The position numbers and the translations under genes were made by a program. A stretch of 64,000 nt of DNA from Lachnospiraceae bacterium (GTDB taxonomy: Bacteria; Bacillota; Clostridia; Lachnospirales; Lachnospiraceae), in NCBI GenBank assembly GCA_029219245.1, contig JAQXTA010000005.1, positions 62,001-126,000 of the forward strand. Direction: 5' to 3'. This document shows, piece by piece, positions 1-64,000 of this stretch. Position 1 is the stretch's first letter, and every line of letters begins with the position of its first letter. Under the pieces are notes generated by a model, which was given only the letters and a program-made list of their open reading frames with translations, had not been told where the DNA came from and ran no database searches.

Positions 1-1476
1 ATTCCTATGACAAACTACATAATGTTGGGATTTACTACGTTGTTCGTTTTGTACCAGTTTATTTTCTGCGGAGAATGGCAGGCTTTTTTAACAAAGGGTA
101 CTTCTATTGTTATCGTAGTGCGCATTGTCAGTGTTTATGTACTGCAGACACTTTTAATCGTCTTTATCCGGTATCAGCAGAGAATGCAGAAACGACTGGA
201 GGAGAAAGCGCAGGAACTGGAAATTGCCAATCAGGCAAAATCGGACTTCCTTGCCAATATGAGTCATGAAATCAGAACTCCCATGAATGCAATTGCAGGT
301 ATGGTAGAGCTGGCACTTAGGAGCGAAGAAATCCCGGAGAAAGAAAGGGATTATTTATACGATATCCAGTCTGCAGGCAGAGATTTGCTTGCCATTATCA
401 ACGATCTTCTGGATTTCTCCAAAATTGATTCGGGAGATTTCAAAATCTCCGAGGAACCTTATGAAATTACGTCTATCATACATGATGTCACGAATGTGGT
501 ACAAGCTATGATGGGAGATAAAAAGGTAGAGCTTTGTGTAGAAATGAATCCGAAAATTCCCGCTAAGCTGAAGGGTGATGGCCTTCGCATTAAGCAGATT
601 ACCATGAACTTATTGGGGAATGCGGCTAAATATACGGAAGAGGGCAGAATCTTACTGAAGGTAGATTTTAAACAGGAGTCCGATGCGGAACTGGCGGTTG
701 GACAGAAGATACAGTTGCAGGTCAGTGTTGAAGATACAGGGATTGGAATATCGGAGGAAAAACTACAGAGTCTGTTTATGGCATTTACACAGGCTGACAG
801 CCGGAGAAGCCGGGCATTTGGCGGTAATGGTCTGGGGTTGGCGATTACGAAGAAGTTGATAGAGCTGATGCATGGTACATTGGATGCGGTCAGTGAAGTG
901 GGAAAAGGTTCGACTTTTTCTTATGCACTTGAACAAGAAGTCATTGATGCCGCCCCATGTATGGGGACGGAGAAGCTGTTAGTACAGCAGACTGCACTGC
1001 AAAAAGAAAATATGGAAAAAGCGCAGCGTAAAAAGAAGCCGGATATGACATCTTTCCAGGCACCGGATGTAAAGATTCTGATTGTGGATGATAACCGGGT
1101 AAACCAGAAGGTAGCAGAGGGACTTCTTCGTCCCTATCATATGCAGATTGATACGGCATCTTCCGGGGCACAGGCAATTGAAATGGTTAAAAGCAAAGAA
1201 TACGATTTAATTCTGATGGACTATATGATGCCTGAAATGGATGGTATCGATGCAACCAAAATGATTCGTGCCATGGAAGAAGAATATTATAAGCAATTGC
1301 CGATTGTTGCACTTTCAGCTAATGCTATAAATGGTGTGGCGGAGATGTTTATTGAAGGCGGCATGAATGATTTTGTGGCAAAACCGATTGAAATGCGGGT
1401 TATGGATGCAAAATTGAAAAAATGGCTTCCGGAGGATAAGATTCTTTCCAAGGCCAAATTAGTTTACAGCAGATAG
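1..1476 (+). CDS. Hybrid sensor histidine kinase/response regulator (5' end outside window)
   Basis: The frame is open to the window edge, so the protein begins upstream; the ATG at base 7 is internal or only a possible start. Visible parts (counted from that ATG): hydrophobic segments at about 1-20 and 35-55, a short coiled linker, a HisKA box with phospho-acceptor H87 (FLANMSHEIRTPMN), a HATPase_c domain with N box (NLLGNAAKY) and G boxes (DTGIGIS, GNGLGL), then a C-terminal receiver domain with the acidic pair VDDN and phospho-Asp in LILMDYMMPEMDG. There is no HPt domain, so a separate phosphotransfer partner would be needed if it works as a full phosphorelay. An AraC regulator starts 20 bp downstream and may be co-transcribed. 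The signal sensed is not visible. Confidence 0.9.
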   Translation: MPMTNYIMLGFTTLFVLYQFIFCGEWQAFLTKGTSIVIVVRIVSVYVLQTLLIVFIRYQQRMQKRLEEKAQELEIANQAKSDFLANMSHEIRTPMNAIAGMVELALRSEEIPEKERDYLYDIQSAGRDLLAIINDLLDFSKIDSGDFKISEEPYEITSIIHDVTNVVQAMMGDKKVELCVEMNPKIPAKLKGDGLRIKQITMNLLGNAAKYTEEGRILLKVDFKQESDAELAVGQKIQLQVSVEDTGIGISEEKLQSLFMAFTQADSRRSRAFGGNGLGLAITKKLIELMHGTLDAVSEVGKGSTFSYALEQEVIDAAPCMGTEKLLVQQTALQKENMEKAQRKKKPDMTSFQAPDVKILIVDDNRVNQKVAEGLLRPYHMQIDTASSGAQAIEMVKSKEYDLILMDYMMPEMDGIDATKMIRAMEEEYYKQLPIVALSANAINGVAEMFIEGGMNDFVAKPIEMRVMDAKLKKWLPEDKILSKAKLVYSR

Positions 1477-1496
1477 AGCGGGGCATAGATATTGTT

Positions 1497-2399
1497 ATGG
1501 AAAAGGCTTATAAACTGGAATTTGCCGGAGAACAGACGGGCAGCCTGTATGTAAACTGCTGTGGTTTGTCGAAGACGGAACCACTGCATAGCTTTGGTCC
1601 GGCACTCAAGCCGCATTACCTGATTCATTATATTTTGAGTGGGAAAGGGAAGTTCTCTATCGGGGGGAAGGAATATCCTTTGGAAGAGGGATATGGTTTT
1701 TTGATTACTCCCGATGAACTTGCTTTTTATCAGGCAGATGAAGAGGAACCCTGGACCTATGTCTGGGTAGGGTTCAGTGGTACGCAGTCCGCAGAATATA
1801 TCAGTAATATGGGTTTGTCCGTAAGGCAGCCTGTTTTTCGGTGTGAAAAGTCGGAGGAGTTGTATCGTATCGTAAAAGATATGATGGAGCACAATACCTT
1901 CGGGATGGCAAATGATTTACGTCGTAACGGGCAGCTAGGGATTTTCCTGTCAGTGATTGCAGAGAGTTCTGCTGTTACAGAGAAAAATGAGATAGACCGG
2001 GCAAATACTTATGTCAGAAAAGCGGTTGCTTTTATTCAGAGTAATTATTGTAATGCCATTAAAGTAACGGATGTGGCAGACTATGTCTGTATTAACAGAA
2101 GCTATTTATATACCTTATTCCAAAATTCCATGGGGATGTCTCCCCAGCAGTTTCTTACTACTTTCCGGATTACCAAAGCAACAGAGTTATTACAGCTGAC
2201 TTCGTTACCGATTGAAAGCATTGCACTTTCCTGCGGCTACAGTGATCCGCTTGTTTTCACGAAAGCATTCCGCCAGATGAAAAAGATGTCACCTACAAGC
2301 TACCGGAAGGAAATGCAAAAGGGTGAAGGCAGAAGGAATAAAGAGCATCTGAAACAGGTGGAAGATTTTATCAATCAGATAAATAAACTGCATAGCTAA
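1497..2399 (+). CDS. AraC family transcriptional regulator
   Basis: 300 aa. The N-terminal half is a cupin-like sensor domain (HYLIHYILSGKGKFSIGG, then EGYGFLITPDE), and the C-terminal ~100 residues hold the two helix-turn-helix motifs of AraC/XylS proteins (VTDVADYVCINRSYLYTLF and IESIALSCGYSDPLVFTKAF). The length and order match sugar-responsive AraC regulators. It lies between the hybrid kinase (20 bp gap) and galK-galT (186 bp gap with a hairpin and promoters), so control of the galactose genes is a reasonable guess but is not shown. The C-terminal tail is lysine-rich. Confidence 0.9.
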   Translation: MEKAYKLEFAGEQTGSLYVNCCGLSKTEPLHSFGPALKPHYLIHYILSGKGKFSIGGKEYPLEEGYGFLITPDELAFYQADEEEPWTYVWVGFSGTQSAEYISNMGLSVRQPVFRCEKSEELYRIVKDMMEHNTFGMANDLRRNGQLGIFLSVIAESSAVTEKNEIDRANTYVRKAVAFIQSNYCNAIKVTDVADYVCINRSYLYTLFQNSMGMSPQQFLTTFRITKATELLQLTSLPIESIALSCGYSDPLVFTKAFRQMKKMSPTSYRKEMQKGEGRRNKEHLKQVEDFINQINKLHS

Positions 2400-2414
2400 A
2401 GAAAATATAACATA

Positions 2415-2443
2415 TTGACAGGTATATATAACAAACAGATATT
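2415..2443 (+). promoter_or_regulatory. Possible upstream galK promoter (P1)
   Basis: TTGACA at 2415-2420 is followed after 17 bp by GATATT at 2438-2443. The -35 is perfect but the -10 matches only four of six positions. A transcript starting here would have to pass the hairpin at 2498-2529 before reaching galK. Confidence 0.35.
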
Positions 2444-2497
2444 TTGTTTGCCGGAAAAATTTTATATGATAAGTTCAGAAACAAGAGAAGGACAACC

Positions 2498-2529
2498 GAG
2501 TGCGCAAATTGGATACGCACTCCTTTTTT
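2498..2529 (+). terminator. Rho-independent terminator between araC-type gene and galK
   Basis: GAGTGCG (2498-2504) pairs perfectly with CGCACTC (2516-2522) around an 11-nt loop, followed by CTTTTTT. It ends transcription from the AraC-type gene or acts as an attenuator for a transcript started at 2415. Confidence 0.75.
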
Positions 2530-2555
2530 ACAAAAAAGTGACACAACAATATGAT
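2527..2555 (+). promoter_or_regulatory. Candidate galK promoter (P2)
   Basis: TTTACA (2527-2532), 17-bp spacer and TATGAT (2550-2555), directly behind the terminator and overlapping its U tract. Transcription would start near 2562, about 23 bp before the galK ATG, leaving room for the AAAGGAGA ribosome site. Confidence 0.5.
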
Positions 2556-2584
2556 AGGTATGAAAGGGAAAAGGAGATTGGGGT

Positions 2585-3748
2585 ATGAAAGAAATGGTTT
2601 TAAAAAAATTTGAAGAAATTTTCGGAGACACAGAAGGTGTTCGTGTATACTTTGCACCGGGACGTGTGAATATGATTGGAGAGCATACCGATTATAACGG
2701 CGGTCATGTATTTCCATGTGCATTGACTATCGGTACTTATGCCGCTGTTAAGAAAAGAGAAGATAAGAAGCTTCGTTTTTATTCCATGAATTTTGAGAAG
2801 CTGGGTGTCATTGAATCTACCATCGAAGGCTTGAAACCGGAGGAGGCAGCAGACTGGACCAATTATCCAAAGGGTGTTATGTGGGCTTTTGAAAAAAGAG
2901 GTTTTCAGATGACGAGCGGTCTGGATGTGGTTTTGTACGGAAATATTCCTAATGGTTCCGGACTTTCTTCTTCTGCATCGCTGGAAGTTCTGACAGGCTA
3001 TTATTTAAGAGATTTATTCGGTTTTGATGTGACAAACATCGACCTTGCTTTAATCGGACAGTATTCCGAGAATAATTTTAACGGCATGAACTGTGGTATT
3101 ATGGATCAGTTTGCTTCCGCAATGGGAAAAAAGGATAATGCCATTTTCTTAAATACGGCAGATTTATCTTATGAATATGCACCGCTTGTATTGGACGGCG
3201 CTAAAATTGTGGTTACAAACAGTAATGTAAAGCATAAATTAGTGGATTCGGAATACAACGTGAGAAGAAGCGAATGTGAAAAAGCATTGGAAGAATTACA
3301 GACGGTAGTCGGAATCAATGGACTCGGCGATTTGTCTGAGGAACAGTTTGAAACCTATAAATCAGCCATCAAGGATGATGTCAGAGTGCGCAGAGCAAAG
3401 CATGCGGTTTATGAAAATCAGAGAACCATTCGTGCGGTAGAAGCATTGAAAAAGAATGATGTGGAATTGTTCGGTAAGCTGATGAATGCTTCCCACGTAT
3501 CTCTGCGTGATGATTATCAGGTTTCCTGTGAGGAAATAGATGTGTTGGTAGAAGAAGCATGGAAAATCCCGGGAGTTATCGGTTCCCGTATTACCGGAGG
3601 CGGTTTCGGTGGCTGTACGGTCAGCATTGTAAAGGATGAAGCAGTGGAAGAATTCAAGGAGAAGGTCGGAGCTGCTTATGAGAAGCGTGTTGGCAAGAAA
3701 GCAGATTTTTATGTAGTAGAGATTGGTGACGGTCCAAGCAGATTATAG
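2585..3748 (+). CDS. galK: Galactokinase
   Basis: 387 aa, the usual length. Phosphorylates alpha-D-galactose with ATP, the first committed Leloir step, in the cytosol. The galactokinase signature GRVNMIGEHTDYNGG lies at about 27-40, the GHMP-kinase ATP loop PNGSGLSSSAS at 122-132, and the C-terminal GHMP motif ITGGGFGGCT near 340. The start is fixed by AAAGGAGA 6-13 bp upstream. galT follows after an 18-bp gap with its own AAAAGGAGA, so the two are an operon. No galE or mutarotase is in the window. Confidence 0.97.
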   Translation: MKEMVLKKFEEIFGDTEGVRVYFAPGRVNMIGEHTDYNGGHVFPCALTIGTYAAVKKREDKKLRFYSMNFEKLGVIESTIEGLKPEEAADWTNYPKGVMWAFEKRGFQMTSGLDVVLYGNIPNGSGLSSSASLEVLTGYYLRDLFGFDVTNIDLALIGQYSENNFNGMNCGIMDQFASAMGKKDNAIFLNTADLSYEYAPLVLDGAKIVVTNSNVKHKLVDSEYNVRRSECEKALEELQTVVGINGLGDLSEEQFETYKSAIKDDVRVRRAKHAVYENQRTIRAVEALKKNDVELFGKLMNASHVSLRDDYQVSCEEIDVLVEEAWKIPGVIGSRITGGGFGGCTVSIVKDEAVEEFKEKVGAAYEKRVGKKADFYVVEIGDGPSRL

Positions 3749-3766
3749 AGAAAAAGGAGAAGACCG

Positions 3767-5269
3767 ATGATTCAGACAAATATCAGAAAATTAGTGCAGT
3801 ATGGACTGCAGACCGGCTTGATTGAAGAAGCAGACAAAATATATACGACAAACAGACTGTTGGAATTATTTCAGTTAGATGAACTGGAAGATAGTGAAGA
3901 AGTTTCCATGTCGGTTGACGAACTGGAAGATGTTCTTTCGGAAATGCTGGATTATGCATATGAACAGGGGATTTTGACAGAGAATGGTGTTGTCTATCGG
4001 GACTTGTTCGACACCAAAATCATGAGTATGCTGGTGCCGAGACCGAGCGAGGTCATCAGAACCTTTCATGAGAAATACGAGGTAAGTCCGAAAGAAGCAA
4101 CCGATTATTTCTATAAGCTGAGCCAGGATACAGATTACATAAGAAGATATCGGATTAAGAAGGATCAGAAGTGGATTTCCGCAACAAAATATGGTGATCT
4201 GGATATTACCATCAATTTATCCAAACCGGAAAAAGATCCAAAAGCCATTGCAGCAGCCAAAAATGCAAAACAGAGCGGTTATCCGAAATGCCTGCTCTGC
4301 GTTGAGAATGAAGGCTATGCAGGTCGCGTTAATCATCCGGCAAGACAGAATCACAGGATTATTCCGGTTACAATTAACGGTAGCCAGTGGGGATTCCAGT
4401 ATTCCCCCTATGTATATTATAATGAGCATTGTATCGTGTTTAACTCTAAGCACATTCCGATGAAGATTGAGCATGATACCTTCTGCAAGTTGTTTGATTT
4501 TGTAAAACAGTTTCCACATTACTTTGTCGGCTCCAATGCAGATTTGCCAATTGTGGGCGGTTCCATTTTAAGTCACGATCATTTCCAGGGCGGACATTAT
4601 GAATTTGCTATGGCAAAAGCTCCGGTAGAGAGAACTTTCTGCATAAAAGGCTTTGAAGATGTGGAAGCGGGAATCGTAAACTGGCCGATGTCCGTTATCC
4701 GTATTTCTGCAGAAGATACCGACAGGCTGATTGCTCTGGCAGATGTGATTTTGAATGCATGGAGAGGCTATACGGATGAAGCAGCATTCATCTTTGCGGA
4801 AACAGATGGAGAGCCTCATAATACGATTACACCGATTGCCAGAAAGCGCGGAGATAAATTTGAACTGGATCTGGTACTTCGTAATAATATAACTACCGAG
4901 GAGCATCCTCTTGGTGTATACCATCCGCACGCGAAACTGCATCATATCAAAAAGGAAAACATTGGTCTGATTGAAGTAATGGGTCTGGCTGTATTACCTG
5001 CCAGATTAAAAGGAGAAATGGAACAGCTTGCGGAAGCAATCCTTGCTGGAAAGGATATCCGAAAAGATGAAGTTCTGGAGAAGCATGCTGACTGGGTAGA
5101 AGAATTCCTGCCAAACTACAAGGAAGTCAACAGGGAAAATATTATGGATATTCTGCATAAGGAAATCGGAGATGTGTTTATGCAGGTATTGGAAGATGCC
5201 GGTGTCTATAAGAGAACCGAAGAAGGCAAGGCAGCGTTTGACCGCTTTGTTGCTTATTTAAACAAATAG
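3767..5269 (+). CDS. galT: UTP--hexose-1-phosphate uridylyltransferase, class II
   Basis: 500 aa, the long GalT form of Firmicutes (COG4468 type), not the ~350-aa E. coli type. Transfers UMP from UDP-glucose to galactose-1-phosphate. Features: conserved CLLCVENEGYAGR segment near 175, the histidine-rich active-site region GGSILSHDHFQGGHYEF near 265-282, and the LGVYHPHAKLHHIKKENIGL block in the C-terminal half. Second gene of the galKT operon; a strong terminator begins at the base after its stop codon. Confidence 0.96.
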   Translation: MIQTNIRKLVQYGLQTGLIEEADKIYTTNRLLELFQLDELEDSEEVSMSVDELEDVLSEMLDYAYEQGILTENGVVYRDLFDTKIMSMLVPRPSEVIRTFHEKYEVSPKEATDYFYKLSQDTDYIRRYRIKKDQKWISATKYGDLDITINLSKPEKDPKAIAAAKNAKQSGYPKCLLCVENEGYAGRVNHPARQNHRIIPVTINGSQWGFQYSPYVYYNEHCIVFNSKHIPMKIEHDTFCKLFDFVKQFPHYFVGSNADLPIVGGSILSHDHFQGGHYEFAMAKAPVERTFCIKGFEDVEAGIVNWPMSVIRISAEDTDRLIALADVILNAWRGYTDEAAFIFAETDGEPHNTITPIARKRGDKFELDLVLRNNITTEEHPLGVYHPHAKLHHIKKENIGLIEVMGLAVLPARLKGEMEQLAEAILAGKDIRKDEVLEKHADWVEEFLPNYKEVNRENIMDILHKEIGDVFMQVLEDAGVYKRTEEGKAAFDRFVAYLNK

Positions 5270-5306
5270 AAATGTGGAGGGACTGATGTAGTTCCTCCAC
5301 ATTTTT
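5270..5306 (+). terminator. Terminator of galKT
   Basis: An 11-bp perfect stem (AAATGTGGAGG at 5270-5280 with CCTCCACATTT at 5294-5304) and more T residues follow the galT stop directly. Confidence 0.9.
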
Positions 5307-5382
5307 TGGTAGATATACAGATATTACTGTGAGAAACAGATGGGAAATATCTGTAGACGTGCAAAGTAAGAGATGCCTGTTT

Positions 5383-5730
5383 TTATATTTCATCAGAAAT
5401 ACCAAGCATGCTGCAAAGAAATGTATAGCAATCTCCTTGTTGTTTATTGTTCATTTTCTGATATAAGGATATAAGTCTTTGATATTTTTTCAGATTATGC
5501 ATATTATCTGCGAGCAGAGAATCTGCATTGGTACGCTCATTGGAAAGATAGAGAATATAGTCGGTAGAAACATGAAAATATCGTGATAAATCAATTAACA
5601 GCATGGCATCCGGTATACTCGTGCCATTTTCTATTTTGCTGAGCATTGTCTGGTTCGCACCAAGATATTCGGCTAAAACCTTCTGTGTTAACTTTTTTTC
5701 CAGTCGCAGTTCCTTAATTCTTGTTTTCAT
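5383..5730 (-). CDS. Xre/Cro-type helix-turn-helix regulator
   Basis: 115 aa. Residues 1-60 are a clear HTH_3 domain (LRLEKKLTQKVLAEYLGA, then SKIENGTSIPDAMLLIDLSRYFHVSTDYIL). The remaining ~50 residues are a charged helical tail with no recognised motif. It reads away from the radical SAM gene across a 248-bp intergenic region. Its target is unknown; autoregulation or control of the divergent gene are the obvious possibilities. Confidence 0.88.
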   Translation of the reverse strand: MKTRIKELRLEKKLTQKVLAEYLGANQTMLSKIENGTSIPDAMLLIDLSRYFHVSTDYILYLSNERTNADSLLADNMHNLKKYQRLISLYQKMNNKQQGDCYTFLCSMLGISDEI

Positions 5731-5883
5731 TTGTAGTATCCTTTCTTCTATTGTATGCTATTTTTAGACGAAAAGTATTCCAATTTTTAATAGAAATATT
5801 CTGAAGGGAATCTTTATTCGCTAATGCATAAGAGAGTAGGACCAAAGAAGCAAAAAATGTTGAAAAATCAGGAAAAATTGTAC

Positions 5884-5911
5884 TTGACAAGGAATTACAA
5901 CAGAATATTTT
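5884..5911 (+). promoter_or_regulatory. Possible promoter of the radical SAM gene
   Basis: TTGACA (5884-5889) with TATTTT 16 bp downstream (5906-5911). A perfect TATAAT also sits at 5943-5948, 30 bp before the ATG, but without a good -35. One of the two probably drives the gene at 5979. Confidence 0.4.
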
Positions 5912-5978
5912 GAAAAAGAGAAAGTCAAAATAGAAAATCTGTTATAATGAATGGAGAAAGAGAAATGGAGAAATTGAA

Positions 5979-7868
5979 ATGAAAATTTTATTAACGGCAA
6001 TCAATGCAAAATATATACATTCTAATCCGGCCGTATATAGTCTGCGGGCGTATGCGTTGAAAGCGGACAAATCCTGTCATAATAAGACGAACAGGGGAGG
6101 GGATGAAGAAAGTGCAGGACATCTGCCGGAAATAGAAATCGCAGAGTACACGATAAATAACCGCAGAGAAGAACTTCTGGCAGATATTTATCGAAGGAAA
6201 CCGGATGTTATTGCCTTTTCCTGCTATATCTGGAACTGGAGCATGGTAAGTAGTCTTTTGCCGGAACTGCCGAAAATATTACCGGAATGTGCGATATGGC
6301 TTGGCGGTCCGGAGGTGTCTTATCATTCGGAGGAGCTTTTGCAAAAATATCCGATGGTAACAGGCATTATGCTGGGAGAAGGAGAAGAAACCTTCTATGA
6401 GCTTGCCCGGTATTATAGTGCGAAGGAAAAGATTCTGCTGTCTGCCAGACGGAAAGCTGAGAGAAAAGGATATGATGAAGAGAATATAAGGCTAGAGCAG
6501 AATACCAGACTGACTCTGGAACTGGATAAAATTGATGGGATTGTTTATCATATCGGAGATGTTACTGTAAGCACAGGGAACAGAAAATTGACGGATCTTT
6601 CTAAGCTGCCGTTTTTGTATGATAATTTGGATTCGTTTGAAAATAAGATTATCTATTATGAGAGTAGCAGGGGATGTCCGTATCGCTGCAGTTATTGCCT
6701 TTCTTCCATTGATAAGAAGGTACGTCTGCGGGATATTACTATTGTGAAAAAAGAGTTGCAGTTTTTCCTGGACAACAAAGTAAAGCAAGTGAAATTCGTG
6801 GACAGAACCTTTAACTGCAACCATAAGCATGCGAAAGCAATCTGGCAGTATTTGCTGGAGCATGACAACGGTGTTACGAATTTTCACTTTGAGATTGAAG
6901 CAGATATTATTACGGAGGAAGAACTGGAGATTTTATCGAAGATGCGCCAGGGGCTTATTCAGATGGAAATCGGCGTGCAGACTTTTAACCCTGTGACCTT
7001 ACAGGAAATCCGCCGGACGACGGACATGGAAAAGCTTCGTTATGTAGTGGAACGGATTCATGCAGGCCGTAACATTCATGTGCATCTGGATTTGATTGCA
7101 GGGCTTCCTTATGAAGATTATGAAAGCTTTATCCATTCTTTTAATGAAGTATACAGCATGAATCCGGAGCAGCTTCAGCTTGGCTTCTTGAAAGTCTTAA
7201 AAGGCGCCTATATGGAAGAAAAAGCGGAAGATTACGAGATGAAGTATCTGGATACCCCGCCTTATGAGGTACTTTCTACCAAGTGGCTTCCTTATGATAA
7301 GGTGCTGCTGCTAAAACAGGTAGAGGAAATGGTAGAACTATATTATAACAGTAACCAGTTTACTTATACGCTGCCTGTTTTGCAGACCGTTTTTGAAGAT
7401 GCTTATTCCATGTACCGGGGAATTGCCGGTTTCTATGAAGAAAACGGATATTTTCTGGCATCTCCTGCCAGAAGCTACCGGTATCAAGTACTTTTTGATT
7501 TTGCAAAAGGAACCAAATTGCGTGAACAGGAGGATTTGATACGTCAGGTATTGACTTTTGACCTGTATTTGCGTGAAAATGTAAAAAGCCGACCGGATTT
7601 CGCAAGAGACTTGTCACCATATAAGGAGCGGATACGGCAGTTTTATGAGAAAGAGGCAGAAGAATATCGCTATCTGCCGGAATATAAAGCATATGACAGC
7701 AGGCAGATGAGCAAGATGACACATATGGAAATGTTTGATTATCCGGTTTGGGAAGAGGATATTGCTAAGAGGATGAACAAAATGGACGAGCCATGTATGG
7801 TCTTATTTGATTATCGGAGCAGGGATGCTTTAACCTACGAAGCAAGATTTGTGCCTGTGCGTGACTGA
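5979..7868 (+). CDS. B12-binding-domain radical SAM protein (DUF4080 type)
   Basis: 629 aa. The N-terminal ~170 residues resemble a cobalamin-binding Rossmann domain (LGGPEVSYHSEELL, GEGEETFYELA). The radical SAM core begins at about 225 with the [4Fe-4S]-binding CxxxCxxC motif in SSRGCPYRCSYCLSS, followed by VDRTFNCN and the barrel strand FHFEIEADII. The last ~150 residues match the DUF4080 tail found in these proteins. The reaction is unknown; relatives include methylthiotransferase-like and B12-dependent enzymes. RBS GGAGAAATTGAA precedes the ATG. The nth ORF follows 46 bp later and is probably co-transcribed. Confidence 0.88.
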   Translation: MKILLTAINAKYIHSNPAVYSLRAYALKADKSCHNKTNRGGDEESAGHLPEIEIAEYTINNRREELLADIYRRKPDVIAFSCYIWNWSMVSSLLPELPKILPECAIWLGGPEVSYHSEELLQKYPMVTGIMLGEGEETFYELARYYSAKEKILLSARRKAERKGYDEENIRLEQNTRLTLELDKIDGIVYHIGDVTVSTGNRKLTDLSKLPFLYDNLDSFENKIIYYESSRGCPYRCSYCLSSIDKKVRLRDITIVKKELQFFLDNKVKQVKFVDRTFNCNHKHAKAIWQYLLEHDNGVTNFHFEIEADIITEEELEILSKMRQGLIQMEIGVQTFNPVTLQEIRRTTDMEKLRYVVERIHAGRNIHVHLDLIAGLPYEDYESFIHSFNEVYSMNPEQLQLGFLKVLKGAYMEEKAEDYEMKYLDTPPYEVLSTKWLPYDKVLLLKQVEEMVELYYNSNQFTYTLPVLQTVFEDAYSMYRGIAGFYEENGYFLASPARSYRYQVLFDFAKGTKLREQEDLIRQVLTFDLYLRENVKSRPDFARDLSPYKERIRQFYEKEAEEYRYLPEYKAYDSRQMSKMTHMEMFDYPVWEEDIAKRMNKMDEPCMVLFDYRSRDALTYEARFVPVRD

Positions 7869-7914
7869 CACAAATTGGTATAGGCAGAATACGTGCGCAG
7901 AAATGAGGAATATT

Positions 7915-8562
7915 ATGACAAAACATACGAAGGAAATTTTGGATTTATTGGATGAACATTACGGAACGGAATATGTCTGTTATCTGCATCACGAAAACGC
8001 ATGGCAGTTACTGATTGCCACTATGTTAAGTGCGCAGTGTACGGATGCCAGAGTCAATATCGTAACGAAGGATTTGTTTCAAAAATATAGAAGTGTGGAT
8101 GACTTTGCCAATGCAGATTTAAAGGAGCTGGAGCAGGATATTCATTCTACCGGATTTTATCATAATAAGGCGAAGAACATTATTGCCTGCTGTCAGGATT
8201 TAAGGGACAGATTCGGCGGAGAGGTGCCAAGCTCTATTGAAGATTTGACATCTTTGGCAGGAGTGGGGAGAAAAACAGCCAACGTAATACGTGGTAATAT
8301 TTTCAACGAACCAAGTGTAGTTGTGGATACTCATGTGAAAAGAATTTCCAAAAAGTTGGGATTGACGAAAGAAGATGATCCTGTCAAAGTAGAAATGGAA
8401 CTTATGAAGGTTCTCCCAAAGGATCATTGGATTTTATGGAACATTCAGATTATTACGCTCGGACGGCAGATTTGCAAAGCACCGACACCGAAATGCGAAG
8501 AGTGCTTTTTGCAGGAGCAGTGTGCGGATTATAAGAAACGGCATAAAAGGATGAAGGGTTGA
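7915..8562 (+). CDS. nth: Endonuclease III
   Basis: DNA glycosylase/AP lyase that removes oxidised pyrimidines in base-excision repair. 215 aa from the ATG at 7915, which has GAGGAA just upstream. The frame is open further upstream, but that would overlap the previous gene and add 22 residues unlike the family. Helix-hairpin-helix TSLAGVGRKTANVIRG with the catalytic Lys in LSAQCTDARVN-type context, the GPD-loop Asp in VVVDTHVKRIS, and a C-terminal [4Fe-4S] site CKAPTPKCEECFLQEQC (C-x6-C-x2-C-x5-C). Followed after 35 bp by a DnaQ-like exonuclease. Confidence 0.95.
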   Translation: MTKHTKEILDLLDEHYGTEYVCYLHHENAWQLLIATMLSAQCTDARVNIVTKDLFQKYRSVDDFANADLKELEQDIHSTGFYHNKAKNIIACCQDLRDRFGGEVPSSIEDLTSLAGVGRKTANVIRGNIFNEPSVVVDTHVKRISKKLGLTKEDDPVKVEMELMKVLPKDHWILWNIQIITLGRQICKAPTPKCEECFLQEQCADYKKRHKRMKG

Positions 8563-8597
8563 AAATGTAGTATAAATACCATAGGACAGGAAGAGAT

Positions 8598-9305
8598 ATG
8601 GAAAAAATAAATTCTTATGTGTGTCTGGATTTGGAAACAACAGGTTTGGACCCGAAGAAAAATAAAATCATTGAAATCGGTGCAGTGAAGGTTATTGACG
8701 GTAGAATGGCAGGAGAGATGGAAACCTTCGTGAATCCGGGAATAAAGCTGGAAGAGAGGATTGTGGAACTGACCGGAATCCGGGATGAACAGCTTACAGG
8801 GGCACCGGAAATAGGAGAGGTTCTTCCGGAACTTCTTTCCTTTATAGGGGAAGATGTCCTGCTTGGGCATGGTGTATTGTTTGATTATTCTTTTGTGAAA
8901 AAGGCGGCGGTAAATCAGAAGCTTTCTTTTGAGAAAAAAGGGATTGATACACTAAAGATTGCCAGAAAATTTCTGCCGGATTTAGAAAGCCGGAGCCTTG
9001 GCTTTTTGTGCAGGCATTTTGCAATAGAGCACAGAGCACACCGGGCACTTGCCGATGCCAAAGCAACGGCGGCTTTGTATGAGAAGCTGACAGAGCTTTT
9101 TTACGAAGGGAATGAGGCGGCTTTTCAGCCAATTCCTCTTTTGTATCATCCGAAGCGGGAAACGCCGATAACGATACCGCAAAAAGAACAGTTATATAAA
9201 TTACTGGACAAGCATAAGATAGAAGTAGAATATGAAGTGGAAAAGCTTACCAGGAATGAAGCAAGCCGCATCATTTCTCAGCTTCTTGCAGAATTCGGAC
9301 GATAG
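8598..9305 (+). CDS. DnaQ-like 3'-5' exonuclease
   Basis: 235 aa. DEDD-family exonuclease: motif I YVCLDLETTGLDP (D, E), motif II LLGHGVLFDYSFV (D), motif III HRALADAKATAALYEKL (H and D, DEDDh type). Closest in style to PolC/DinG exonuclease domains or stand-alone proofreading-like nucleases of Firmicutes. The C-terminal ~55 residues contain a small helix-rich region (PQKEQLYKLLDKHKI) often seen in Clostridial versions. Start ATG 8598 has AGGAAGAGAT upstream. Its last 35 bp overlap the 3' end of the convergent gene. Confidence 0.88.
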   Translation: MEKINSYVCLDLETTGLDPKKNKIIEIGAVKVIDGRMAGEMETFVNPGIKLEERIVELTGIRDEQLTGAPEIGEVLPELLSFIGEDVLLGHGVLFDYSFVKKAAVNQKLSFEKKGIDTLKIARKFLPDLESRSLGFLCRHFAIEHRAHRALADAKATAALYEKLTELFYEGNEAAFQPIPLLYHPKRETPITIPQKEQLYKLLDKHKIEVEYEVEKLTRNEASRIISQLLAEFGR

Positions 9306-9879
9306 TATTTTTCATGACAGAGTTTAAATTCTCCGCAATAGGATACAGTGCTCTTATTTTTTCGGGAGTATTTTCTTCCCGGTAAATTTTACATAAGAGT
9401 TTATAAGAACCGCTGACATCGGACTTGGTGGAAATTGCAAACTCCAGTATTTCTTTGGCTTCGACAGAATAACCTCTGTCATAGAGATAGGAAGCCCATT
9501 GCTGAAGGGTTCTGACGAGTACGGTATAGTTCTGGTCATATCGTGTCAGTAAATCAATATTGGGAGCACCGTATTCCAGTTTTAAATCGGTATTGGTAAT
9601 ACCGGTAAAGTTTACAATAGGGGAATCGCCCAATGACTTTATCGTATTTTTATATTCGGTAACCTTTTCATCATCAGGCAGCAATTCCATGGGAAGACGG
9701 TCATAGGGGATGGTAATATAATCCAGATTTTCCAGCGACTGTCGTCTTGTATTGTTGGCAAGACGTTCTTTTTCCCAGAAATTTTGCTCAATTTTGGCAT
9801 CGATGCGTTTGTGTTTGGCGAGCTCGTAGGTGAGCCATATGATAAATAGGATAAAACTTGCAAAAAACGGGAATTTCAT
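9271..9879 (-). CDS. Membrane-anchored protein of unknown function
   Basis: 202 aa. One N-terminal hydrophobic segment at about 4-20 (FFASFILFIIWLTYELA), then a charged stretch and a helical C-terminal half with tetratricopeptide-like spacing (LQQWASYLYDRGYSVEAKE, SGSYKLLCKIYREEN). This suggests a cytoplasmic protein tethered by one N-terminal helix. No catalytic motif is recognised. It is convergent with the exonuclease, overlapping it by 35 bp, and divergent from the 35-aa membrane protein by 37 bp. Confidence 0.75.
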   Translation of the reverse strand: MKFPFFASFILFIIWLTYELAKHKRIDAKIEQNFWEKERLANNTRRQSLENLDYITIPYDRLPMELLPDDEKVTEYKNTIKSLGDSPIVNFTGITNTDLKLEYGAPNIDLLTRYDQNYTVLVRTLQQWASYLYDRGYSVEAKEILEFAISTKSDVSGSYKLLCKIYREENTPEKIRALYPIAENLNSVMKNTIVRILQEAEK

Positions 9880-9916
9880 ATATAATATCCTTTCAGTAAG
9901 CAGGGAGGGTCAGCTT

Positions 9917-10024
9917 ATGTTTTCTTGGCAGAACAAAAAATCAAGACGTATTATTTCAACCATTATTATTATTGTACTGATTCTTGCAATGGTAGTGCCG
10001 CTTTTGATGGCAACGATTGTATAG
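9917..10024 (+). CDS. Very small single-helix membrane protein
   Basis: 35 aa from ATG 9917, with GGGAGGG 8-14 bp upstream; an in-frame ATG further upstream lacks such a site. The protein is a basic head (NKKSRR) followed by one long hydrophobic helix (IISTIIIIVLILAMVVPLLM) and almost no C-terminal tail. This plan resembles Prli42-type and other mini membrane proteins of Firmicutes, but that is a likeness in layout only. It lies 60 bp upstream of the VanW-type gene. Confidence 0.65.
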   Translation: MFSWQNKKSRRIISTIIIIVLILAMVVPLLMATIV

Positions 10025-10084
10025 CTGAAGATAAGTGTATCATATTTTTTTTGAGGAAGCAATGAAACAGAGAGGAAAGAACTT

Positions 10085-11659
10085 ATGCTCGGATTGTATA
10101 AGAAGCTGTCTGCTGTGGCAGTATTGTGTATCAGTGTCTTACTTGCTGGTATGACCGTAGAAGCAAAAGAAGAAGAGAAAATTGAATCCGGTATCTATGT
10201 AAACGACATCAACCTTTCCGGTATGACGGTGTCGGAAGCAAAGGAGAAAGTGCAGGCATATGTGGATTCTTTTGCAGACGCGCAGATTACCCTGCGTGCA
10301 ATTGACGAGCATACAATTGTAACTACGGCATCCGAAATCGGTATGAGATGGGGAAATCCGGAAATTATCGAGGAAGCCGTATGTCTTGGTAAAGATGGTA
10401 ATATTGTTCAGTGCTATAAAGCATTGAAAGATTTGGAATATGCAAATAAGGTATACAAAGTGAGCTTTGATTTTGATAAAGAAAAGATAAAAGCGCTGAT
10501 TGAGGAACAGGGTGCCCAGTATAATCAGGAAGCAGTTAACGCAACTCTGACAAGAGTGGACGGAGTTTTTCAGGTTACGGAAGGACAGACCGGTATTGTA
10601 ATTGATACAGAAGCATCGACCGATGCCGTTTATGATTATTTGGTAAATAACTGGAATGGAACTGACTGTGCAATTGATTTGGCGGTGACGGTTGATGAAC
10701 CACAGGGAAGCATAGAAGAATTATCCAAAGTAAAGGATGTACTGGGAACTTTCACGACCAGTTACTCTACTTCCGGTTCTTCCAGAAGCGCTAATGTGGC
10801 AAATGGCTGCAGACTGATTGATGGACATACAATATATCCGGGGGAGGAATTTTCCGCTTATGAAACAGTATCTCCTTTTTCGGAAGCCAATGGTTATTAT
10901 ATGGCAGGATCCTATTTAAATGGACAGGTGGTAGACAGTCTGGGTGGCGGAATCTGTCAGGTTTCGACTACTTTATATAATGCTGTCTTGAAGGCAGAAC
11001 TGGAAGTTACGGAACGATACAATCATTCTATGATTGTAAGCTATGTGGATCCTTCAGCGGATGCGGCGATTGCAGAGTCTTCCGGTAAGGATTTTAAATT
11101 TAGGAACAATACGGATTATCCGATTTATATCGAAGGCTATACGACACCGGAGAAAAATATTACTTTTACGATATATGGTGTGGAAACCAGAGACAGTAAC
11201 CGCGAGGTACGCTATGAAAGTGTCGTTTTGGAACGGATTGCACCGGATACAGAAGTGATTTATACGGATGCTTCGCAGCCGGTAGGATATTGTGCAGTGC
11301 AGTCTGCCCATATTGGTTATAAGGCGCAGCTTTGGAAGGTTGTGACCGTAGACGGTGTGGAAGTCAGCAGAGAACAGGTAAACAGCAGCGTATATAATAA
11401 AGCTCCAAGAAGTGCAACTGTTGGAATTGCAACGACTGACCCGGAGGCATACAATGCCATTATGGCGGCAATAGCAACCAATAGTGTAGACCAGGTAAAA
11501 GCGGTAGCAGGTGCATATAAGGCAGCGGCAGATGCAGCAGCAGCCCAGGCGGCAGCGGAAGCAGCGGCGGCTCAGGCAGCACAGCAGCCGACACAAACTC
11601 CCGCACCGGAGCAACAGCCGGTACCAGCCCCGTCATCAGAGCAGCAGCCGGCACAATAA
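10085..11659 (+). CDS. Secreted VanW family cell-wall protein
   Basis: 524 aa. Signal peptide at about 1-28 (LSAVAVLCISVLLAGMTVEA). Residues ~60-200 hold peptidoglycan-binding-4 type repeats (SGIYVNDINLSGMTVSEAKEKV). The VanW domain follows at ~215-360 (FTTSYSTSGSSRSANV, PGEEFSAYETVSPF, GGGICQVSTTLYNAVLKA). Next comes a G5-like segment, and last an Ala/Gln/Pro-rich low-complexity tail from ~475. VanW proteins are found beside vancomycin genes but occur widely without them, and their biochemical role is not known. No van genes are near. RBS AGAGGAAAG. Confidence 0.9.
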   Translation: MLGLYKKLSAVAVLCISVLLAGMTVEAKEEEKIESGIYVNDINLSGMTVSEAKEKVQAYVDSFADAQITLRAIDEHTIVTTASEIGMRWGNPEIIEEAVCLGKDGNIVQCYKALKDLEYANKVYKVSFDFDKEKIKALIEEQGAQYNQEAVNATLTRVDGVFQVTEGQTGIVIDTEASTDAVYDYLVNNWNGTDCAIDLAVTVDEPQGSIEELSKVKDVLGTFTTSYSTSGSSRSANVANGCRLIDGHTIYPGEEFSAYETVSPFSEANGYYMAGSYLNGQVVDSLGGGICQVSTTLYNAVLKAELEVTERYNHSMIVSYVDPSADAAIAESSGKDFKFRNNTDYPIYIEGYTTPEKNITFTIYGVETRDSNREVRYESVVLERIAPDTEVIYTDASQPVGYCAVQSAHIGYKAQLWKVVTVDGVEVSREQVNSSVYNKAPRSATVGIATTDPEAYNAIMAAIATNSVDQVKAVAGAYKAAADAAAAQAAAEAAAAQAAQQPTQTPAPEQQPVPAPSSEQQPAQ

Positions 11660-11696
11660 ATGAGTTAAGATAGATTTCAGACAGGCGGCTATTATT

Positions 11697-12701
11697 ATGA
11701 GAAATGGCAAGGTTTCGGAGAGCGTGTTGATGCGCTCTGTCTTAAAACGGATAAAAACAAAAAAAGAAGAAATCGTTTGTGGCGCAGGCATAGGGACAGA
11801 CTGCGCCATTTTGTCATTTCCTGAAGGAGAAGAGCTTGTCATTTCCACGAATCCCATTAGCGCACCTATGGAGGATATTTCCGTATACGGTATTCACAAA
11901 TCGGTGAATAATATTGCGGCAGCGAAGGCGGAGCCAATTGGTGTCATGCTTTCCTGTATGCTGCCGGAAGCCTGTGAAGAAAAAGAGTTGCAGATGATGA
12001 TGGAGCAGGCGCAAGAAGTCTGCCAGTCTTTGCAGATACAGATTATGGGAGGTCATACAGAAGTGACAACGGCAGTTCGGGAACCGGTTGTAACGGTAAC
12101 CGGAATCGGCAGAAGAAGTTCGGGACAACAGACGGATTCCCGAGCGGTAAAGCCCGGGCAGGATGTTGTTGTCAGCAAGTGGATTGGACTGGAAGGAACG
12201 GTAAGAATTGCGAGGGAAAATAGAGAAAAATTGCTTACCAGATATCCGGTCAGAATGATAGATGAGGCAATGGAATTTGACCGTTTCCTCTCGGTGGTGC
12301 CGGAGGCCGCCACCGCCCTTAAGTCCGGCGTTTGCGGGATGCATGATGTTTCTCAGGGCGGAATTTTTGCCGCTTTGTGGGAACTGGCACAGAGAGCTGG
12401 CGTTGGACTGGAAATCGATTTGAAAAAGCTGCCGGTAAGGCAGGAAACGATAGAGGTTTGTGAATTCTTTGATTTGAATCCTTATGAACTTCTGTCGGGA
12501 GGAAGCCTTCTGATGACAGCACAGGACGGAACCGGTCTTGTTGCGGCATTGGAAAGGGAAGGCATTCCGGCGGTTATTGTCGGTAAGACAACGGGCGGAA
12601 ATGACAGAGTACTTTTTAATGAAGAAGAAAAGCGTTTCTTAGAGCCGCCGAAAGCGGATGCATTTTATCAGTTAAAAGAGAAAACAGAAAGGATAGGTTA
12701 A
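11697..12701 (+). CDS. AIR synthase-related protein (HypE/ThiL/PurM fold)
   Basis: 334 aa. The N-terminal half has the PurM-like ATP-binding features (GAGIGTDCAILSFPEG, SVNNIAAAKAEPIGVMLSCMLPE, MGGHTEVTTAV), and the C-terminal half the second PurM-type domain (MHDVSQGGIFAALWELA, LLSGGSLLMTA). It most resembles stand-alone HypE-like proteins of Clostridia that are not linked to hydrogenase genes. No hyp, pur or thi gene is nearby, so the substrate is open. An Lrp regulator follows after 4 bp, implying an operon. Confidence 0.85.
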   Translation: MRNGKVSESVLMRSVLKRIKTKKEEIVCGAGIGTDCAILSFPEGEELVISTNPISAPMEDISVYGIHKSVNNIAAAKAEPIGVMLSCMLPEACEEKELQMMMEQAQEVCQSLQIQIMGGHTEVTTAVREPVVTVTGIGRRSSGQQTDSRAVKPGQDVVVSKWIGLEGTVRIARENREKLLTRYPVRMIDEAMEFDRFLSVVPEAATALKSGVCGMHDVSQGGIFAALWELAQRAGVGLEIDLKKLPVRQETIEVCEFFDLNPYELLSGGSLLMTAQDGTGLVAALEREGIPAVIVGKTTGGNDRVLFNEEEKRFLEPPKADAFYQLKEKTERIG

Positions 12702-12705
12702 TATT

Positions 12706-13188
12706 ATGAGAGAAAGATTGTTGTCTATTATTGAGAATAATAGCCGGATTGATGTAAAAGAACTGGCAGTAATTATGGGTGTAGAAGAAATTGATGTAAT
12801 CAACGAACTGGCAGCACTGGAAAATGAAGGAATTATTTGTGGCTATCATACGATGATTGACTGGGAGAAAACTTCTATTGAAAAAGTGACCGCTTTGATT
12901 GAGGTAAGAGTAACTCCACAGCGTGGACAGGGCTTTGACAACATTGCAGAGCGTATTTACAAATATCCGGAAGTAAATTCTGTTTATTTGATTTCCGGCG
13001 GCTTTGACTTGCTTGTCACATTGGAAGGAAAGTCTATCAAAGATGTATCCAGCTTTGTATCCGATAAGCTGTCTACACTGGATAGCGTTTTAAGTACCGC
13101 AACTCATTTTATTCTGAAAAAATACAAAGACCATGGCACCATTCTTGCAAAGAAATATGAAGATACCAGAGAGAAGGTGACACCATGA
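12706..13188 (+). CDS. Lrp/AsnC family transcriptional regulator
   Basis: 160 aa. N-terminal winged helix (IIENNSRIDVKELAVIMGVEEIDVINELAALENEGIICGY), then the RAM/AsnC effector domain (VTALIEVRVTPQRGQGFDNIAERI, SVYLISGGFDLLVTLEG). Its stop overlaps the start of the aminotransferase as ATGA, so the two are translationally coupled. Such pairs typically sense amino acids, so control of this amino-acid locus is likely. Confidence 0.93.
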   Translation: MRERLLSIIENNSRIDVKELAVIMGVEEIDVINELAALENEGIICGYHTMIDWEKTSIEKVTALIEVRVTPQRGQGFDNIAERIYKYPEVNSVYLISGGFDLLVTLEGKSIKDVSSFVSDKLSTLDSVLSTATHFILKKYKDHGTILAKKYEDTREKVTP

Positions 13189-14360
13189 GAAATCCGTTAG
13201 CAGATAAAGTCGTTGAAATCAAACCATCCGGAATCCGTAAATTTTTTGATATTGTCAGTGAAATGACGGATGCGATTTCCCTTGGCGTTGGTGAGCCGGA
13301 TTTCGATACTCCATGGCACATAAGGGATGAAGGTATCTATTCTCTGGAAAAAGGACGTACCTTTTATACATCGAATGCCGGTTTAAAGGAATTAAAAGAG
13401 GAAATCTGCCATTATCTGAAAAGAAAACAGGGTGTGGAATATAATCCGAAGGATGAGGTGCTTGTGACAGTCGGCGGTTCCGAAGGTATTGATGTGGCTT
13501 TGCGTGCCATGTTAAATCCGGGGGAAGAAGTGCTGATTCCACAGCCAAGCTATGTGTCCTATGAACCTTGTGCTGTTTTGGCAGGTGGTGTTCCGGTCAT
13601 TATTGAGTTAAAAGCAGAGAACGAATTCCGTCTGACGGCAGAAGAACTGGAAGAGGCAATTACGGATAAGACTAAGGTGCTGATTCTTCCTTTCCCGAAT
13701 AACCCTACCGGAGCCATTATGGAACGGAAAGATTTGGAAGCGATTGCAAAAGTAATCGAAAAACATGACATATTTGTTATTTCCGATGAAATTTATTCCG
13801 AACTTACATACAAAGAAAAGCATGTTTCTATCGTAGAGATTCCGGGTATGAAGGAAAGAACCATTTTAATTAACGGTTTCTCCAAAGCCTATGCGATGAC
13901 CGGATGGCGGCTTGGCTATGCATGCGGACCAAAGGCTATTATTGAGCAGATGATTAAAATTCATCAGTTTGCGATTATGTGCGCACCGACTACAAGCCAG
14001 TATGCTGCTGTAGAGGCTTTACGCAACGGCGATGATGACGTGATTGAGATGCGGGAGGCATACAATCAGAGAAGAAGATATTTGCTGCATGCTTTTAAAG
14101 AAATGGGACTGGAATGTTTTGAACCGTTTGGTGCTTTCTATGTTTTCCCTTGTATCAAAGAGTTCGGCATGACAAGTGACGAATTTGCAACCAGATTCTT
14201 ACAGGAAGAAAAGGTTGCTGTTGTACCGGGTACGGCTTTTGGTGACTGCGGAGAAGGCTTCCTTCGTATTTCCTATGCCTATTCTCTGGATAATCTCAAA
14301 CTTGCGATTGGCAGACTGGCAGATTTTGTAGAAAGACTGCGTAAGGAACAAGCAAAATAG
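13185..14360 (+). CDS. PLP-dependent class I aminotransferase
   Basis: 391 aa. Fold-type I aminotransferase of the aspartate/aromatic group. PLP Lys at about residue 235 in NGFSKAYAMTGWRLGYACG; the NNPTGAIM segment and SDEIYSELTY supply cofactor-ring contacts; the C-terminal FLRISYAYS carries the carboxylate-binding Arg. Substrate specificity cannot be read from the sequence. Coupled to the Lrp gene by a 4-bp overlap. Confidence 0.93.
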   Translation: MRNPLADKVVEIKPSGIRKFFDIVSEMTDAISLGVGEPDFDTPWHIRDEGIYSLEKGRTFYTSNAGLKELKEEICHYLKRKQGVEYNPKDEVLVTVGGSEGIDVALRAMLNPGEEVLIPQPSYVSYEPCAVLAGGVPVIIELKAENEFRLTAEELEEAITDKTKVLILPFPNNPTGAIMERKDLEAIAKVIEKHDIFVISDEIYSELTYKEKHVSIVEIPGMKERTILINGFSKAYAMTGWRLGYACGPKAIIEQMIKIHQFAIMCAPTTSQYAAVEALRNGDDDVIEMREAYNQRRRYLLHAFKEMGLECFEPFGAFYVFPCIKEFGMTSDEFATRFLQEEKVAVVPGTAFGDCGEGFLRISYAYSLDNLKLAIGRLADFVERLRKEQAK

Positions 14361-14450
14361 TCTGGAAAGCCAAAAGATCATCGTCAAGATGACTGAGAAT
14401 CGTCAAGGTAAAAGGAAGAATATACAAAAAGTTCAAAAAGGAAAAGAGCA

Positions 14451-14942
14451 ATGCATATTATATTACATCAGCCGGAGATTCCGGCAAATACAGGAAATAT
14501 CGGCAGAACCTGTGTTGCAACGGGAACCAGTCTGCATCTGATTGAGCCGTTGGGATTCCGGTTAGATGAGAAATCTATTAAACGCGCCGGCATGGATTAC
14601 TGGGATCATCTGGATGTTGCACGCTATATGAATTATCAGGAATTTCAGGAAAAACATCCAAATGCGAAAGTATGGATGGCAACTACCAAGGCAAAGAAGG
14701 TATATACCGAAGTAGAATTCGGCCCGGATGATTTCATTATGTTTGGGAAAGAAAGTGCCGGAATACCGGAAGAAATTCTGGTAGACAATGAGGAGAACTG
14801 CATCCGGATTCCAATGTTAGACCAGATACGTTCTCTCAATTTATCCAATTCGGTAGCGATTGTTCTTTACGAGGCATTGCGCCAGAACCATTTTGCTAAT
14901 ATGCAGCTGGAAGGAGAACTTCACAGACTGCACTGGAAGTAA
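14451..14942 (+). CDS. trmL: tRNA (cytidine(34)-2'-O)-methyltransferase
   Basis: 163 aa SPOUT-family enzyme. It methylates the wobble-base ribose in tRNA-Leu isoacceptors. Motifs: N-terminal ILHQPEIPANTGNIGRTC, FGKESAGIPEEIL, and the knot segment IRIPMLDQIRSLNLSNSVAIVLYEALRQ, all where TrmL has them. Start ATG 14451 follows AAAAAGGAAAAG. It converges with the sensor kinase with only 14 bp between stops, and no terminator fits there. Confidence 0.95.
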   Translation: MHIILHQPEIPANTGNIGRTCVATGTSLHLIEPLGFRLDEKSIKRAGMDYWDHLDVARYMNYQEFQEKHPNAKVWMATTKAKKVYTEVEFGPDDFIMFGKESAGIPEEILVDNEENCIRIPMLDQIRSLNLSNSVAIVLYEALRQNHFANMQLEGELHRLHWK

Positions 14943-14956
14943 GAAGTTTTCACGTA

Positions 14957-16381
14957 TCAATCTTCATCTTCCATATCGGATTTGGGCAGGGAAAAAATGA
15001 ATTCCGTACCTACCCCTTCCGTACTGATTACATTAATATGTTCTCCATGGGACCGGATGATTTCTTTCGTAATGGAAAGGCCAAGTCCGGTTCCTTTTTT
15101 GTCTTTACCGCGGGAAGAATCCGATTTATAGAAACGGTCCCAGATGAGTTTCAGTTCGTCCTTGGGAATACCAATGCCGGAATCCTTTACGCTGACAAAA
15201 ATTTTATTGTGTTTCTCCGTTGTTTCCAGTTTGATAACGGAATTCTGATGACTGAATTTAATGGCATTGTCTAACAGATTATATAGAACCTGTTGGATTT
15301 TACCCATATCGGCAGTTACAAACATTTCATCTCCGGTTAATACCAGTTCAATGGCAATGGTTTTCTGTCTGCAGGTCCCTTCAAAAGAAGCAGCAACATT
15401 ACGGATAACCGTGTTAATGTCGAAATCCGTTTTATCCAGAAGCATACCCTTCATATTCAGATTATTTAAAGTCAGAAGGCTGTTTGTCAGCTTGGTCAGA
15501 CGTTCCGTTTCGTTCAAAACAATAGTCAAATATTTTTCATGCAGCTCCGGCGGAATCGTACCGTCTAACATAGCCTCCAGATATCCCTTGATGGAAGTAA
15601 GCGGAGAACGGAAATCATGGGAAACGTTGGCAACAAATTTTTTCTGGTCATCTTCGGATCGGGCGATTTCACTTGCCATATAGGAAAGTGAAGCTGCCAG
15701 ATAGCCCATTTCATCTTCGCTTTCAACGGAAAATTCGTAATGCATATTGCCGCTGGCATATTGTTCCGTTGCCTCCGTAATTTTCCGCAGAGGGATATAA
15801 ACCATTTCCGTAAAGAAAATTAAAATAATCAGGGAAAGCAGGAACAGGATAACCAACATAATATAGGAGATATTTAACATACGGTCAGAAGCTGCCTGAA
15901 TATTGCTCATCGGTGTGTGGATTACTACATAACCTTTTACTTTGAAATCAGAAGTAATCGGGGCAAAAACACTGAGCATATCTTCCTTGAAAGTACCGAA
16001 AAAATTGCCGACGGTATAGTAAGAACCTTCCGTAACTGTAGAATCAAAGTTCTCAATCACAACCTCGGTTTCCACATTCATCGGTTTGGAAGAGTCCAAT
16101 ATCATACGTCCGGAGGGATTGATAATCCAGATGGAAGCATCCAGATAAGTGGATAGTGCATCCAACTGGTCTTTTACCGCATCCAGAGTGGTTTCATTGT
16201 TATACAGGTCGGTCGCATAAGAGTTGGCAATCAAAGTTGCCTCCCGATACAGAGTATCTGCTTTTTCCTTTTTCAGATGGTCCAAAGTCATGTTGGATAC
16301 AAAGGTAGCAACGACAATAAAGCCAAAGAAACCGAAAATAATATATGCGACGATAAATTTCAGATAAAGAGTTTTTCGCAT
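14957..16381 (-). CDS. Two-component sensor histidine kinase
   Basis: 474 aa. TM helices at ~8-28 and ~172-192 flank an extracytoplasmic sensor domain (PAS/dCache-like, with SIWIINPSGRMILDS). HAMP follows to ~240, HisKA with H255 (KKFVANVSHDFRSPLTSIKG), and HATPase_c with LLDNAIKFS, SGIGIP and GTGLGLSI. Similar in plan to WalK/PhoR. It lies 29 bp downstream of its response regulator on the same strand, so they form a cognate pair. Confidence 0.94.
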   Translation of the reverse strand: MRKTLYLKFIVAYIIFGFFGFIVVATFVSNMTLDHLKKEKADTLYREATLIANSYATDLYNNETTLDAVKDQLDALSTYLDASIWIINPSGRMILDSSKPMNVETEVVIENFDSTVTEGSYYTVGNFFGTFKEDMLSVFAPITSDFKVKGYVVIHTPMSNIQAASDRMLNISYIMLVILFLLSLIILIFFTEMVYIPLRKITEATEQYASGNMHYEFSVESEDEMGYLAASLSYMASEIARSEDDQKKFVANVSHDFRSPLTSIKGYLEAMLDGTIPPELHEKYLTIVLNETERLTKLTNSLLTLNNLNMKGMLLDKTDFDINTVIRNVAASFEGTCRQKTIAIELVLTGDEMFVTADMGKIQQVLYNLLDNAIKFSHQNSVIKLETTEKHNKIFVSVKDSGIGIPKDELKLIWDRFYKSDSSRGKDKKGTGLGLSITKEIIRSHGEHINVISTEGVGTEFIFSLPKSDMEDED

Positions 16382-16410
16382 GTTACAAGTGCCTTTCCTG
16401 ACTGTTTTAC

Positions 16411-17112
16411 CTAAGGTCTGGTTTCAAATTTATAACCGATGCCCCAGATCGTAGCGATACGCCATTTATCATGGTCGTTGATTTTTTCGCGCAGACGTTT
16501 GATGTGGACATCTACCGTACGGGTATCACCGATATATTCATAGCCCCAAATCTGGTCAAGAAGCTGTTCCCTCGTAAAAACATGGTTCGGTGAAGCAGCA
16601 AGGAAATAAAGGAGCTCCAGTTCCTTTGGAGGCATTTCCACTGTTTTCCCCATATAAATAACGGAATAATTGGTCTGGTTGATGATTAAGTCCGGATATT
16701 CCACACATTTGATATCCGGTGTTGCCGGGGTACTTACAACCGGTTTGTAGCGGCGTAGTACCGCCTTGACTCTGGCAACCAGCTCTTTGGAATCAAAAGG
16801 CTTCTCCATATAGTCATCCGCACCAAGCTCTAAACCTAACACCTTATCAAACACTTCGCCCTTGGCTGAAAGCATAATAATCGGCAGGGAAGACTTACTG
16901 CGAACCTCCCGGCAGACCTGATAGCCGTCAATGCCCGGAAGCATCAAATCCAGTAACATCAGATTCGGTTCAAAACTGTCTACAGCCGTCAGTGCAGATT
17001 CTCCGTCATTGACAATCATCGTTTCAAAACATTCTTTTGTCAGATAAAGGGAAATCAGTTCCGCAATATTATTATCATCATCTACAATTAAAATTTTCTG
17101 TTTGCTTACCAT
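16411..17112 (-). CDS. OmpR/PhoB family response regulator
   Basis: 233 aa. Receiver domain with acidic pocket (LIVDDDNN), phospho-Asp D55 in LMLLDLMLPGIDG and the conserved K in MEKPFDSKELVARVKAVLRR. C-terminal winged helix (PPKELELLYFLAASPNHVFTREQLLDQIWG, VDVHIKRLREKI). DNA-binding regulator paired with the kinase just downstream. mutS2 lies 51 bp upstream on the same strand, possibly co-transcribed. Confidence 0.95.
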   Translation of the reverse strand: MVSKQKILIVDDDNNIAELISLYLTKECFETMIVNDGESALTAVDSFEPNLMLLDLMLPGIDGYQVCREVRSKSSLPIIMLSAKGEVFDKVLGLELGADDYMEKPFDSKELVARVKAVLRRYKPVVSTPATPDIKCVEYPDLIINQTNYSVIYMGKTVEMPPKELELLYFLAASPNHVFTREQLLDQIWGYEYIGDTRTVDVHIKRLREKINDHDKWRIATIWGIGYKFETRP

Positions 17113-17163
17113 ATAAAAAACCTGCCTTTCTTTTTCGAATGAGTTGGCATATCTTTTTAAATT

Positions 17164-19536
17164 TTATTTGAATTCGGCAATTGTTACACCGGCATCACCT
17201 TCGCCGTATTCGCCTTGCCGGTAAGTTTTCACATATTTACAGCGGCGCAGATAATCCTGTACTGCCTTGCGCAGAGCACCGGTACCCTTGCCATGCACGA
17301 TGCGGACACTGGACAGATGTGCCAGATAGGCATCGTCCAGATATTTATCCAGTTCGGAGATTGCTTCATCCACCGTTTTGCCAAGCAAATTGATTTCCGG
17401 GGAAATCGAGAAAGACTTGGACATTTTCAGCTTGCCTGAATTGGTTCGCTGCAATTTATTGGTGGTTACCGTATCTTCATCGATTAGAACCAAATCATCC
17501 AAAGCTACCTGGGAACGGATAATGCCACATTGCACAAACAGCTTCCCGTTCCGGTCGGGCAGGGAACTTACAGTACCTTTTAATCCCATTGAAACGACTT
17601 TAACGGAATCCCCTAATTTGATCTGATTTGGTTTTAATACTTTGTGAGTCGGTTTCTCTGATTTTAACGATAGCTTTGCATTTTTTTCGGAAATCTTATC
17701 ACGCACCTTTTGGCGGGAATTTTCCAAGTCCTTCATAGAGGAACCGGTTCCGGCTTTCTGGAAGGTACGGATGGTTTCGTCAGCCACATCCTTGGCATTT
17801 TGCAGAATCTGTCGTGCCTCTTCATTCGCCTCCCGCAAAATACGTTCTTTTGACTGGTCAATTTTTTCCTGCTTGGATTCCAGCCGTTCCTTCAAGGTTT
17901 TAATTTCTTCTTTATAAGAAGCGATTTCCAGCCGCTCTTTTTCAATTGTAATCCGGCTGCTTTCCAAATCGGAGAGTAAATCTTCAAAGCTTTCCTTGTC
18001 TTCCGTAATATGTTTTTTGGCATCCTCAATAATATAATCCGGAAGCCCTAGCTTGGAAGAAATCGCAAAGGCATTACTTTTTCCAGGAATGCCGATTAAC
18101 AACCGGTAAGTCGGACGAAGGGTTTCCACATCAAATTCACAGCATGCATTTTCCACAAAGGAGGTAGAAAGTGCATATACCTTTAATTCGCTGTAATGGG
18201 TGGTAGCCATCGTACGGATGCCCCGGTTATGCAGATAATCCAGAATTGCAATCGCCAAAGCCGCACCCTCGGTCGGATCGGTTCCGGCACCCAGCTCGTC
18301 AAAAAGACAAAGAGAGTTGGCATCTGCCTCCTTCAGAATGGAAACAATGGATGTCATATGGGAAGAAAAGGTACTAAGATTCTGCTCAATACTCTGTTCA
18401 TCCCCAATATCGGCATAAACTTGCGTAAAAATGGATAATTCCGAGCGGTCAAGTGCCGGAATGTGCAGTCCCGCCTGTCCCATTAAGGTGAGTAGTCCGA
18501 CTGTTTTTAAGGAAACGGTTTTACCACCCGTATTCGGTCCGGTAATAACTAACAAATCAAAATCCGTACCAAGCGAAATATCAATCGGGACAACTTTCTT
18601 TTTATCTAAAAGAGGGTGCCTGCCCTGACGGATACGGATATAATGCTCGGTATTGAAAAGCGGTTTTGTGCCATTTTGCTCCATGGCAAGAGAAGCCTTA
18701 GCAAAAATAAAATCAAGTGCTGTCATGAGCTTTTGATTGTTTAACAGTGTTTCGGTGTGTTCTCCTGCCTGTGCACTCAAATCGGCAAGAATGACTTCAA
18801 TTTCTTCCTGTTCTTTCAAAGCGAGCTCTTTTAACTCATTGTTCAGTGCCACAACAGCAGCCGGTTCAATGAAGAAGGTGGAACCGGTAGAGGACTGGTC
18901 GTGTACCATACCCGGTACCTGCCCTTTATGCTCTGCTTTCACCGGAATGCAATAACGGTTATTGCGCATGGTAACAACCGCATCCTGCAGATAGGTGCGG
19001 TAAGAGCCGTTAATCATGGAAGTAAGCTGGGAATGAATTTTGTCATTCGTCAGCGTTATGCTGCGACGGATATGCTTCAAAGTAGGGCTGGCATCATCGG
19101 CAATTTCCTCTTCCGATAAAATACAGCGGCGGATTTCGTTGGCAAGTGGTGTAAGCGGTTCTAAGCCATCGAAATATTCATCCAAGGAATCGGCAGGGGT
19201 GTCATCCCTTTCATTGCGTCCATAGGCCTTGATACGATTTACATTTTCCAATAAACCGACAATTTTTAACAACTCAGAAGCCGACAAAACGCTGCCGATT
19301 TCCAGCGATTTGATACACATACCCAGATCTTTATTTCCTCCAAAAGAGGTAGAGCCTTTTTTGAAAAGACGGCTTAATGCATCGGCAGTTTCTTCCTGCG
19401 CGTGGTTGATTTCTTCTAAATCGGTCATCGGAACAAGCTCCCGACAGAGCTTTCTGCCCGGTTCCGAAGTGGCCTTTTCGGTTAATTGCTCTAAGATTTT
19501 ATGATATTCTAAAACACGTAATACTTTACTGTTCAT
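17164..19536 (-). CDS. mutS2: Endonuclease MutS2 / ribosome-collision factor
   Basis: 790 aa from the ATG at 19536, which has GAGG six bases upstream; an in-frame TTG four codons earlier is less likely. Core MutS domains, then the ATPase with Walker A GPNTGGKTVSLKT, Walker B LCLFDELGAGTDPTEG and the TTHYSELK switch, a long coiled coil (~510-620), a KOW-like segment, and a C-terminal Smr domain (INLLGKTVDEAISELD, VRIVHGKGTGALRKAVQ). It lacks the MutS mismatch-recognition domain. MutS2 has been linked to recombination suppression and, in Bacillus, to splitting collided ribosomes. Confidence 0.96.
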   Translation of the reverse strand: MNSKVLRVLEYHKILEQLTEKATSEPGRKLCRELVPMTDLEEINHAQEETADALSRLFKKGSTSFGGNKDLGMCIKSLEIGSVLSASELLKIVGLLENVNRIKAYGRNERDDTPADSLDEYFDGLEPLTPLANEIRRCILSEEEIADDASPTLKHIRRSITLTNDKIHSQLTSMINGSYRTYLQDAVVTMRNNRYCIPVKAEHKGQVPGMVHDQSSTGSTFFIEPAAVVALNNELKELALKEQEEIEVILADLSAQAGEHTETLLNNQKLMTALDFIFAKASLAMEQNGTKPLFNTEHYIRIRQGRHPLLDKKKVVPIDISLGTDFDLLVITGPNTGGKTVSLKTVGLLTLMGQAGLHIPALDRSELSIFTQVYADIGDEQSIEQNLSTFSSHMTSIVSILKEADANSLCLFDELGAGTDPTEGAALAIAILDYLHNRGIRTMATTHYSELKVYALSTSFVENACCEFDVETLRPTYRLLIGIPGKSNAFAISSKLGLPDYIIEDAKKHITEDKESFEDLLSDLESSRITIEKERLEIASYKEEIKTLKERLESKQEKIDQSKERILREANEEARQILQNAKDVADETIRTFQKAGTGSSMKDLENSRQKVRDKISEKNAKLSLKSEKPTHKVLKPNQIKLGDSVKVVSMGLKGTVSSLPDRNGKLFVQCGIIRSQVALDDLVLIDEDTVTTNKLQRTNSGKLKMSKSFSISPEINLLGKTVDEAISELDKYLDDAYLAHLSSVRIVHGKGTGALRKAVQDYLRRCKYVKTYRQGEYGEGDAGVTIAEFK

Positions 19537-19604
19537 GGGAAACCTCAATTCTGATTCGTAGCTGTTATAAGTAATCTATATGACAACATTATTTTACTAT
19601 GCGT

Positions 19605-19697
19605 CGCATCTGTCATCTCAAGCATCTGCGATTCTTTCGATGAGGGCTGTCGCCCAATTAAAATAGTCATGAATAAATCAGCCTGCAAGCAGGCAAT
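19605..19697. repeat. Direct repeat copy 1 (93 bp)
   Basis: Identical by eye over 93 bp to the copy at 19724-19816 (period 119 bp). The unit contains two small hairpins, GGGC-TGTC-GCCC and the near-palindrome GCCTGC-AA-GCAGGC, and starts with CGCATCTGTCATCTC. GCATCTGC occurs three times in the region and its inverse GCAGATGC once at 19835-19842. No transposase is present. Confidence 0.9.
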
Positions 19698-19723
19698 GTT
19701 CCTGTGCTATTAAGCATCTGCGC

Positions 19724-19816
19724 CGCATCTGTCATCTCAAGCATCTGCGATTCTTTCGATGAGGGCTGTCGCCCAATTAAAATAGTCATGAATAAATCAG
19801 CCTGCAAGCAGGCAAT
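19724..19816. repeat. Direct repeat copy 2 (93 bp)
   Basis: Second copy of the unit at 19605-19697; the copies diverge immediately after AGGCAAT at their 3' ends. The spacer between them keeps a GCATCTGC element, so the duplication may be larger and partly decayed. Confidence 0.9.
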
Positions 19817-19867
19817 TTATTCCTGTCTATTTTAGCAGATGCTCATAGAAATATCATATCATAAAGG

Positions 19868-19896
19868 TTGTAAATTTACTACGGAAAAGATATACT
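19868..19896 (+). promoter_or_regulatory. Candidate promoter of the HtrA-like gene
   Basis: TTGTAA (19868-19873), 17-bp spacer, TATACT (19891-19896). It sits 41 bp upstream of the ATG, just past the repeat block. Confidence 0.5.
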
Positions 19897-19937
19897 TAGA
19901 CGTGTGAAAGTCTGAATTGTATCAGTGAGGAATTTGT

Positions 19938-21314
19938 ATGGAAGAAAATAAGAAAGAGATGAAATCGGAAATAAATCCTGCAGACAGTGAGGTAAAAGAG
20001 CAGGCGGAGTATACGCCGTTTGTTCAGTCTGATTTTTTGCGGGAAAAAATCAAGCAGAAGCCGGTCAATAAGAAAAAGCTGTTGCGAAGAACCATTATTA
20101 CAGCCGTTATGGCAGTGGTTTTCGGTATTGTGGCATGTCTTACGTTTCTGCTTTTGGAGCCGGTAATCAATAACTGGTTGTATCCGGAGGAAGAAGCGCA
20201 ACAGGTACAGTTTCCGGAGGAAACCGTTACGGAAGAGATGAATCCGGAAGATATGCTGACCGAAGAAGCGGTGGAAGAAGAGAATGAAACGGTAGCACTG
20301 GAAGATGAACAGATTGAAGAATTACTTTCCAAGGTGCAGTTTGGCGTGGAAGAGTACAGGATGCTTTATGATGAACTGGCGGCACTTGCCAAGGATGTAG
20401 GACGTAGTCTGGTAACCGTTACCGGAGTTACTTCCGATGTAGACTGGTTTAACAATACTTATGAAAACGAAGCTACCACTTCCGGTGTGATTGTAGCAAA
20501 TAATGGGCGTGCCATTTTGATTCTTGCGAATGCAGATAATCTTCTGGATGCGGAGAGTATTGTTGTAACGTTTTGTGACCAGAAACAGGTAGAAGCAGAG
20601 TTTGTTCAAGGGGATGCCACGACAGGATTTGCAATCTTGTCGGTTCCATTGCTTTCTGTTGAAGAAGAGACAATGGATGTGATTAACATCGCAAGTCTTG
20701 GAAGCTCCAATGCGAATAATTTATTGGGTTCACCGATTATTGCTCTGGGAAGTCCACTCGGAAGCAGCAATTCTGTGTGTTACGGTGTGATTACCTCTTC
20801 CGGTACATTGATTGATCAGGCAGATTCTGCCTACAAACTTATTACAACCGATATTTATGGCAGCCGGAATGCTACCGGAGTTATTGTGAATATGAATGGA
20901 ATGGTCATTGGCATTATTGATAATTCCTACAATAGTGAAGACAGGGCGAATCTGATTTCTGCATATGGGATTTCGGAGTTGAAAAGAACCATTGAAAAAA
21001 TGTCCAATGAAGAAGCCCGCGCCTATCTGGGTGTGCATGGGACAGATGTTCCTGCAGAAGCAGCGGCAGAATCCGATATACCAATGGGTGCTTATATAAA
21101 AGAGATTGAAATGGATTCTCCGGCAATGATAGCCGGTATTCAGAGCGGTGATGTCATTATTCAATTTGGCGATACTACGGTTACATGCTATAATGAACTG
21201 CTGGATGCTCTGCATCATGCCATACCGGGCGAATTTGTGAATGTGACCATAATGAGGCAGGGAGCGGATTCTTACCGGGAGATGACAGTAGAAGTTAATC
21301 TGGGAGAACAGTAG
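19938..21314 (+). CDS. HtrA/DegP-like membrane protein with PDZ domain, catalytic triad missing
   Basis: 458 aa. Basic cytoplasmic head, one TM helix at ~52-74, an acidic Glu-rich linker (~83-130), a trypsin-like fold (~150-345) and a PDZ domain (~358-455). The fold aligns with HtrA by TTSGVIVANNGRAILI, SPIIALGSPLG and GVITSSGT, but the triad is gone: D200 stands where LTNNHVV has His, G230 where TDLAVL has Asp, and A312 in RNATGVIVN where GNSGGPLVN has Ser. It is therefore probably a non-proteolytic, PDZ-bearing scaffold or sensor outside the membrane. Domain assignment is firm; lack of activity is inferred. Confidence 0.88.
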   Translation: MEENKKEMKSEINPADSEVKEQAEYTPFVQSDFLREKIKQKPVNKKKLLRRTIITAVMAVVFGIVACLTFLLLEPVINNWLYPEEEAQQVQFPEETVTEEMNPEDMLTEEAVEEENETVALEDEQIEELLSKVQFGVEEYRMLYDELAALAKDVGRSLVTVTGVTSDVDWFNNTYENEATTSGVIVANNGRAILILANADNLLDAESIVVTFCDQKQVEAEFVQGDATTGFAILSVPLLSVEEETMDVINIASLGSSNANNLLGSPIIALGSPLGSSNSVCYGVITSSGTLIDQADSAYKLITTDIYGSRNATGVIVNMNGMVIGIIDNSYNSEDRANLISAYGISELKRTIEKMSNEEARAYLGVHGTDVPAEAAAESDIPMGAYIKEIEMDSPAMIAGIQSGDVIIQFGDTTVTCYNELLDALHHAIPGEFVNVTIMRQGADSYREMTVEVNLGEQ

Positions 21315-21345
21315 AAATTATTTTGGAAGAAAAGAGGACTTTATA

Positions 21346-22293
21346 ATGAAATATATTCAGGACTACAAAGAAGGCGACAGAGTTTTTGATATCTATTTGT
21401 GTAAACATAAGCAATCTGCTGTAACGAAAAATGGGAAACCTTATGAAAATGTAATTTTACAGGATAAGACAGGCACGCTGGATGCCAAAGTATGGGACCC
21501 GAATAATGCGGGAATTGAAGAGTTTGATGCGTTGGATTACATAGAGGTGTATGGAGAGGTCAACAGTTTTCAGGGTGCTTTGCAGGTCAATGTGAAAAGA
21601 ATCCGCTGTTGCCATGAAGGAGAATACAATCCGGCAGATTACCTTCCGGTCAGCAAGAAAAATATTGATGATATGATGAAAGAGCTGACAGGGTACATTA
21701 ACAGTATTCAGAATTCCTATTTGAAAGAACTACTACAGGCACTTTTTGTAAAGGACGAAAAGTTTGCCAAGGCATTTTGCCAGTCTTCCGCAGCCAAAAC
21801 CGTACATCATGGTTTTGTGGGCGGATTATTGGAGCATACTTTAAGTGTAACAAAGCTGTGTGATTACTATTGTACCCAGTATCCGATTTTAAAAAGAGAT
21901 TTACTGCTTAGTGCGGCAATCTGTCACGATATTGGAAAGACGAAAGAGCTTTCCCTTTTCCCGGAAAATGATTATACGGATGACGGCCAGTTTTTGGGGC
22001 ACATTGTTATGGGAGTAGAAATGGTGGGAGAAAAAATCCGCGATATCAAGGGATTTCCGACGGTTCTTGCCAACGAATTAAAGCACTGTATTCTGGCGCA
22101 CCATGGCGAGTATGAGTTTGGTTCTCCGAAAAAACCGGCGATTGTAGAAGCGATGGCACTTAATTTTGCGGATAATACGGATGCTAAGATACAGACCTTT
22201 ACCGAGCTGATGAATAACCATGCGAACGAAAACGGATGGTTGGGATTCAACCGGCTGTTTGATTCCAATGTGATTGGAACCAGAATGGAATAA
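21346..22293 (+). CDS. yhaM: 3'-5' exoribonuclease, YhaM type (OB fold + HD domain)
   Basis: 315 aa, the family length. N-terminal OB-fold nucleic-acid-binding domain (ENVILQDKTGTLDAKVWD, ~35-55), then an HD-domain nuclease with metal-ligand pair in AAICHDIGKTKEL and a second His cluster in LKHCILAHHGEYEFG. YhaM acts on RNA (and single-stranded DNA) from the 3' end with Mn or Co. It follows the HtrA-like gene by 31 bp and precedes the rRNA methyltransferase by 53 bp, giving a probable operon with RNA-related functions. Confidence 0.92.
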   Translation: MKYIQDYKEGDRVFDIYLCKHKQSAVTKNGKPYENVILQDKTGTLDAKVWDPNNAGIEEFDALDYIEVYGEVNSFQGALQVNVKRIRCCHEGEYNPADYLPVSKKNIDDMMKELTGYINSIQNSYLKELLQALFVKDEKFAKAFCQSSAAKTVHHGFVGGLLEHTLSVTKLCDYYCTQYPILKRDLLLSAAICHDIGKTKELSLFPENDYTDDGQFLGHIVMGVEMVGEKIRDIKGFPTVLANELKHCILAHHGEYEFGSPKKPAIVEAMALNFADNTDAKIQTFTELMNNHANENGWLGFNRLFDSNVIGTRME

Positions 22294-22346
22294 AAGGTTG
22301 TTGAGGATGTAAGCATAAAAATAAATTACAATATAAAGAGGCATAC

Positions 22347-23843
22347 ATGGAATTCAAAAAAAATGATCTGGTAAAAGTGGAGATAGACGATATCGGACAT
22401 GACGGAGAGGGAATCGGCAAAGTAGAAGGTTATACTCTGTTTGTCAAAGATGCGGTTATCGGTGATTGTGTTCTTGCCAGAATTACCAAAACAAAAAAGA
22501 ACTACGGATACGCCAGAGTTGAGAAGGTTGAAATGCCTTCTCCTTTTCGTGTGGAGCCAAAGTGTTCTTTTCACAGACAATGCGGCGGCTGTCAGATTCA
22601 GGCGATGAGTTATGAAAGACAACTTGTTTTCAAACAGGATAAAGTCCGAAATAATCTGATTCGTATCGGCGGATTCGAAGAAAGCTTTGTCGATTCGGTT
22701 ATGGAGCCGATTGTCGGTATGGACGAACCATGGCATTACCGGAACAAGGCGCAATATCCGGTAGGCTATGATAAAAACGGCAACCTTATAACAGGTTTTT
22801 ATGCCGGGCGGACACATGACATCATCGCGAATACAGACTGTGCGCTGGGCGCGCCGGAAAACAAATGGATTCTGGAGGCAGTGCTTTCCTACATGCAGGA
22901 AAACAACGTGACGGCTTATGATGAAAAAAGTGGAAAAGGTCTGCTTCGCCATATTTTAATTCGGACAGGCTTTGCATCCGGAGAAATTATGGTGTGCCTG
23001 GTCATCAACGGAAAGAAGTTACCGGCAGAAAGCAAGTTAATTGAGAAGATGACTGTGCTTGACTTGGGTGATTCGGAAAAGAAAATTGTCAGTATTTCAA
23101 TCAGTATCAATACCGAAAAGACCAATGTAATCATGGGAAAAGAAATTCATACCCTGTGGGGCAGAGACTATATCGAAGACAGCATCCGAATATTGGAAGC
23201 GAGGGAAGAAACCATAGAATTGGCAGCAGGAGTTATTGACTTCGAGGCAACGGGGGATGCTGTTACATTTCGGATTTCACCACTTTCTTTTTATCAGGTG
23301 AACCCGAAGCAGACCGAAAGGCTGTATAGCCTTGCTTTATCCTACGCCGGACTAACCGGAGAAGAAACAGTTTGGGATTTGTATTGTGGTATCGGAACGA
23401 TTTCTCTTTTCCTCGCAAAGAAAGCAAAGCAGGTATACGGAGTGGAAATCATTCCGCAGGCGATTGAAGATGCGAGAGAAAATGCGCGCATCAATGGCAT
23501 AACCAACGCTGCGTTTTTTGTCGGTAAGGCAGAAGAGGTCTTACCGGAGAAATATGAAAAGGAAGGTATCTATGCGGATGTCATCGTAGTCGATCCACCT
23601 CGTAAGGGCTGCGATGAAAAATGTCTGGGAACCATGCTCGCCATGCAGCCGAAACGTATCGTTTATGTAAGCTGTGATTCTGCAACGTTGGCAAGAGATT
23701 TGCAGATTTTGTCGGACGGTGGGTACGAAGTGAAAAGGGTACGATGCGTTGACCAGTTTGGGCAGAGTGTGCATGTTGAAACGGTATGTCTCTTGAGTAA
23801 ACATAGACCCGATGAATATATAGACGTAGGTGTTGTATGTTAA
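22347..23843 (+). CDS. rlmD: 23S rRNA (uracil-C5)-methyltransferase, RlmD/RlmCD type
   Basis: 498 aa. N-terminal TRAM domain (~1-58), [4Fe-4S] cysteines CSFHRQCGGC (C-x5-C-x2-C) plus a fourth Cys in NTDCALG, and a SAM-binding domain with DLYCGIGTISLFLA. The catalytic Cys and final motif are in VDPPRKGCDEK and YVSCDSATLARDLQ. Gram-positive members often methylate two uracils (RlmCD), so the exact target is open. The longer-than-usual middle segment is within family range. The C-terminus ends normally; debris follows it. Confidence 0.94.
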   Translation: MEFKKNDLVKVEIDDIGHDGEGIGKVEGYTLFVKDAVIGDCVLARITKTKKNYGYARVEKVEMPSPFRVEPKCSFHRQCGGCQIQAMSYERQLVFKQDKVRNNLIRIGGFEESFVDSVMEPIVGMDEPWHYRNKAQYPVGYDKNGNLITGFYAGRTHDIIANTDCALGAPENKWILEAVLSYMQENNVTAYDEKSGKGLLRHILIRTGFASGEIMVCLVINGKKLPAESKLIEKMTVLDLGDSEKKIVSISISINTEKTNVIMGKEIHTLWGRDYIEDSIRILEAREETIELAAGVIDFEATGDAVTFRISPLSFYQVNPKQTERLYSLALSYAGLTGEETVWDLYCGIGTISLFLAKKAKQVYGVEIIPQAIEDARENARINGITNAAFFVGKAEEVLPEKYEKEGIYADVIVVDPPRKGCDEKCLGTMLAMQPKRIVYVSCDSATLARDLQILSDGGYEVKRVRCVDQFGQSVHVETVCLLSKHRPDEYIDVGVVC

Positions 23844-24461
23844 TAAAGTTGAACATCAGACAAGAAAACAGTAAAACGAAGGGGACAGTCGGTAAAAAGA
23901 CTATTTTTTGGTGGTTTAGGGGTGCTTTTTATCGTTTCTGGGAATGACATTGCAGAGAAGGTATGAAGTGTTCAAGAATAAGCATGCAGTGAAGAAATCC
24001 GGTGTTAATTTTGACAAATAGGGTATTATTTCTTTGGCAAATTCTTATCCGTATATTAAGAAGGAGAATATAAGTTTAACATAATCCCATGACACTTTTA
24101 AGCTTGCTTTTCCAGGTTCAGAGTATGTAACAACTGTTAATGAAGATATTTTGTTTAAAAATCAAACAATTGAAAGCCTTGGAGAGATGATGGGAATTTC
24201 CGACTTTAAAGAAATGTTGAGTAGACATAAAAAAATTGTGGAAAATGAATTTAAAGAAAGAAGTGAAAGCGGACGCGCTTGGTTCAATAATGAAAAGTTT
24301 GGTGTAAGATCTGTAAGATTGACCAAGGATATATCGTTTATGATATGTACAATAATGCATAAATTATGATATAATAAAATAGGATAAACGTTTAGTGATA
24401 TATATGAATTTGAACTTCGGTATGAAGACGGAAATTATGATGAATAGGAGTGTAAATAATT
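23844..24461. pseudogene. Gene debris
   Basis: 618 bp with no intact gene. A frame open from 24085 to 24369 (readable part GSEYVTTVNEDILFKNQTIE, then ESLGEMMGISDFKEML) has no ATG or ribosome site and ends in A+T-rich sequence. The alternative frame gives IDQGYIVYDMYNNA and then, after stops, YEFELRYEDGNYDE up to 24449. This pattern fits one decayed gene with frameshifts. I do not recognise the family. Confidence 0.5.
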
Positions 24462-25013
24462 ATGGACAATCAAACATTAAAAACAATACAGGTATTCTCA
24501 AAAATAGGAAAGATACTTAGCGAGATTATTTTTATATGTAGCATTGTTGGCGCAGCCGGGTGTGCGCTCGGCATTGCTTCTTTGGCGGTCGGAGAGACGG
24601 AGGTTTTTCAGTTGGGAGGAGTGACTATTCATGGTATTATTGAAACAAGTGCAGAAACGAGTATAGGTACTAGGTATACACTTATGACGGTTGGATTGAT
24701 TCTTTGCATTGGGGAAATTTTTCTGGCTAAAATTGCTGAAAACTATTTTAAGCATGAGCTGGCCACTGGAACCCCGTTTACATTTGATGGTGCAAAAGAA
24801 ATGCTGCGTCTTGGTATTTGTGCCGTTTGTATTCCGATGGGAACAATGATTGTGGCAGAAATTGCTTATACTGTGATGAATCATTACTATGTTGATGTCG
24901 CCGATCTTCATATTGATGACTATGCATCAGTAGGACTGGGTATTGCGTTCATAGTAGTTTCGTTTATTTGTAAATATGGAGCAGAACTTCAGAGTAATAA
25001 AAAAATGGAGTAG
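24462..25013 (+). CDS. Integral membrane protein, DUF2975-like
   Basis: 183 aa with four hydrophobic segments at about 17-42, 70-90, 113-135 and 150-168. The loop ELATGTPFTFDGAKEMLRLG between helices 2 and 3 matches the PFT-x(4)-LR pattern of DUF2975 proteins. Those usually neighbour a small Xre regulator, which is not seen here. The ribosome site AGGAGTG precedes the ATG. The function is unknown. Confidence 0.72.
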   Translation: MDNQTLKTIQVFSKIGKILSEIIFICSIVGAAGCALGIASLAVGETEVFQLGGVTIHGIIETSAETSIGTRYTLMTVGLILCIGEIFLAKIAENYFKHELATGTPFTFDGAKEMLRLGICAVCIPMGTMIVAEIAYTVMNHYYVDVADLHIDDYASVGLGIAFIVVSFICKYGAELQSNKKME

Positions 25014-25087
25014 TGACAATATCATCAAAGGTTGAATTTTTGCTTACAGAGGATATGCTAGAGGAACACGCGGAGTACAGAAAATGA
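25013..25087 (+). CDS. Possible 24-codon ORF or broken N-terminus of the next gene
   Basis: A GTG overlapping the previous stop (TAGTG) opens a frame containing KVEFLLTEDMLEEHAEYRK and ending in a TGA that overlaps the next ATG (ATGA). Adding one A to the run at the junction would join it in frame to the following protein (EYRK-MIKKEIPK). It is either a coupled mini-ORF or the lost N-terminus of that protein. Confidence 0.35.
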   Translation: MTISSKVEFLLTEDMLEEHAEYRK

Positions 25088-25509
25088 TAAAAAAAGAAAT
25101 TCCCAAAATTAACACAATAAATTATGGTAATAAATGGTTAGGATTCGGTCTGTTGCTTGCAGTTGTGATTCCCGGAATTGTCTGGCTCATATTTCATGTG
25201 TTTTTATGGTGGCTTTGTGCAGCAGGTGTAGTGAGTCTTGTGGCATTTCTGATAATATTTATTCTGGAAATGTGGCAGGACAATAGCAAAATTCCATATT
25301 ATGAGCGTACGTTAAGCGAAAAGATACCATACGATTCCGAAAACCAATATGCAGTGATTCGCGTTTCTATATGTACCGGTGAAAAGGTAGCAGGTTTCAA
25401 GAATTATAATGATGCCCATTTTACGGAAGTAATGCTGATAAGAAATGTGCAAGACGAGAAGAGGTTTAAAGAAATATATGGATTGGATGAGGTAAAAGTA
25501 GAATACTAA
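25084..25509 (+). CDS. Small membrane protein of unknown function
   Basis: 141 aa. Two adjacent hydrophobic helices at about 18-36 and 38-60 (FGLLLAVVIPGIVWLIFHVF, LCAAGVVSLVAFLIIFIL), then a soluble C-terminal domain with mixed charge. No family recognised. The start has only a weak ribosome site, and the N-terminus may be lost by frameshift (see the ORF at 25013). It appears co-transcribed with the DUF2975-like gene. Confidence 0.6.
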   Translation: MIKKEIPKINTINYGNKWLGFGLLLAVVIPGIVWLIFHVFLWWLCAAGVVSLVAFLIIFILEMWQDNSKIPYYERTLSEKIPYDSENQYAVIRVSICTGEKVAGFKNYNDAHFTEVMLIRNVQDEKRFKEIYGLDEVKVEY

Positions 25510-25589
25510 TGAAGAAAAAACGTCTAAAGGGAAAAAGAGCAATATTATTGAACATACAAAAAGAACTATTGAGCAGTTATGAATAGAGC

Positions 25590-25620
25590 CTCCAAGTCTA
25601 AAAGAGATTTGGAGGTTTTA
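25590..25620 (+). terminator. Rho-independent terminator
   Basis: CCTCCAA (25590-25596) pairs with TTGGAGG (25610-25616), followed by TTTTATT. It closes the small membrane-protein pair. Confidence 0.7.
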
Positions 25621-25751
25621 TTCTGTCCAATGTATTGGGCACAAAGTGTATGATGGATGACTATGTAAATTGGCATGGTACGGAGGAAGTAAAAGACCTG
25701 ATTAATATCACGTTCAGTCTGAAAGGTCTTTTGCGTATCAAGGATTTTTAG
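25614..25751 (+). pseudogene. C-terminal fragment of an unidentified gene
   Basis: An open frame without a start codon or ribosome site encodes KCMMDDYVNWHGTEEVKDL and then NITFSLKGLLRIKDF before its stop. Sequence texture is protein-like, but no family is recognised. It is abutted by the terminator and by the reverse-strand LacI gene. Confidence 0.35.
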
Positions 25752-25766
25752 TAATGAGTACTAGCT

Positions 25767-26768
25767 CTAGTTTATGGTTGTTCCTCCATACTCATAAGAA
25801 ACGGGGAGTAGCGTTAAAGTTGGCATAGGATAATTTTCTTCATCAAGAATCATATCAATACATTTTTTTGCAAGTTCAGGCAATGGCTGTCTTATTGTGG
25901 AAACAATATATTCTTCGGAAGGATAGAATTTTTTTGTACCATCAAATCCGATTACCTGTACATCAGACGGAACAGAATATCCTAACTCTTTGAGAGCATG
26001 AATAGCAATGCAAGCATGAAAATCTGTATTGGCAAAAATACCATCAAAATTTAATGTATGAGAATTTGTATTTTCGTGCTCCTTTATGAAGTTGCAGATT
26101 GCACTATGGCAATCTTCGGCATCTGTGGCATAAAGATAGACTGGTGATATTTCATTTTTTCGACATGCCTCTAAATACCCATCAAAACGTCTATCGGCTT
26201 CACCGGGAAAAGAAGAATGAAAACCTATAAACACAGGTGATTTGCAACCAAATTCTAAAAGTTTCTGAACGGCTAGCATACCACCCGCGTAATTATCGGA
26301 TGCAATCCTTGGAATCTGATGTTTTTCGAACTGTCGGTCAAAAGCAATCAGTGGGATATCATCCGGGACTCGATCGCTGATATCAGAGTAAGTAAGTGCA
26401 ATAATACCGTCAGTTTTGCTTTGAGAAGCTAACATTAAATAATCAAGCTCTTTTTCAGGAATACCGTTTGAACAACATAAAATAAGTTTGCGTCCGTGTG
26501 TATATGCCTGCTGTTCCACTTCATAAGCAAAGCTGGCATAAAAAGGCAGACTGAGAGAAGGAATTATAAGAGTTATTGTTTCAGTTTTTGATGTTTTTAA
26601 CCCTCTGGCATAAGTATTTACCTGATAGTTTAGTTTGTGGATGGCGGCCTCTACTTTATTTTTATAAGTTTCTCCTACAGGTATTCCGTTTATTACTTTT
26701 GAAACTGTTCCAAGGGCAACACCTGCTTCTTTGGCAACATCTTTCATTGTAGGTGTAGTTTTTTTCAT
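25767..26768 (-). CDS. LacI family repressor of the sucrose/fructan locus
   Basis: 333 aa from the ATG at 26768, which has GGAGG six bases upstream; the frame is open 27 codons further but with no ribosome site. N-terminal LacI HTH (TMKDVAKEAGVALGTVSKVIN), the YQVNTYARGLKTSKT hinge, and a periplasmic-binding-protein-like effector domain (TITLIIPSLSLPFYASF, GIFANTDFHACIAIHALKELG, VIGFDGTKKFYPSEEYIVSTIRQPL). It is divergent from the sugar genes. A perfect palindromic LacI-type operator lies in their promoter and a near copy in its own. Confidence 0.93.
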   Translation of the reverse strand: MKKTTPTMKDVAKEAGVALGTVSKVINGIPVGETYKNKVEAAIHKLNYQVNTYARGLKTSKTETITLIIPSLSLPFYASFAYEVEQQAYTHGRKLILCCSNGIPEKELDYLMLASQSKTDGIIALTYSDISDRVPDDIPLIAFDRQFEKHQIPRIASDNYAGGMLAVQKLLEFGCKSPVFIGFHSSFPGEADRRFDGYLEACRKNEISPVYLYATDAEDCHSAICNFIKEHENTNSHTLNFDGIFANTDFHACIAIHALKELGYSVPSDVQVIGFDGTKKFYPSEEYIVSTIRQPLPELAKKCIDMILDEENYPMPTLTLLPVSYEYGGTTIN

Positions 26769-26855
26769 TATTGTACCTCCGTTATAGTCTATATGTAAGT
26801 AATTGTCTTTAGAATAGAAAATTATATATCTTTTAGTAATATTATACATAAAATG

Positions 26856-26867
26856 TGTAACGTTTCA
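26856..26867. promoter_or_regulatory. Second LacI-type operator, imperfect
   Basis: TGTAACGTTTCA differs at one base from the core TGAAACGTTTCA of the site at 26985-27002. It sits about 90 bp upstream of the repressor start, suggesting autoregulation or looping. Confidence 0.5.
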
Positions 26868-26943
26868 TATGTAAAAGATGTACAAAAAGCATATATAAGA
26901 TATGTTTAAATGTAACAAAGTTGTGCAATTTGAAAATAAAATA

Positions 26944-26972
26944 TTGACTGCCGAATAAAAATGATATATTGT
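26944..26972 (+). promoter_or_regulatory. Promoter of the sugar locus
   Basis: TTGACT (26944-26949), 17-bp spacer, TATTGT (26967-26972). The overlapping TATATT gives a 15-bp spacer. The operator begins 13 bp beyond the -10, covering the transcription start. Confidence 0.55.
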
Positions 26973-26984
26973 AAAACCAACAGG

Positions 26985-27002
26985 ACGTGAAACGTTTCAC
27001 GT
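26985..27002. promoter_or_regulatory. LacI-family operator
   Basis: Perfect 18-bp palindrome ACGTGAAACGTTTCACGT with the central CG typical of LacI/CcpA-class sites. It lies between the -10 and the first codon, where a bound repressor would block transcription. Confidence 0.8.
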
Positions 27003-27024
27003 TACAAGAAAGGGGTAGCAGAAA

Positions 27025-27396
27025 ATGAAATCGGTAGCAAAAGAATTGAATGCAAATCGGGTTACAGTTAAGAAAAAAAAGCTTTGGAAACGAATGATAT
27101 CTTGCTGGGAATTGTATTTATTATTATTACCGGGAATTGTACTGACAATTGTGTATAAATATATTCCTATGTATGGGGTACAGATAGCTTTTCGAGATTA
27201 CAGCCCGGTATTGGGATTTTCTGGAAGTCCATGGGTGGGATTGAAGTGGTTTCAGAAATTCTTTTCAAACTATAAGAGTTGGGATATGATTCGGAATACA
27301 GTGCTTTTAAGCTTGTATACCATATTGTGGACATTTCCAATACCAATTATACTCTCATTGATTATGAATAAAAAAATAGTAATAGTAATTAGGTAA
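27025..27396 (+). pseudogene. Truncated sugar ABC transporter permease (LplB/UgpA type)
   Basis: 123 aa, against about 300 for the family. The kept part is the typical N-terminus: basic head, first TM helix (YLLLLPGIVLTIVYKYIPMYG), the QIAFRDYSPVLGFSGSPWVGL loop, and the start of the permease core (RNTVLLSLYTILWTFPIPIILSLIMN). It ends in an unrelated KKIVIVIR tail. The permease core and the second permease and binding-protein genes expected here are missing, and GH32 starts 5 bp after the stop. A deletion most likely removed them. The ribosome site (AAAGGGG) and promoter are intact. Confidence 0.88.
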
Positions 27397-27400
27397 CAGG

Positions 27401-28900
27401 ATGAGAGAGACTATGGAAAAACAGATTAAGATTAGCAGAAAATTGCAAAAGGCAAGAGAATATGAAGAATGTGCACTAAAAAAAGGCACGCCGATTCCTA
27501 AACAGGATTTTCATGTCTGTGTTCCGGTAGGATGGATGAACGATCCAAATGGATTTTCGGAATATAACGGGGAAAAGCATTTATTTTTTCAGTATCATCC
27601 ATATAATACGGCATGGGGTCCTATGCACTGGGGACATATGAAAACAACAGATTTTATTCGTTGGGAAAATATGCCGGTGGCGCTTGCTCCGGATAAAAAA
27701 TATGATGGGTTTGGCTGTTTTTCCGGAAGCGCTATAGAATGGAAAGGTAGACATGTACTGGCATATACCGGTGTAGAACGGCGGAAAGAAGAGGATGGTC
27801 AGTGCAAAGATTATCAGATGCAGTGTATCGCCATTGGAGACGGTGTTAATTATGAGAAGATAAAAGAAAATCCTGTAATTGCAGGAGACAAAATACCGGC
27901 TGGTGATAGTGTTTTTGATTTTCGAGATCCTAAAATCTGGGCTGATGGTGATACAATCTACATGGTTGTTGGAAATCGTTCTAAGGATGGCAGCGGACAA
28001 ATTTTGCTATATAAAACCACAGATTTAAAGAATTGGGAATTTGTTACAATTTTAGACAAATGCAATAACCGTTATGGAAAGATGTGGGAATGCCCGGATT
28101 TCTTCCGATTAGAAGGTGAAGACATATTGATTGTATCTCCACAGGAAATGGAGGCAAAGGGACTTGAGTTTCATGCAGGAGACGGTACAATCTATATTTT
28201 GGGCAGCTTTGAGAAAGAGAAAGCTGTATTTACGGAGAAGGCGATTCGACCGCTTGATATGGGGTTAGACTTTTATGCTCCTCAGACAATGCTTACTTCT
28301 GATGGAAGACGCATCATGATTGCGTGGTTGCAGGCATGGTGTGCAAGCTGGTTCGATGAGCATGATGGCTTCTGTGGCATGATGACATTACCAAGAGAAC
28401 TACATATGAAAAATGGTATTCTTTGCCAGAATCCGGTAAAAGAACTGGAGGCTTACTATCAGAACAGGGTAGAACTAAAAGATATTGTTCCGGGAGAGAC
28501 CTATAAAAAATATGATGAATTGAGCGGCAGAGTACAAAACTTGGATATTAAATTAGATGGCAAAGAGAACTATCAATTTGAAATACGCCTGGCGGTAGAT
28601 GAGAGTCATTATACGACAATTAAGTATGATAAGAAGGAACAGATACTTACATTTGATCGAAGCAACTCCGGATTTCGAAGAGATGCTGCGCATGAGAGGA
28701 GTATACGGGTATTGTCAAATGACAGTATTGTAAAACTGCGGATTGTTATGGACCGTTATTCAATAGAACTTTTTGTGAATGATGGAGAGCAGGCAATGAC
28801 ATCTGTGATACGTACTCCACTTGAGAGCAATGGTGTTTGTATGAAAACACAGGGAAATGTGAAGGTTAGTGTAATAAAGCACGATATATGCCTGCTGTAA
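27401..28900 (+). CDS. GH32 beta-fructosidase (sucrose or sucrose-6-phosphate hydrolase type)
   Basis: 499 aa (an ATG four codons in, at 27413, is also possible). Five-bladed propeller of GH32 with all three acidic residues: nucleophile D48 in GWMNDPNGF, transition-state stabiliser Asp in DFRDPKIW and acid/base Glu in WECPDFF, followed by the C-terminal beta-sandwich. There is no signal peptide, so it acts in the cytosol on imported sucrose, its phosphate or short fructans. No PTS gene is in the window and the ABC permease is broken, so the source of substrate is unclear. Confidence 0.92.
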   Translation: MRETMEKQIKISRKLQKAREYEECALKKGTPIPKQDFHVCVPVGWMNDPNGFSEYNGEKHLFFQYHPYNTAWGPMHWGHMKTTDFIRWENMPVALAPDKKYDGFGCFSGSAIEWKGRHVLAYTGVERRKEEDGQCKDYQMQCIAIGDGVNYEKIKENPVIAGDKIPAGDSVFDFRDPKIWADGDTIYMVVGNRSKDGSGQILLYKTTDLKNWEFVTILDKCNNRYGKMWECPDFFRLEGEDILIVSPQEMEAKGLEFHAGDGTIYILGSFEKEKAVFTEKAIRPLDMGLDFYAPQTMLTSDGRRIMIAWLQAWCASWFDEHDGFCGMMTLPRELHMKNGILCQNPVKELEAYYQNRVELKDIVPGETYKKYDELSGRVQNLDIKLDGKENYQFEIRLAVDESHYTTIKYDKKEQILTFDRSNSGFRRDAAHERSIRVLSNDSIVKLRIVMDRYSIELFVNDGEQAMTSVIRTPLESNGVCMKTQGNVKVSVIKHDICLL

Positions 28901-28909
28901 AGAGAAAAG

Positions 28910-28957
28910 AGCCAGAACGGAAGCGGCGGTATCGTTGTGGAAGTTCTGGCTTTTTTG
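28910..28957 (+). terminator. Terminator after GH32
   Basis: AGCCAGAAC (28910-28918) pairs with GTTCTGGCT (28943-28951), followed by TTTTTG. Transcription of the fructokinase cluster would need readthrough or its own promoter. Confidence 0.8.
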
Positions 28958-29002
28958 TAATTTGATAACATGAAATATGATTTGAATGGAGGTAAAAAAA
29001 TT

Positions 29003-29971
29003 ATGAATGAAAATAGAGTGGTTGCATTGGGAGAATTGTTGATTGACTTTACTGAGAATGGAATATCCGAACAGGGAAATCCGATATTAGAGGCAAATCC
29101 GGGAGGAGCGCCCTGCAATGTATTAGCAATGTTGACAAAACTGGGAGTGTCGACAGCTTTTATAGGTAAGGTTGGGAAAGATCAGTTTGGCAAAATGCTT
29201 AGACAAAAGATAGAGGCAATGGGAATTGATGCCCAATATTTATACGAAGATGAAAAAATCCATACGACACTTGCATTTGTACATACCTATGAGAATGGAG
29301 ATCGTGATTTCTCATTCTATCGGAATCCGGGAGCAGATATGATGCTTGCGGAGAATGAGATACCGGACAGTCTGATTCAGACTGCGGATATTTTTCACTT
29401 TGGAACTTTATCCATGACCCATGAGGGAGTTAGGAATGCAACAAAAAGAGCAGTTGAAGTAGCAAAAAAAGCAGGATGCTTAATATCCTTTGATCCAAAC
29501 CTACGCCCACCTCTGTGGGATAGCCTGGAAGAAGCAAAAGAACAGACTGCATATGGACTGGAACACTGTGATATTTTGAAAATATCCGATAATGAAGTAC
29601 AGTGGTTTACCGGGGAGGAAGACTATGATGAAGGAATACGGATGATTCAGGAAAAATATAAGATTCCATTGATTGTGTTATCCATGGGAAAAGAGGGAAG
29701 CCGCGCATATTATGAAAAATCACGTGTGGAGGAAAAACCATTTTTGCAGGAGAGAACGATTGAAACAACCGGCGCGGGAGATACCTTTGGAGCGTGTATT
29801 CTTAATTATGTGTTAGAGCATGGATTGGAACATTTGGCGAAAGAGCAGCTTTCAGAAATGCTAATCTTTGCAAATGCAGCAGCCTCCATTATCACAACAA
29901 GAAAAGGTGCACTTTGTGTGATGCCGGAGAAAGACGAAATACTTTCACTCATAAAGGAGAAACGAAGATGA
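29003..29971 (+). CDS. scrK: Fructokinase, PfkB family
   Basis: 322 aa from ATG 29003, with GGAGG 10 bases upstream. PfkB fold: N-terminal VALGELLIDFTENG, substrate lid NPGGAPCNVLAMLTKLG and C-terminal signature TTGAGDTFGACILNY with the catalytic Asp. Phosphorylates fructose released by the GH32 enzymes. Its stop overlaps the start of the second GH32 gene (ATGA), so the two are translationally coupled. Confidence 0.93.
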   Translation: MNENRVVALGELLIDFTENGISEQGNPILEANPGGAPCNVLAMLTKLGVSTAFIGKVGKDQFGKMLRQKIEAMGIDAQYLYEDEKIHTTLAFVHTYENGDRDFSFYRNPGADMMLAENEIPDSLIQTADIFHFGTLSMTHEGVRNATKRAVEVAKKAGCLISFDPNLRPPLWDSLEEAKEQTAYGLEHCDILKISDNEVQWFTGEEDYDEGIRMIQEKYKIPLIVLSMGKEGSRAYYEKSRVEEKPFLQERTIETTGAGDTFGACILNYVLEHGLEHLAKEQLSEMLIFANAAASIITTRKGALCVMPEKDEILSLIKEKRR

Positions 29972-31977
29972 GAAAAGACTATCAGGTGGAATTAAATGGA
30001 TACTCCAACTATATTATAGAAGAGGCATCTGAAGGCTTTGTAGATAATTTTACACTTACGATTGTCTGTACACCTTACACATATGAAACAGGTATCAGTG
30101 GAATCTTAAGTGATTTTTCTGCCTGTGAAAAAAAGGGCCTTATAGTCGGAGTGAAAAAGCGAGGGATTGTAAATGTAAAAATAGGGCTAGATAAACTCGT
30201 TTTTGAAATAGAAAGTCTGATGGAGCAAATCAAATTTCAAACAAAGAATATTTTTACAATCGCTTTTTGGGGAATAGCAGGCTGGTGTGATTTGTATGTA
30301 AATGGGGTGTTATCGAATCGAAAACAGTTTCCAAGGCATAGTAGAGTCTGGTTTTCACAGAAAGAATGTTATGTGGGGAAATATGTAGATGGAAAAGACT
30401 TTACAGAGAACGCCAGATGCGGAGTCTTTCATGGAAATTTGGATTATATCGAATTCACAAGGGAATATCAGGATTATAAACAGATAATAAGACTTCATAA
30501 TCAGGTGAATGAGCCGGAACGGAAGGAAATCAATCTCTATGAAACACAGGATTTTAGTGATGATATATATAGACCGGTTTATCATCTGATGCCACCCGGA
30601 AAGTGGATGAATGAACCCCATGCACCATTCTATTATAAAGGACGCTACCATATTTTTTATCAGGCAAATCCTCATGCACCGGTATGGGATAATCTTTGTT
30701 GGGGACATCTTGTTAGTAAAGATATGATAGGGTGGAAGGATGCAGGGATTGCTATGTATCCGGATAATGAGAAAATAGATATTGATGGCTGTTGGTCGGG
30801 AAGTGCTTGTATGGATGGTAATGGAAATCCCATACTCTTTTATACAGCTGGAAATAATAAGGAATTACCGAATCAGAGTGTTGCAATTGCGCGTCCTGAA
30901 AATAAGGATGATTTGGAATTAAGGAATTGGATAAAAGAAGGAGTTGTCTTACGCCAAAGCATTGGAAAAGGATTCCTCGGAGAATTTCGCGATCCGTTTG
31001 TATGGCGGAAGAATGATACATACTTTTGTTTGGTTGGAACCGGCGATGAAGATAATGGTGGAGGTAATGCTCTGGTCTATACCAGCAGTGACTTAAAAGA
31101 ATTTAACTGCTACGGATTCCTGACAGATTATGATTATGCGCAATGTGAAGAAGTTGGTCATGTGTGGGAACTACCGGTATTGCTGCCTTTAAATAATGAG
31201 GAAGGCGAGTATTGTTGTGATATTCTCCTGTTCTGTGCCTGTCAAATTGAAAAAGAAGTAGTGGAAACATATTATTTTCTTGGTCAATTTGATTACGAGA
31301 AAAAGAAATTCCATAAATTCCATGAATATCCGCGTCTGGTTGATTTGGGATATGGAACATTTACAGGACCAAGCGGATTTGTTACACCGGATGGAAGAAG
31401 TGTTGTCTTTACCATAGCACAGGGAAAAAGGCAGCCGGAGGAAGAGTACTGTTCGGGATGGGCACATAATGGAGGAATGCCGATTGAGCTTTGGGTAAAA
31501 GACGATATTTTGCGTATAGCACCAATATCTGAGATAAAGCACTATTTTTCAAAATGTATTATGTCAGAAGAAATACAAAGTGTGGATTTAGGAACACCCA
31601 TATTTCGGTCTGAAAATTTCTTAGAACACCACTTGAGTGTGATTTCGCAAGGCAGTTATCTGGAGCTGACCTTGGAATGGAAAGATGATGGGTATATCAT
31701 TTCATATAATCGACAGACAAAAGAATGGAAAGCATTATCCAAAAAGAACGCTGCTATGATAAGCAAGATCAGAAACGAAGAGGATCTTGTTGATATTGGC
31801 AAAGAAGACATAAAAATGGAATGCTTTATTGACCATTCCATGATAGAAATCTTTCTCAATGACAGAAAAGGTATGACACTGCGCAGTTATCCTTTCTGCG
31901 AAAGAAACAGAGTTTATGTGAAGACAGATGGAATAAGCAGTGTGTCTGTGTGGGAGTATGATAAAAATGCAGATTGA
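29968..31977 (+). CDS. GH32-type protein with N-terminal sandwich domain and WMNEP motif
   Basis: 669 aa, longer than usual. The first ~195 residues form a beta-rich LamG/concanavalin-like domain (SNYIIEEASEGFVDNF, FTIAFWGIAGWCDLYVNG). The GH32 propeller starts at ~205. The first motif is WMNEPHAP, with E216 where the nucleophile Asp normally sits; the RDP motif (GEFRDPFVW) and acid/base Glu (VWELPVLL) are present. It belongs to a divergent GH32 group, probably acting on fructans or fructose anhydrides; this is not certain. No signal peptide. The start at 29968 rests on the ATGA overlap with scrK. Confidence 0.85.
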   Translation: MRKDYQVELNGYSNYIIEEASEGFVDNFTLTIVCTPYTYETGISGILSDFSACEKKGLIVGVKKRGIVNVKIGLDKLVFEIESLMEQIKFQTKNIFTIAFWGIAGWCDLYVNGVLSNRKQFPRHSRVWFSQKECYVGKYVDGKDFTENARCGVFHGNLDYIEFTREYQDYKQIIRLHNQVNEPERKEINLYETQDFSDDIYRPVYHLMPPGKWMNEPHAPFYYKGRYHIFYQANPHAPVWDNLCWGHLVSKDMIGWKDAGIAMYPDNEKIDIDGCWSGSACMDGNGNPILFYTAGNNKELPNQSVAIARPENKDDLELRNWIKEGVVLRQSIGKGFLGEFRDPFVWRKNDTYFCLVGTGDEDNGGGNALVYTSSDLKEFNCYGFLTDYDYAQCEEVGHVWELPVLLPLNNEEGEYCCDILLFCACQIEKEVVETYYFLGQFDYEKKKFHKFHEYPRLVDLGYGTFTGPSGFVTPDGRSVVFTIAQGKRQPEEEYCSGWAHNGGMPIELWVKDDILRIAPISEIKHYFSKCIMSEEIQSVDLGTPIFRSENFLEHHLSVISQGSYLELTLEWKDDGYIISYNRQTKEWKALSKKNAAMISKIRNEEDLVDIGKEDIKMECFIDHSMIEIFLNDRKGMTLRSYPFCERNRVYVKTDGISSVSVWEYDKNAD

Positions 31978-33298
31978 CATGACGGTTGGAAAACCCGGAA
32001 AACTGATACTTGCTTTTATCAAACCTGTGATTGTGGGAAACATATTTCAGCAGCTTTACAGTATGGCAGATGCGGTAATTGTGGGACGGTGTCTGGGGGT
32101 AGAAGCATTGGCAGCAGTTGGCTCTACAGGAAATATAACAGGAATGATGTTGGGATTTTTGATAGGGTTTACAACAGGACTGACAATGTATGGTACACAG
32201 AAATTTGGTGCAAAGGATTGGATAGGTGTTAAAAAAAGTGCTGGAAATGGAATTGTGATCGCACTTTTAGTAACACTTTTGGGTACAGCCACAAGTATAG
32301 GATTGATAGATAAAATTTTACAGTGGATTAATACCCCGTCCGATATTTATTATTTATCAAGGGATTACCTTTTGGTTATGTGTTGTGGTTTTTTATTTAT
32401 GGTAGCGTACAATATGTGTGCAAGTCTTTTACGGTCTGTTGGAAACAGCAAAATGCCTCTTTTCTTTTTGGTGATTTCTTCTGTTTTAAATGTAGTAATG
32501 GATCTTGTGTTTATTGCAGTGTTTCATTGGGGAGTTATCGGTGCGGCTGCTGCGACAGTGCTGTCACAGGGAATTTCGGCGGGTCTGTGTATTATTTATA
32601 TTATAAAATATGTTCCCGTATTACACCTGACAAAAGAAAGCCTGAGATTGGACTGGAACGTTTTATCAAAGCAGTTGTCTATTGGAATACCAATGGCACT
32701 TCAATATTCAATCACAGCTATAGGATGTATTATTTTGCAAAGCGTTTTGAATATGTTTGGCTCTACAGCGATTGCAGCCTATACCGCTGCTGTTAAAATT
32801 GAATGTCTTGTGACCCAGCCCTATCCGGCATTAGGGGTAACAATGGCTGCTTATGCAGCTCAGAATAAGGGGAATCAAGATATAGAGCGAATACGCATAG
32901 GCGTGAAGAAGGGATTTCAATATTGCCTAATTTATTCAGTTGCTGCACTTGTTCTGGTAAATATGTTTTTGCCGTATCTTCTGCCAATGTTTATTTCCGG
33001 TAAGCAAATACATGATATATTAAGCTATGCGAAAATATTTACATGGATAGATAGCATATGCTATTTGCCACTTGGATGTATTTTCCTTTTCAGAGAAACG
33101 TTGCAGGGAAGCGGACATGCACTATTTCCAATGATTGGAGGAATCGTGGAAATGATTTGCAGGATTATTATTTCAATGATTGCATCAACACACCTAAGTT
33201 TCGAGTTTGTTTGTATAGCAAATGCTGGAACGTGGGTTATTACTGCGGTATATATTACTGTAGTTTATTGCCTTTATGTGAAGAGAGAAAAAATATAG
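31967..33298 (+). CDS. MATE family efflux transporter
   Basis: 443 aa with about 12 TM segments. The N-terminus MQIDMTVGKPGKL followed by IKPVIVGNIFQQLYSMADAVIVGR is typical of MatE proteins. The start overlaps the end of the GH32 gene by 11 bp; an ATG two codons earlier is possible. Cation-driven exporters of this family move drugs or metabolites, and the substrate cannot be read. Its position at the end of a sugar operon is odd and may reflect sugar export or simple co-transcription. Confidence 0.9.
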   Translation: MQIDMTVGKPGKLILAFIKPVIVGNIFQQLYSMADAVIVGRCLGVEALAAVGSTGNITGMMLGFLIGFTTGLTMYGTQKFGAKDWIGVKKSAGNGIVIALLVTLLGTATSIGLIDKILQWINTPSDIYYLSRDYLLVMCCGFLFMVAYNMCASLLRSVGNSKMPLFFLVISSVLNVVMDLVFIAVFHWGVIGAAAATVLSQGISAGLCIIYIIKYVPVLHLTKESLRLDWNVLSKQLSIGIPMALQYSITAIGCIILQSVLNMFGSTAIAAYTAAVKIECLVTQPYPALGVTMAAYAAQNKGNQDIERIRIGVKKGFQYCLIYSVAALVLVNMFLPYLLPMFISGKQIHDILSYAKIFTWIDSICYLPLGCIFLFRETLQGSGHALFPMIGGIVEMICRIIISMIASTHLSFEFVCIANAGTWVITAVYITVVYCLYVKREKI

Positions 33299-34123
33299 TA
33301 TATTATGAGAAGTACTGTTAAGGCAAGTAATAGACCTCTTCCAAATAGCAATTTATGACGGATATGCGGTAATGATTGAAGTGTGTTTACAGTAAATTGA
33401 TTTTGTCCGCACTTTGGCATATAATATCGTTGAAAAGTGAGTAGCTTTTGGTGCTGCAGAAAAATTGAAAGAACAGAGTATTAAAACCGGTAAGGATATA
33501 AACCTACACACTCGGGAGAAGAACGAGGAAAGTATTCCTGCTTCTGATTCTTGAAAATATATGAGAATGCAGTTGGCGGGAGCAACGTTTGATTTTAACA
33601 TTGGAGCAAGCGTATATTACGATAAGGCTGAGCGGGGCTTCAGAGCCCATGACACATTGGGACTTTATAAGAATAAGAGTGTTCGTGCTATCGGTAAGGT
33701 AATAGCCCGTATCACTGCTGTTGAAACAGAAAACGGGGTAAATTACAATGCGGAGTTTGGGGAATTGACTGAAGAACGGTTATTGAAAGTGCTATGTCCA
33801 ATGGGGATTCGCATGGGTATGATCTTAGAACAATTGAACATAGGTATTTCTTTGTAGAAAAGTTCTATGAAACAGATTTCAAAAAGATTACTCCACGAGC
33901 ACCTATGGGAACCAGAATCTTTGATCTGACCCAGGTCTTGGAAACGGAAGACATTCCTGATACAGAACAACTGGCAGAGATACGCAAGAACATAACCTGG
34001 ACTTAACGTGCCAGCTAATACGCCATTTACGAAATTTAGATTTTAGGAAAGCTAGCAGATACAATAGTAATTACACGCGGAGTAGAAAAGGAAAAACGTA
34101 AACAGACATTAGGAGAGGAAAAG
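33299..34123. pseudogene. Decayed gene of unknown family (readable part 33437-34006)
   Basis: 825 bp without an intact gene. A protein-like frame (AAEKLKEQSIKTGKDIN, HTREKNEESIPASDS) runs into a TGA at 33552, continues in frame as MRMQLAGATFDFNIGASVYY and RAHDTLGLYKNKSVRAIGKV, then shifts frame near 33780 into IESAMSNGDSHGYDLRTIEH and TPRAPMGTRIFDLTQVLE, ending at 34006. The parts join into one plausible protein of at least 185 residues, so this is a pseudogene with one nonsense mutation and one frameshift. I do not recognise the family. Confidence 0.65.
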
Positions 34124-34666
34124 ATGATATTAACGACGGAGAGATTAGTGCTTCGTCCATGGACGGAAGCGGATGCAAATAGTCTTTTTGAATATGCGAA
34201 GGATCCGGAGGTTGGACCAATTGCCGGATGGCCGCCTCATAAAAATGTGGATGAAAGTCTGGATGTTATCCGAAATGTTTTCAATGGAACCGAATGCTAT
34301 GCAATATGTGAAAAGGGAAATAAAAAAGCAATCGGTGCAGTAGAATTAAAAATGAATGGTCATACGGATATGACCGAAAGAGATGATGAGTGTGAGCTTG
34401 GTTACTGGCTCGGTAAACCCTTCTGGGGCAGAGGATATATGCCGGAGGCAGCCACAGAACTCATCCGACATGGCTTTGAGGACTTGGGAATGGAAACAAT
34501 CTGGTGCGGTTACTATGATGGAAACGAAAAGTCTAAAAGGGTTCAGGAGAAAATAGGATTTACTTATCATCATACTTGCGATGAGGTGCCGGTTCCTTTG
34601 TTGAATGAAATAAGAATAGGGCACACGAATTATATGACGAAGGAACAGTGGCTTAGGAGAAACTGA
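34124..34666 (+). CDS. GNAT acetyltransferase, RimJ/RimL type
   Basis: 180 aa. Starts with ILTTERLVLRPWTEADANSLFEYAKDPEVG, the common opening of Acetyltransf_3 proteins. The acetyl-CoA site follows in CELGYWLGKPFWGRGYMPEAATELIRHGF, and the C-terminal ENxxS-type element in GNEKSKRVQEKIGF. Substrate unknown (protein N-terminus, antibiotic or small molecule). The ribosome site AGGAGAGGAAAAG is strong. It is surrounded by decayed genes on both sides. Confidence 0.9.
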   Translation: MILTTERLVLRPWTEADANSLFEYAKDPEVGPIAGWPPHKNVDESLDVIRNVFNGTECYAICEKGNKKAIGAVELKMNGHTDMTERDDECELGYWLGKPFWGRGYMPEAATELIRHGFEDLGMETIWCGYYDGNEKSKRVQEKIGFTYHHTCDEVPVPLLNEIRIGHTNYMTKEQWLRRN

Positions 34667-35154
34667 ATTTATGAGCAAGACGAAAGAGAAGAAAATTGCA
34701 CGAATATAAACTAGAAAAATATGGCCGTTTGTGGTGGCGATTGTGGGTATTAGTAAATCAAGATACAAAGGACACTTTTTCCTATCGGTTTGAAGTAAAT
34801 GGCAAAGAAGAAATTTTCAAAATAGATAATGGAACTTCAGGGAATACCGGGCGAGTGGACACAGGAGCTTGATAAACCAATGAATGCTACAACTTCGGAG
34901 TTTCATCCGGGAGATGTGTTCAGTATCAGAGGGCATGTGTGGATATGTGTCGGAACTTGTGAAGACGGAAGTATCTTGATTTTGCACAGTACAGCGGCAG
35001 AGAGCAGAACGGGACAGCCGAGAGGGGAACCTGACGGGTGAAAATGGAGGTCTCAGTGATCCAGACAACTATAAGAAGATGTTACCGGAAGAAATTCTGA
35101 AAGACTTATTTGGGAATTAAATACTACATAGTCGGAAACAACGGAGGAATCGAA
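34667..35154. pseudogene. Gene debris, including a possible NlpC/P60-type remnant
   Basis: 488 bp. One frame (34696-34872) reads LHEYKLEKYGRLWWRLWVLV and continues to a stop. Another (34829-35041) reads TSEFHPGDVFSIRGHVWICV and DGSILILHSTAAESRTGQP, which resembles the C-terminal part of Lachnospiraceae NlpC/P60-like hydrolases (low confidence). A third ends at 35120 with KKMLPEEILKDLFGN. None has a convincing start and ribosome site. Confidence 0.45.
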
Positions 35155-35727
35155 ATGTCTAACACAACAAAATCTGCGCTGGAAGCATCCCTGAAAAAGC
35201 TTCTATTGCAGAAACCAATCGATAAAATAACAATCAATGATTTGGCAAGCGACTGTGGCATCAGCCGTATGGCGTTTTACTATCATTTCAAAGATATCTA
35301 TGATCTTGTGGAATGGTCCTGTGTAGAGGATGGTAAAAAAGCACTGCAGGATAAAAAAACATACGATACCTGGCAGGAGGGCATGAATCAGGTTTTTGAG
35401 GCGGTTCTGGAGAATAAACCTTTTATTTTGAACGTGTATCGTTCTGTCAGCCGGGAAAAGATTGAAAGCTATCTGTATAAGCTGACCTATCAGTTGATTG
35501 CGGACGTTGTGGAGGAAAAATGTGAAGGGATTGACCTGGCAGACGAAGATAAGTCCTTTATCGCGGAATTTTATAAATATGGGTTTGTAGGAATTATGTT
35601 AGATTGGATTGGGCGAGGAATGAAGGATGATTATCATAAAATCGTAGACAGAATGAGCATTACACTACATGGGAATATTACCAATTCCATACATAACTTT
35701 GAACAGTTGAAGAAAAGAAAAAAGTAG
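35155..35727 (+). CDS. TetR/AcrR family regulator
   Basis: 190 aa from ATG 35155 (GGAGG seven to eleven bases upstream). N-terminal HTH: SALEASLKKLLLQKPIDKIT, then NDLASDCGISRMAFYYHFKD, typical of the DhaS-like branch with a C-terminal TetR_C_8-like domain. It lies 146 bp upstream of the oleate hydratase gene, separated by a terminator. Such pairs occur near fatty-acid hydratases, so it may repress that gene in response to unsaturated fatty acids (inference). Confidence 0.9.
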   Translation: MSNTTKSALEASLKKLLLQKPIDKITINDLASDCGISRMAFYYHFKDIYDLVEWSCVEDGKKALQDKKTYDTWQEGMNQVFEAVLENKPFILNVYRSVSREKIESYLYKLTYQLIADVVEEKCEGIDLADEDKSFIAEFYKYGFVGIMLDWIGRGMKDDYHKIVDRMSITLHGNITNSIHNFEQLKKRKK

Positions 35728-35749
35728 AAGACTATATTTTAACAAAAAG

Positions 35750-35786
35750 GGTGAAGTGATAAATTTTTAATCACTTCGCCTTTTTT
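35750..35786 (+). terminator. Terminator after the TetR gene
   Basis: GGTGAAGTGAT (35750-35760) pairs with ATCACTTCGCC (35770-35780), with one G-U pair, then TTTTTT. Confidence 0.85.
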
Positions 35787-35873
35787 GTAAATAGAATTTG
35801 GATAAATTGGGGAATAAGATAAGGACATAACAGAAACCAAAGCAGATTTAGCAAGAGAAAGGTGGCAATTCTT

Positions 35874-37847
35874 ATGGCAAAGAAAAAAAGTATCGGAATT
35901 GGAGTAGCTCTTGCGGCAGGTGCGGGTGCAGCAGCAATCGCGGCAAATAACTACAAGAAGTCTGGCAAAAAATCCGGAAAGACAGCCGGAAAACAGACGA
36001 TAGATCAGAATGCGGGCGCAAGTGACTATCGGAATACGGAGCTTGGAAAACATGAAAAGAACAGCAAGGGGATTTATTATACCAATGGTAACTATGAAGC
36101 ATTTGCAAGACCGAAAAAGCCGGAAGGAGTGGATGAGAAAAACGCTTATATTGTAGGAAGCGGTCTGGCGGCTCTGGCAGCAGCATGTTTCCTGGTGCGT
36201 GACGGACAGATGCCGGGTTCTCATATTCATATCTTAGAAGCAATGGATATTGCCGGAGGTGCCTGTGATGGTATCTATGATGCAACAAGAGGATATGTGA
36301 TGCGTGGTGGTCGTGAGATGGAAAACCATTTTGAATGTCTGTGGGATTTGTTCCGTAGTATTCCGTCTCTGGAAACACCGGGAGTATCGGTATTGGATGA
36401 GTTTTACTGGTTGAATAAGGAAGATCCGAATTACTCTTTATGCAGAGCAACCGTTAACAGGGGGGAAGATGCGCATACGGATGGGAAGTTCAACTTAAGT
36501 CAGAAGGGCTGTATGGAAATTATGAAGCTGTTCATGACAAAGGATGAAGATTTGTACGATAAGACAATCGAGGATGTATTTGATGAGGAAGTTTTTGATT
36601 CGACATTCTGGTTATACTGGAGAACCATGTTTGCTTTTGAAAACTGGCATAGTGCTTTGGAAATGAAGCTGTATTTCCAGAGATTCATTCATCATATTGC
36701 AGGATTGCCGGATTTCAGTGCCTTGAAATTTACCAAATATAATCAGTATGAATCTTTGATTTTACCGATGCAGAAATATCTGGAGGCAGCAGGCGTTGAT
36801 TTTCAGTTTAATACGGAAGTAACCAATGTTATTTTTGAATTTGAAAATAATAAGAAGATTGCCAAAGCGATTGAATGCAAAGTTAAAGGCATTGAAAAAG
36901 GGATTATGCTTACTGAAAATGACCTTGTATTCGTAACCAATGGAAGTTGTACGGAAGGCACTATTTATGGCGACCAGAACCATGCACCAAACGGCGATGC
37001 AGAAGTAAGGACAAGCGGCTGCTGGAGCTTATGGAAGAACATCGCAAAACAGGATGCGGCATTTGGACATCCGGAAAAATTCTGCTCCGATGTAGCAAAG
37101 ACAAACTGGGAATCGGCAACCGTTACAACCTTAGACGATAAAATTATTCCATATATCACAAACGTATGTAAACGTGACCCGAAGAGCGGAAAAGTAGTAA
37201 CAGGTGGCATTGTAAGCTGTCAGGATTCCAGTTGGTTATTGAGCTGGACTATCAACCGTCAGGGCCAGTTTAAGGAACAGGATAAAGATAAAGTTTGCGT
37301 CTGGGTATATGGTCTTTTTACGGATGTTCCGGGTGACTTTATCAAGAAACCCATGAAAGAATGTACCGGTAAAGAAATCACAGAAGAGTGGCTGTATCAT
37401 CTGGGTGTACCGGAAGAGGAAATCCCGGACTTGGCAGAGAACAGTGCCGTATGTGTACCGACCATGATGCCTTATATTACGGCATTCTTTATGCCAAGAA
37501 CCAAAGGGGATCGTCCGGATGTCATTCCGGATGGCTGTGTAAATTTTGCTTTCTTAGGACAGTTTACAGAGACACCGAGAGATACGGTTTTCACCACCGA
37601 GTATTCGGTAAGAACAGCAATGGAAGCGGTTTACGGCCTGTTAGGGGTAGACAGAGGCGTGCCGGAGGTATGGGGCAGTGTTTACGATATCCGCGAACTA
37701 CTAGACAGTACTGTAAAGCTGATGGATGGGAAATCTCCACTGGATATTGCACTTCCCGGACCGTTAAATGCTTTAAAGAAACCATTACTTGGACTGATAA
37801 AAGGAACGGTAATTGAAAAGGTGCTGCGTGACCATGATGTAATATAA
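35874..37847 (+). CDS. ohyA: Oleate hydratase with N-terminal membrane anchor
   Basis: 657 aa from ATG 35874 (AAAGGTGG eight bases upstream; an in-frame GTG four codons earlier is weaker). Adds water to the cis-9 bond of oleate and related acids to give hydroxy fatty acids, using FAD. The core starts at ~80 with the FAD loop AYIVGSGLAALAAACF, then MDIAGGACDG, the catalytic RGGREMENHFECLWDLF with its conserved Glu, and the FWLYWRTMFAFENWHSALEMK block. Ahead of it, unusually, are a short hydrophobic helix (SIGIGVALAAGAGAAAIAA) and a Lys/Gly linker (KKSGKKSGKTAGK), suggesting a membrane tether. A zinc-ribbon frame continues in phase after the stop. Confidence 0.93.
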   Translation: MAKKKSIGIGVALAAGAGAAAIAANNYKKSGKKSGKTAGKQTIDQNAGASDYRNTELGKHEKNSKGIYYTNGNYEAFARPKKPEGVDEKNAYIVGSGLAALAAACFLVRDGQMPGSHIHILEAMDIAGGACDGIYDATRGYVMRGGREMENHFECLWDLFRSIPSLETPGVSVLDEFYWLNKEDPNYSLCRATVNRGEDAHTDGKFNLSQKGCMEIMKLFMTKDEDLYDKTIEDVFDEEVFDSTFWLYWRTMFAFENWHSALEMKLYFQRFIHHIAGLPDFSALKFTKYNQYESLILPMQKYLEAAGVDFQFNTEVTNVIFEFENNKKIAKAIECKVKGIEKGIMLTENDLVFVTNGSCTEGTIYGDQNHAPNGDAEVRTSGCWSLWKNIAKQDAAFGHPEKFCSDVAKTNWESATVTTLDDKIIPYITNVCKRDPKSGKVVTGGIVSCQDSSWLLSWTINRQGQFKEQDKDKVCVWVYGLFTDVPGDFIKKPMKECTGKEITEEWLYHLGVPEEEIPDLAENSAVCVPTMMPYITAFFMPRTKGDRPDVIPDGCVNFAFLGQFTETPRDTVFTTEYSVRTAMEAVYGLLGVDRGVPEVWGSVYDIRELLDSTVKLMDGKSPLDIALPGPLNALKKPLLGLIKGTVIEKVLRDHDVI

Positions 37848-37955
37848 TTCTTTCAATGTCGCAGTTGCGGTAAAAATATCCGTGTGCCGAGGAAAAAAGG
37901 CAAAATAGAGGTAACCTGTCCGGTATGTGGAAATAAGAAGATATGCAGAACTTAA
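37848..37955 (+). other. Orphan zinc ribbon in frame behind the oleate hydratase stop
   Basis: Directly after the TAA of ohyA, in the same frame, 35 codons encode QCRSCGKNIRVP and EVTCPVCGNKK (C-x2-C, 17 residues, C-x2-C) up to a second TAA. There is no start codon between the two stops, so this cannot be a normal separate gene. It is either a readthrough extension or a domain cut off by a nonsense mutation or rearrangement. The motif is like small zinc ribbons of Clostridia with the IRVP-x-GKGKI pattern. Confidence 0.7.
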
Positions 37956-37972
37956 AGAATATATGATATAAT

Positions 37973-38018
37973 AGATACATCTATATAGAAAATTCCTATC
38001 ATAGATGTATCTTTTTTT
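37973..38018 (+). terminator. Terminator after ohyA/zinc ribbon
   Basis: AGATACATCTAT (37973-37984) pairs with ATAGATGTATCT (38001-38012), then TTTTTT. It lies behind the zinc-ribbon frame. Confidence 0.85.
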
Positions 38019-38054
38019 GTGTAATGGGATAGAGGAAAGAGCAGGAGATTGGAC

Positions 38055-39818
38055 ATGGGTATCTATCATAAGCTTGCTGAAAGAAAAAAAGAATATTGTG
38101 ATTTACTGACAGAAGCAGCCGAGCAGAGGAGACAGGAGAACGGATGGAAGCAATATCCGAGGCCACAGATGAAGCGGGAACTTTATCAGATTCTCCATGA
38201 AAACTGGAAGCTGAACGGACAGAATATTCGTGTACCGTTTCCGCCACAGTCTGTCTTATCGGAGTATCAGGGACAGATTTCAGAATGCATGACTTATGAA
38301 ATGAATTTCAGAATTCCTGCTTCATTTATAAAGGAAAGAATTCTGTTGCATTTCGGAGCAGTGGATCAGATAGCTGAGGTATGGATAAATGATGTTTGTA
38401 TGGGTAGGCATGAGGGTGGATATCTCATGTACACATTAGATATCTCAGATGTTGTAAAGCGAGAAGAAAACAATAAAATGGTTGTAAAAGTAACCGACAA
38501 GCTTTCTAAAATATATCCTTATGGAAAACAGCGAAAAAAGCGTGGCGGTATGTGGTATACACCAATCAGTGGTATCTGGCAGAGCATTTGGCTGGAGAAT
38601 GTACCTGCAGATTACATTGAGAATATTAGGATGAAACCGGACTTAGACGGAATCCATATTCAGATACAGTCTTTTAATACGACATTAACAGAAGCGGCGG
38701 GAGCGAATGATATAAGATTCACAGCAACGATTACGTTGGATAACGGCGAAGTCCTGACGAAGAACTTTGACAACCCGGAAGGCTATATCTGCCTGTCGGA
38801 TTATGTATGTGCAGACGGCAGCAGGTATAGACCGCAATACTGGACACCTGAAAATCCTTATTTATATTCTATGAAAATCAAGGCAGGAAATGACACAGTG
38901 GAAACATATTTTGCACTGCGTACGATAGAAATAAAAGAAGTGGATGGATGTAAGCGGGTATGCTTAAACGGTAAACCTATTTTTCTGCATGGTGTATTGG
39001 ATCAGGGATATTATAGCGATGGCATTTTTTTGCCGGCAGAACCAGAGGAATACGAAAGAGATATTCTGCGGATGAAAGAGCTTGGCTTCAATCTGTTGCG
39101 GAAGCATATCAAGGTGGAACCGGAATGTTTCTATTATTATTGTGACAAATATGGTATGCTTGTGATGCAGGATATGGTAAATAATGGAGGTTATTCTTTC
39201 TTACGGGATACGGCACTCCCTACATTTGGGATGAAAAGGAAAAAAGATACCGGAGGTAAGCCGGACAGAAGAAAGGCTTTTTTCCGGGAACATACGAAGC
39301 AGACCATACAGCAGCTATACAATCATCCCTGTATCATTGCCTATACGATTTTTAACGAAGGCTGGGGGCAGTTTGACAGCGATGCCATGTATGACTGGTT
39401 AAGAACTCTGGATGACAGCAGACTGATTGATTCGACTTCCGGCTGGTTTAAACAGAAAAAAAATGATTTTGACAGTGAGCATATTTATTTTAGAATAAGA
39501 GATTTGAAAGTAGGAAGCAGACCACTTTTTGTGACAGAATGTGGCGGCTATACCCGAATGATTGAAGGACATTCCTACAACCCGAAGCATTCTTATGGGT
39601 ATGGCAGTGCGGCAGATCAAGAAGAATTGACGGATATGATTAATACGATGTACCGCCAAATGATTCTTCCCGGGATGAAAGCAGGTGTCTGTGGCTGTAT
39701 TTATACACAGCTTAGTGATGTGGAGGATGAGGTAAATGGTCTGTATACCTATGATAGAAAAGTATGTAAAGTAGATAAAGATGTCATGATCAGGTTGGCG
39801 GATGAGCTGAAGTTATAA
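38055..39818 (+). CDS. Glycoside hydrolase family 2 (beta-galactosidase/glucuronidase-like)
   Basis: 587 aa from ATG 38055 (AGGAGA eight bases upstream; a TTG two codons earlier is less likely). GH2 order: sugar-binding domain (RILLHFGAVDQIAEVWINDV, GGYLMYTLDISD), beta-sandwich, then TIM barrel with acid/base Glu in YTIFNEGWGQFDSD and nucleophile Glu in FVTECGGYTRM. It is shorter than LacZ and lacks C-terminal domains. No signal peptide. The substrate cannot be fixed; plant beta-glycosides or host glycans are typical for gut Clostridia. Confidence 0.9.
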   Translation: MGIYHKLAERKKEYCDLLTEAAEQRRQENGWKQYPRPQMKRELYQILHENWKLNGQNIRVPFPPQSVLSEYQGQISECMTYEMNFRIPASFIKERILLHFGAVDQIAEVWINDVCMGRHEGGYLMYTLDISDVVKREENNKMVVKVTDKLSKIYPYGKQRKKRGGMWYTPISGIWQSIWLENVPADYIENIRMKPDLDGIHIQIQSFNTTLTEAAGANDIRFTATITLDNGEVLTKNFDNPEGYICLSDYVCADGSRYRPQYWTPENPYLYSMKIKAGNDTVETYFALRTIEIKEVDGCKRVCLNGKPIFLHGVLDQGYYSDGIFLPAEPEEYERDILRMKELGFNLLRKHIKVEPECFYYYCDKYGMLVMQDMVNNGGYSFLRDTALPTFGMKRKKDTGGKPDRRKAFFREHTKQTIQQLYNHPCIIAYTIFNEGWGQFDSDAMYDWLRTLDDSRLIDSTSGWFKQKKNDFDSEHIYFRIRDLKVGSRPLFVTECGGYTRMIEGHSYNPKHSYGYGSAADQEELTDMINTMYRQMILPGMKAGVCGCIYTQLSDVEDEVNGLYTYDRKVCKVDKDVMIRLADELKL

Positions 39819-39914
39819 TGTATTTACGAGTGGCAGGTTATAAAGGTTATGTGAATGATATAGCTAGCATGAAGAATATACCACGCGATAAAGCCGCGTA
39901 GAAATGAGGACGGG

Positions 39915-40496
39915 ATGAATTTCTTAGAAGAACGAATTCAAAAAGATGGCATTGTAAAAGAAGGAAATGTATTAAAGGTAGACAGTTTTCTGAATCATCA
40001 AATGGACATTACGTTATTTGAAAAAATGGGAGAAGAGTTCAAAAGGCGTTTTGCAGGAAAGAAGTTTGATAAAATATTGACGATTGAAGCATCGGGTATT
40101 GGTATTGCATGCATTGTGGCAAGACACTTTGGAGTACCGGTTGTTTTTGCAAAAAAAACAAAGAGTGTTAATATTGATGGAGAAATGTACATTGCGGAAG
40201 TAGAATCTTTTACTCATAAGTGCAGGAATCAGGTAATTGTTTCCAAAAAGTTTATTTCCGAAGGGGAACATATCCTGATTATTGATGATTTCCTTGCAAA
40301 CGGCTGTGCATTACAGGGACTGATTTCTATCGTGAAAGAAGCGGGTGCCAGTGTAGATGGTATTGGAATTGCGATAGAAAAAGGTTTTCAGGTTGGCGGA
40401 AGGATGATTCGAAACCTTGGTTACCATCTGGAATCTCTGGCAATTGTGGATGCTATGGATGCAGAAACAGGCAGTATAACATTTCGTGAGCAGTAG
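39915..40496 (+). CDS. xpt: Xanthine phosphoribosyltransferase
   Basis: 193 aa. Converts xanthine and PRPP to XMP. The PRPP motif [18 protein letters not shown] is clear, and the N-terminus [28 protein letters not shown] is the standard Xpt opening. The xanthine permease gene follows after 23 bp, as in the xpt-pbuX operons of Firmicutes. The 96 bp before the gene show no purine-riboswitch core, although many xpt leaders have one. Confidence 0.95.
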
Positions 40497-40519
40497 TAAA
40501 TTATGAGAGGTAACAAAAG

Positions 40520-41824
40520 ATGAACAATGAAATGAATAATATTTATCAACTGAATGGAAAAGTACCTGTAATGAAAGCAATTCCTTTTGGATTACAGCAT
40601 ATTCTGGCAATGTTTGTAGCCAATATTGCACCGATTCTGATTGTGGCAGGTGCCAGTGGATTGACAACAGAGCAATCTGCCATGCTTATACAAAATGCCA
40701 TGATTATTGCGGGTATCGGAACTTTAATACAGCTTTTTCCAATCTGGAGAATCGGCTCTGGACTTCCGATTGTCATGGGAATCAGCTTTACTTTTGTATC
40801 GGTTTTCTGTTTTGTGGGTGCTAATTACGGCTATCCGGCAATTATGGGCGCTGTTTTAATCGGTGGTATTGTAGAAGGAATTCTTGGTTTATTTGCGAAA
40901 TACTGGATGAAAGCTATTACACCGATTGTAGCGGCAAGTGTTGTTACGGCAATCGGCTTTTCACTGTTGTCTGTCGGTGCATCCTCGTTCGGTGGTGGAA
41001 GCGGGAGCGAGAACTTTGGTTCCGTACAAAATTGGATATTGGGTATGATAACCTTACTTGCCTGTATTCTCTTTCATATTTTTGCGAAGTCCTTTTGGAA
41101 ACATCTATCGGTTTTGTTTGGTCTGGTTGTAGGATATATTGCTGCAATGTGTATGGGTATGGTAAATTTTTCCACATTGGCAGGCACATCCATAATTGCT
41201 TTACCAAGGATTATGCCTTTTTCAATGGAATTTCATCCGGGTGCCATTCTTTCAGCAATCTTAATCTTTCTTGTATCGGCAACCGAAACCATTGGTGATA
41301 CAACAGCCTTGGCAGCAGCGGGATTAAATAGAGAGCCTTCCGGAAAAGAAATAGCAGGATCCTTAGCATGTGATGGGTTTATCAGTGCTCTGTCATCGGT
41401 TTTTGGCTGTCTGCCGATTACCTCCTTTAGTCAGAATGTTGGCCTTGTAGCGATGACAAAAGTAGTCAACCGGTTTGTGATTGCGACGGGTGCTGTTATA
41501 ATGATTCTTGCGGGTATTTTTCCAATTTTCGGAGCACTACTTGCGACTCTGCCGGATGCGGTTCTGGGCGGATGTACCATTATGATGTTTGGAACGATTG
41601 TTGTCAGTGGTATTCAAATGATTGGTAAATGTGGTTATTCACAGAGGAATATTACCATTGTTGCGCTGTCTCTTAGTATTGGTATTGGTTTTACACAGGT
41701 TCCGGAAATCTTTGCGGTTTTTCCAAAACTGGTGCAGAATGTATTTGCTGAGAATTGTGTAGCAGTTGTATTTCTGGTTTCGATTTTGTTGAATTTGGTT
41801 TTGCCGAAAAATATGGAGACATAA
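40520..41824 (+). CDS. pbuX: Xanthine/uric acid permease (NCS2 family)
   Basis: 434 aa with about 14 hydrophobic segments. Starts with GLQHILAMFVANIAPILIVAGASGLT, the NCS2 opening. ATETIGDTTALA and SFSQNVGLVAMTKVVNR are the substrate-site motifs of the xanthine/urate branch. It brings in the xanthine used by Xpt upstream; the pair forms an operon with the YczE-like gene. Confidence 0.93.
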   Translation: MNNEMNNIYQLNGKVPVMKAIPFGLQHILAMFVANIAPILIVAGASGLTTEQSAMLIQNAMIIAGIGTLIQLFPIWRIGSGLPIVMGISFTFVSVFCFVGANYGYPAIMGAVLIGGIVEGILGLFAKYWMKAITPIVAASVVTAIGFSLLSVGASSFGGGSGSENFGSVQNWILGMITLLACILFHIFAKSFWKHLSVLFGLVVGYIAAMCMGMVNFSTLAGTSIIALPRIMPFSMEFHPGAILSAILIFLVSATETIGDTTALAAAGLNREPSGKEIAGSLACDGFISALSSVFGCLPITSFSQNVGLVAMTKVVNRFVIATGAVIMILAGIFPIFGALLATLPDAVLGGCTIMMFGTIVVSGIQMIGKCGYSQRNITIVALSLSIGIGFTQVPEIFAVFPKLVQNVFAENCVAVVFLVSILLNLVLPKNMET

Positions 41825-41841
41825 AAGGAGACTAATTAACG

Positions 41842-42498
41842 ATGGAACAAAAAACAAAACGAATCTGTATGAGTATTTTTGGTGTATTGGTGTGTGGTAT
41901 CAGTGTCGGATTTTTCAAAAGGGCAGCCTTTGGAGTGGATCCGTTTCAAACACTGATGAGTGGGCTTGATGCTTTGATTCCGATTAGTTTTGGAACGCTG
42001 TATGTTATTGTGAATGTATTGCTTCTGCTTTTTAGTTTGTTTGCAGACAGACATTATATAGGTATTGCGACATTTATCAATCTTTTCCTATTGGGATACG
42101 TGGTGGAATCTTCGTATGATTTTCTGCTCCGTACATTTCCGAATTTGCAGATGACAGGAAGAATTATCTTTTTTTTGATTGGTATTATAACATTGTGTCT
42201 GGCATCGTCTTTTTACATTACAGCGGATTTGGGAGTATCTACCTATGATGCCATTTCCCTGATTGTGGCGAATACATGGCACATTTGGAAATTCCGGTAT
42301 TGTCGGATTGTCAGTGATGTTATTTGTGTAATCATTGGTACAATATTATATTTGCTTGCCGGGGGTAAGATGAGCGGATTGGCAGCTATCGTGGGCGTAG
42401 GAACTATTGTGACAGCATTCTTCATGGGACCATTGATTGAATTCTTTAACGTGCGTATAGCACAGCCGTTTTTACAAAAAGGAAAAGACGTTTCGTGA
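41842..42498 (+). CDS. YczE/YitT-like membrane protein
   Basis: 218 aa with five or six TM helices. Family of five-helix membrane proteins (YczE type) with the pattern RAAFGVDPFQTLMSGLDALI and ADLGVSTYDAISLI. The function is unknown; some relatives neighbour nucleobase or vitamin genes. It lies 17 bp behind the xanthine permease. The last five codons form the left arm of the terminator. Confidence 0.85.
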   Translation: MEQKTKRICMSIFGVLVCGISVGFFKRAAFGVDPFQTLMSGLDALIPISFGTLYVIVNVLLLLFSLFADRHYIGIATFINLFLLGYVVESSYDFLLRTFPNLQMTGRIIFFLIGIITLCLASSFYITADLGVSTYDAISLIVANTWHIWKFRYCRIVSDVICVIIGTILYLLAGGKMSGLAAIVGVGTIVTAFFMGPLIEFFNVRIAQPFLQKGKDVS

Positions 42499-42525
42499 AT
42501 TTCGCGAAACGTCTTTTCCTTTTTT
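42481..42525. terminator. Bidirectional terminator built into the gene end
   Basis: A 15-bp perfect stem, GGAAAAGACGTTTCG (42481-42495) with CGAAACGTCTTTTCC (42505-42519), then TTTTTT. The left arm is the last five sense codons of the YczE-like gene and the stop lies in the loop. An A tract before it lets the same hairpin end the convergent transporter gene. Confidence 0.92.
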
Positions 42526-42536
42526 AGATTCTTTTC

Positions 42537-43898
42537 TTATAAATATCTCAAATAAATGCAAGCCATCGAAATACCAATTACAATAATAGTTGCCGGAGCA
42601 CAATACTTACAGTAAGTACCCCATCCAATCGGATGACCAGATTTAGCAGATACGGAAGTACCGACAACATTAGCAGATGCGCCGATAGGGGTTGCATTAC
42701 CACCAATATCGGTACCCATAGATAAAGACCATACCAGAGTATCTAACGGGATACCGGTTGTTGCTGCCATACTTTGGATAACAGGAACCATAGTAGCGGC
42801 AAATGGGATATTATCAACGAAGGCACTTGCAATTGCGGATAACCACAAAATGATTGCAACCATAATGACCGGATTACCACCACTGACAGATTCAATCAGA
42901 TTGGCTACCATAACCAAAACCCCTGTCTGCTCAAGACCACCTACAGCGATAAATAAGCCGATAAAGAACAGCAGAGTTTTATAATCAACCCGTTTCATAA
43001 TGTACTTTATGCCTTCACTGCCTGCGGTAATCAGTGTCAGGAAAGCAGCGGTAACACCGATGGTTGCAACGGTAAGTCCGGTTTGTGCATGGGTAATCAG
43101 TAACACAACTGCAAGCGCGAAAATACAGATACTGATAATAAAGCTTTTATGGTCAGTAATTGCTTCTTTAGGATTCGGATAAGAAGTAATATTTCCTCTG
43201 GCTGCTTCGTCGGCACGTAACTGTTTGTGACAGAGAAGATAAAAATAAATTAACATTGCAATTAAACTGATCAGTGCAATTAAACCGGTATTCGTAATGA
43301 AATCTGCAAAAGTATATCCAAGAGATGTACCAATAATGATATTCGGCGGGTCCCCACACATAGTAGCCGAACCACCTAGATTTGCACAGAAGATTTCGGA
43401 CAGAATAATCGGTACCGGATTAAATTTCAGGATACTTGCAAGCTCACAGGTAACTGCGGCAAGGAATAAAATAACGGTAATACTATCAATAAACATGGCA
43501 AGGAATGCAGACATACACATAAATGCGATAAAAATAGGAATAATCTTGTAATTTACTGCTTTGGCAATACGAAGGCAAAGCCATTTAAAGAAGCCGGAAC
43601 GTCCCATGCCTTCTACCATTATCATCATTCCTGCAATAAAAAGGATGGTTGCCCAGTTAATACCAGAGGTAGATTCGCCGGACTCTCCTGCCGTAAGCCA
43701 GAAATCCAGTGTAAAAATAGTACGAAGATTCAGTGTTTCAAAGAGTGCTTGTGGACTGTGCATGGAAATGAGAAATACAAATACAGCAACGAGTACACCA
43801 GCACCAAGAGTTACATAGTGGCGTTCGATTTTATCCAAAACAATCATAAGAAACATAGCCACGAAAATGGTGATAGCAATTATTTGACTAATATTCAT
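42537..43898 (-). CDS. SLC13/ArsB-NhaD type anion or Na+/H+ transporter
   Basis: 453 aa with about 11-12 TM segments. The CitMHS/ArsB fold is seen in INWATILFIAGMMIMVEGMG, GGSATMCGDPPNIIIGTSLG and the second half-repeat TDIGGNATPIGASANVVG. Such proteins export arsenite or exchange Na+ and H+, or take up organic anions; the sequence does not decide. No ars genes are near. Its 242-bp upstream region also holds the promoter of the cysteine-linked operon, read the other way. Confidence 0.88.
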   Translation of the reverse strand: MNISQIIAITIFVAMFLMIVLDKIERHYVTLGAGVLVAVFVFLISMHSPQALFETLNLRTIFTLDFWLTAGESGESTSGINWATILFIAGMMIMVEGMGRSGFFKWLCLRIAKAVNYKIIPIFIAFMCMSAFLAMFIDSITVILFLAAVTCELASILKFNPVPIILSEIFCANLGGSATMCGDPPNIIIGTSLGYTFADFITNTGLIALISLIAMLIYFYLLCHKQLRADEAARGNITSYPNPKEAITDHKSFIISICIFALAVVLLITHAQTGLTVATIGVTAAFLTLITAGSEGIKYIMKRVDYKTLLFFIGLFIAVGGLEQTGVLVMVANLIESVSGGNPVIMVAIILWLSAIASAFVDNIPFAATMVPVIQSMAATTGIPLDTLVWSLSMGTDIGGNATPIGASANVVGTSVSAKSGHPIGWGTYCKYCAPATIIVIGISMACIYLRYL

Positions 43899-44140
43899 TT
43901 GCTATCCCTCCTTTGCTTATAAGTATAGTAATTTTGTCCGATTCGATATTATGGACTTATGTTTTAAAAAAGTCAAGAAAGATTTGGCGAATTTCATTTT
44001 TTTAGCAGTATCTTTACATATACAATAGAAATAAATGAAAAATTTTGGTAAAAAAATGCTTGACAAAACCAAATATAAACTCTACAATACATATAAATCA
44101 TACATGATTGATAGGAAAACAAGGAAAGGAGAAAAATAAG
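43899..44140. other. Divergent intergenic region
   Basis: 242 bp, A+T-rich, between the SLC13-type transporter (reverse) and the leader peptide (forward). It holds the forward promoter at 44060-44088. No further ORF or repeat was seen. Confidence 0.6.
44060..44088 (+). promoter_or_regulatory. Consensus promoter of the peptidase-transporter operon
   Basis: TTGACA (44060-44065), exactly 17 bp, TACAAT (44083-44088). Transcription would start near 44095, about 46 bp before the leader ORF. Such a strong promoter fits a locus controlled mainly after initiation. Confidence 0.8.
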
Positions 44141-44245
44141 ATGAAAGCAACAAAGAAAGGAAATTGGAAAGGGATGTGCCGCTGCTGTATGTGCAATGGG
44201 ATGCATATGGATTTATGGTTGCGGACATCTGTGGAAACTTTCTGA
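44141..44245 (+). CDS. Cysteine-rich leader peptide (proposed attenuator)
   Basis: 34 codons with ribosome site AAAGGAG nine bases before the ATG. The middle reads GMCRCCMCNGMHM: four Cys codons (13, 15, 16, 18) within six positions, plus Met codons 12, 17, 21 and 23. The stop at 44243 lies just past the segment ACATCTGT (44225-44232), which can pair with the left arm of the downstream terminator. A ribosome halted at the Cys codons would leave that segment free; one that reaches the stop would cover it. I read it as a sensor of charged tRNA-Cys. Cys-rich leader peptides of this kind are known in mycobacteria and other actinobacteria; Firmicutes usually use T-boxes. No T-box signature was seen here. 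Confidence 0.75.
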   Translation: MKATKKGNWKGMCRCCMCNGMHMDLWLRTSVETF

Positions 44246-44283
44246 CAATAAACGGATTTAATTTGGAAAGTAAGGGCAGATGT
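44225..44283 (+). promoter_or_regulatory. Antiterminator pairing of the leader
   Basis: ACATCTGT (44225-44232) can pair with GCAGATGT (44276-44283) by seven Watson-Crick pairs plus one U-G. This excludes the terminator hairpin, which uses GCAGAT (44276-44281). A weaker upstream pairing, GATGT (44173-44177) with ACATC (44225-44229), could sequester the arm in ribosome-free RNA. Confidence 0.65.
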
Positions 44284-44303
44284 TATGGATATCTGCTTTT
44301 TTT
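44276..44303 (+). terminator. Leader terminator of the proposed attenuator
   Basis: GCAGAT (44276-44281) pairs with ATCTGC (44291-44296) around a nine-base loop, followed by seven T residues. It lies between the leader ORF and the peptidase gene and would cut the transcript at about 210 nt. Confidence 0.8.
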
Positions 44304-44364
44304 GCGCCATGAAATAGAATCTGACAAAGCAGATAAAATTAGGAAAGGAAAAAGAGTAACAAAG

Positions 44365-45549
44365 ATGATACAGGGAAGAAACCAGAAAGAAATAGTGAAA
44401 AAAATAGTTTCTGGAATGCAGGAGAAAAAATATGATGCGATACTTCTGACTGCGCCGGATGCTATCTTTTATGCGACAGGGTTTGCCAGTCCGTTTCTTT
44501 ATAAGTCCGATAATACAGGACTTACGATAGCGGTTATTACTGCCGAGGGAAAGGTATATCTGATTCTGAGTGAATTTGAAAAACAGTCTGCGGGCAGAGT
44601 TACAGAAGATATCGAGCTGATTGCATATCCGACATGGATTTACATAGAAGATTATGCCAAAGCCGGACAGAAAAAGGAGGTACAACCGGATGTTAACCGA
44701 AGTTACCGGCTGGCACTCAGTGTCCTTCCGGAAAAGAAGGAAGGTTTAAAAATCGGGGTACAGCAGGACTACATAAAAATCAAAGCATGGGAATATTTAA
44801 GAGCTAATTTTAAGGAAGAACAACTTCCGGATATTACACAGTTTTTGATTCGGCTAAGAAGTGTAAAGACAGAATGGGAAATCCGCTTATTACGAGAAGC
44901 AGCCAGAATGTCGGAAATTGCAATGATAAAAACGGCCAGGGAAACAACACCGGGAATGACGGATACGGAGGTAACAGCATTGTTCAGAAGGTATTGCTTG
45001 GAACAAAGTAATGAGATTACCGGTGTAAGTCAGGCACATACCTTTGCAGATGATTTTGCTCCTGCGTGGATAACCAGTGGCAAAGTGCTGAAAAGAGGGG
45101 ACGTTATCCGTCTGGATGGGGGACCGGAATTGTCTGGATATAATTCGGATATTGCAAGAACGTTTGCGGTAGGAGGAACGACTTCTTCCGAGAATGAGAA
45201 GATATATGAAAAGCTGTGGAAAGGTTATGAAGCTGCACGAAAGACGATTGCACCCGGTGTACCGCGAAAAAAAGTATTTCAGGCAGTGCAGGAGGCGATT
45301 GCAAAAGAAGGAATTGAGAATTATATTCGTGGGCACCATGGACATTCCCTTGGATGTGCAAAATTTTCAGAGGAATATCCGTTCATTTCGCCGGATGACG
45401 AAAGACCGTTTGAACCGGGTATGGTATTTTGTATTGAAGTTCCTTATTATAGCTCCAGACATCACAGCTATAATATTGAAGACACCTTTTTAGTAACCGA
45501 AAATGGAATTGAATATTTTACCAATGCAATTCCAACTTTGTATTTATAA
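44365..45549 (+). CDS. M24 family Xaa-Pro aminopeptidase
   Basis: 394 aa from ATG 44365; the frame is open upstream to 44164, but that part is the leader and terminator. Creatinase N-terminal domain (~1-150), then the pita-bread metallopeptidase core with metal ligands in LDGGPELSGYNSDIARTF (two Asp), GHHGHSLGCAKF (His), FCIEVPYY (Glu) and YNIEDTFLV (Glu). It releases N-terminal residues ahead of proline, or cleaves dipeptides. As first gene behind the attenuator, with an amino-acid importer next, it could process imported peptides. Confidence 0.92.
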   Translation: MIQGRNQKEIVKKIVSGMQEKKYDAILLTAPDAIFYATGFASPFLYKSDNTGLTIAVITAEGKVYLILSEFEKQSAGRVTEDIELIAYPTWIYIEDYAKAGQKKEVQPDVNRSYRLALSVLPEKKEGLKIGVQQDYIKIKAWEYLRANFKEEQLPDITQFLIRLRSVKTEWEIRLLREAARMSEIAMIKTARETTPGMTDTEVTALFRRYCLEQSNEITGVSQAHTFADDFAPAWITSGKVLKRGDVIRLDGGPELSGYNSDIARTFAVGGTTSSENEKIYEKLWKGYEAARKTIAPGVPRKKVFQAVQEAIAKEGIENYIRGHHGHSLGCAKFSEEYPFISPDDERPFEPGMVFCIEVPYYSSRHHSYNIEDTFLVTENGIEYFTNAIPTLYL

Positions 45550-45573
45550 AAAACATATGAGGAGAGGAAAAAC

Positions 45574-46386
45574 ATGAAGAAGAGATTATTAGCAGCATTA
45601 TTGGTAGGAACCGTTATTACAGGAGTTGTAGGATGCGGTCAGAAGGAAGAAAGTAATGTAACAAAGGTTACCATCGGAATTCGTGAGGACTTATATCCCA
45701 CATCCTTTATTGATGAAGCCGGAAATCCATCCGGTTATGATGTAGAAATTGCAAAATTGATTGATGAAGCACTGCCGGAGTATGAATTTACCTATGATGC
45801 GGTATCCCAGGAGAATTTGTTAATGGGCCTGGAAAGCGGACAATATGCAGCGGGATTTGCCGGCTATTTCTGGAATGAAGAAAGGGCAGAAAAATATTTA
45901 TTCCCGGAAGAGAATATCGGTGGAAGTATTGTTGGAATCATTACAAAAAAGGAACATTCCGATTTGACAGGTTTTGAAGATATTGTTGATCAGGGATTGA
46001 CCGTAACACCGCTTGCAGGAACAAGTGGACACTATGGGATTATCAAGGAGTACAATGAAACACATCCTGATAAACAGCTTCCGTTAGAGGTAACGGACTG
46101 GAAAACCGATGCAGAGGGCTTCCAGTGGGTATTAGATGGAAGATATGATGTCTGCATTGCTGAAAACAGCAGATTCGAAAAAATTAAAGCAGCCATTGAT
46201 GAAAATGATGAGTTAGTATTTCTTCCTGTTACAGCAATTAAAACATGGACACTGTTTAATAAGGAACAGACAGATTTACAGCAGAAATATGATACTCTTC
46301 TGAAGCAATTAAAAGAAGACGGTACATTATCATCTTTATCAGAAGAATATTTTGGTACTGATATTTTACAATATACGGAAGAGTAA
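45574..46386 (+). CDS. Amino-acid ABC transporter substrate-binding lipoprotein
   Basis: 270 aa. Lipoprotein signal (KKRLLAALLVGTVITGVVGCGQ) with lipobox Cys at ~21. SBP_bac_3 domain: TKVTIGIREDLYPTSFIDEA, NPSGYDVEIAKLIDEAL and the hinge region AGTSGHYGIIKEYN. Captures a polar amino acid outside the cell and hands it to the two permeases downstream. Cystine is a likely ligand given the Cys-rich leader and the C-S lyase genes in the operon (inference). Confidence 0.93.
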   Translation: MKKRLLAALLVGTVITGVVGCGQKEESNVTKVTIGIREDLYPTSFIDEAGNPSGYDVEIAKLIDEALPEYEFTYDAVSQENLLMGLESGQYAAGFAGYFWNEERAEKYLFPEENIGGSIVGIITKKEHSDLTGFEDIVDQGLTVTPLAGTSGHYGIIKEYNETHPDKQLPLEVTDWKTDAEGFQWVLDGRYDVCIAENSRFEKIKAAIDENDELVFLPVTAIKTWTLFNKEQTDLQQKYDTLLKQLKEDGTLSSLSEEYFGTDILQYTEE

Positions 46387-46401
46387 AAGCAGGAGACAGC
46401 A

Positions 46402-47127
46402 ATGCGAACATTTGATATAGCATATATCGTGAATTTAATACCGAAGTTATTGCCGTATGCACTGGTTACGCTTAGAATTGTTCTTATCAGTTTTGTACTG
46501 GGAGCATTTCTTGGCGGAGTGATAGCCATTGCCAAGCTAAGCCATCATAGATGGCTTAGCAGGATTGCATATGGATATACCAGCATGATCCGGTGTACCC
46601 CGTTTATTATCATGCTTTTCATCATTTATTATGCAATTCCGATTCTGTATGGAGTTCTGGGTGGAAGAAACCCAAATCTTTCCAAGTCGTTTTATGCGGT
46701 CATTACTTTGACAATGTATGCAGCATCCAATTTATCCGATAATTTTCGTACAGCATATACAGCGGTGGGAAAGGGACAGCGAGAGGCAGCATTGTGCTGT
46801 GGCTTAAATGAAAAACAGGCATTCATCAGAATTATTTTTCCACAGATGATGTATATTGCTCTTCCTATGATCAGCAATGTTATTATTTCGCTGATGCAGG
46901 ATACGGCACTGGTATTTGCCATTGGTTTGGTTGATTTGATGGGACAGGCCAAAGTACTGGATTCTTTGGATTATAATGTTCACACAACAGAGATATATCT
47001 TCTGGTGGCTCTCATTTTCTGGCTGCTTGCCGTTCTGGTTGAAAAACTGCTTCATGTCTATCATGATCATATTGGAAAATATACCGGTTCCGGACAGGGT
47101 AAGGTACCAACAGGAGGTAATGTATGA
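46402..47127 (+). CDS. Amino-acid ABC transporter permease (first)
   Basis: 241 aa, five TM helices. HisM/GlnP-type permease with the EAA loop YTAVGKGQREAALCCGLNEKQAF. Its stop overlaps the start of the next gene by ATGA, so the two permeases are coupled and likely form a heterodimer. Confidence 0.93.
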   Translation: MRTFDIAYIVNLIPKLLPYALVTLRIVLISFVLGAFLGGVIAIAKLSHHRWLSRIAYGYTSMIRCTPFIIMLFIIYYAIPILYGVLGGRNPNLSKSFYAVITLTMYAASNLSDNFRTAYTAVGKGQREAALCCGLNEKQAFIRIIFPQMMYIALPMISNVIISLMQDTALVFAIGLVDLMGQAKVLDSLDYNVHTTEIYLLVALIFWLLAVLVEKLLHVYHDHIGKYTGSGQGKVPTGGNV

Positions 47128-47828
47128 ATTTGGATATTTCTTTTGCAATTGACACTTTAATACAAATTATTCCCGGTATACCGGTTACTCTGGGAATGGC
47201 ATTGGGAGCATTGCTGATTGCCGTCCCGTTTGGGTTTCTGCTGGCACTTGTTCGCGTCAATCAGATCGTTATCGTAGATAAGATAGCAGCACTATACGTT
47301 TCCTTTATAAGAGGGACACCGATTGTAGTACAGATATTTCTTATTTACTCCATATTGCCGGCACTTTTAAATCAATTGGTTGAGAAAAACAACTGGCAGA
47401 TAGATGCTTATGGCGTTTCGCCGGTCATTTATGCTATTTTGATTTTCGGCTTTAACACATCTACCCATTTAAGTGAAATTTTTCGTTCTGCATTGTTATC
47501 GGTACCGAAAGGCCAGAAAGAAGCAGCATATACGGTGGGACTCAATGCATTTCAGACATATAGAAGAATTATCATTCCACAGGCATTGTCGGTTGCAGCA
47601 CCCAGTATGTGTACTGCCAGCATGAATATGTTAAAGAATACTTCTTTGGCATATATGATGTCGGTTATGGATATTACCGGACGCGCCAAGGCACTTGCAG
47701 GGGTAGGTTATCAATATCTGGAAGCGTATCTGGATATTTTTATTATGTATCTGGTTCTGTGTCTGTGCATCGAAAAGCTGTTTCAGGCATGGGAAAAGAA
47801 ACTTCTGCGTTATAAAGTAAGTGCATAA
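47124..47828 (+). CDS. Amino-acid ABC transporter permease (second)
   Basis: 234 aa. Opens with [25 protein letters not shown], has [15 protein letters not shown] and the EAA loop [25 protein letters not shown]. Partner of the permease at 46402. The coupled ATGA overlap supports equal synthesis. Confidence 0.93.
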
Positions 47829-47854
47829 AACAAGGAAAGAAAACAGGTGATAAA

Positions 47855-48607
47855 ATGATAACAATCAATAATGTAAAGAAAGCTTTTCAGGGCAATGAAG
47901 TTTTGAAAGGTATTTCCCTGACAATCGAAAAAAATGATGTAGTAGCCATTCTTGGTCCAAGCGGTTCCGGCAAAACCACTTTCCTGCGTTGCATTAATTT
48001 TTTGGAAAAAGCAGATCATGGGACAATTACTTTTGACGGAGTGGAAACGGATTTAAATAAGGCAAGTAAGAAGGAAATCAATTCGATTCGAAAAAAAACA
48101 GCATTTGTTTTTCAGAATTATAATCTTTTTCAAAATAAAACAGCATTGGAAAATGTGACAGAAGGGTTGATTGTTGCAAGAAAGGTGCCGAAAGCAGAAG
48201 CGGAAAAAATAGGAAAAGAAGCATTGGATAAGGTTGGATTATCAGAAAAGTATGATTTTTATCCATCTCAGTTATCGGGCGGTCAGCAGCAGCGGGTAGG
48301 AATTGCACGCGCTTTTGCGGTTAATCCGGAAGTCATTCTTTTTGACGAACCGACTTCCGCATTGGACCCCGAGTTGATTGGAGAGGTGCTGGGAGTTATG
48401 AAAAATCTTGCAAAAGAAGGAACTACGATGGTAGTAGTCACCCACGAAATGTCCTTTGCAAGAGAAGCGGCAACTAAAGTGGTTTTCATGGCAGATGGTA
48501 ATATTGTGGAGCAGGGAACATCCCGAGAATTTTTCACACATCCAAAGGAGGAGCGTACCCGTCAGTTTTTGCGGAGATATTTGAACGATTATGACTATCT
48601 TATTTAG
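47855..48607 (+). CDS. Amino-acid ABC transporter ATPase
   Basis: 250 aa. Walker [20 protein letters not shown]-loop [21 protein letters not shown], signature [15 protein letters not shown], Walker [15 protein letters not shown] and H-loop [13 protein letters not shown]. Polar-amino-acid (GlnQ/TcyC) type. It completes the importer made by the three preceding genes. Confidence 0.95.
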
Positions 48608-48660
48608 GGCTTTTGCAGTATAATGAATAAGGATTCGAGCAGAAGGAGAAGGAATAAAGT

Positions 48661-49809
48661 ATGAGTTACGGAGTAGACACAGTTTGTATTCATGGAAATG
48701 GAAAAAGAAAGAATGTAGATAATACCGGAAGTATCAGTTTCCCGATTTATCAGACGGCGGCTTATGCACATCCCGGCGTAGGACAAAGCACAGGGTATGA
48801 CTATTCCAGAGTGCAGAATCCGACCAGAGAAGAAGTAGAACGGATTATGGCAGACTTGGAGCATGGAACCGATGCGATTGCTTTTACTTGCGGCATGGCA
48901 GCGGTCAGTGCATTTATGGAGCTCCTTCGGCCCGGTGACCATATTGTGGCAACGGATGATTTATACGGAGGAACGATTCGGCAATTTCGTTTAATCAATG
49001 AAAAAAACGGTATCCAGGTATCTTATGTGGATACTTCGGACTTAGAGCAGATCAAAGCCGCATTACAGGAAAATACGAAACTTATTTATGTGGAAACACC
49101 AACCAATCCGATGATGCAGGTAACGGATATTGCCGCAGTCAGCCAGATTGCCCAAGAAAAAGGCTGCTTGTTAGCAGTGGATAACACATTCCTGACACCC
49201 TATTTCCAGAATCCGTTGGATTTGGGTGCAGATGTGGTCATTCATAGTGCAACCAAATATCTGGAAGGCCATAATGATACGTTAGGCGGTTTTCTTGTGA
49301 CAAAAAGACAGGATCTTTCCGACGGAATCCGGGAAATTATCAAAACCACCGGTGGAGGACTGGCATCCTTTGACAGCTGGCTGATTCTCAGAGGAATCAA
49401 GACATTGCCGGTGCGTATGGAGAAACATCAGCAGAATGCGATGGCCATTGCAAAATGGTTGCAGAAGCATCCTAAGGTACAGGATGTACGCTACATAGGG
49501 CTGGACAGCCATCCCGGATATGAAATCATCAGAAAGCAGAGCAGAGGCTTTGGAGGAATGCTCACTTTCCGCGTAGATTCTAAAGAAACGGTATATAAGA
49601 TTCTGGAAAATGTGAAAGTAGCGCAGTTTGCGGAGAGTCTTGGCGGAACTGAGAGCTTAATTACTTATCCGATGACACAGACCCATGCGGATGTACCGGA
49701 AGAAAAACGGAAAGCAAAAGGAATCGATGAGACACTGCTTCGTATGTCTGTCGGCATTGAAGATGTCAATGACCTGATTGCAGACTTGGAACAGGCGATG
49801 AATCGTTGA
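48661..49809 (+). CDS. PLP-dependent trans-sulfuration enzyme (cystathionine synthase/lyase family)
   Basis: 382 aa. Cys/Met metabolism PLP family: SFPIYQTAAYAHPG, YDYSRVQNPTREEVE, TCGMAAVSAFMELL, PLP Lys at about residue 199 in VIHSATKYLEGHNDTLGG, and C-terminal GGTESLITYPMTQTHADVP. The sequence alone does not separate gamma-synthase, gamma-lyase and beta-lyase activity. It is 53 bp behind the ABC ATPase, where a TATAAT at 48619 could give a secondary start. It fits sulfur amino-acid conversion. Confidence 0.9.
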   Translation: MSYGVDTVCIHGNGKRKNVDNTGSISFPIYQTAAYAHPGVGQSTGYDYSRVQNPTREEVERIMADLEHGTDAIAFTCGMAAVSAFMELLRPGDHIVATDDLYGGTIRQFRLINEKNGIQVSYVDTSDLEQIKAALQENTKLIYVETPTNPMMQVTDIAAVSQIAQEKGCLLAVDNTFLTPYFQNPLDLGADVVIHSATKYLEGHNDTLGGFLVTKRQDLSDGIREIIKTTGGGLASFDSWLILRGIKTLPVRMEKHQQNAMAIAKWLQKHPKVQDVRYIGLDSHPGYEIIRKQSRGFGGMLTFRVDSKETVYKILENVKVAQFAESLGGTESLITYPMTQTHADVPEEKRKAKGIDETLLRMSVGIEDVNDLIADLEQAMNR

Positions 49810-49820
49810 TGGAGGAGAAT

Positions 49821-51002
49821 ATGCCATATAATTTTGATGAAATAATCGACAGAAAAAATTCGGACTGTCTGAAATATGATTTTACGGTTGAGAGAGGGAA
49901 ACCGGAAGATGTTTTGCCCCTCTGGGTAGCAGATATGGACTTTCGAACAGCACCCTGCATTACTGAGCGCATGAAGAAAGATGTGGAGCTTGGTATTTTC
50001 GGTTATACCAATCATAAAGACCGTTATTTTCAGGCGGTTGCAAACTGGTATCAGGCATATTTTGACTGGACGGTACAGAAAGACTGGCTTTTGAAAACAC
50101 CGGGTGTGGTATTCGCGATAGCTATGGCAATTCAGGCATTGACCAAAGAGGGTGAAGGCGTATTGATCCAACAGCCTGTTTATTATCCGTTTGCGGCAGT
50201 GATAAGGGATAATAACCGAAAACTGGTGAATAGTCCGCTTGTGTTAAAAGATGGTCGTTATGAGATGGATTTTGAAGACCTGGAGATTAAGATAAAAAAC
50301 GAAAATGTAAAGCTATTCCTGCTTTGCAGTCCGCACAATCCGGTAGGGAGAGTCTGGACGAAAGAAGAATTGGTAAGGGTCGGAGAGCTTTGCCTGAAGT
50401 ATGATGTGAAAATTGTCAGCGATGAAATTCACAGTGATTTCGTTTATCCGGGATATAAGCACTCAATATTTTCTACCGTTGATGAAAGATTTAAGGATAT
50501 CAGCATTATTTGTACCGCGCCGAGTAAGACTTTTAATCTGGCAGGCTTACAGGTGTCCAACATTTTTATCCCGAATCCGGTCATACGCAAAGCATTTCAG
50601 AAACGCCTGAATGCAGTAGGATACTGTGAACCGAATATGCTGGGAATGCATGCATGTCAGGCAGCTTATGAAGGCGGCAGAGAATGGCTGGAAGAATTGA
50701 AGGTATATTTAAAGGAGAATCTGGATTTTGCACGAGATTTTCTGGAGAAAAGAATTCCACAAATCAAGCTGATTGAGCCGGAAGGAACTTATTTAATCTG
50801 GCTGGACTGTCGCGCACTTGGCCTATCGGAAGCGGAATTGGAGAATTTAATTGTCCAGAAAGCAAAGTTGTGGCTGGATGCCGGAAAAATGTTTGGAGCC
50901 ACAGGTGCCGGTTTTGAACGAATCAATTTGACCTGTCCGAGAAGTGTATTGCAGGAAGCACTGGAGCGGTTGGAAAAAGCGGTGGCGGCATTGACAGCGT
51001 AA
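49821..51002 (+). CDS. MalY/PatB-type C-S lyase (cysteine-S-conjugate beta-lyase/aminotransferase)
   Basis: 393 aa from ATG 49821, with GGAGG five bases upstream; in-frame TTG/ATG starts at 49806 and 49809 overlap the previous stop. Fold-type I PLP enzyme; PLP Lys at about 236 in CTAPSKTFNLAGLQVSN. Opens with FDEIIDRKNSDCLKYDF, has LPLWVADMDFRTAP and SPHNPVGRVWTKEEL. Cleaves cystathionine or cysteine to pyruvate, ammonia and thiol, which links it to the trans-sulfuration gene and the proposed cyst(e)ine control. Confidence 0.9.
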   Translation: MPYNFDEIIDRKNSDCLKYDFTVERGKPEDVLPLWVADMDFRTAPCITERMKKDVELGIFGYTNHKDRYFQAVANWYQAYFDWTVQKDWLLKTPGVVFAIAMAIQALTKEGEGVLIQQPVYYPFAAVIRDNNRKLVNSPLVLKDGRYEMDFEDLEIKIKNENVKLFLLCSPHNPVGRVWTKEELVRVGELCLKYDVKIVSDEIHSDFVYPGYKHSIFSTVDERFKDISIICTAPSKTFNLAGLQVSNIFIPNPVIRKAFQKRLNAVGYCEPNMLGMHACQAAYEGGREWLEELKVYLKENLDFARDFLEKRIPQIKLIEPEGTYLIWLDCRALGLSEAELENLIVQKAKLWLDAGKMFGATGAGFERINLTCPRSVLQEALERLEKAVAALTA

Positions 51003-51028
51003 GAAATAGAAATGGAGAGAACAGCGAT

Positions 51029-51949
51029 ATGAAATATTTAGTAATCGGAGCAGGTGGTACCGGAGGCAGCATAGGTGCTTTTATGACCGAGGCGGGCAAG
51101 GATGTTACTCTGATTGCCAGAGGAGAGCATTTACAGAAAATGCAGGAGCAGGGTCTTCGGATGGAGACGACCATAAAGGGTAATTATGTGGTTCATCCGG
51201 TCAAAGCAACGGACATGGAGCATTATGAAGAACAGCCGGATGTTATTTTTGTCTGTGTCAAGGGGTATTCTCTGGAGGACACGATTCCTTTTATCCGGAA
51301 AATAGCGAAAACGGATACGATTGTGATTCCGATTTTGAATCTTTACGGAACGGGGAGCAGAATGCAGGAAAAATTACCGGGGCTTCTTGTGACTGATGGC
51401 TGTATTTATATAGCGGCAGAGATAAAAGAGCCGGGAATTATCTGGCAGAAGGGTAATATTTTCCGGGTGGTATATGGAGTCAGAGATCCGGAACAACTTT
51501 GCCCGGCTATGTTTGAGATAGCGAAGGATTTAAAGGACAGTGGAATTGATGCGGTACTTTCTGAGAATATCCGCAGAGATGCTTTGCAGAAATTTGCCTA
51601 TGTATCACCAATGGCAGCGTGCGGTCTTTATTATCATGTATCCGCCGGAGAAGTGCAGAAAACAGGTGATGCAAGAGATACTTTCGTGAAACTGATGAAA
51701 GAAATGGATGCACTGGCAGTCGCTATGGGTGTGCCATTTCAAATGGATATTGTAACAACGAATTTACAGATTCTGGATACTCTGGAGCCATCTGCGTCCA
51801 CTTCCATGCAGAGAGATATTTACGCAGGGAAAAGTTCGGAAATTGATGGACTTATCTATGAGGTTGTCCGCATGGGACAGCAGTATGGAGTCCCGGTACC
51901 GACTTATGAGATGATTGCATCAAAAGCAAGAGCAGAGGGACTTCAATAA
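51029..51949 (+). CDS. Ketopantoate reductase-like protein (PanE/ApbA)
   Basis: 306 aa. NADPH-binding Rossmann start VIGAGGTGGSIGAFMTEAGK, the KGYSLEDTIPFI segment, and a C-terminal dimer domain with the PSASTSMQRDIYAGKSSEIDGL motif of 2-dehydropantoate 2-reductases. Pantothenate needs no sulfur, but its pathway joins Cys in CoA synthesis. Stand-alone relatives may reduce other 2-oxoacids, for instance those released by C-S lyases. It lies 26 bp behind the MalY-type gene. Confidence 0.88.
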   Translation: MKYLVIGAGGTGGSIGAFMTEAGKDVTLIARGEHLQKMQEQGLRMETTIKGNYVVHPVKATDMEHYEEQPDVIFVCVKGYSLEDTIPFIRKIAKTDTIVIPILNLYGTGSRMQEKLPGLLVTDGCIYIAAEIKEPGIIWQKGNIFRVVYGVRDPEQLCPAMFEIAKDLKDSGIDAVLSENIRRDALQKFAYVSPMAACGLYYHVSAGEVQKTGDARDTFVKLMKEMDALAVAMGVPFQMDIVTTNLQILDTLEPSASTSMQRDIYAGKSSEIDGLIYEVVRMGQQYGVPVPTYEMIASKARAEGLQ

Positions 51950-51977
51950 AGAGAGTATCCAGAAGGAGGTCAAGACG

Positions 51978-52178
51978 TTGGAAAAGACTTTTAAAGAGAA
52001 ATATTTAGCCGGAGAAGTGGAATTTGAAGAGATAGATGGTTACAGTCAGGACTGGGGATTTAGTGATGAAACAAGAACCTTGCGGGAATATCTTGGACTG
52101 AATGAAGAGGAAGAAGATGCGTGGATCAGCATCGGGGATGAGGCATTAAAAGAGCTTCTGGACAAGCAGCGCATTTAG
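51978..52178 (+). CDS. Small acidic protein
   Basis: 66 aa from a TTG start at 51978, fixed by AAGGAGGT seven bases upstream; the frame is open further back but without a ribosome site. Highly acidic and probably soluble, with the readable core FEEIDGYSQDWGFSDETRTL and LREYLGLNEEEEDAW. Similar short acidic proteins are common hypotheticals in Clostridia; no function is known. Its last four bases overlap the convergent AraC gene. Confidence 0.7.
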   Translation: MEKTFKEKYLAGEVEFEEIDGYSQDWGFSDETRTLREYLGLNEEEEDAWISIGDEALKELLDKQRI

Positions 52179-53023
52179 CCGGAAATACCGTTACCGGTAT
52201 TTCGCCGGAATTCTTTTGGTGTGCAGCCGTAAAGCTGTTTGAAATTTTTCATAAAAAGCTTGTAATTTGTGATACCATTCTGTTCCAAAATGGTACCGAT
52301 ATTGTAGTCTGTATTTTTCAGATCCTCACATACATGGGCAAGACGTACGCTGTTTACATAGGCAGTGAACGTGGTGCCCATATTTTTTTTGAAGAAACGA
52401 CAGAAATATTCCGGATTCAGGGCAGCCAGAGAAGCAACATCCTCCAGGGAAACCGATTCCCGGTAGTGCTCTTTTACATATTGGATAACAGGTTCTAAAC
52501 GCTTCAGGTTTTTTCTGCTTTTTACTTTGGCAGTTGAGTCGATGGAAATCTGATAGTGGATTGTGAGCGTATAAAGGAAATTATAAAGCAGGCTGGAAAA
52601 ACGCAGAGAATACCCCTGTGGTTTTTCCAGATATAAGCTCCCCATAGAGGTCAGAATCAGACGGATTTCATCCTGTGCTTTGCATGTTCTGGGGAGTTTT
52701 TTCCCCATATCGAACCGGATATTGTCATAATCGGGAATGGAATGTTGTAAAAAGGAAAAAGGAATCTGCAACAGAAGAACTTTGGCATAATCATAGCATT
52801 GTGTTGCATGGATATCAGCCGAATTTATGACAATGAAGTCCCCGGGAAAGAGCCGGTATTTCTTCTGATTTACCGTAACTTCCATTTCGCCCTCGTAAAT
52901 ATAGACCACTTCCATGCTGCGATGCCAATGCTCTGTTATCAGATGATTGGAATCCTCATAAATTTGAAAGCGCACATGAATGGAATTTTCGGTTTTTACT
53001 TCCTCGTGTACATACTGTTCCAT
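52175..53023 (-). CDS. AraC family regulator
   Basis: 282 aa. N-terminal cupin (HWHRSMEVVYIYEGEMEVTV, LFPGDFIVINSADIHAT) and C-terminal double HTH (VSLEDVASLAALNPEYFCRFF, IGTILEQNGITNYKLFMKNF). It is divergent from the GH3 gene across 224 bp that contain an 11-bp direct repeat with 63-bp spacing. It most likely activates the GH3 gene in response to a sugar. Confidence 0.92.
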   Translation of the reverse strand: MEQYVHEEVKTENSIHVRFQIYEDSNHLITEHWHRSMEVVYIYEGEMEVTVNQKKYRLFPGDFIVINSADIHATQCYDYAKVLLLQIPFSFLQHSIPDYDNIRFDMGKKLPRTCKAQDEIRLILTSMGSLYLEKPQGYSLRFSSLLYNFLYTLTIHYQISIDSTAKVKSRKNLKRLEPVIQYVKEHYRESVSLEDVASLAALNPEYFCRFFKKNMGTTFTAYVNSVRLAHVCEDLKNTDYNIGTILEQNGITNYKLFMKNFKQLYGCTPKEFRRNTGNGISG

Positions 53024-53050
53024 GTAGATACTTCCCTTCTTGTAAAAAAC

Positions 53051-53124
53051 AACCTAAAAAAACAACTTTTTTCTGTAAATATCATCTAATATTCTTTATA
53101 AAAAGTCAATATTAACCTAAAAAA
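53051..53124. promoter_or_regulatory. Candidate AraC-type direct repeats upstream of GH3
   Basis: AACCTAAAAAA occurs at 53051-53061 and again at 53114-53124, 63 bp apart, i.e. six helical turns. This is a common arrangement for AraC-family activators. Confidence 0.4.
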
Positions 53125-53193
53125 TAGTCATGAAGATATATAGGAACAAAAAGGATTCTATGCTACACTTTAGCTATCTGGAAAAGAGCGAAT

Positions 53194-53212
53194 TGTTTGC
53201 GGTAAGCAAACA
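53194..53212. promoter_or_regulatory. Inverted repeat upstream of GH3
   Basis: TGTTTGC-GGTAA-GCAAACA, a perfect 7-bp inverted repeat, lies 35 bp before the GH3 ATG in the untranslated leader. It could be an operator or a small mRNA hairpin. Confidence 0.35.
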
Positions 53213-53247
53213 GCAAAAAATAAAAATGACAGGAGGCAGGTTACAAA

Positions 53248-54546
53248 ATGACAGCAGAAAAAATAAAAGAATTAGTATCACGGATGACACTGGAAGAAAA
53301 AGCATCGATGTGTTCCGGAGCAGATTTTTGGCATACCGAAGCCGTAGAAAGACTGGGGATTCCGGCAAGCATGGTTTCTGACGGACCGCATGGCTTACGG
53401 AAACAGAATGAAGAAGGAGACCATCTTGGTGTTAATGAGAGCATTAAAGCGGTATGCTTTCCGGCAGGCTGCGGTACGGCAGCTTCTTTTAACAGAGAGC
53501 TGTTGACCGAAATGGGAGAAGTAATTGGTAATGAATGTCAGGCAGAAGGGGTCAGCGTTATTTTAGGGCCGGCTGTCAATATCAAACGTTCACCGTTGTG
53601 CGGACGTAATTTCGAATATTATTCCGAGGATCCGCTTGTGGCAACCGAGATTGCAGGCGCACTGATTCAGGGTGTGCAGAGCAAAAACGTAGGAACCAGC
53701 ATCAAACATTTTCTGGCAAACAATCAGGAAACAAGAAGAATGTCCTCCGATTCCAGAATCGATGAAAGAACTTTGCATGAAATCTATCTGGCAGCTTTTG
53801 AGGGTGCCATTAAAAAGCAGAAACCCTGGACGGTGATGTGCTCCTACAATAAAATCAACGGTGTATACGCTGCGGAAAACCACAAATATCTGACCGAAAC
53901 CCTTCGTGATAAATGGGGATTTGACGGTTATGTCATGAGTGACTGGGGAGCTGTCAATCACCGTGTAGGTGATTTGCAGGCAGGACTGGATTTAGAGATG
54001 CCGACATCCCTCGGTGCCAACGATAAGCTGATTGTAGAAGCGGTACAAAATGGTACCTTAGAAGAAAGTGTTGTGGACACCGCCGTAGAACGTATATTGA
54101 ATATTGTGTTCCGTTTTGAGGAAAACCGGGACAAAAATGCGGCATGGGATAAGGACAAAGACCATGAAATGGCCCGTAAGGTAGCAGAAGAAACGATTGT
54201 CTTATTAAAGAATGAAGATGCGATTCTTCCACTGAGTGAAAAAGAGAACATTGCCTTTATCGGCAAATATGCACAGAAACCGAGATATCAGGGCGGTGGC
54301 AGCTCCCATATCAACAGCCATAAGGTTACTTCCGCGATGGATATGGTTTCTGGCATGTCCAATATTGTCTACGCTCAGGGTTATATTGATGAAGAGGATA
54401 AGACCAATGAAAAGCTGTTGGCAGAAGCGGTAGATGCAGCAAAAATGCGAAAGCAGCCGTTATTTTCGCAGGACTACCGGATGCCTTTGAGTCGGAAGGC
54501 TTTGACAGAGAACATATGGCTATGCCAAACTGTCAGAATGAACTGA
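53248..54546 (+). CDS. GH3 beta-glucosidase, N-terminal part (frameshifted)
   Basis: 432 aa, ends early. Residues 1-330 are the GH3 TIM barrel: WHTEAVERLGIPASMVSDGP, GRNFEYYSEDPLVATEIAG, KHFLANNQETRRMSSDSRID and the nucleophile Asp in YVMSDWGAVNHR. Then the alpha/beta sandwich begins (NEDAILPLSEKENIAFIGKY). At an A5 run (54441-54445) one base is missing and the frame leaves the GH3 sequence, ending in an unrelated tail. Restoring one A joins it to the ORF at 54516. Ribosome site GGAGG. Confidence 0.88.
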   Translation: MTAEKIKELVSRMTLEEKASMCSGADFWHTEAVERLGIPASMVSDGPHGLRKQNEEGDHLGVNESIKAVCFPAGCGTAASFNRELLTEMGEVIGNECQAEGVSVILGPAVNIKRSPLCGRNFEYYSEDPLVATEIAGALIQGVQSKNVGTSIKHFLANNQETRRMSSDSRIDERTLHEIYLAAFEGAIKKQKPWTVMCSYNKINGVYAAENHKYLTETLRDKWGFDGYVMSDWGAVNHRVGDLQAGLDLEMPTSLGANDKLIVEAVQNGTLEESVVDTAVERILNIVFRFEENRDKNAAWDKDKDHEMARKVAEETIVLLKNEDAILPLSEKENIAFIGKYAQKPRYQGGGSSHINSHKVTSAMDMVSGMSNIVYAQGYIDEEDKTNEKLLAEAVDAAKMRKQPLFSQDYRMPLSRKALTENIWLCQTVRMN

Positions 54547-55526
54547 TTGAAAAAGTGGCAGAAGTGCAGCCGAATACCATCGTCGTATTACACAACGGTT
54601 CTCCGGTGGAAATGCCCTGGATTGGAAAAGTAAAAGGTGTTCTGGAAGCCTATCTTGGCGGGCAGGCAGTAGGTGGTGCCGTATGCGATATCCTTTTTGG
54701 AAAAGTGAATCCAAGTGCGAAGTTACCGGAAACTTTCCCATTAAAATTGGAAGACAATCCTTCCTACTTGTCCTATTTCGGAGAAGGGGACATGGTGGAA
54801 TATCGGGAAGGAATCTTCGTAGGATACCGCTATTATGATAAGAAAAAAATGGATGTATTGTTCCCATTTGGTTATGGGCTTTCTTATACGACTTTTGAAT
54901 ATTCCAATTTGAAGGTAGATAAGGAAACGCTGAAAGATACTGATACCTTAAAGGTAATGGTAGACGTAACCAATACCGGCAAAATGGCAGGAAAGGAAGT
55001 GGTTCAGCTTTATGTGGCAGATAAAGAAAGTACGGTCATCCGTCCGGTAAAGGAACTGCGCGATTTTGCCAAAGTAGAGCTTGCTCCGGGAGAAACCAAA
55101 ACAGTAACATTCACTTTGGATAAGAGAGCATTTGCTTATTATAATGTACAGATACATGACTGGCATGTGGAAACAGGGGAATTTGATATTTTAATCGCTA
55201 AATCCTCCAGAGATATCGTTTTAACGAAGACGGTTACTGTAGAATCTACCGTAAAACTTCCATTTGTATATACAACGGATACAACCATCGGCGATATCAT
55301 GAAGGATCCGGCAGCATGGGAAATTGTGAAACCCTTGATGAGCAAAGGCATGTTTGGGGATGAAAAGAGTAACGCAGAAGGCGACGCGGCATCAGAAGCC
55401 ATGTCGGAGGAAATGATGGAGGCTATGTTGCGTTATATGCCTCTTCGTGGACAGGTCAGCTTTCAGGGCGGTGCATCTATGGCAGACGTACAGAAAGTAG
55501 TAGATGAATTGAACAGTTTAGGCTAG
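54516..55526 (+). CDS. GH3 beta-glucosidase, C-terminal part (frameshifted)
   Basis: 336 aa from the first ATG in this frame, but it has no ribosome site and is really the second half of the GH3 gene. It continues the sandwich domain (VVLHNGSPVEMPWIGKVKGV, FGKVNPSAKLPETFP), then the fibronectin-III-like domain (LSYTTFEYSNLKVD, MAGKEVVQLYVADKES, VELAPGETKTVTFTLDKRA) and a family-typical C-terminal segment (VYTTDTTIGDIMKDPAAWEI). Together the two parts encode a ~760-aa intracellular GH3 enzyme. Confidence 0.88.
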   Translation: MAMPNCQNELIEKVAEVQPNTIVVLHNGSPVEMPWIGKVKGVLEAYLGGQAVGGAVCDILFGKVNPSAKLPETFPLKLEDNPSYLSYFGEGDMVEYREGIFVGYRYYDKKKMDVLFPFGYGLSYTTFEYSNLKVDKETLKDTDTLKVMVDVTNTGKMAGKEVVQLYVADKESTVIRPVKELRDFAKVELAPGETKTVTFTLDKRAFAYYNVQIHDWHVETGEFDILIAKSSRDIVLTKTVTVESTVKLPFVYTTDTTIGDIMKDPAAWEIVKPLMSKGMFGDEKSNAEGDAASEAMSEEMMEAMLRYMPLRGQVSFQGGASMADVQKVVDELNSLG

Positions 55527-55540
55527 AAAAACAGTTAGTA

Positions 55541-55574
55541 AACTCCCGGTTCGTGACAGAATCGGGAGTTTTTT
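55541..55574 (+). terminator. Terminator after GH3
   Basis: AACTCCCGGTTC (55541-55552) pairs with GAATCGGGAGTT (55559-55570), one G-U pair, then TTTT. Confidence 0.9.
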
Positions 55575-55628
55575 GTCAAAAATTTAGAAATCTTTAATAC
55601 TTGTGTCCCGAAATTCATAATTATCTTA

Positions 55629-55657
55629 TTGATTTATCAAAATGGGTTTTCTATAAT
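55629..55657 (+). promoter_or_regulatory. ftsH promoter
   Basis: TTGATT (55629-55634), 17-bp spacer, perfect TATAAT (55652-55657), 39 bp before the ftsH ATG. Confidence 0.7.
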
Positions 55658-55695
55658 AGGGGTAGACTAATTTTTGAAAGCGAGGACACCTCATA

Positions 55696-58023
55696 ATGGA
55701 TAATCATTTAAACCAGTATGATGGTAATTATAATAATAACGGAAATCCAAACGGCGGACCGAATAATGGAAACGGCGGACCGGGAGGTCCCGGCGGTAAC
55801 GGGAACGATCCGAAAAAACAAAATTTTGTGATTTTAATAATTGCGGCGTTAATTACGTTATTCAGTATCAGCATGTTCATGAAATTCATGACCGGAGCAA
55901 CCAATCAGGAAATCAGCTACAACGAATTTATCGAAATGATTGAAAACGATGAAATTGATTATGTAGTAGTGGATTCGGACCGAATTAACATTTATCCGAA
56001 GCAGGAAGAATCCAACAATCCGTTTATGTATGCGTATGGTGGAGGCGGTATTTCCTATTATACCGGGAAAATGGAAGAGGATGATACCCTGACAGCGAGA
56101 CTGCTTGCGCATAATATTGCCATAAATAAGCAGGTAGCAGACAGTTCCAGTGTGATAATGACAGTACTGCTTTATTATATTTTACCGATACTGCTGATGT
56201 GGGGACTGTTAAGCCTTTTGTTCCGTAAAATGGGCAAAGGAGGACCGATGGGAGTCGGTAAAAGCAATGCCAAGGTTTATGTACAGAAAGAAACCGGCAT
56301 TACCTTTAAGGATGTGGCAGGAGAAGATGAAGCCAAAGAATCTCTGGTGGAGGTTGTTGATTTCCTGCATAATCCGGGGAAATATTCCAAAATCGGTGCC
56401 AGGCTGCCGAAGGGCGCTCTTTTGGTAGGACCGCCCGGTACCGGTAAAACATTGCTTGCAAAAGCAGTAGCCGGAGAAGCACATGTGCCGTTCTTCTCAC
56501 TGTCCGGTTCTGATTTTATTGAATTGTATGTCGGTGTAGGTGCTTCGCGTGTACGTGATTTGTTTAAGGAAGCGGAAAAGAATGCGCCCTGTATCGTATT
56601 CATTGATGAAATAGATGCCATTGGCAGAAGTCGTGATTCCAAATACGGCGGCGGTAACGAGGAACGGGAACAGACCTTGAATCAGCTGCTTTCCGAAATG
56701 GATGGCTTTGATGCCAAGAAAGGTATTATTATACTGGCGGCAACGAACCGCCCTGAGATTCTGGATAAAGCACTGCTTCGTCCGGGACGTTTCGACAGAA
56801 GAATTATTGTGGATAAACCGGATTTAAAAGGACGTGTGGAAATCCTGAAAGTACATGCCAAGAATGTGCTTATGGATGAAACCGTCGATTTGGATGAGAT
56901 TGCACTGGCAACTTCCGGTGCAGTTGGTTCGGATCTTGCCAATATGATTAACGAGGCGGCAATCAATGCTGTTAAGATGGGAAGAGAATTTGTCTGCCAG
57001 AAGGATTTATTCGATGCGGTGGAACAGGTTCTTGTCGGCAAAGAAAAGAAAGACCGCATTATGAGCAAGGAAGAACGCAAGATTGTTTCCTATCATGAAG
57101 TCGGTCATGCATTGATTAGTGCTTTGCAGAAAAATTCTGAGCCGGTACAGAAAATTACGATTGTGCCAAGAACGATGGGTGCACTCGGCTACGTTATGCA
57201 TGTGCCGGAGGAAGAAAAATATCTGAATACGGAAGCAGAGCTGCGCGACAGACTGGTAGGACTTCTCGGTGGGCGTGCCGCAGAAGAGATTGTTTTTGAT
57301 ACCGTAACAACCGGTGCTGCCAATGATATTGAGCAGGCAACCAGCATTGCCCGCAACATGGTTACCCGTTTCGGTATGAGTAAGAAGTTTGGACTGATGG
57401 GGCTTGCTACCGTAGAGAGCCAATATCTGGACGGAAGGGCTTCCCTGACCTGCTCTGAGGTAACAGCAGCGGATATTGATACCGAAGTCATGAAGATGCT
57501 GCGTGACAGCTACAAGGAAGCTAAACGGCTTTTGAAAGCCAATCGTGAGCTGATGGATAAGCTGGCTGCCCATCTGATTGAAAAAGAAACTATTACCGGC
57601 AAGGAATTTATGGAGATTTACCGCAGGGAAAAAGGGATTCCGGAACCGGAGGAGGATGCAAAAAAGAAAAACGGTGAGAAAAAAGTTGATGAGAAAAAAA
57701 CAGATGAAGCAGTAGCAGAAGTAGCCGAACAACCAAACGTAAATGAACAGCAACCAGAGGCAGGTGCATCAATGCAGCAGCAAGAAATCCGTCAGGATGT
57801 TCCACCGATGCAGCAGCAGCCGGAAATCCGACAGGACATTCCAACGATGCTGCAACAGCCACAACAGCAGACAACAGAGGCACCACATGGCGATGTCGGT
57901 CTTTTTTCTCAGACAGAAGTGCCGGGTCAGCAACAGCAGACAGCGCAAGTGGAACAGCCACAGCAGGCAGATGAGCAGGAAACAAAGCAGGAGCAGACAG
58001 AAAATCCACAAGAAATAAAATAG
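55696..58023 (+). CDS. ftsH: ATP-dependent zinc metalloprotease FtsH
   Basis: 775 aa, longer than the usual ~640. Residues 1-43 are Asn/Gly/Pro-rich (NGGPNNGNGGPGGPGGNGN). TM1 at ~46-66, extracytoplasmic FtsH domain, TM2 at ~155-178, AAA+ ATPase with Walker A GPPGTGKTLLAKA (~245), Walker B IVFIDEIDAIG and arginine finger LLRPGRFDR, then the zinc protease with HEVGH (~467). From ~650 on there is an extra acidic, Gln-rich tail with a repeated EIRQD[VI]P element. Degrades membrane and short-lived proteins. Both low-complexity ends are unusual. Confidence 0.96.
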   Translation: MDNHLNQYDGNYNNNGNPNGGPNNGNGGPGGPGGNGNDPKKQNFVILIIAALITLFSISMFMKFMTGATNQEISYNEFIEMIENDEIDYVVVDSDRINIYPKQEESNNPFMYAYGGGGISYYTGKMEEDDTLTARLLAHNIAINKQVADSSSVIMTVLLYYILPILLMWGLLSLLFRKMGKGGPMGVGKSNAKVYVQKETGITFKDVAGEDEAKESLVEVVDFLHNPGKYSKIGARLPKGALLVGPPGTGKTLLAKAVAGEAHVPFFSLSGSDFIELYVGVGASRVRDLFKEAEKNAPCIVFIDEIDAIGRSRDSKYGGGNEEREQTLNQLLSEMDGFDAKKGIIILAATNRPEILDKALLRPGRFDRRIIVDKPDLKGRVEILKVHAKNVLMDETVDLDEIALATSGAVGSDLANMINEAAINAVKMGREFVCQKDLFDAVEQVLVGKEKKDRIMSKEERKIVSYHEVGHALISALQKNSEPVQKITIVPRTMGALGYVMHVPEEEKYLNTEAELRDRLVGLLGGRAAEEIVFDTVTTGAANDIEQATSIARNMVTRFGMSKKFGLMGLATVESQYLDGRASLTCSEVTAADIDTEVMKMLRDSYKEAKRLLKANRELMDKLAAHLIEKETITGKEFMEIYRREKGIPEPEEDAKKKNGEKKVDEKKTDEAVAEVAEQPNVNEQQPEAGASMQQQEIRQDVPPMQQQPEIRQDIPTMLQQPQQQTTEAPHGDVGLFSQTEVPGQQQQTAQVEQPQQADEQETKQEQTENPQEIK

Positions 58024-58039
58024 GAAAGATAAAAACAGG

Positions 58040-58078
58040 GGCAAAGTCAGAAACAGGCTTTGCCTTATGTTGTTTTTT
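58040..58078 (+). terminator. Terminator after ftsH
   Basis: GGCAAAG (58040-58046) pairs with CTTTGCC (58058-58064), followed by a T-rich stretch ending in TTTTTT. Confidence 0.65.
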
Positions 58079-58140
58079 CCATTAGAATAAAGAGAGATAG
58101 AAAATCATTTTGGGAAAGATGATTCGTATGGAGGAAGCAT

Positions 58141-60012
58141 ATGTTTGATATTCAGGAAGAATTGAAAAAACTTCCGAACAGTCCGGGTGTCTATATAATG
58201 CATGATGCGGACGATGCCATAATTTATGTGGGCAAGGCGGTAAATCTGCACAACAGAGTACGTTCCTATTTCCGGAAAATCGTAGGACGGGGACCGCAGA
58301 TTGATAAAATGGTGGAGCAGATTGCGCGCTTTGAATATATTGTGACGGATTCCGAATTAGAAGCCCTTGTATTGGAAAACAATCTGATAAAAGAACACAG
58401 CCCGAAGTACAATACGATGTTGAAGGATGATAAGACCTATCCGTACATTAAGGTCACGATGGGGGAGGAGTATCCCCGCATTTTGTTTTCCAGAGAAATG
58501 AAAAAGGACAAATCGAAATATTTCGGGCCATATACCAGTGCGACAGCCGTTAAGGATACGATTGATTTGATGAACAAGCTTTACCAATTAAAAACCTGTA
58601 ACCGGAAGCTGCCGAGAGATATCGGATTGGAGCGACCCTGTTTAAATTATCATATCAAGCAGTGCCTTGCACCCTGCCAGGGATATATCAGCAAGGAAGA
58701 ATACCGCAGCCGGGTGGAACAGGCACTTGACTTTTTAAATGGAAATTATAAACCGATTTTAAAAGAACTGGAGCAGAAGATGCAGGAGGCCTCCGAACAG
58801 CTTGCCTTCGAAGATGCCATGCGTTACCGGGATTTGTTTAACAGCGTAAAAAGTGTGGCGCAAAAGCAGAAAATTACGGACAGTGACGGCGAAGATAAGG
58901 ATATTATTGCGTTGGCAAAGGATGAAAGTGATGCGGTAGTCCAGGTCTTTTTCGTAAGGGATGGTAAGCTGATTGGACGAGAGCATTTCTATATGATGCA
59001 TGTAGCCGGTTATGACAGTGCACAGATTCTGCTGGATTTTGTAAAACAGTTTTACGCGGGCACACCGTTTATTCCGAAAGAACTGATGCTGCAGGAGGAG
59101 ATTGCCGATATTGAGATTTTGGAGAAATGGCTGAGTGCTAGAAAAGGCAGCCGGGTGTATCTGCGTGTACCGAAGAAAGGAAGCAAAGAGAAACTGGTGG
59201 AGTTGGCAGCGCAGAACGCCCATCTGGTTTTGAACCAGGATAAGGAACGAATCCGAAGGGAAGAAGGGCGTACGATTGGTGCGGTGCGCGAGATTGCCGC
59301 ACTGCTGCAACTGGAAAACGTGAACCGGATGGAAGCTTTTGATATTTCCAATATCAGCGGTTTTGCTAACGTAGGCTCCATGGTAGTCTATGAAAAAGGG
59401 AAACCCAAACGGAGTGATTACCGTAAGTTCAAGATACAGTCTGTTTCCGGCCCTGATGATTATGCCTGCATGAAGGAAGTGCTTACCAGACGTTTTGTGC
59501 ATGGCATGGAAGAAAGGGTGGAACTGGACCGGAAAGAAATGGACAAGGAATTTGGCAGCTTTACGAAATTTCCGGATTTGCTGCTGATGGATGGCGGACG
59601 GGGACAGGTTAATATTGCTTTACAGGTTCTGGAAGAACTGCACATTGATATTCCGGTCTGCGGCATGGTAAAGGATGATAATCATCGTACCAGAGGGTTA
59701 TATTATCACAATGTAGAAATACCGATTGATACCCATTCAGAAGGGTTTAAGCTGATTACCAGAATCCAGGACGAGGCACACCGTTTTGCCATTGAATACC
59801 ATCGCTCCCTGCGCTCCAAAGCGCAGGTGAAATCGGTTCTGGATGAAATCCCGGGTATAGGACCTGCCAGAAGAAAAGCCTTAATGAAACACTTTAAGTC
59901 CATTGATGAAGTGAAACAGGCATCCATAGAGCAGCTCTGCGAGGTGCCTGGGATACCGGAACATATAGCAAAGCAGATTTTTGATTTTTTTCATAAAGAG
60001 ATGAATTCATAA
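58141..60012 (+). CDS. uvrC: Excinuclease ABC subunit C
   Basis: 623 aa. GIY-YIG nuclease ([20 protein letters not shown], residues ~15-35) makes the 3' cut, the UVR domain (~200-235; [20 protein letters not shown]) binds UvrB, and the RNase H-like domain ([31 protein letters not shown]) makes the 5' cut. Tandem helix-hairpin-helix at the end ([32 protein letters not shown]). Nucleotide excision repair. Its neighbours hprK onwards are a conserved Firmicutes block. Confidence 0.97.
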
Positions 60013-60024
60013 GAACGTGCTTTA

Positions 60025-60053
60025 TTGCTATTACCGCGGTATTGTGCTACAAT
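60025..60053 (+). promoter_or_regulatory. Candidate hprK promoter with palindromic spacer
   Basis: TTGCTA (60025-60030), 17-bp spacer, TACAAT (60048-60053). The spacer contains the 10-bp palindrome TACCGCGGTA (60032-60041), which could be an operator. Confidence 0.55.
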
Positions 60054-60101
60054 AAGACCGCTGGGAAACAGCACAAAACGAGAAGATGAAGGAGAGGGGT
60101 T

Positions 60102-61046
60102 ATGGCAAGTATCAGTTTAACAAAAGTAATTGAGAAAATGAAATGGGAAAATCTTACGCCGGAAATCGACATTTCCAAGATTAAGGTTACACAGCCCGAT
60201 ATTAACAGACCGGCATTGCAGATGGCAGGATATTTTGAACATTTTGAAGCAACCCGTTTGCAGGTAATCGGTTTTGTGGAATATTCTTATATGAACAGTC
60301 TGTCAGAGGATGTAAAAATGCAGATATATGAGAAGCTGTTAAACAATCCGATTCCGGGCATTGTTTTTTGTCGAGAATTGTATCCGGATGAATTGTTTAA
60401 GAAAATTGCCATCAAATACGGCGTACCGCTTTTAATGAGTAAGAAAGCAACTTCTGCATGTATGGCAGAAATTATCCGCTGGCTGAATGTAAAGCTTGCA
60501 CCCTGTATCTCCGTTCATGGTGTATTGGTCGATGTTTACGGAGAAGGTGTCCTGATTACCGGAGAAAGCGGTATTGGTAAATCAGAGGCAGCATTAGAGT
60601 TAGTCAAAAGAGGACATCGTCTTGTAACGGATGATGTGGTAGAACTGCGAAGAGTCAGTGAAGATACCCTGATTGGTTCCGCTCCGGATATTACGAAGCA
60701 TTTTATTGAACTTCGCGGTATCGGTATCGTGGATATCAAAGCATTGTTCGGTGCATCCAGTGTAAAGGATACCCAGTCGATTGACCTTGTCATCCGCCTG
60801 GAAGACTGGGATAAAGACAAAGAATATGACAGACTTGGTCTGGAAGAGGAATATACGGAATACTTGGGGAATAAAGTAGTATGTCACAATATTCCAATCA
60901 GACCGGGACGTAATCTGGCAATTATCTGTGAGTCGGCTGCCGTTAACCATCGTCAGAAGAAAATGGGTTACAATGCTGCACAGGAATTGTATCATCGTGT
61001 ACAGAATTCCCTTGCCAAAAAACGGGATGAAGAGGAAGACGAATAA
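60102..61046 (+). CDS. hprK: HPr kinase/phosphorylase
   Basis: 314 aa, family length. Phosphorylates Ser46 of HPr and so sets carbon catabolite repression with CcpA. N-terminal domain ~1-130, Walker A GESGIGKSEAALELVKRGH (~154), the phosphorylase Asp in RLVTDDVVEL, and the HprK signature ELRGIGIVDIKALFG. Links to the many sugar genes in this window through Ccp-type control. The ribosome site GGAGAGGGG is strong. The glucokinase gene follows after 28 bp. Confidence 0.96.
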   Translation: MASISLTKVIEKMKWENLTPEIDISKIKVTQPDINRPALQMAGYFEHFEATRLQVIGFVEYSYMNSLSEDVKMQIYEKLLNNPIPGIVFCRELYPDELFKKIAIKYGVPLLMSKKATSACMAEIIRWLNVKLAPCISVHGVLVDVYGEGVLITGESGIGKSEAALELVKRGHRLVTDDVVELRRVSEDTLIGSAPDITKHFIELRGIGIVDIKALFGASSVKDTQSIDLVIRLEDWDKDKEYDRLGLEEEYTEYLGNKVVCHNIPIRPGRNLAIICESAAVNHRQKKMGYNAAQELYHRVQNSLAKKRDEEEDE

Positions 61047-61074
61047 AAAACATATAGGAAAGGAAAAAGATACT

Positions 61075-62013
61075 ATGGCAAATTATGTATTTGGAGTGGA
61101 TATAGGTGGGACTACCGTCAAATTGGGACTGTTTGATATTAACGGAAATGTTCTTGATAAATGGGAAATTCCCACCAGAACTGAAAATAGCGGAACAAAG
61201 ATCCTGCCGGATATTGCAGAGAGCATTCAGGCAAAAATAGCAGAAAAAGGCATAGCAAAGGATGATGTAGCAGGTGTTGGAGTGGGAGCTCCGGGACCGG
61301 TAGACGGAGACGGCGTTGTACATAAAGCTGTTAACCTTGGCTGGAATCAGTTTAACCTGAAAAAAGAGCTGACAACACTTCTTGACGGTATGCATGTAGA
61401 AGGTGGTAATGATGCCAATGTGGCTGCGCTTGGTGAAATGTGGAAAGGCGGCGGACAGGGACACAAAAACCTGGTTGCTGTAACACTTGGAACCGGTGTA
61501 GGCGGTGGAATTATCATTAACGGTAAGATTATGACCGGAGCAACCGGAGCCGGTGGAGAAATCGGACATATTCATGTGGAAGATCATGAAACAGAAGCCT
61601 GTGGCTGCGGAAATTACGGCTGTCTGGAAGAATATGCTTCTGCAACCGGTATTACAAGACTGGCTAACAGAGCTCTGAAAGCAAGCGATAAAGACAGCGT
61701 GCTGCGTAACGGTGAAGTATCTGCCAAAACAGTTTTTGATGCAGTAAAGGCAGGGGATGAACTGGCGATTGAAGTAGCAAAACAGTTTGGTGATTATCTT
61801 GGCAAGGGACTTGGAATTATTGCGGGTGTTATCAATCCGGAAATTTTTGTCATTGGCGGTGGTGTTTCCAAAGCAGGTGAAGTGTTGTTTGATTATATCA
61901 AACCGTCCTTTGAAGCAACTGCATTTCATGCTTGCAAGGATACAGCTTTTGCATTGGCAACATTAGGAAATGATGCAGGTATTTATGGAGCTGCCAAGAT
62001 GGTATTAGATTAA
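61075..62013 (+). CDS. glk: ROK family glucokinase
   Basis: 312 aa from ATG 61075; the frame is open upstream but that part overlaps hprK. ATP phosphate-1 loop GVDIGGTTVKLGLFD, catalytic Asp in EGGNDANVAALGE, and the ROK zinc motif CGCGNYGCLEEYASATGI (C-x-C-x4-C). Converts glucose to glucose-6-phosphate. It sits between hprK and murB. Confidence 0.94.
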   Translation: MANYVFGVDIGGTTVKLGLFDINGNVLDKWEIPTRTENSGTKILPDIAESIQAKIAEKGIAKDDVAGVGVGAPGPVDGDGVVHKAVNLGWNQFNLKKELTTLLDGMHVEGGNDANVAALGEMWKGGGQGHKNLVAVTLGTGVGGGIIINGKIMTGATGAGGEIGHIHVEDHETEACGCGNYGCLEEYASATGITRLANRALKASDKDSVLRNGEVSAKTVFDAVKAGDELAIEVAKQFGDYLGKGLGIIAGVINPEIFVIGGGVSKAGEVLFDYIKPSFEATAFHACKDTAFALATLGNDAGIYGAAKMVLD

Positions 62014-62038
62014 GATTCCCTGCGTATAATGATAAGGA

Positions 62039-62063
62039 GTGCAGGCAAGCAGACTGCCTGCAC
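62039..62063 (+). terminator. Hairpin between glk and murB
   Basis: GTGCAGGCA (62039-62047) pairs perfectly with TGCCTGCAC (62055-62063). No T tract follows, so it may be a processing or pausing site rather than a true terminator. Confidence 0.5.
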
Positions 62064-62095
62064 AAATTTGGATAAGAAATGTGATGGTGTGAAAA

Positions 62096-63013
62096 TTGAG
62101 CTTAAATACATCTATGTACGACTATATAAAAAGTATTATACCAAGAGAGAGACTGCTGTTCGATGAACCTATGAGCAGACATACAACCTTTAAGGTTGGC
62201 GGAGAGGCCGATTGTATGCTGCTCATTGAAAAAGAAGAGGAGCTTATAAAACTGATTCCCTATTTTCAGAAAATCGAGCAGGATTATTTTGTTCTGGGGA
62301 ATGGAAGCAATTTGTTGGTAGGTGATAAAGGATACCGGGGTATTGTGTTGAAGCTGGGCGATGGTATGAAACAGATTACGGTAGAAGGGAATCATATCCG
62401 GGTTCAGGCGGGAGCCCTGCTTTCCCAGACGGCGGCAGCAGCCAGAGATGCAGGACTTACCGGCATGGAATTTGCGGCAGGAATTCCCGGCAGTGTAGGT
62501 GGTGCGGTTGTTATGAACGCAGGTGCCTATGAAGGGGAAATGAAGCAGATTGTTGAGTCGGTAAAGGTTATGGATCTGACTGGAGAGATTCTGATTCTGG
62601 ATAATGATACGATGGAGTTTGGATATCGTACCAGTATTATGAAAGACCGTCCATTTGTGGTATTGGAAACAGTTTTACAACTGCAGCCGGGCGAGAAAGA
62701 AGAAATCCAGAAAAAAATGGATGAGCTGGCGGAGCTAAGACGCAGCAAACAGCCTTTGAATTTCCCGAGTGCAGGCAGTACTTTCAAACGTCCGGAGGGA
62801 CATTTTGCAGGACAGTTGATTATGGAGGCCAATATGCGCGGCTTCCGTATCGGCGGAGCACAGGTTTCCGAGAAACACTGTGGATTTATTGTAAATACCG
62901 GTAAAGCAACAGCAGAAGATATTAAGGAAGTCATTGAAGAAGTGCAGATAAGAGTGAAAGAACGTTTCCATATTATGTTAGAGCCGGAAATTATTTTCTT
63001 AGGAGAGTTCTAA
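62096..63013 (+). CDS. murB: UDP-N-acetylenolpyruvoylglucosamine reductase
   Basis: 305 aa if the TTG at 62096 is used; ATG 62114 is the alternative, and neither has a strong ribosome site. Makes UDP-MurNAc for peptidoglycan using FAD and NADPH. FAD-binding GNGSNLLVGDKGYRG, AGIPGSVGGAVVMNAGAYEGE, the catalytic Ser in PSAGSTFKRPEGHFAG and the end motif EVQIRVKERFHIMLEPEI. Type IIb-like length. Confidence 0.95.
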   Translation: MSLNTSMYDYIKSIIPRERLLFDEPMSRHTTFKVGGEADCMLLIEKEEELIKLIPYFQKIEQDYFVLGNGSNLLVGDKGYRGIVLKLGDGMKQITVEGNHIRVQAGALLSQTAAAARDAGLTGMEFAAGIPGSVGGAVVMNAGAYEGEMKQIVESVKVMDLTGEILILDNDTMEFGYRTSIMKDRPFVVLETVLQLQPGEKEEIQKKMDELAELRRSKQPLNFPSAGSTFKRPEGHFAGQLIMEANMRGFRIGGAQVSEKHCGFIVNTGKATAEDIKEVIEEVQIRVKERFHIMLEPEIIFLGEF

Positions 63014-63043
63014 GAGAACGGAAATTGCAAGAGGATAAGACAG

Positions 63044-63907
63044 ATGAGATTTGTAGTTGTAACTGGAATGAGCGGCGGCGGTAAAAGTACAGCATTGAAA
63101 ATGCTGGAGGATTTAGGATTTTACTGTGTGGATAATCTTCCGGTACCTTTAATTGAAAAATTTGTAGAACTGATTGCAACGCCGGACAGTGAGATTACTA
63201 AAGTTGCATTAGGGCTGGATGTGCGGGCCGACCAGCCTTTTGGTGATGTCCAGAAAACGTTGGAAAAGCTGAAAACAAATGGCTATTCCTTTGAAATTCT
63301 TTTTATGGATGCCAGCGATACGGTATTGGTAAAAAGATATAAGGAAACAAGAAGAATGCATCCGCTTTCGCCAGATGGCAGAATTGCCGAAGGCGTGGAA
63401 CGAGAACGGGAAATTTTGCAGGATATACAGAAAAAGGCAGATTATGTTATTGATACCTCTAATTTGCTGACAAGGGAATTAAAAGAAGAAATGGACCGGA
63501 TTTTTGTACAGAATGAGGAATACAATTCTCTGATGGTTACCATTTTGTCTTTTGGCTTTAAAAACGGAATTCCTGCAGATGCTGATTTGGTATTTGATGT
63601 TCGTTTTTTACCAAATCCGTTCTATATTGATGAACTGAAGCATAAAACTGGTAATGACAAAGAGGTACAGGATTATGTTATGAGTTTTCAGGAAGCATCG
63701 GTTTTTATGGACAAGCTGGTAGATATGTTGGATTTTCTCATTCCTAATTATGTGAAAGAAGGAAAATACCAGTTAGTAGTCGGAATTGGCTGTACCGGAG
63801 GCAAACACCGTAGCGTAACACTTGCCAATGAGCTGTATGCACGTTTGAAGGACCGGGGAAATTATGGTATTAAGCTGTACCACCGGGATGTGAAGCAGGG
63901 AGTATAA
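63044..63907 (+). CDS. rapZ: RNase adapter protein RapZ (YvcJ)
   Basis: 287 aa. N-terminal P-loop VVTGMSGGGKSTALKMLEDL, then the conserved DNLPVPLI, RRMHPL and C-terminal GIGCTGGKHRSVTLANELYARL motifs. In E. coli RapZ steers RNase E by GlmY/GlmZ; in Firmicutes the YvcJ relative binds nucleotides and UDP-GlcNAc-linked signals have been proposed. Next to murB this fits cell-wall precursor control. whiA follows directly. Confidence 0.95.
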   Translation: MRFVVVTGMSGGGKSTALKMLEDLGFYCVDNLPVPLIEKFVELIATPDSEITKVALGLDVRADQPFGDVQKTLEKLKTNGYSFEILFMDASDTVLVKRYKETRRMHPLSPDGRIAEGVEREREILQDIQKKADYVIDTSNLLTRELKEEMDRIFVQNEEYNSLMVTILSFGFKNGIPADADLVFDVRFLPNPFYIDELKHKTGNDKEVQDYVMSFQEASVFMDKLVDMLDFLIPNYVKEGKYQLVVGIGCTGGKHRSVTLANELYARLKDRGNYGIKLYHRDVKQGV

Positions 63908-63909
63908 AA

Positions 63910-64000
63910 ATGTCTTTTTCCAGAACCGTAAAAGAAGAATTGATGACCTATATCAGTCCGGCAAGACATTGTCAGTTAGCGGAGTTAGCAGCACTTATAC
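63910..64000 (+). CDS. whiA: WhiA-type DNA-binding protein (3' end outside window)
   Basis: Only the first 30 codons are present: MSFSRTVKEELMTYISPARH then QLAELAALI. This is the standard opening of WhiA, a LAGLIDADG/HTH protein tied to cell division. It starts two bases after the rapZ stop. In many Bacilli yvcK lies between rapZ and whiA; it is absent from this position. Confidence 0.85.
   Translation, partial: MSFSRTVKEELMTYISPARHCQLAELAALI

Follow-up and report, generated by a model that had tools for sequence, protein, structure and literature searches.

The short, cysteine-rich open reading frame (ORF) at 44141-44245 is very probably the leader peptide of a ribosome-mediated transcription attenuator of the trp/his type in which the control codons specify cysteine. 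The switch would probably shut off, when cysteine is plentiful, an operon that appears to handle sulfur amino acids. The parts of the switch and the complementarity between them can be read from the window, comparable leaders recur before sulfur genes, and a second type of leader carries compensatory changes in its antiterminator. Here the window is the whole stretch of 64,000 nucleotides that we analysed (G000:C5:62001-126000), whose nearest named relative is a Lachnospiraceae MAG. More broadly, and with only moderate confidence, we propose that the Lachnospirales run their sulfur amino-acid regulon (cystine- and methionine-type importers, O-acetylhomoserine sulfhydrylase, cysteine-synthase-like genes and C-S lyase operons) by leader-peptide attenuators of at least two architectures, where T-boxes and SAM riboswitches would be expected. 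In the common architecture a C-R-M-x-x-S-(R/Q)-A stretch would double as the antiterminator arm, and the codons would follow the gene, being Cys-rich before cystine-type importers and Met-rich before MetN-like genes.

The leader of the window and its downstream operon

The features of the leader and of the genes behind it are as follows.

44060-44088, + strand: promoter TTGACA-17-TACAAT (11 of 12 consensus matches; placed relative to the leader as in relatives)
44098-44117, + strand: operator-like box TCATA-N9-TAGGAA (pattern match)
44125-44131, + strand: ribosome-binding site AAAGGAG (sequence)
44141-44245, + strand: leader ORF of 34 codons, stop TGA at 44243 (sequence, chance test, relatives)
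44170-44232, + strand: predicted 1:2 hairpin of the Cys-codon region and the antiterminator arm (minimum-energy fold)
44177-44194, + strand: putative control codons Cys13, Cys15, Cys16 and Cys18, part of segment 1 (sequence, fold)
44224-44232, + strand: predicted segment 2, the 5' antiterminator arm (folding; duplex -12.6 kcal/mol, shuffle p 0.024)
44276-44284, + strand: predicted segment 3, the 3' antiterminator arm and left arm of the terminator (folding)
44276-44303, + strand: intrinsic terminator, stem 44276-44296 plus seven T (sequence, folding)
44365-45549, + strand: M24 peptidase with a Creatinase_N domain (family scan)
45574-46386, + strand: amino-acid binding protein, SBP_bac_3 (cystine model second best, below cut-off)
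46402-47127, + strand: permease (best NCBIfam model a cystine permease, below cut-off)
47124-47828, + strand: second permease (ORF; homologs by tblastn)
47855-48607, + strand: ABC ATPase, TcyN-like (cystine TcyN 334 bits, cut-off 406)
48661-49809, + strand: Cys/Met metabolism PLP enzyme of the trans-sulfuration type (best model 477 bits, cut-off 594)
49806-51002, + strand: PatB-family C-S lyase (TIGR04350 480 bits, cut-off 340)

The promoter, the ribosome site, the 34-codon ORF with its CRCCMC cluster and the GCAGAT/ATCTGC terminator followed by seven T are all in the sequence, as the original prediction had it. The encoded peptide, 34 aa before the TGA, is MKATKKGNWKGMCRCCMCNGMHMDLWLRTSVETF; the ORF starts about 46 nt past the inferred transcription start and its Cys codons begin at 44177, 44183, 44186 and 44192. 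The stem of the terminator is GCAGATGTTATGGATATCTGC, with the T run at 44297-44303. A simple terminator scan did not list this terminator, we think because its stem rule extends via G-T pairs into the T run. Near the end of the ORF, ACATCTGT at 44225-44232 is complementary to the left arm of the terminator, and the predicted pairing of this stretch with 44276-44283 held up on folding and in the shuffle test.

We rejected a chance origin of the ORF because of its rarity. At least four Cys in six codons were found in one of the 89 ORFs of 12-60 aa that have a ribosome site on either strand of the 64 kb, and in one of 1097 when no ribosome site was required, this one being the window leader both times. 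Dinucleotide shuffles of 44095-44303 never produced such an ORF (0/3000), and the detector counts in control windows, given below, agree. The frame of the peptidase stays open through the terminator and the leader, back to a TTG at 44164 (44164-45549), and automated gene calling may therefore annotate the leader as part of the peptidase.

Family scans of the downstream genes fit the role in sulfur amino acids proposed for them, and the importer is probably of the cystine type, its models scoring below their cut-offs. The PLP enzyme and the C-S lyase (the cgs-malY pair) were found behind their promoter without the peptidase and importer block in 19 other genomes of the genus, a subset of the 28 with an ortholog above 72% identity. 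No comparable Cys leader precedes the pair in those 19, L091 having only a 15-codon ORF with KCNC. Among 77 genus genomes the binding protein has a close homolog in G320 only (90%); the peptidase there is 86% identical to that of the window, and the whole block is common to both. The G320 operon sits elsewhere, not beside the neighbouring transporter gene, and its contig stops inside a group II intron, within the 3' portion (RF00029, 44.7 bits; L031 59-140), the match ending 67 nt before the peptidase; its leader therefore cannot be judged. Some group II introns insert behind terminators. We also considered the M24 peptidase as a unit that travels with the leader and rejected it: gene context was compared for the orthologs at L002, L003 and L031-L039, and the scan upstream of L031-L039 found no Cys leader.

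In the mechanism that we propose, transcription would begin near 44095 and a ribosome would trail the polymerase along the leader ORF. If Cys-tRNA were scarce, the ribosome would stall at Cys13-Cys18 and leave 44224-44232 free; this stretch would pair with 44276-44284 ahead of the synthesis of the right terminator arm, and the polymerase would read through into the operon. With ample cysteine, a ribosome at the stop codon (44243) would cover part of 44224-44232 and the terminator would form; without translation, the 1:2 hairpin would likewise favour termination. The operator-like box at the promoter would probably provide a first layer of control.

The leader RNA is more stable than its shuffles (z -2.54; 1/200 as good), and its fold adds a pairing to those first described, that of the Cys-codon region with the antiterminator arm (44170-44232), so that all four segments of a trp-like leader are present. 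The stall geometry came out as described: a ribosome at Cys18 would have its edge near 44206, leaving segment 2 free, and one at the stop would cover part of it, with a footprint that we take to be about 44228-44257. When a ribosome was modelled at a Cys codon, folding predicted the 2:3 pairing for the transcript that is just short of a full right terminator arm. Forcing the antiterminator in the full-length RNA costs 1.1 kcal/mol relative to the best fold (-21.7 against -22.8 kcal/mol). The original prediction had proposed folding of the RNA as a check. The predicted probability of the terminator is 1.00 with the ribosome at the stop, but still 0.75-0.91 with stalls at the four Cys codons and 0.82 with no ribosome (0.95 and 1.00 with other RNA ends), so that equilibrium folding of the stalled state gives no clean switch. 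The E. coli trp leader behaved in the same way under the same protocol, its terminator staying at 0.99-1.00 when stalled and the antiterminator appearing only in a shorter transcript; since trpL shows no larger drop, the equilibrium stall test does not discriminate. A ribosome at the stop gave terminator probabilities of 0.96-1.00 in seven of the eight leaders folded, the eighth being L156, which is not judgeable in this way because its left arm overlaps the stop. The single-duplex shuffle test was significant for the window (0.024), for none of seven other leaders of the same type (type A, below; L145 was scored on the wrong hairpin) and for 10 of 14 leaders of the second type.

That the leader is a riboswitch (T-box, SAM or other) with an ORF in it by coincidence is hardly credible. 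T-boxes are common in the window genome, where 13 matches, five of them over the Rfam cut-off, indicate that they are used elsewhere in it. However, no Rfam family reaches its gathering score in the window and none appears at E up to 1 in 43900-44400, and at the 37 loci of relatives that were scanned (L196 and L217 are the same locus) the only matches are tRNAs. On these covariance-model scores we rejected a T-box, a SAM riboswitch or any other Rfam family at the leader.

Related leaders within the genus

As DNA, the window leader was not found in any second genome: a search with 44085-44364 returned weak matches only, in 77/77 genus genomes at E up to 10. One of these, in G343 (E 2.6e-4, fifth among the other genomes), covers just the stretch 5' of the ORF, and beyond it G343 has a Cys-rich ORF plus a terminator. 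The original prediction had suggested looking in related Lachnospiraceae for a Cys-rich ORF followed by a terminator, and this search was productive. Homologs of the binding protein at E 1e-20 occur in 18 of the 77 genomes; in seven of the 16 examined (the window and G320 were left out), namely G346, G302, G329, G357, G303, G343 and G318, a Cys-rich leader with a ribosome site and a terminator precedes the importer operon. We call these leaders, together with that of the window, type A; a typical peptide is MRQTGTMVATMMCMGRGMCMCCCCMSC.

Several other members of the genus hold partial or different versions. The leader of G301 lies on another contig, and behind it comes the methyltransferase-like gene that also follows the leader in G343, G302, G329 and G357 (URO-D in Pfam, for the G357 copy). 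In G356 the promoter and the box persist and the leader start MRQTGT runs in frame into the methyltransferase-like gene (L152, about 3679-3705), but this remnant has no Cys run and no terminator; it is either a natural loss or an assembly artefact. Contig ends truncate the importer loci of G299 and G350, and no Cys-rich leader lies upstream of the importer homologs in G364, G369 and G323. G313 and G337 carry a different Cys-rich ORF (KCCCCQTVC) whose stop is inside the terminator stem. These ORFs (L156 3392-3529, L157 3506-3643) lie upstream of a gene for 412 aa, with a weak match to the C-terminal domain of glutathione S-transferase, and of an amino-acid importer.

At E below 1e-6 a profile of the seven leader peptides recovered eight of the 77 genomes, all but one being training rows, and it missed G318. 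A weak match in G320 (E 0.135) was rejected, as it lies inside a membrane-protein-like frame. Outside the genus (397 family genomes) the matches were weak, the best at E 5.2e-4, and among the loci scanned there (L160-L216) one, in G023 (E 0.028), proved to hold a leader of a second type. The type A peptides, that of the window included, do not contain CRM and have hardly anything in common except Cys, Met and basic residues, Cys being the invariant residue in the aligned leader clusters. Since segment 2 does not align, the type A arms were compared by eye only: those of the window (ACATCTG, CAGATGT, ATCTG) differ together from the matched arms of five relatives, for example AAGTCTG, CAGGCTT and GCCTG.

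The promoters share a further element. Just past the -10 lies the pattern TCATA/TCCTA-N9-TAGGAA, always 20 nt where present in leaders, which was found in 10/10 type A-like promoters (the window, L126, L145, L146, L148, L151, L152, L153, L158 and L167, one of them the G356 remnant) and in 14/19 cgs promoters without a leader (L073-L091); its background frequency is 0.022 per 200 nt, for a pattern chosen after looking. By its look the box could be the target of a cysteine repressor, and it may resemble CymR boxes. As it is common to the window promoter and its relatives, attenuation is probably a second layer of control. Regulation by a repressor alone, with leader and terminator as mere remnants, would accommodate both the frequency of the box and the G356 locus, where promoter and box persist without the Cys run or the terminator. 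This reading is nevertheless highly improbable given the number of loci at which Cys leaders with terminators occur and the compensatory changes in the second type.

A second leader type across the order

In G023, which belongs to another genus, the leader contains MCMCCCRMQFSQA and a terminator comes after it; 10 bases of the terminator's left arm are complementary to TCTCCCAGGCA within the ORF. The gene downstream encodes a family-3 binding protein with a fused NlpA/MetQ domain. With this protein as anchor, a leader and terminator were found at 14 of 30 importer loci (at least two Cys in eight codons). A stricter detector (at least three Cys in eight) matched 11 of 70 windows upstream of importers, 0/70 on the opposite strand and 0/234 tiled control windows from 27 peptidase loci. 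All 11 matches fell within the 30 best importer loci and none within the 40 more distant windows.

A profile of the 14 peptides of this second type (type B) matched 43 of the 392 genomes of the order at E 0.1. Thirty of the loci from this search were inspected, by eye and script, giving 20 leaders (two of them already known), one doubtful case (L303) and nine that were not leaders. By genus codes, the second type spans 24 other genera in three families. The genes behind these leaders include O-acetylhomoserine sulfhydrylase (L293, L295 and L299 over the cut-off, L297 below it), a cysteine-synthase or cystathionine-synthase-like start (L298), MetN-like ATPases below the cut-off of a longer model (L304, L315), a MetQ-like gene (L291), a PepT-like peptidase over its cut-off (L289) and, elsewhere, binding proteins. 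The recurrence of Cys leaders with terminators before importers and sulfur genes, together with the covariation of the second type described below, supports the cysteine attenuator first proposed for the window. At the doubtful locus, inspection by eye of L303 1490-2300 found a Cys-rich ORF (NCCCMCMCKM), then a tRNA gene, a small ORF and an S-adenosylmethionine-synthetase-like gene.

Sensing of Met had been left open at the outset, and the same attenuator might respond to both Cys-tRNA and Met-tRNA, or mainly to methionine. Met makes up 112 and Cys 130 of the 851 residues after the first in 22 leaders. When the detector was run for other residues over the 70 importer windows, Met-rich ORFs numbered 10, close to the 11 Cys-rich ones (Ala 4, Ser 3, the rest at most 2). 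Moreover, the leaders before the two MetN-like genes at L304 and L315, both from one genus (g153), are Met-rich (MMYMCMRRM and MTMMYMCMFRM), and the codon make-up of a leader may follow the gene that it controls. The tight run is nonetheless of Cys in the window and in most type A leaders, Cys is the invariant residue in the aligned clusters, and the PLP enzyme is the only gene of the window operon with a link to methionine. We consider joint or methionine sensing the less likely reading, but one to be kept in mind.

The antiterminator of the second type was examined in an alignment of 24 leaders that had been selected on the peptide, without regard to whether they complement the downstream arm. 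Left out of it were L225 and L228 (no CRM motif), L229 and L296 (trimmed before the right arm), L289, L290, L309 and L315 (terminator unresolved by the script), L303, and the repeats L288 (= L228) and L292 (= L230). In the 24 rows 97.1% of the antiterminator is paired, falling to 18-57% when the arms are slid by one to three columns, and 11 cells carry a double change against a shuffle mean of 2.5 (0/500 shuffles). One pair is GC in 18 leaders and AU in six, another GC in 19, AU in three and GU in two. The number of pairs with a double change is three, which 82/500 shuffles reach. The 14 leaders gave a similar picture, with 87.7% of cells paired, 11 double-change cells against a shuffle mean of 4.8 (1/500) and an unexceptional five pairs with a double change (56/500). 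The terminator stem, 88.8% paired in these 14, covaries more weakly than the antiterminator. L228 has a wholly different 2:3 pair, of -21.0 kcal/mol.

In the peptides of the second type, C-R-M-x-x-S-(R/Q)-A is steadier than the number of Cys, some leaders having a single Cys in a CRM cluster. CGAATG, the Arg-Met codons after Cys, is conserved as nucleotides beyond what the peptide needs (alignment columns 1-13). An arrest peptide, in which the nascent chain would stall the ribosome on a metabolite or redox state and the peptide would matter more than the codons, could draw on this steady motif, the conservation of CGAATG as nucleotides included. We regard it as unlikely: the constancy of S-(R/Q)-A is accounted for by the pairing arm TCC-CRG-GC, which encodes it, and the type A peptides have neither CRM nor much else in common. 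Even less room is left for a small Cys-rich protein, such as a metal or thiol chaperone, with its own terminator, behind which the operon would be expressed by leftover read-through and no regulation would be coupled to translation. The good ribosome site does make translation possible, but column identity averages only 43% in seven type A peptides and 38% in the 14 of the second type and is poor outside the Cys cluster, as against a conserved antiterminator pairing. Among the leader peptides scanned, 0/10 matched an NCBIfam model and 0/8 a Pfam model over its cut-off (two chance matches had E 0.06 and 0.2), and we consider such a protein very unlikely. As the leaders tested match no curated model, annotation overlooks them.

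Ribosome-mediated attenuation, our preferred reading, would work somewhat differently in the second type. Its segment 2 is found 35-55 nt upstream of the stop, and the RNA without a ribosome favours antitermination in seven of the 10 leaders folded; it would thus have to be the passage of the ribosome, not its rest at the stop, that favours termination.

Comparison with known systems

Leader-peptide attenuation is textbook knowledge for enterobacteria, and in Firmicutes T-boxes and riboswitches are thought to do such regulation. Polycysteine leaderless ORFs of mycobacteria were reportedly described by Canestrari in 2020. As far as the accessible portion of a further source goes, such mycobacterial ORFs act by translation attenuation (PMC13236596); they are leaderless and not known to carry a terminator, whereas the window leader has a ribosome site and a terminator. 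In Actinobacteria, the part of the report available to us describes short ORFs upstream of cys genes that contain runs of Cys codons, without a conserved terminator (PMC1262725). A further close case is uORFC-8-2 before cysS in Rhodobacterales, which in the available part of its source has tandem Cys codons, a U run consistent with an intrinsic terminator and a predicted attenuation (PMC8632094). It differs in belonging to Alphaproteobacteria, in preceding cysS only and in having two Cys codons; downstream of the window leader are a peptidase, an importer and PLP enzymes, and its relatives are in Lachnospiraceae. Attenuators with a His leader, a terminator and an antiterminator are described for Firmicutes (PMC2965389, PMC9413887); the control residue there is histidine, and the accessible text of these two sources describes no cysteine case. 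A literature search, most subscription papers lying outside its scope, gave no cysteine leader in Firmicutes among the matches listed.

If our reading is true, a gut-abundant order reads its supply of sulfur amino acids through the translating ribosome. The control of cystine uptake and of C-S lyase activity in gut Lachnospiraceae could be tested through the leaders, which would also serve as a natural data set for the origin, diversification and changing specificity of leader attenuators.

The nearest likeness is to E. coli trpL and the trp and his attenuators, with their ORF of clustered control codons, their 1:2, 2:3 and 3:4 pairings and their intrinsic terminator. In the window, an ORF with a ribosome site and clustered Cys codons is likewise followed by an intrinsic terminator before the first gene, the predicted antiterminator shares an arm with the terminator and would be exposed by a stall at the control codons, and the control residue matches the downstream pathway, the substrate of the importer being predicted. 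In contrast to the enterobacterial systems, the control residue here would be Cys, the host belongs to the Firmicutes, the operons are sulfur operons with an operator-like box in front, and the pairing arm of the second type lies well before the stop codon. The mechanism is a known one; the signal, the genes and the taxon look new.
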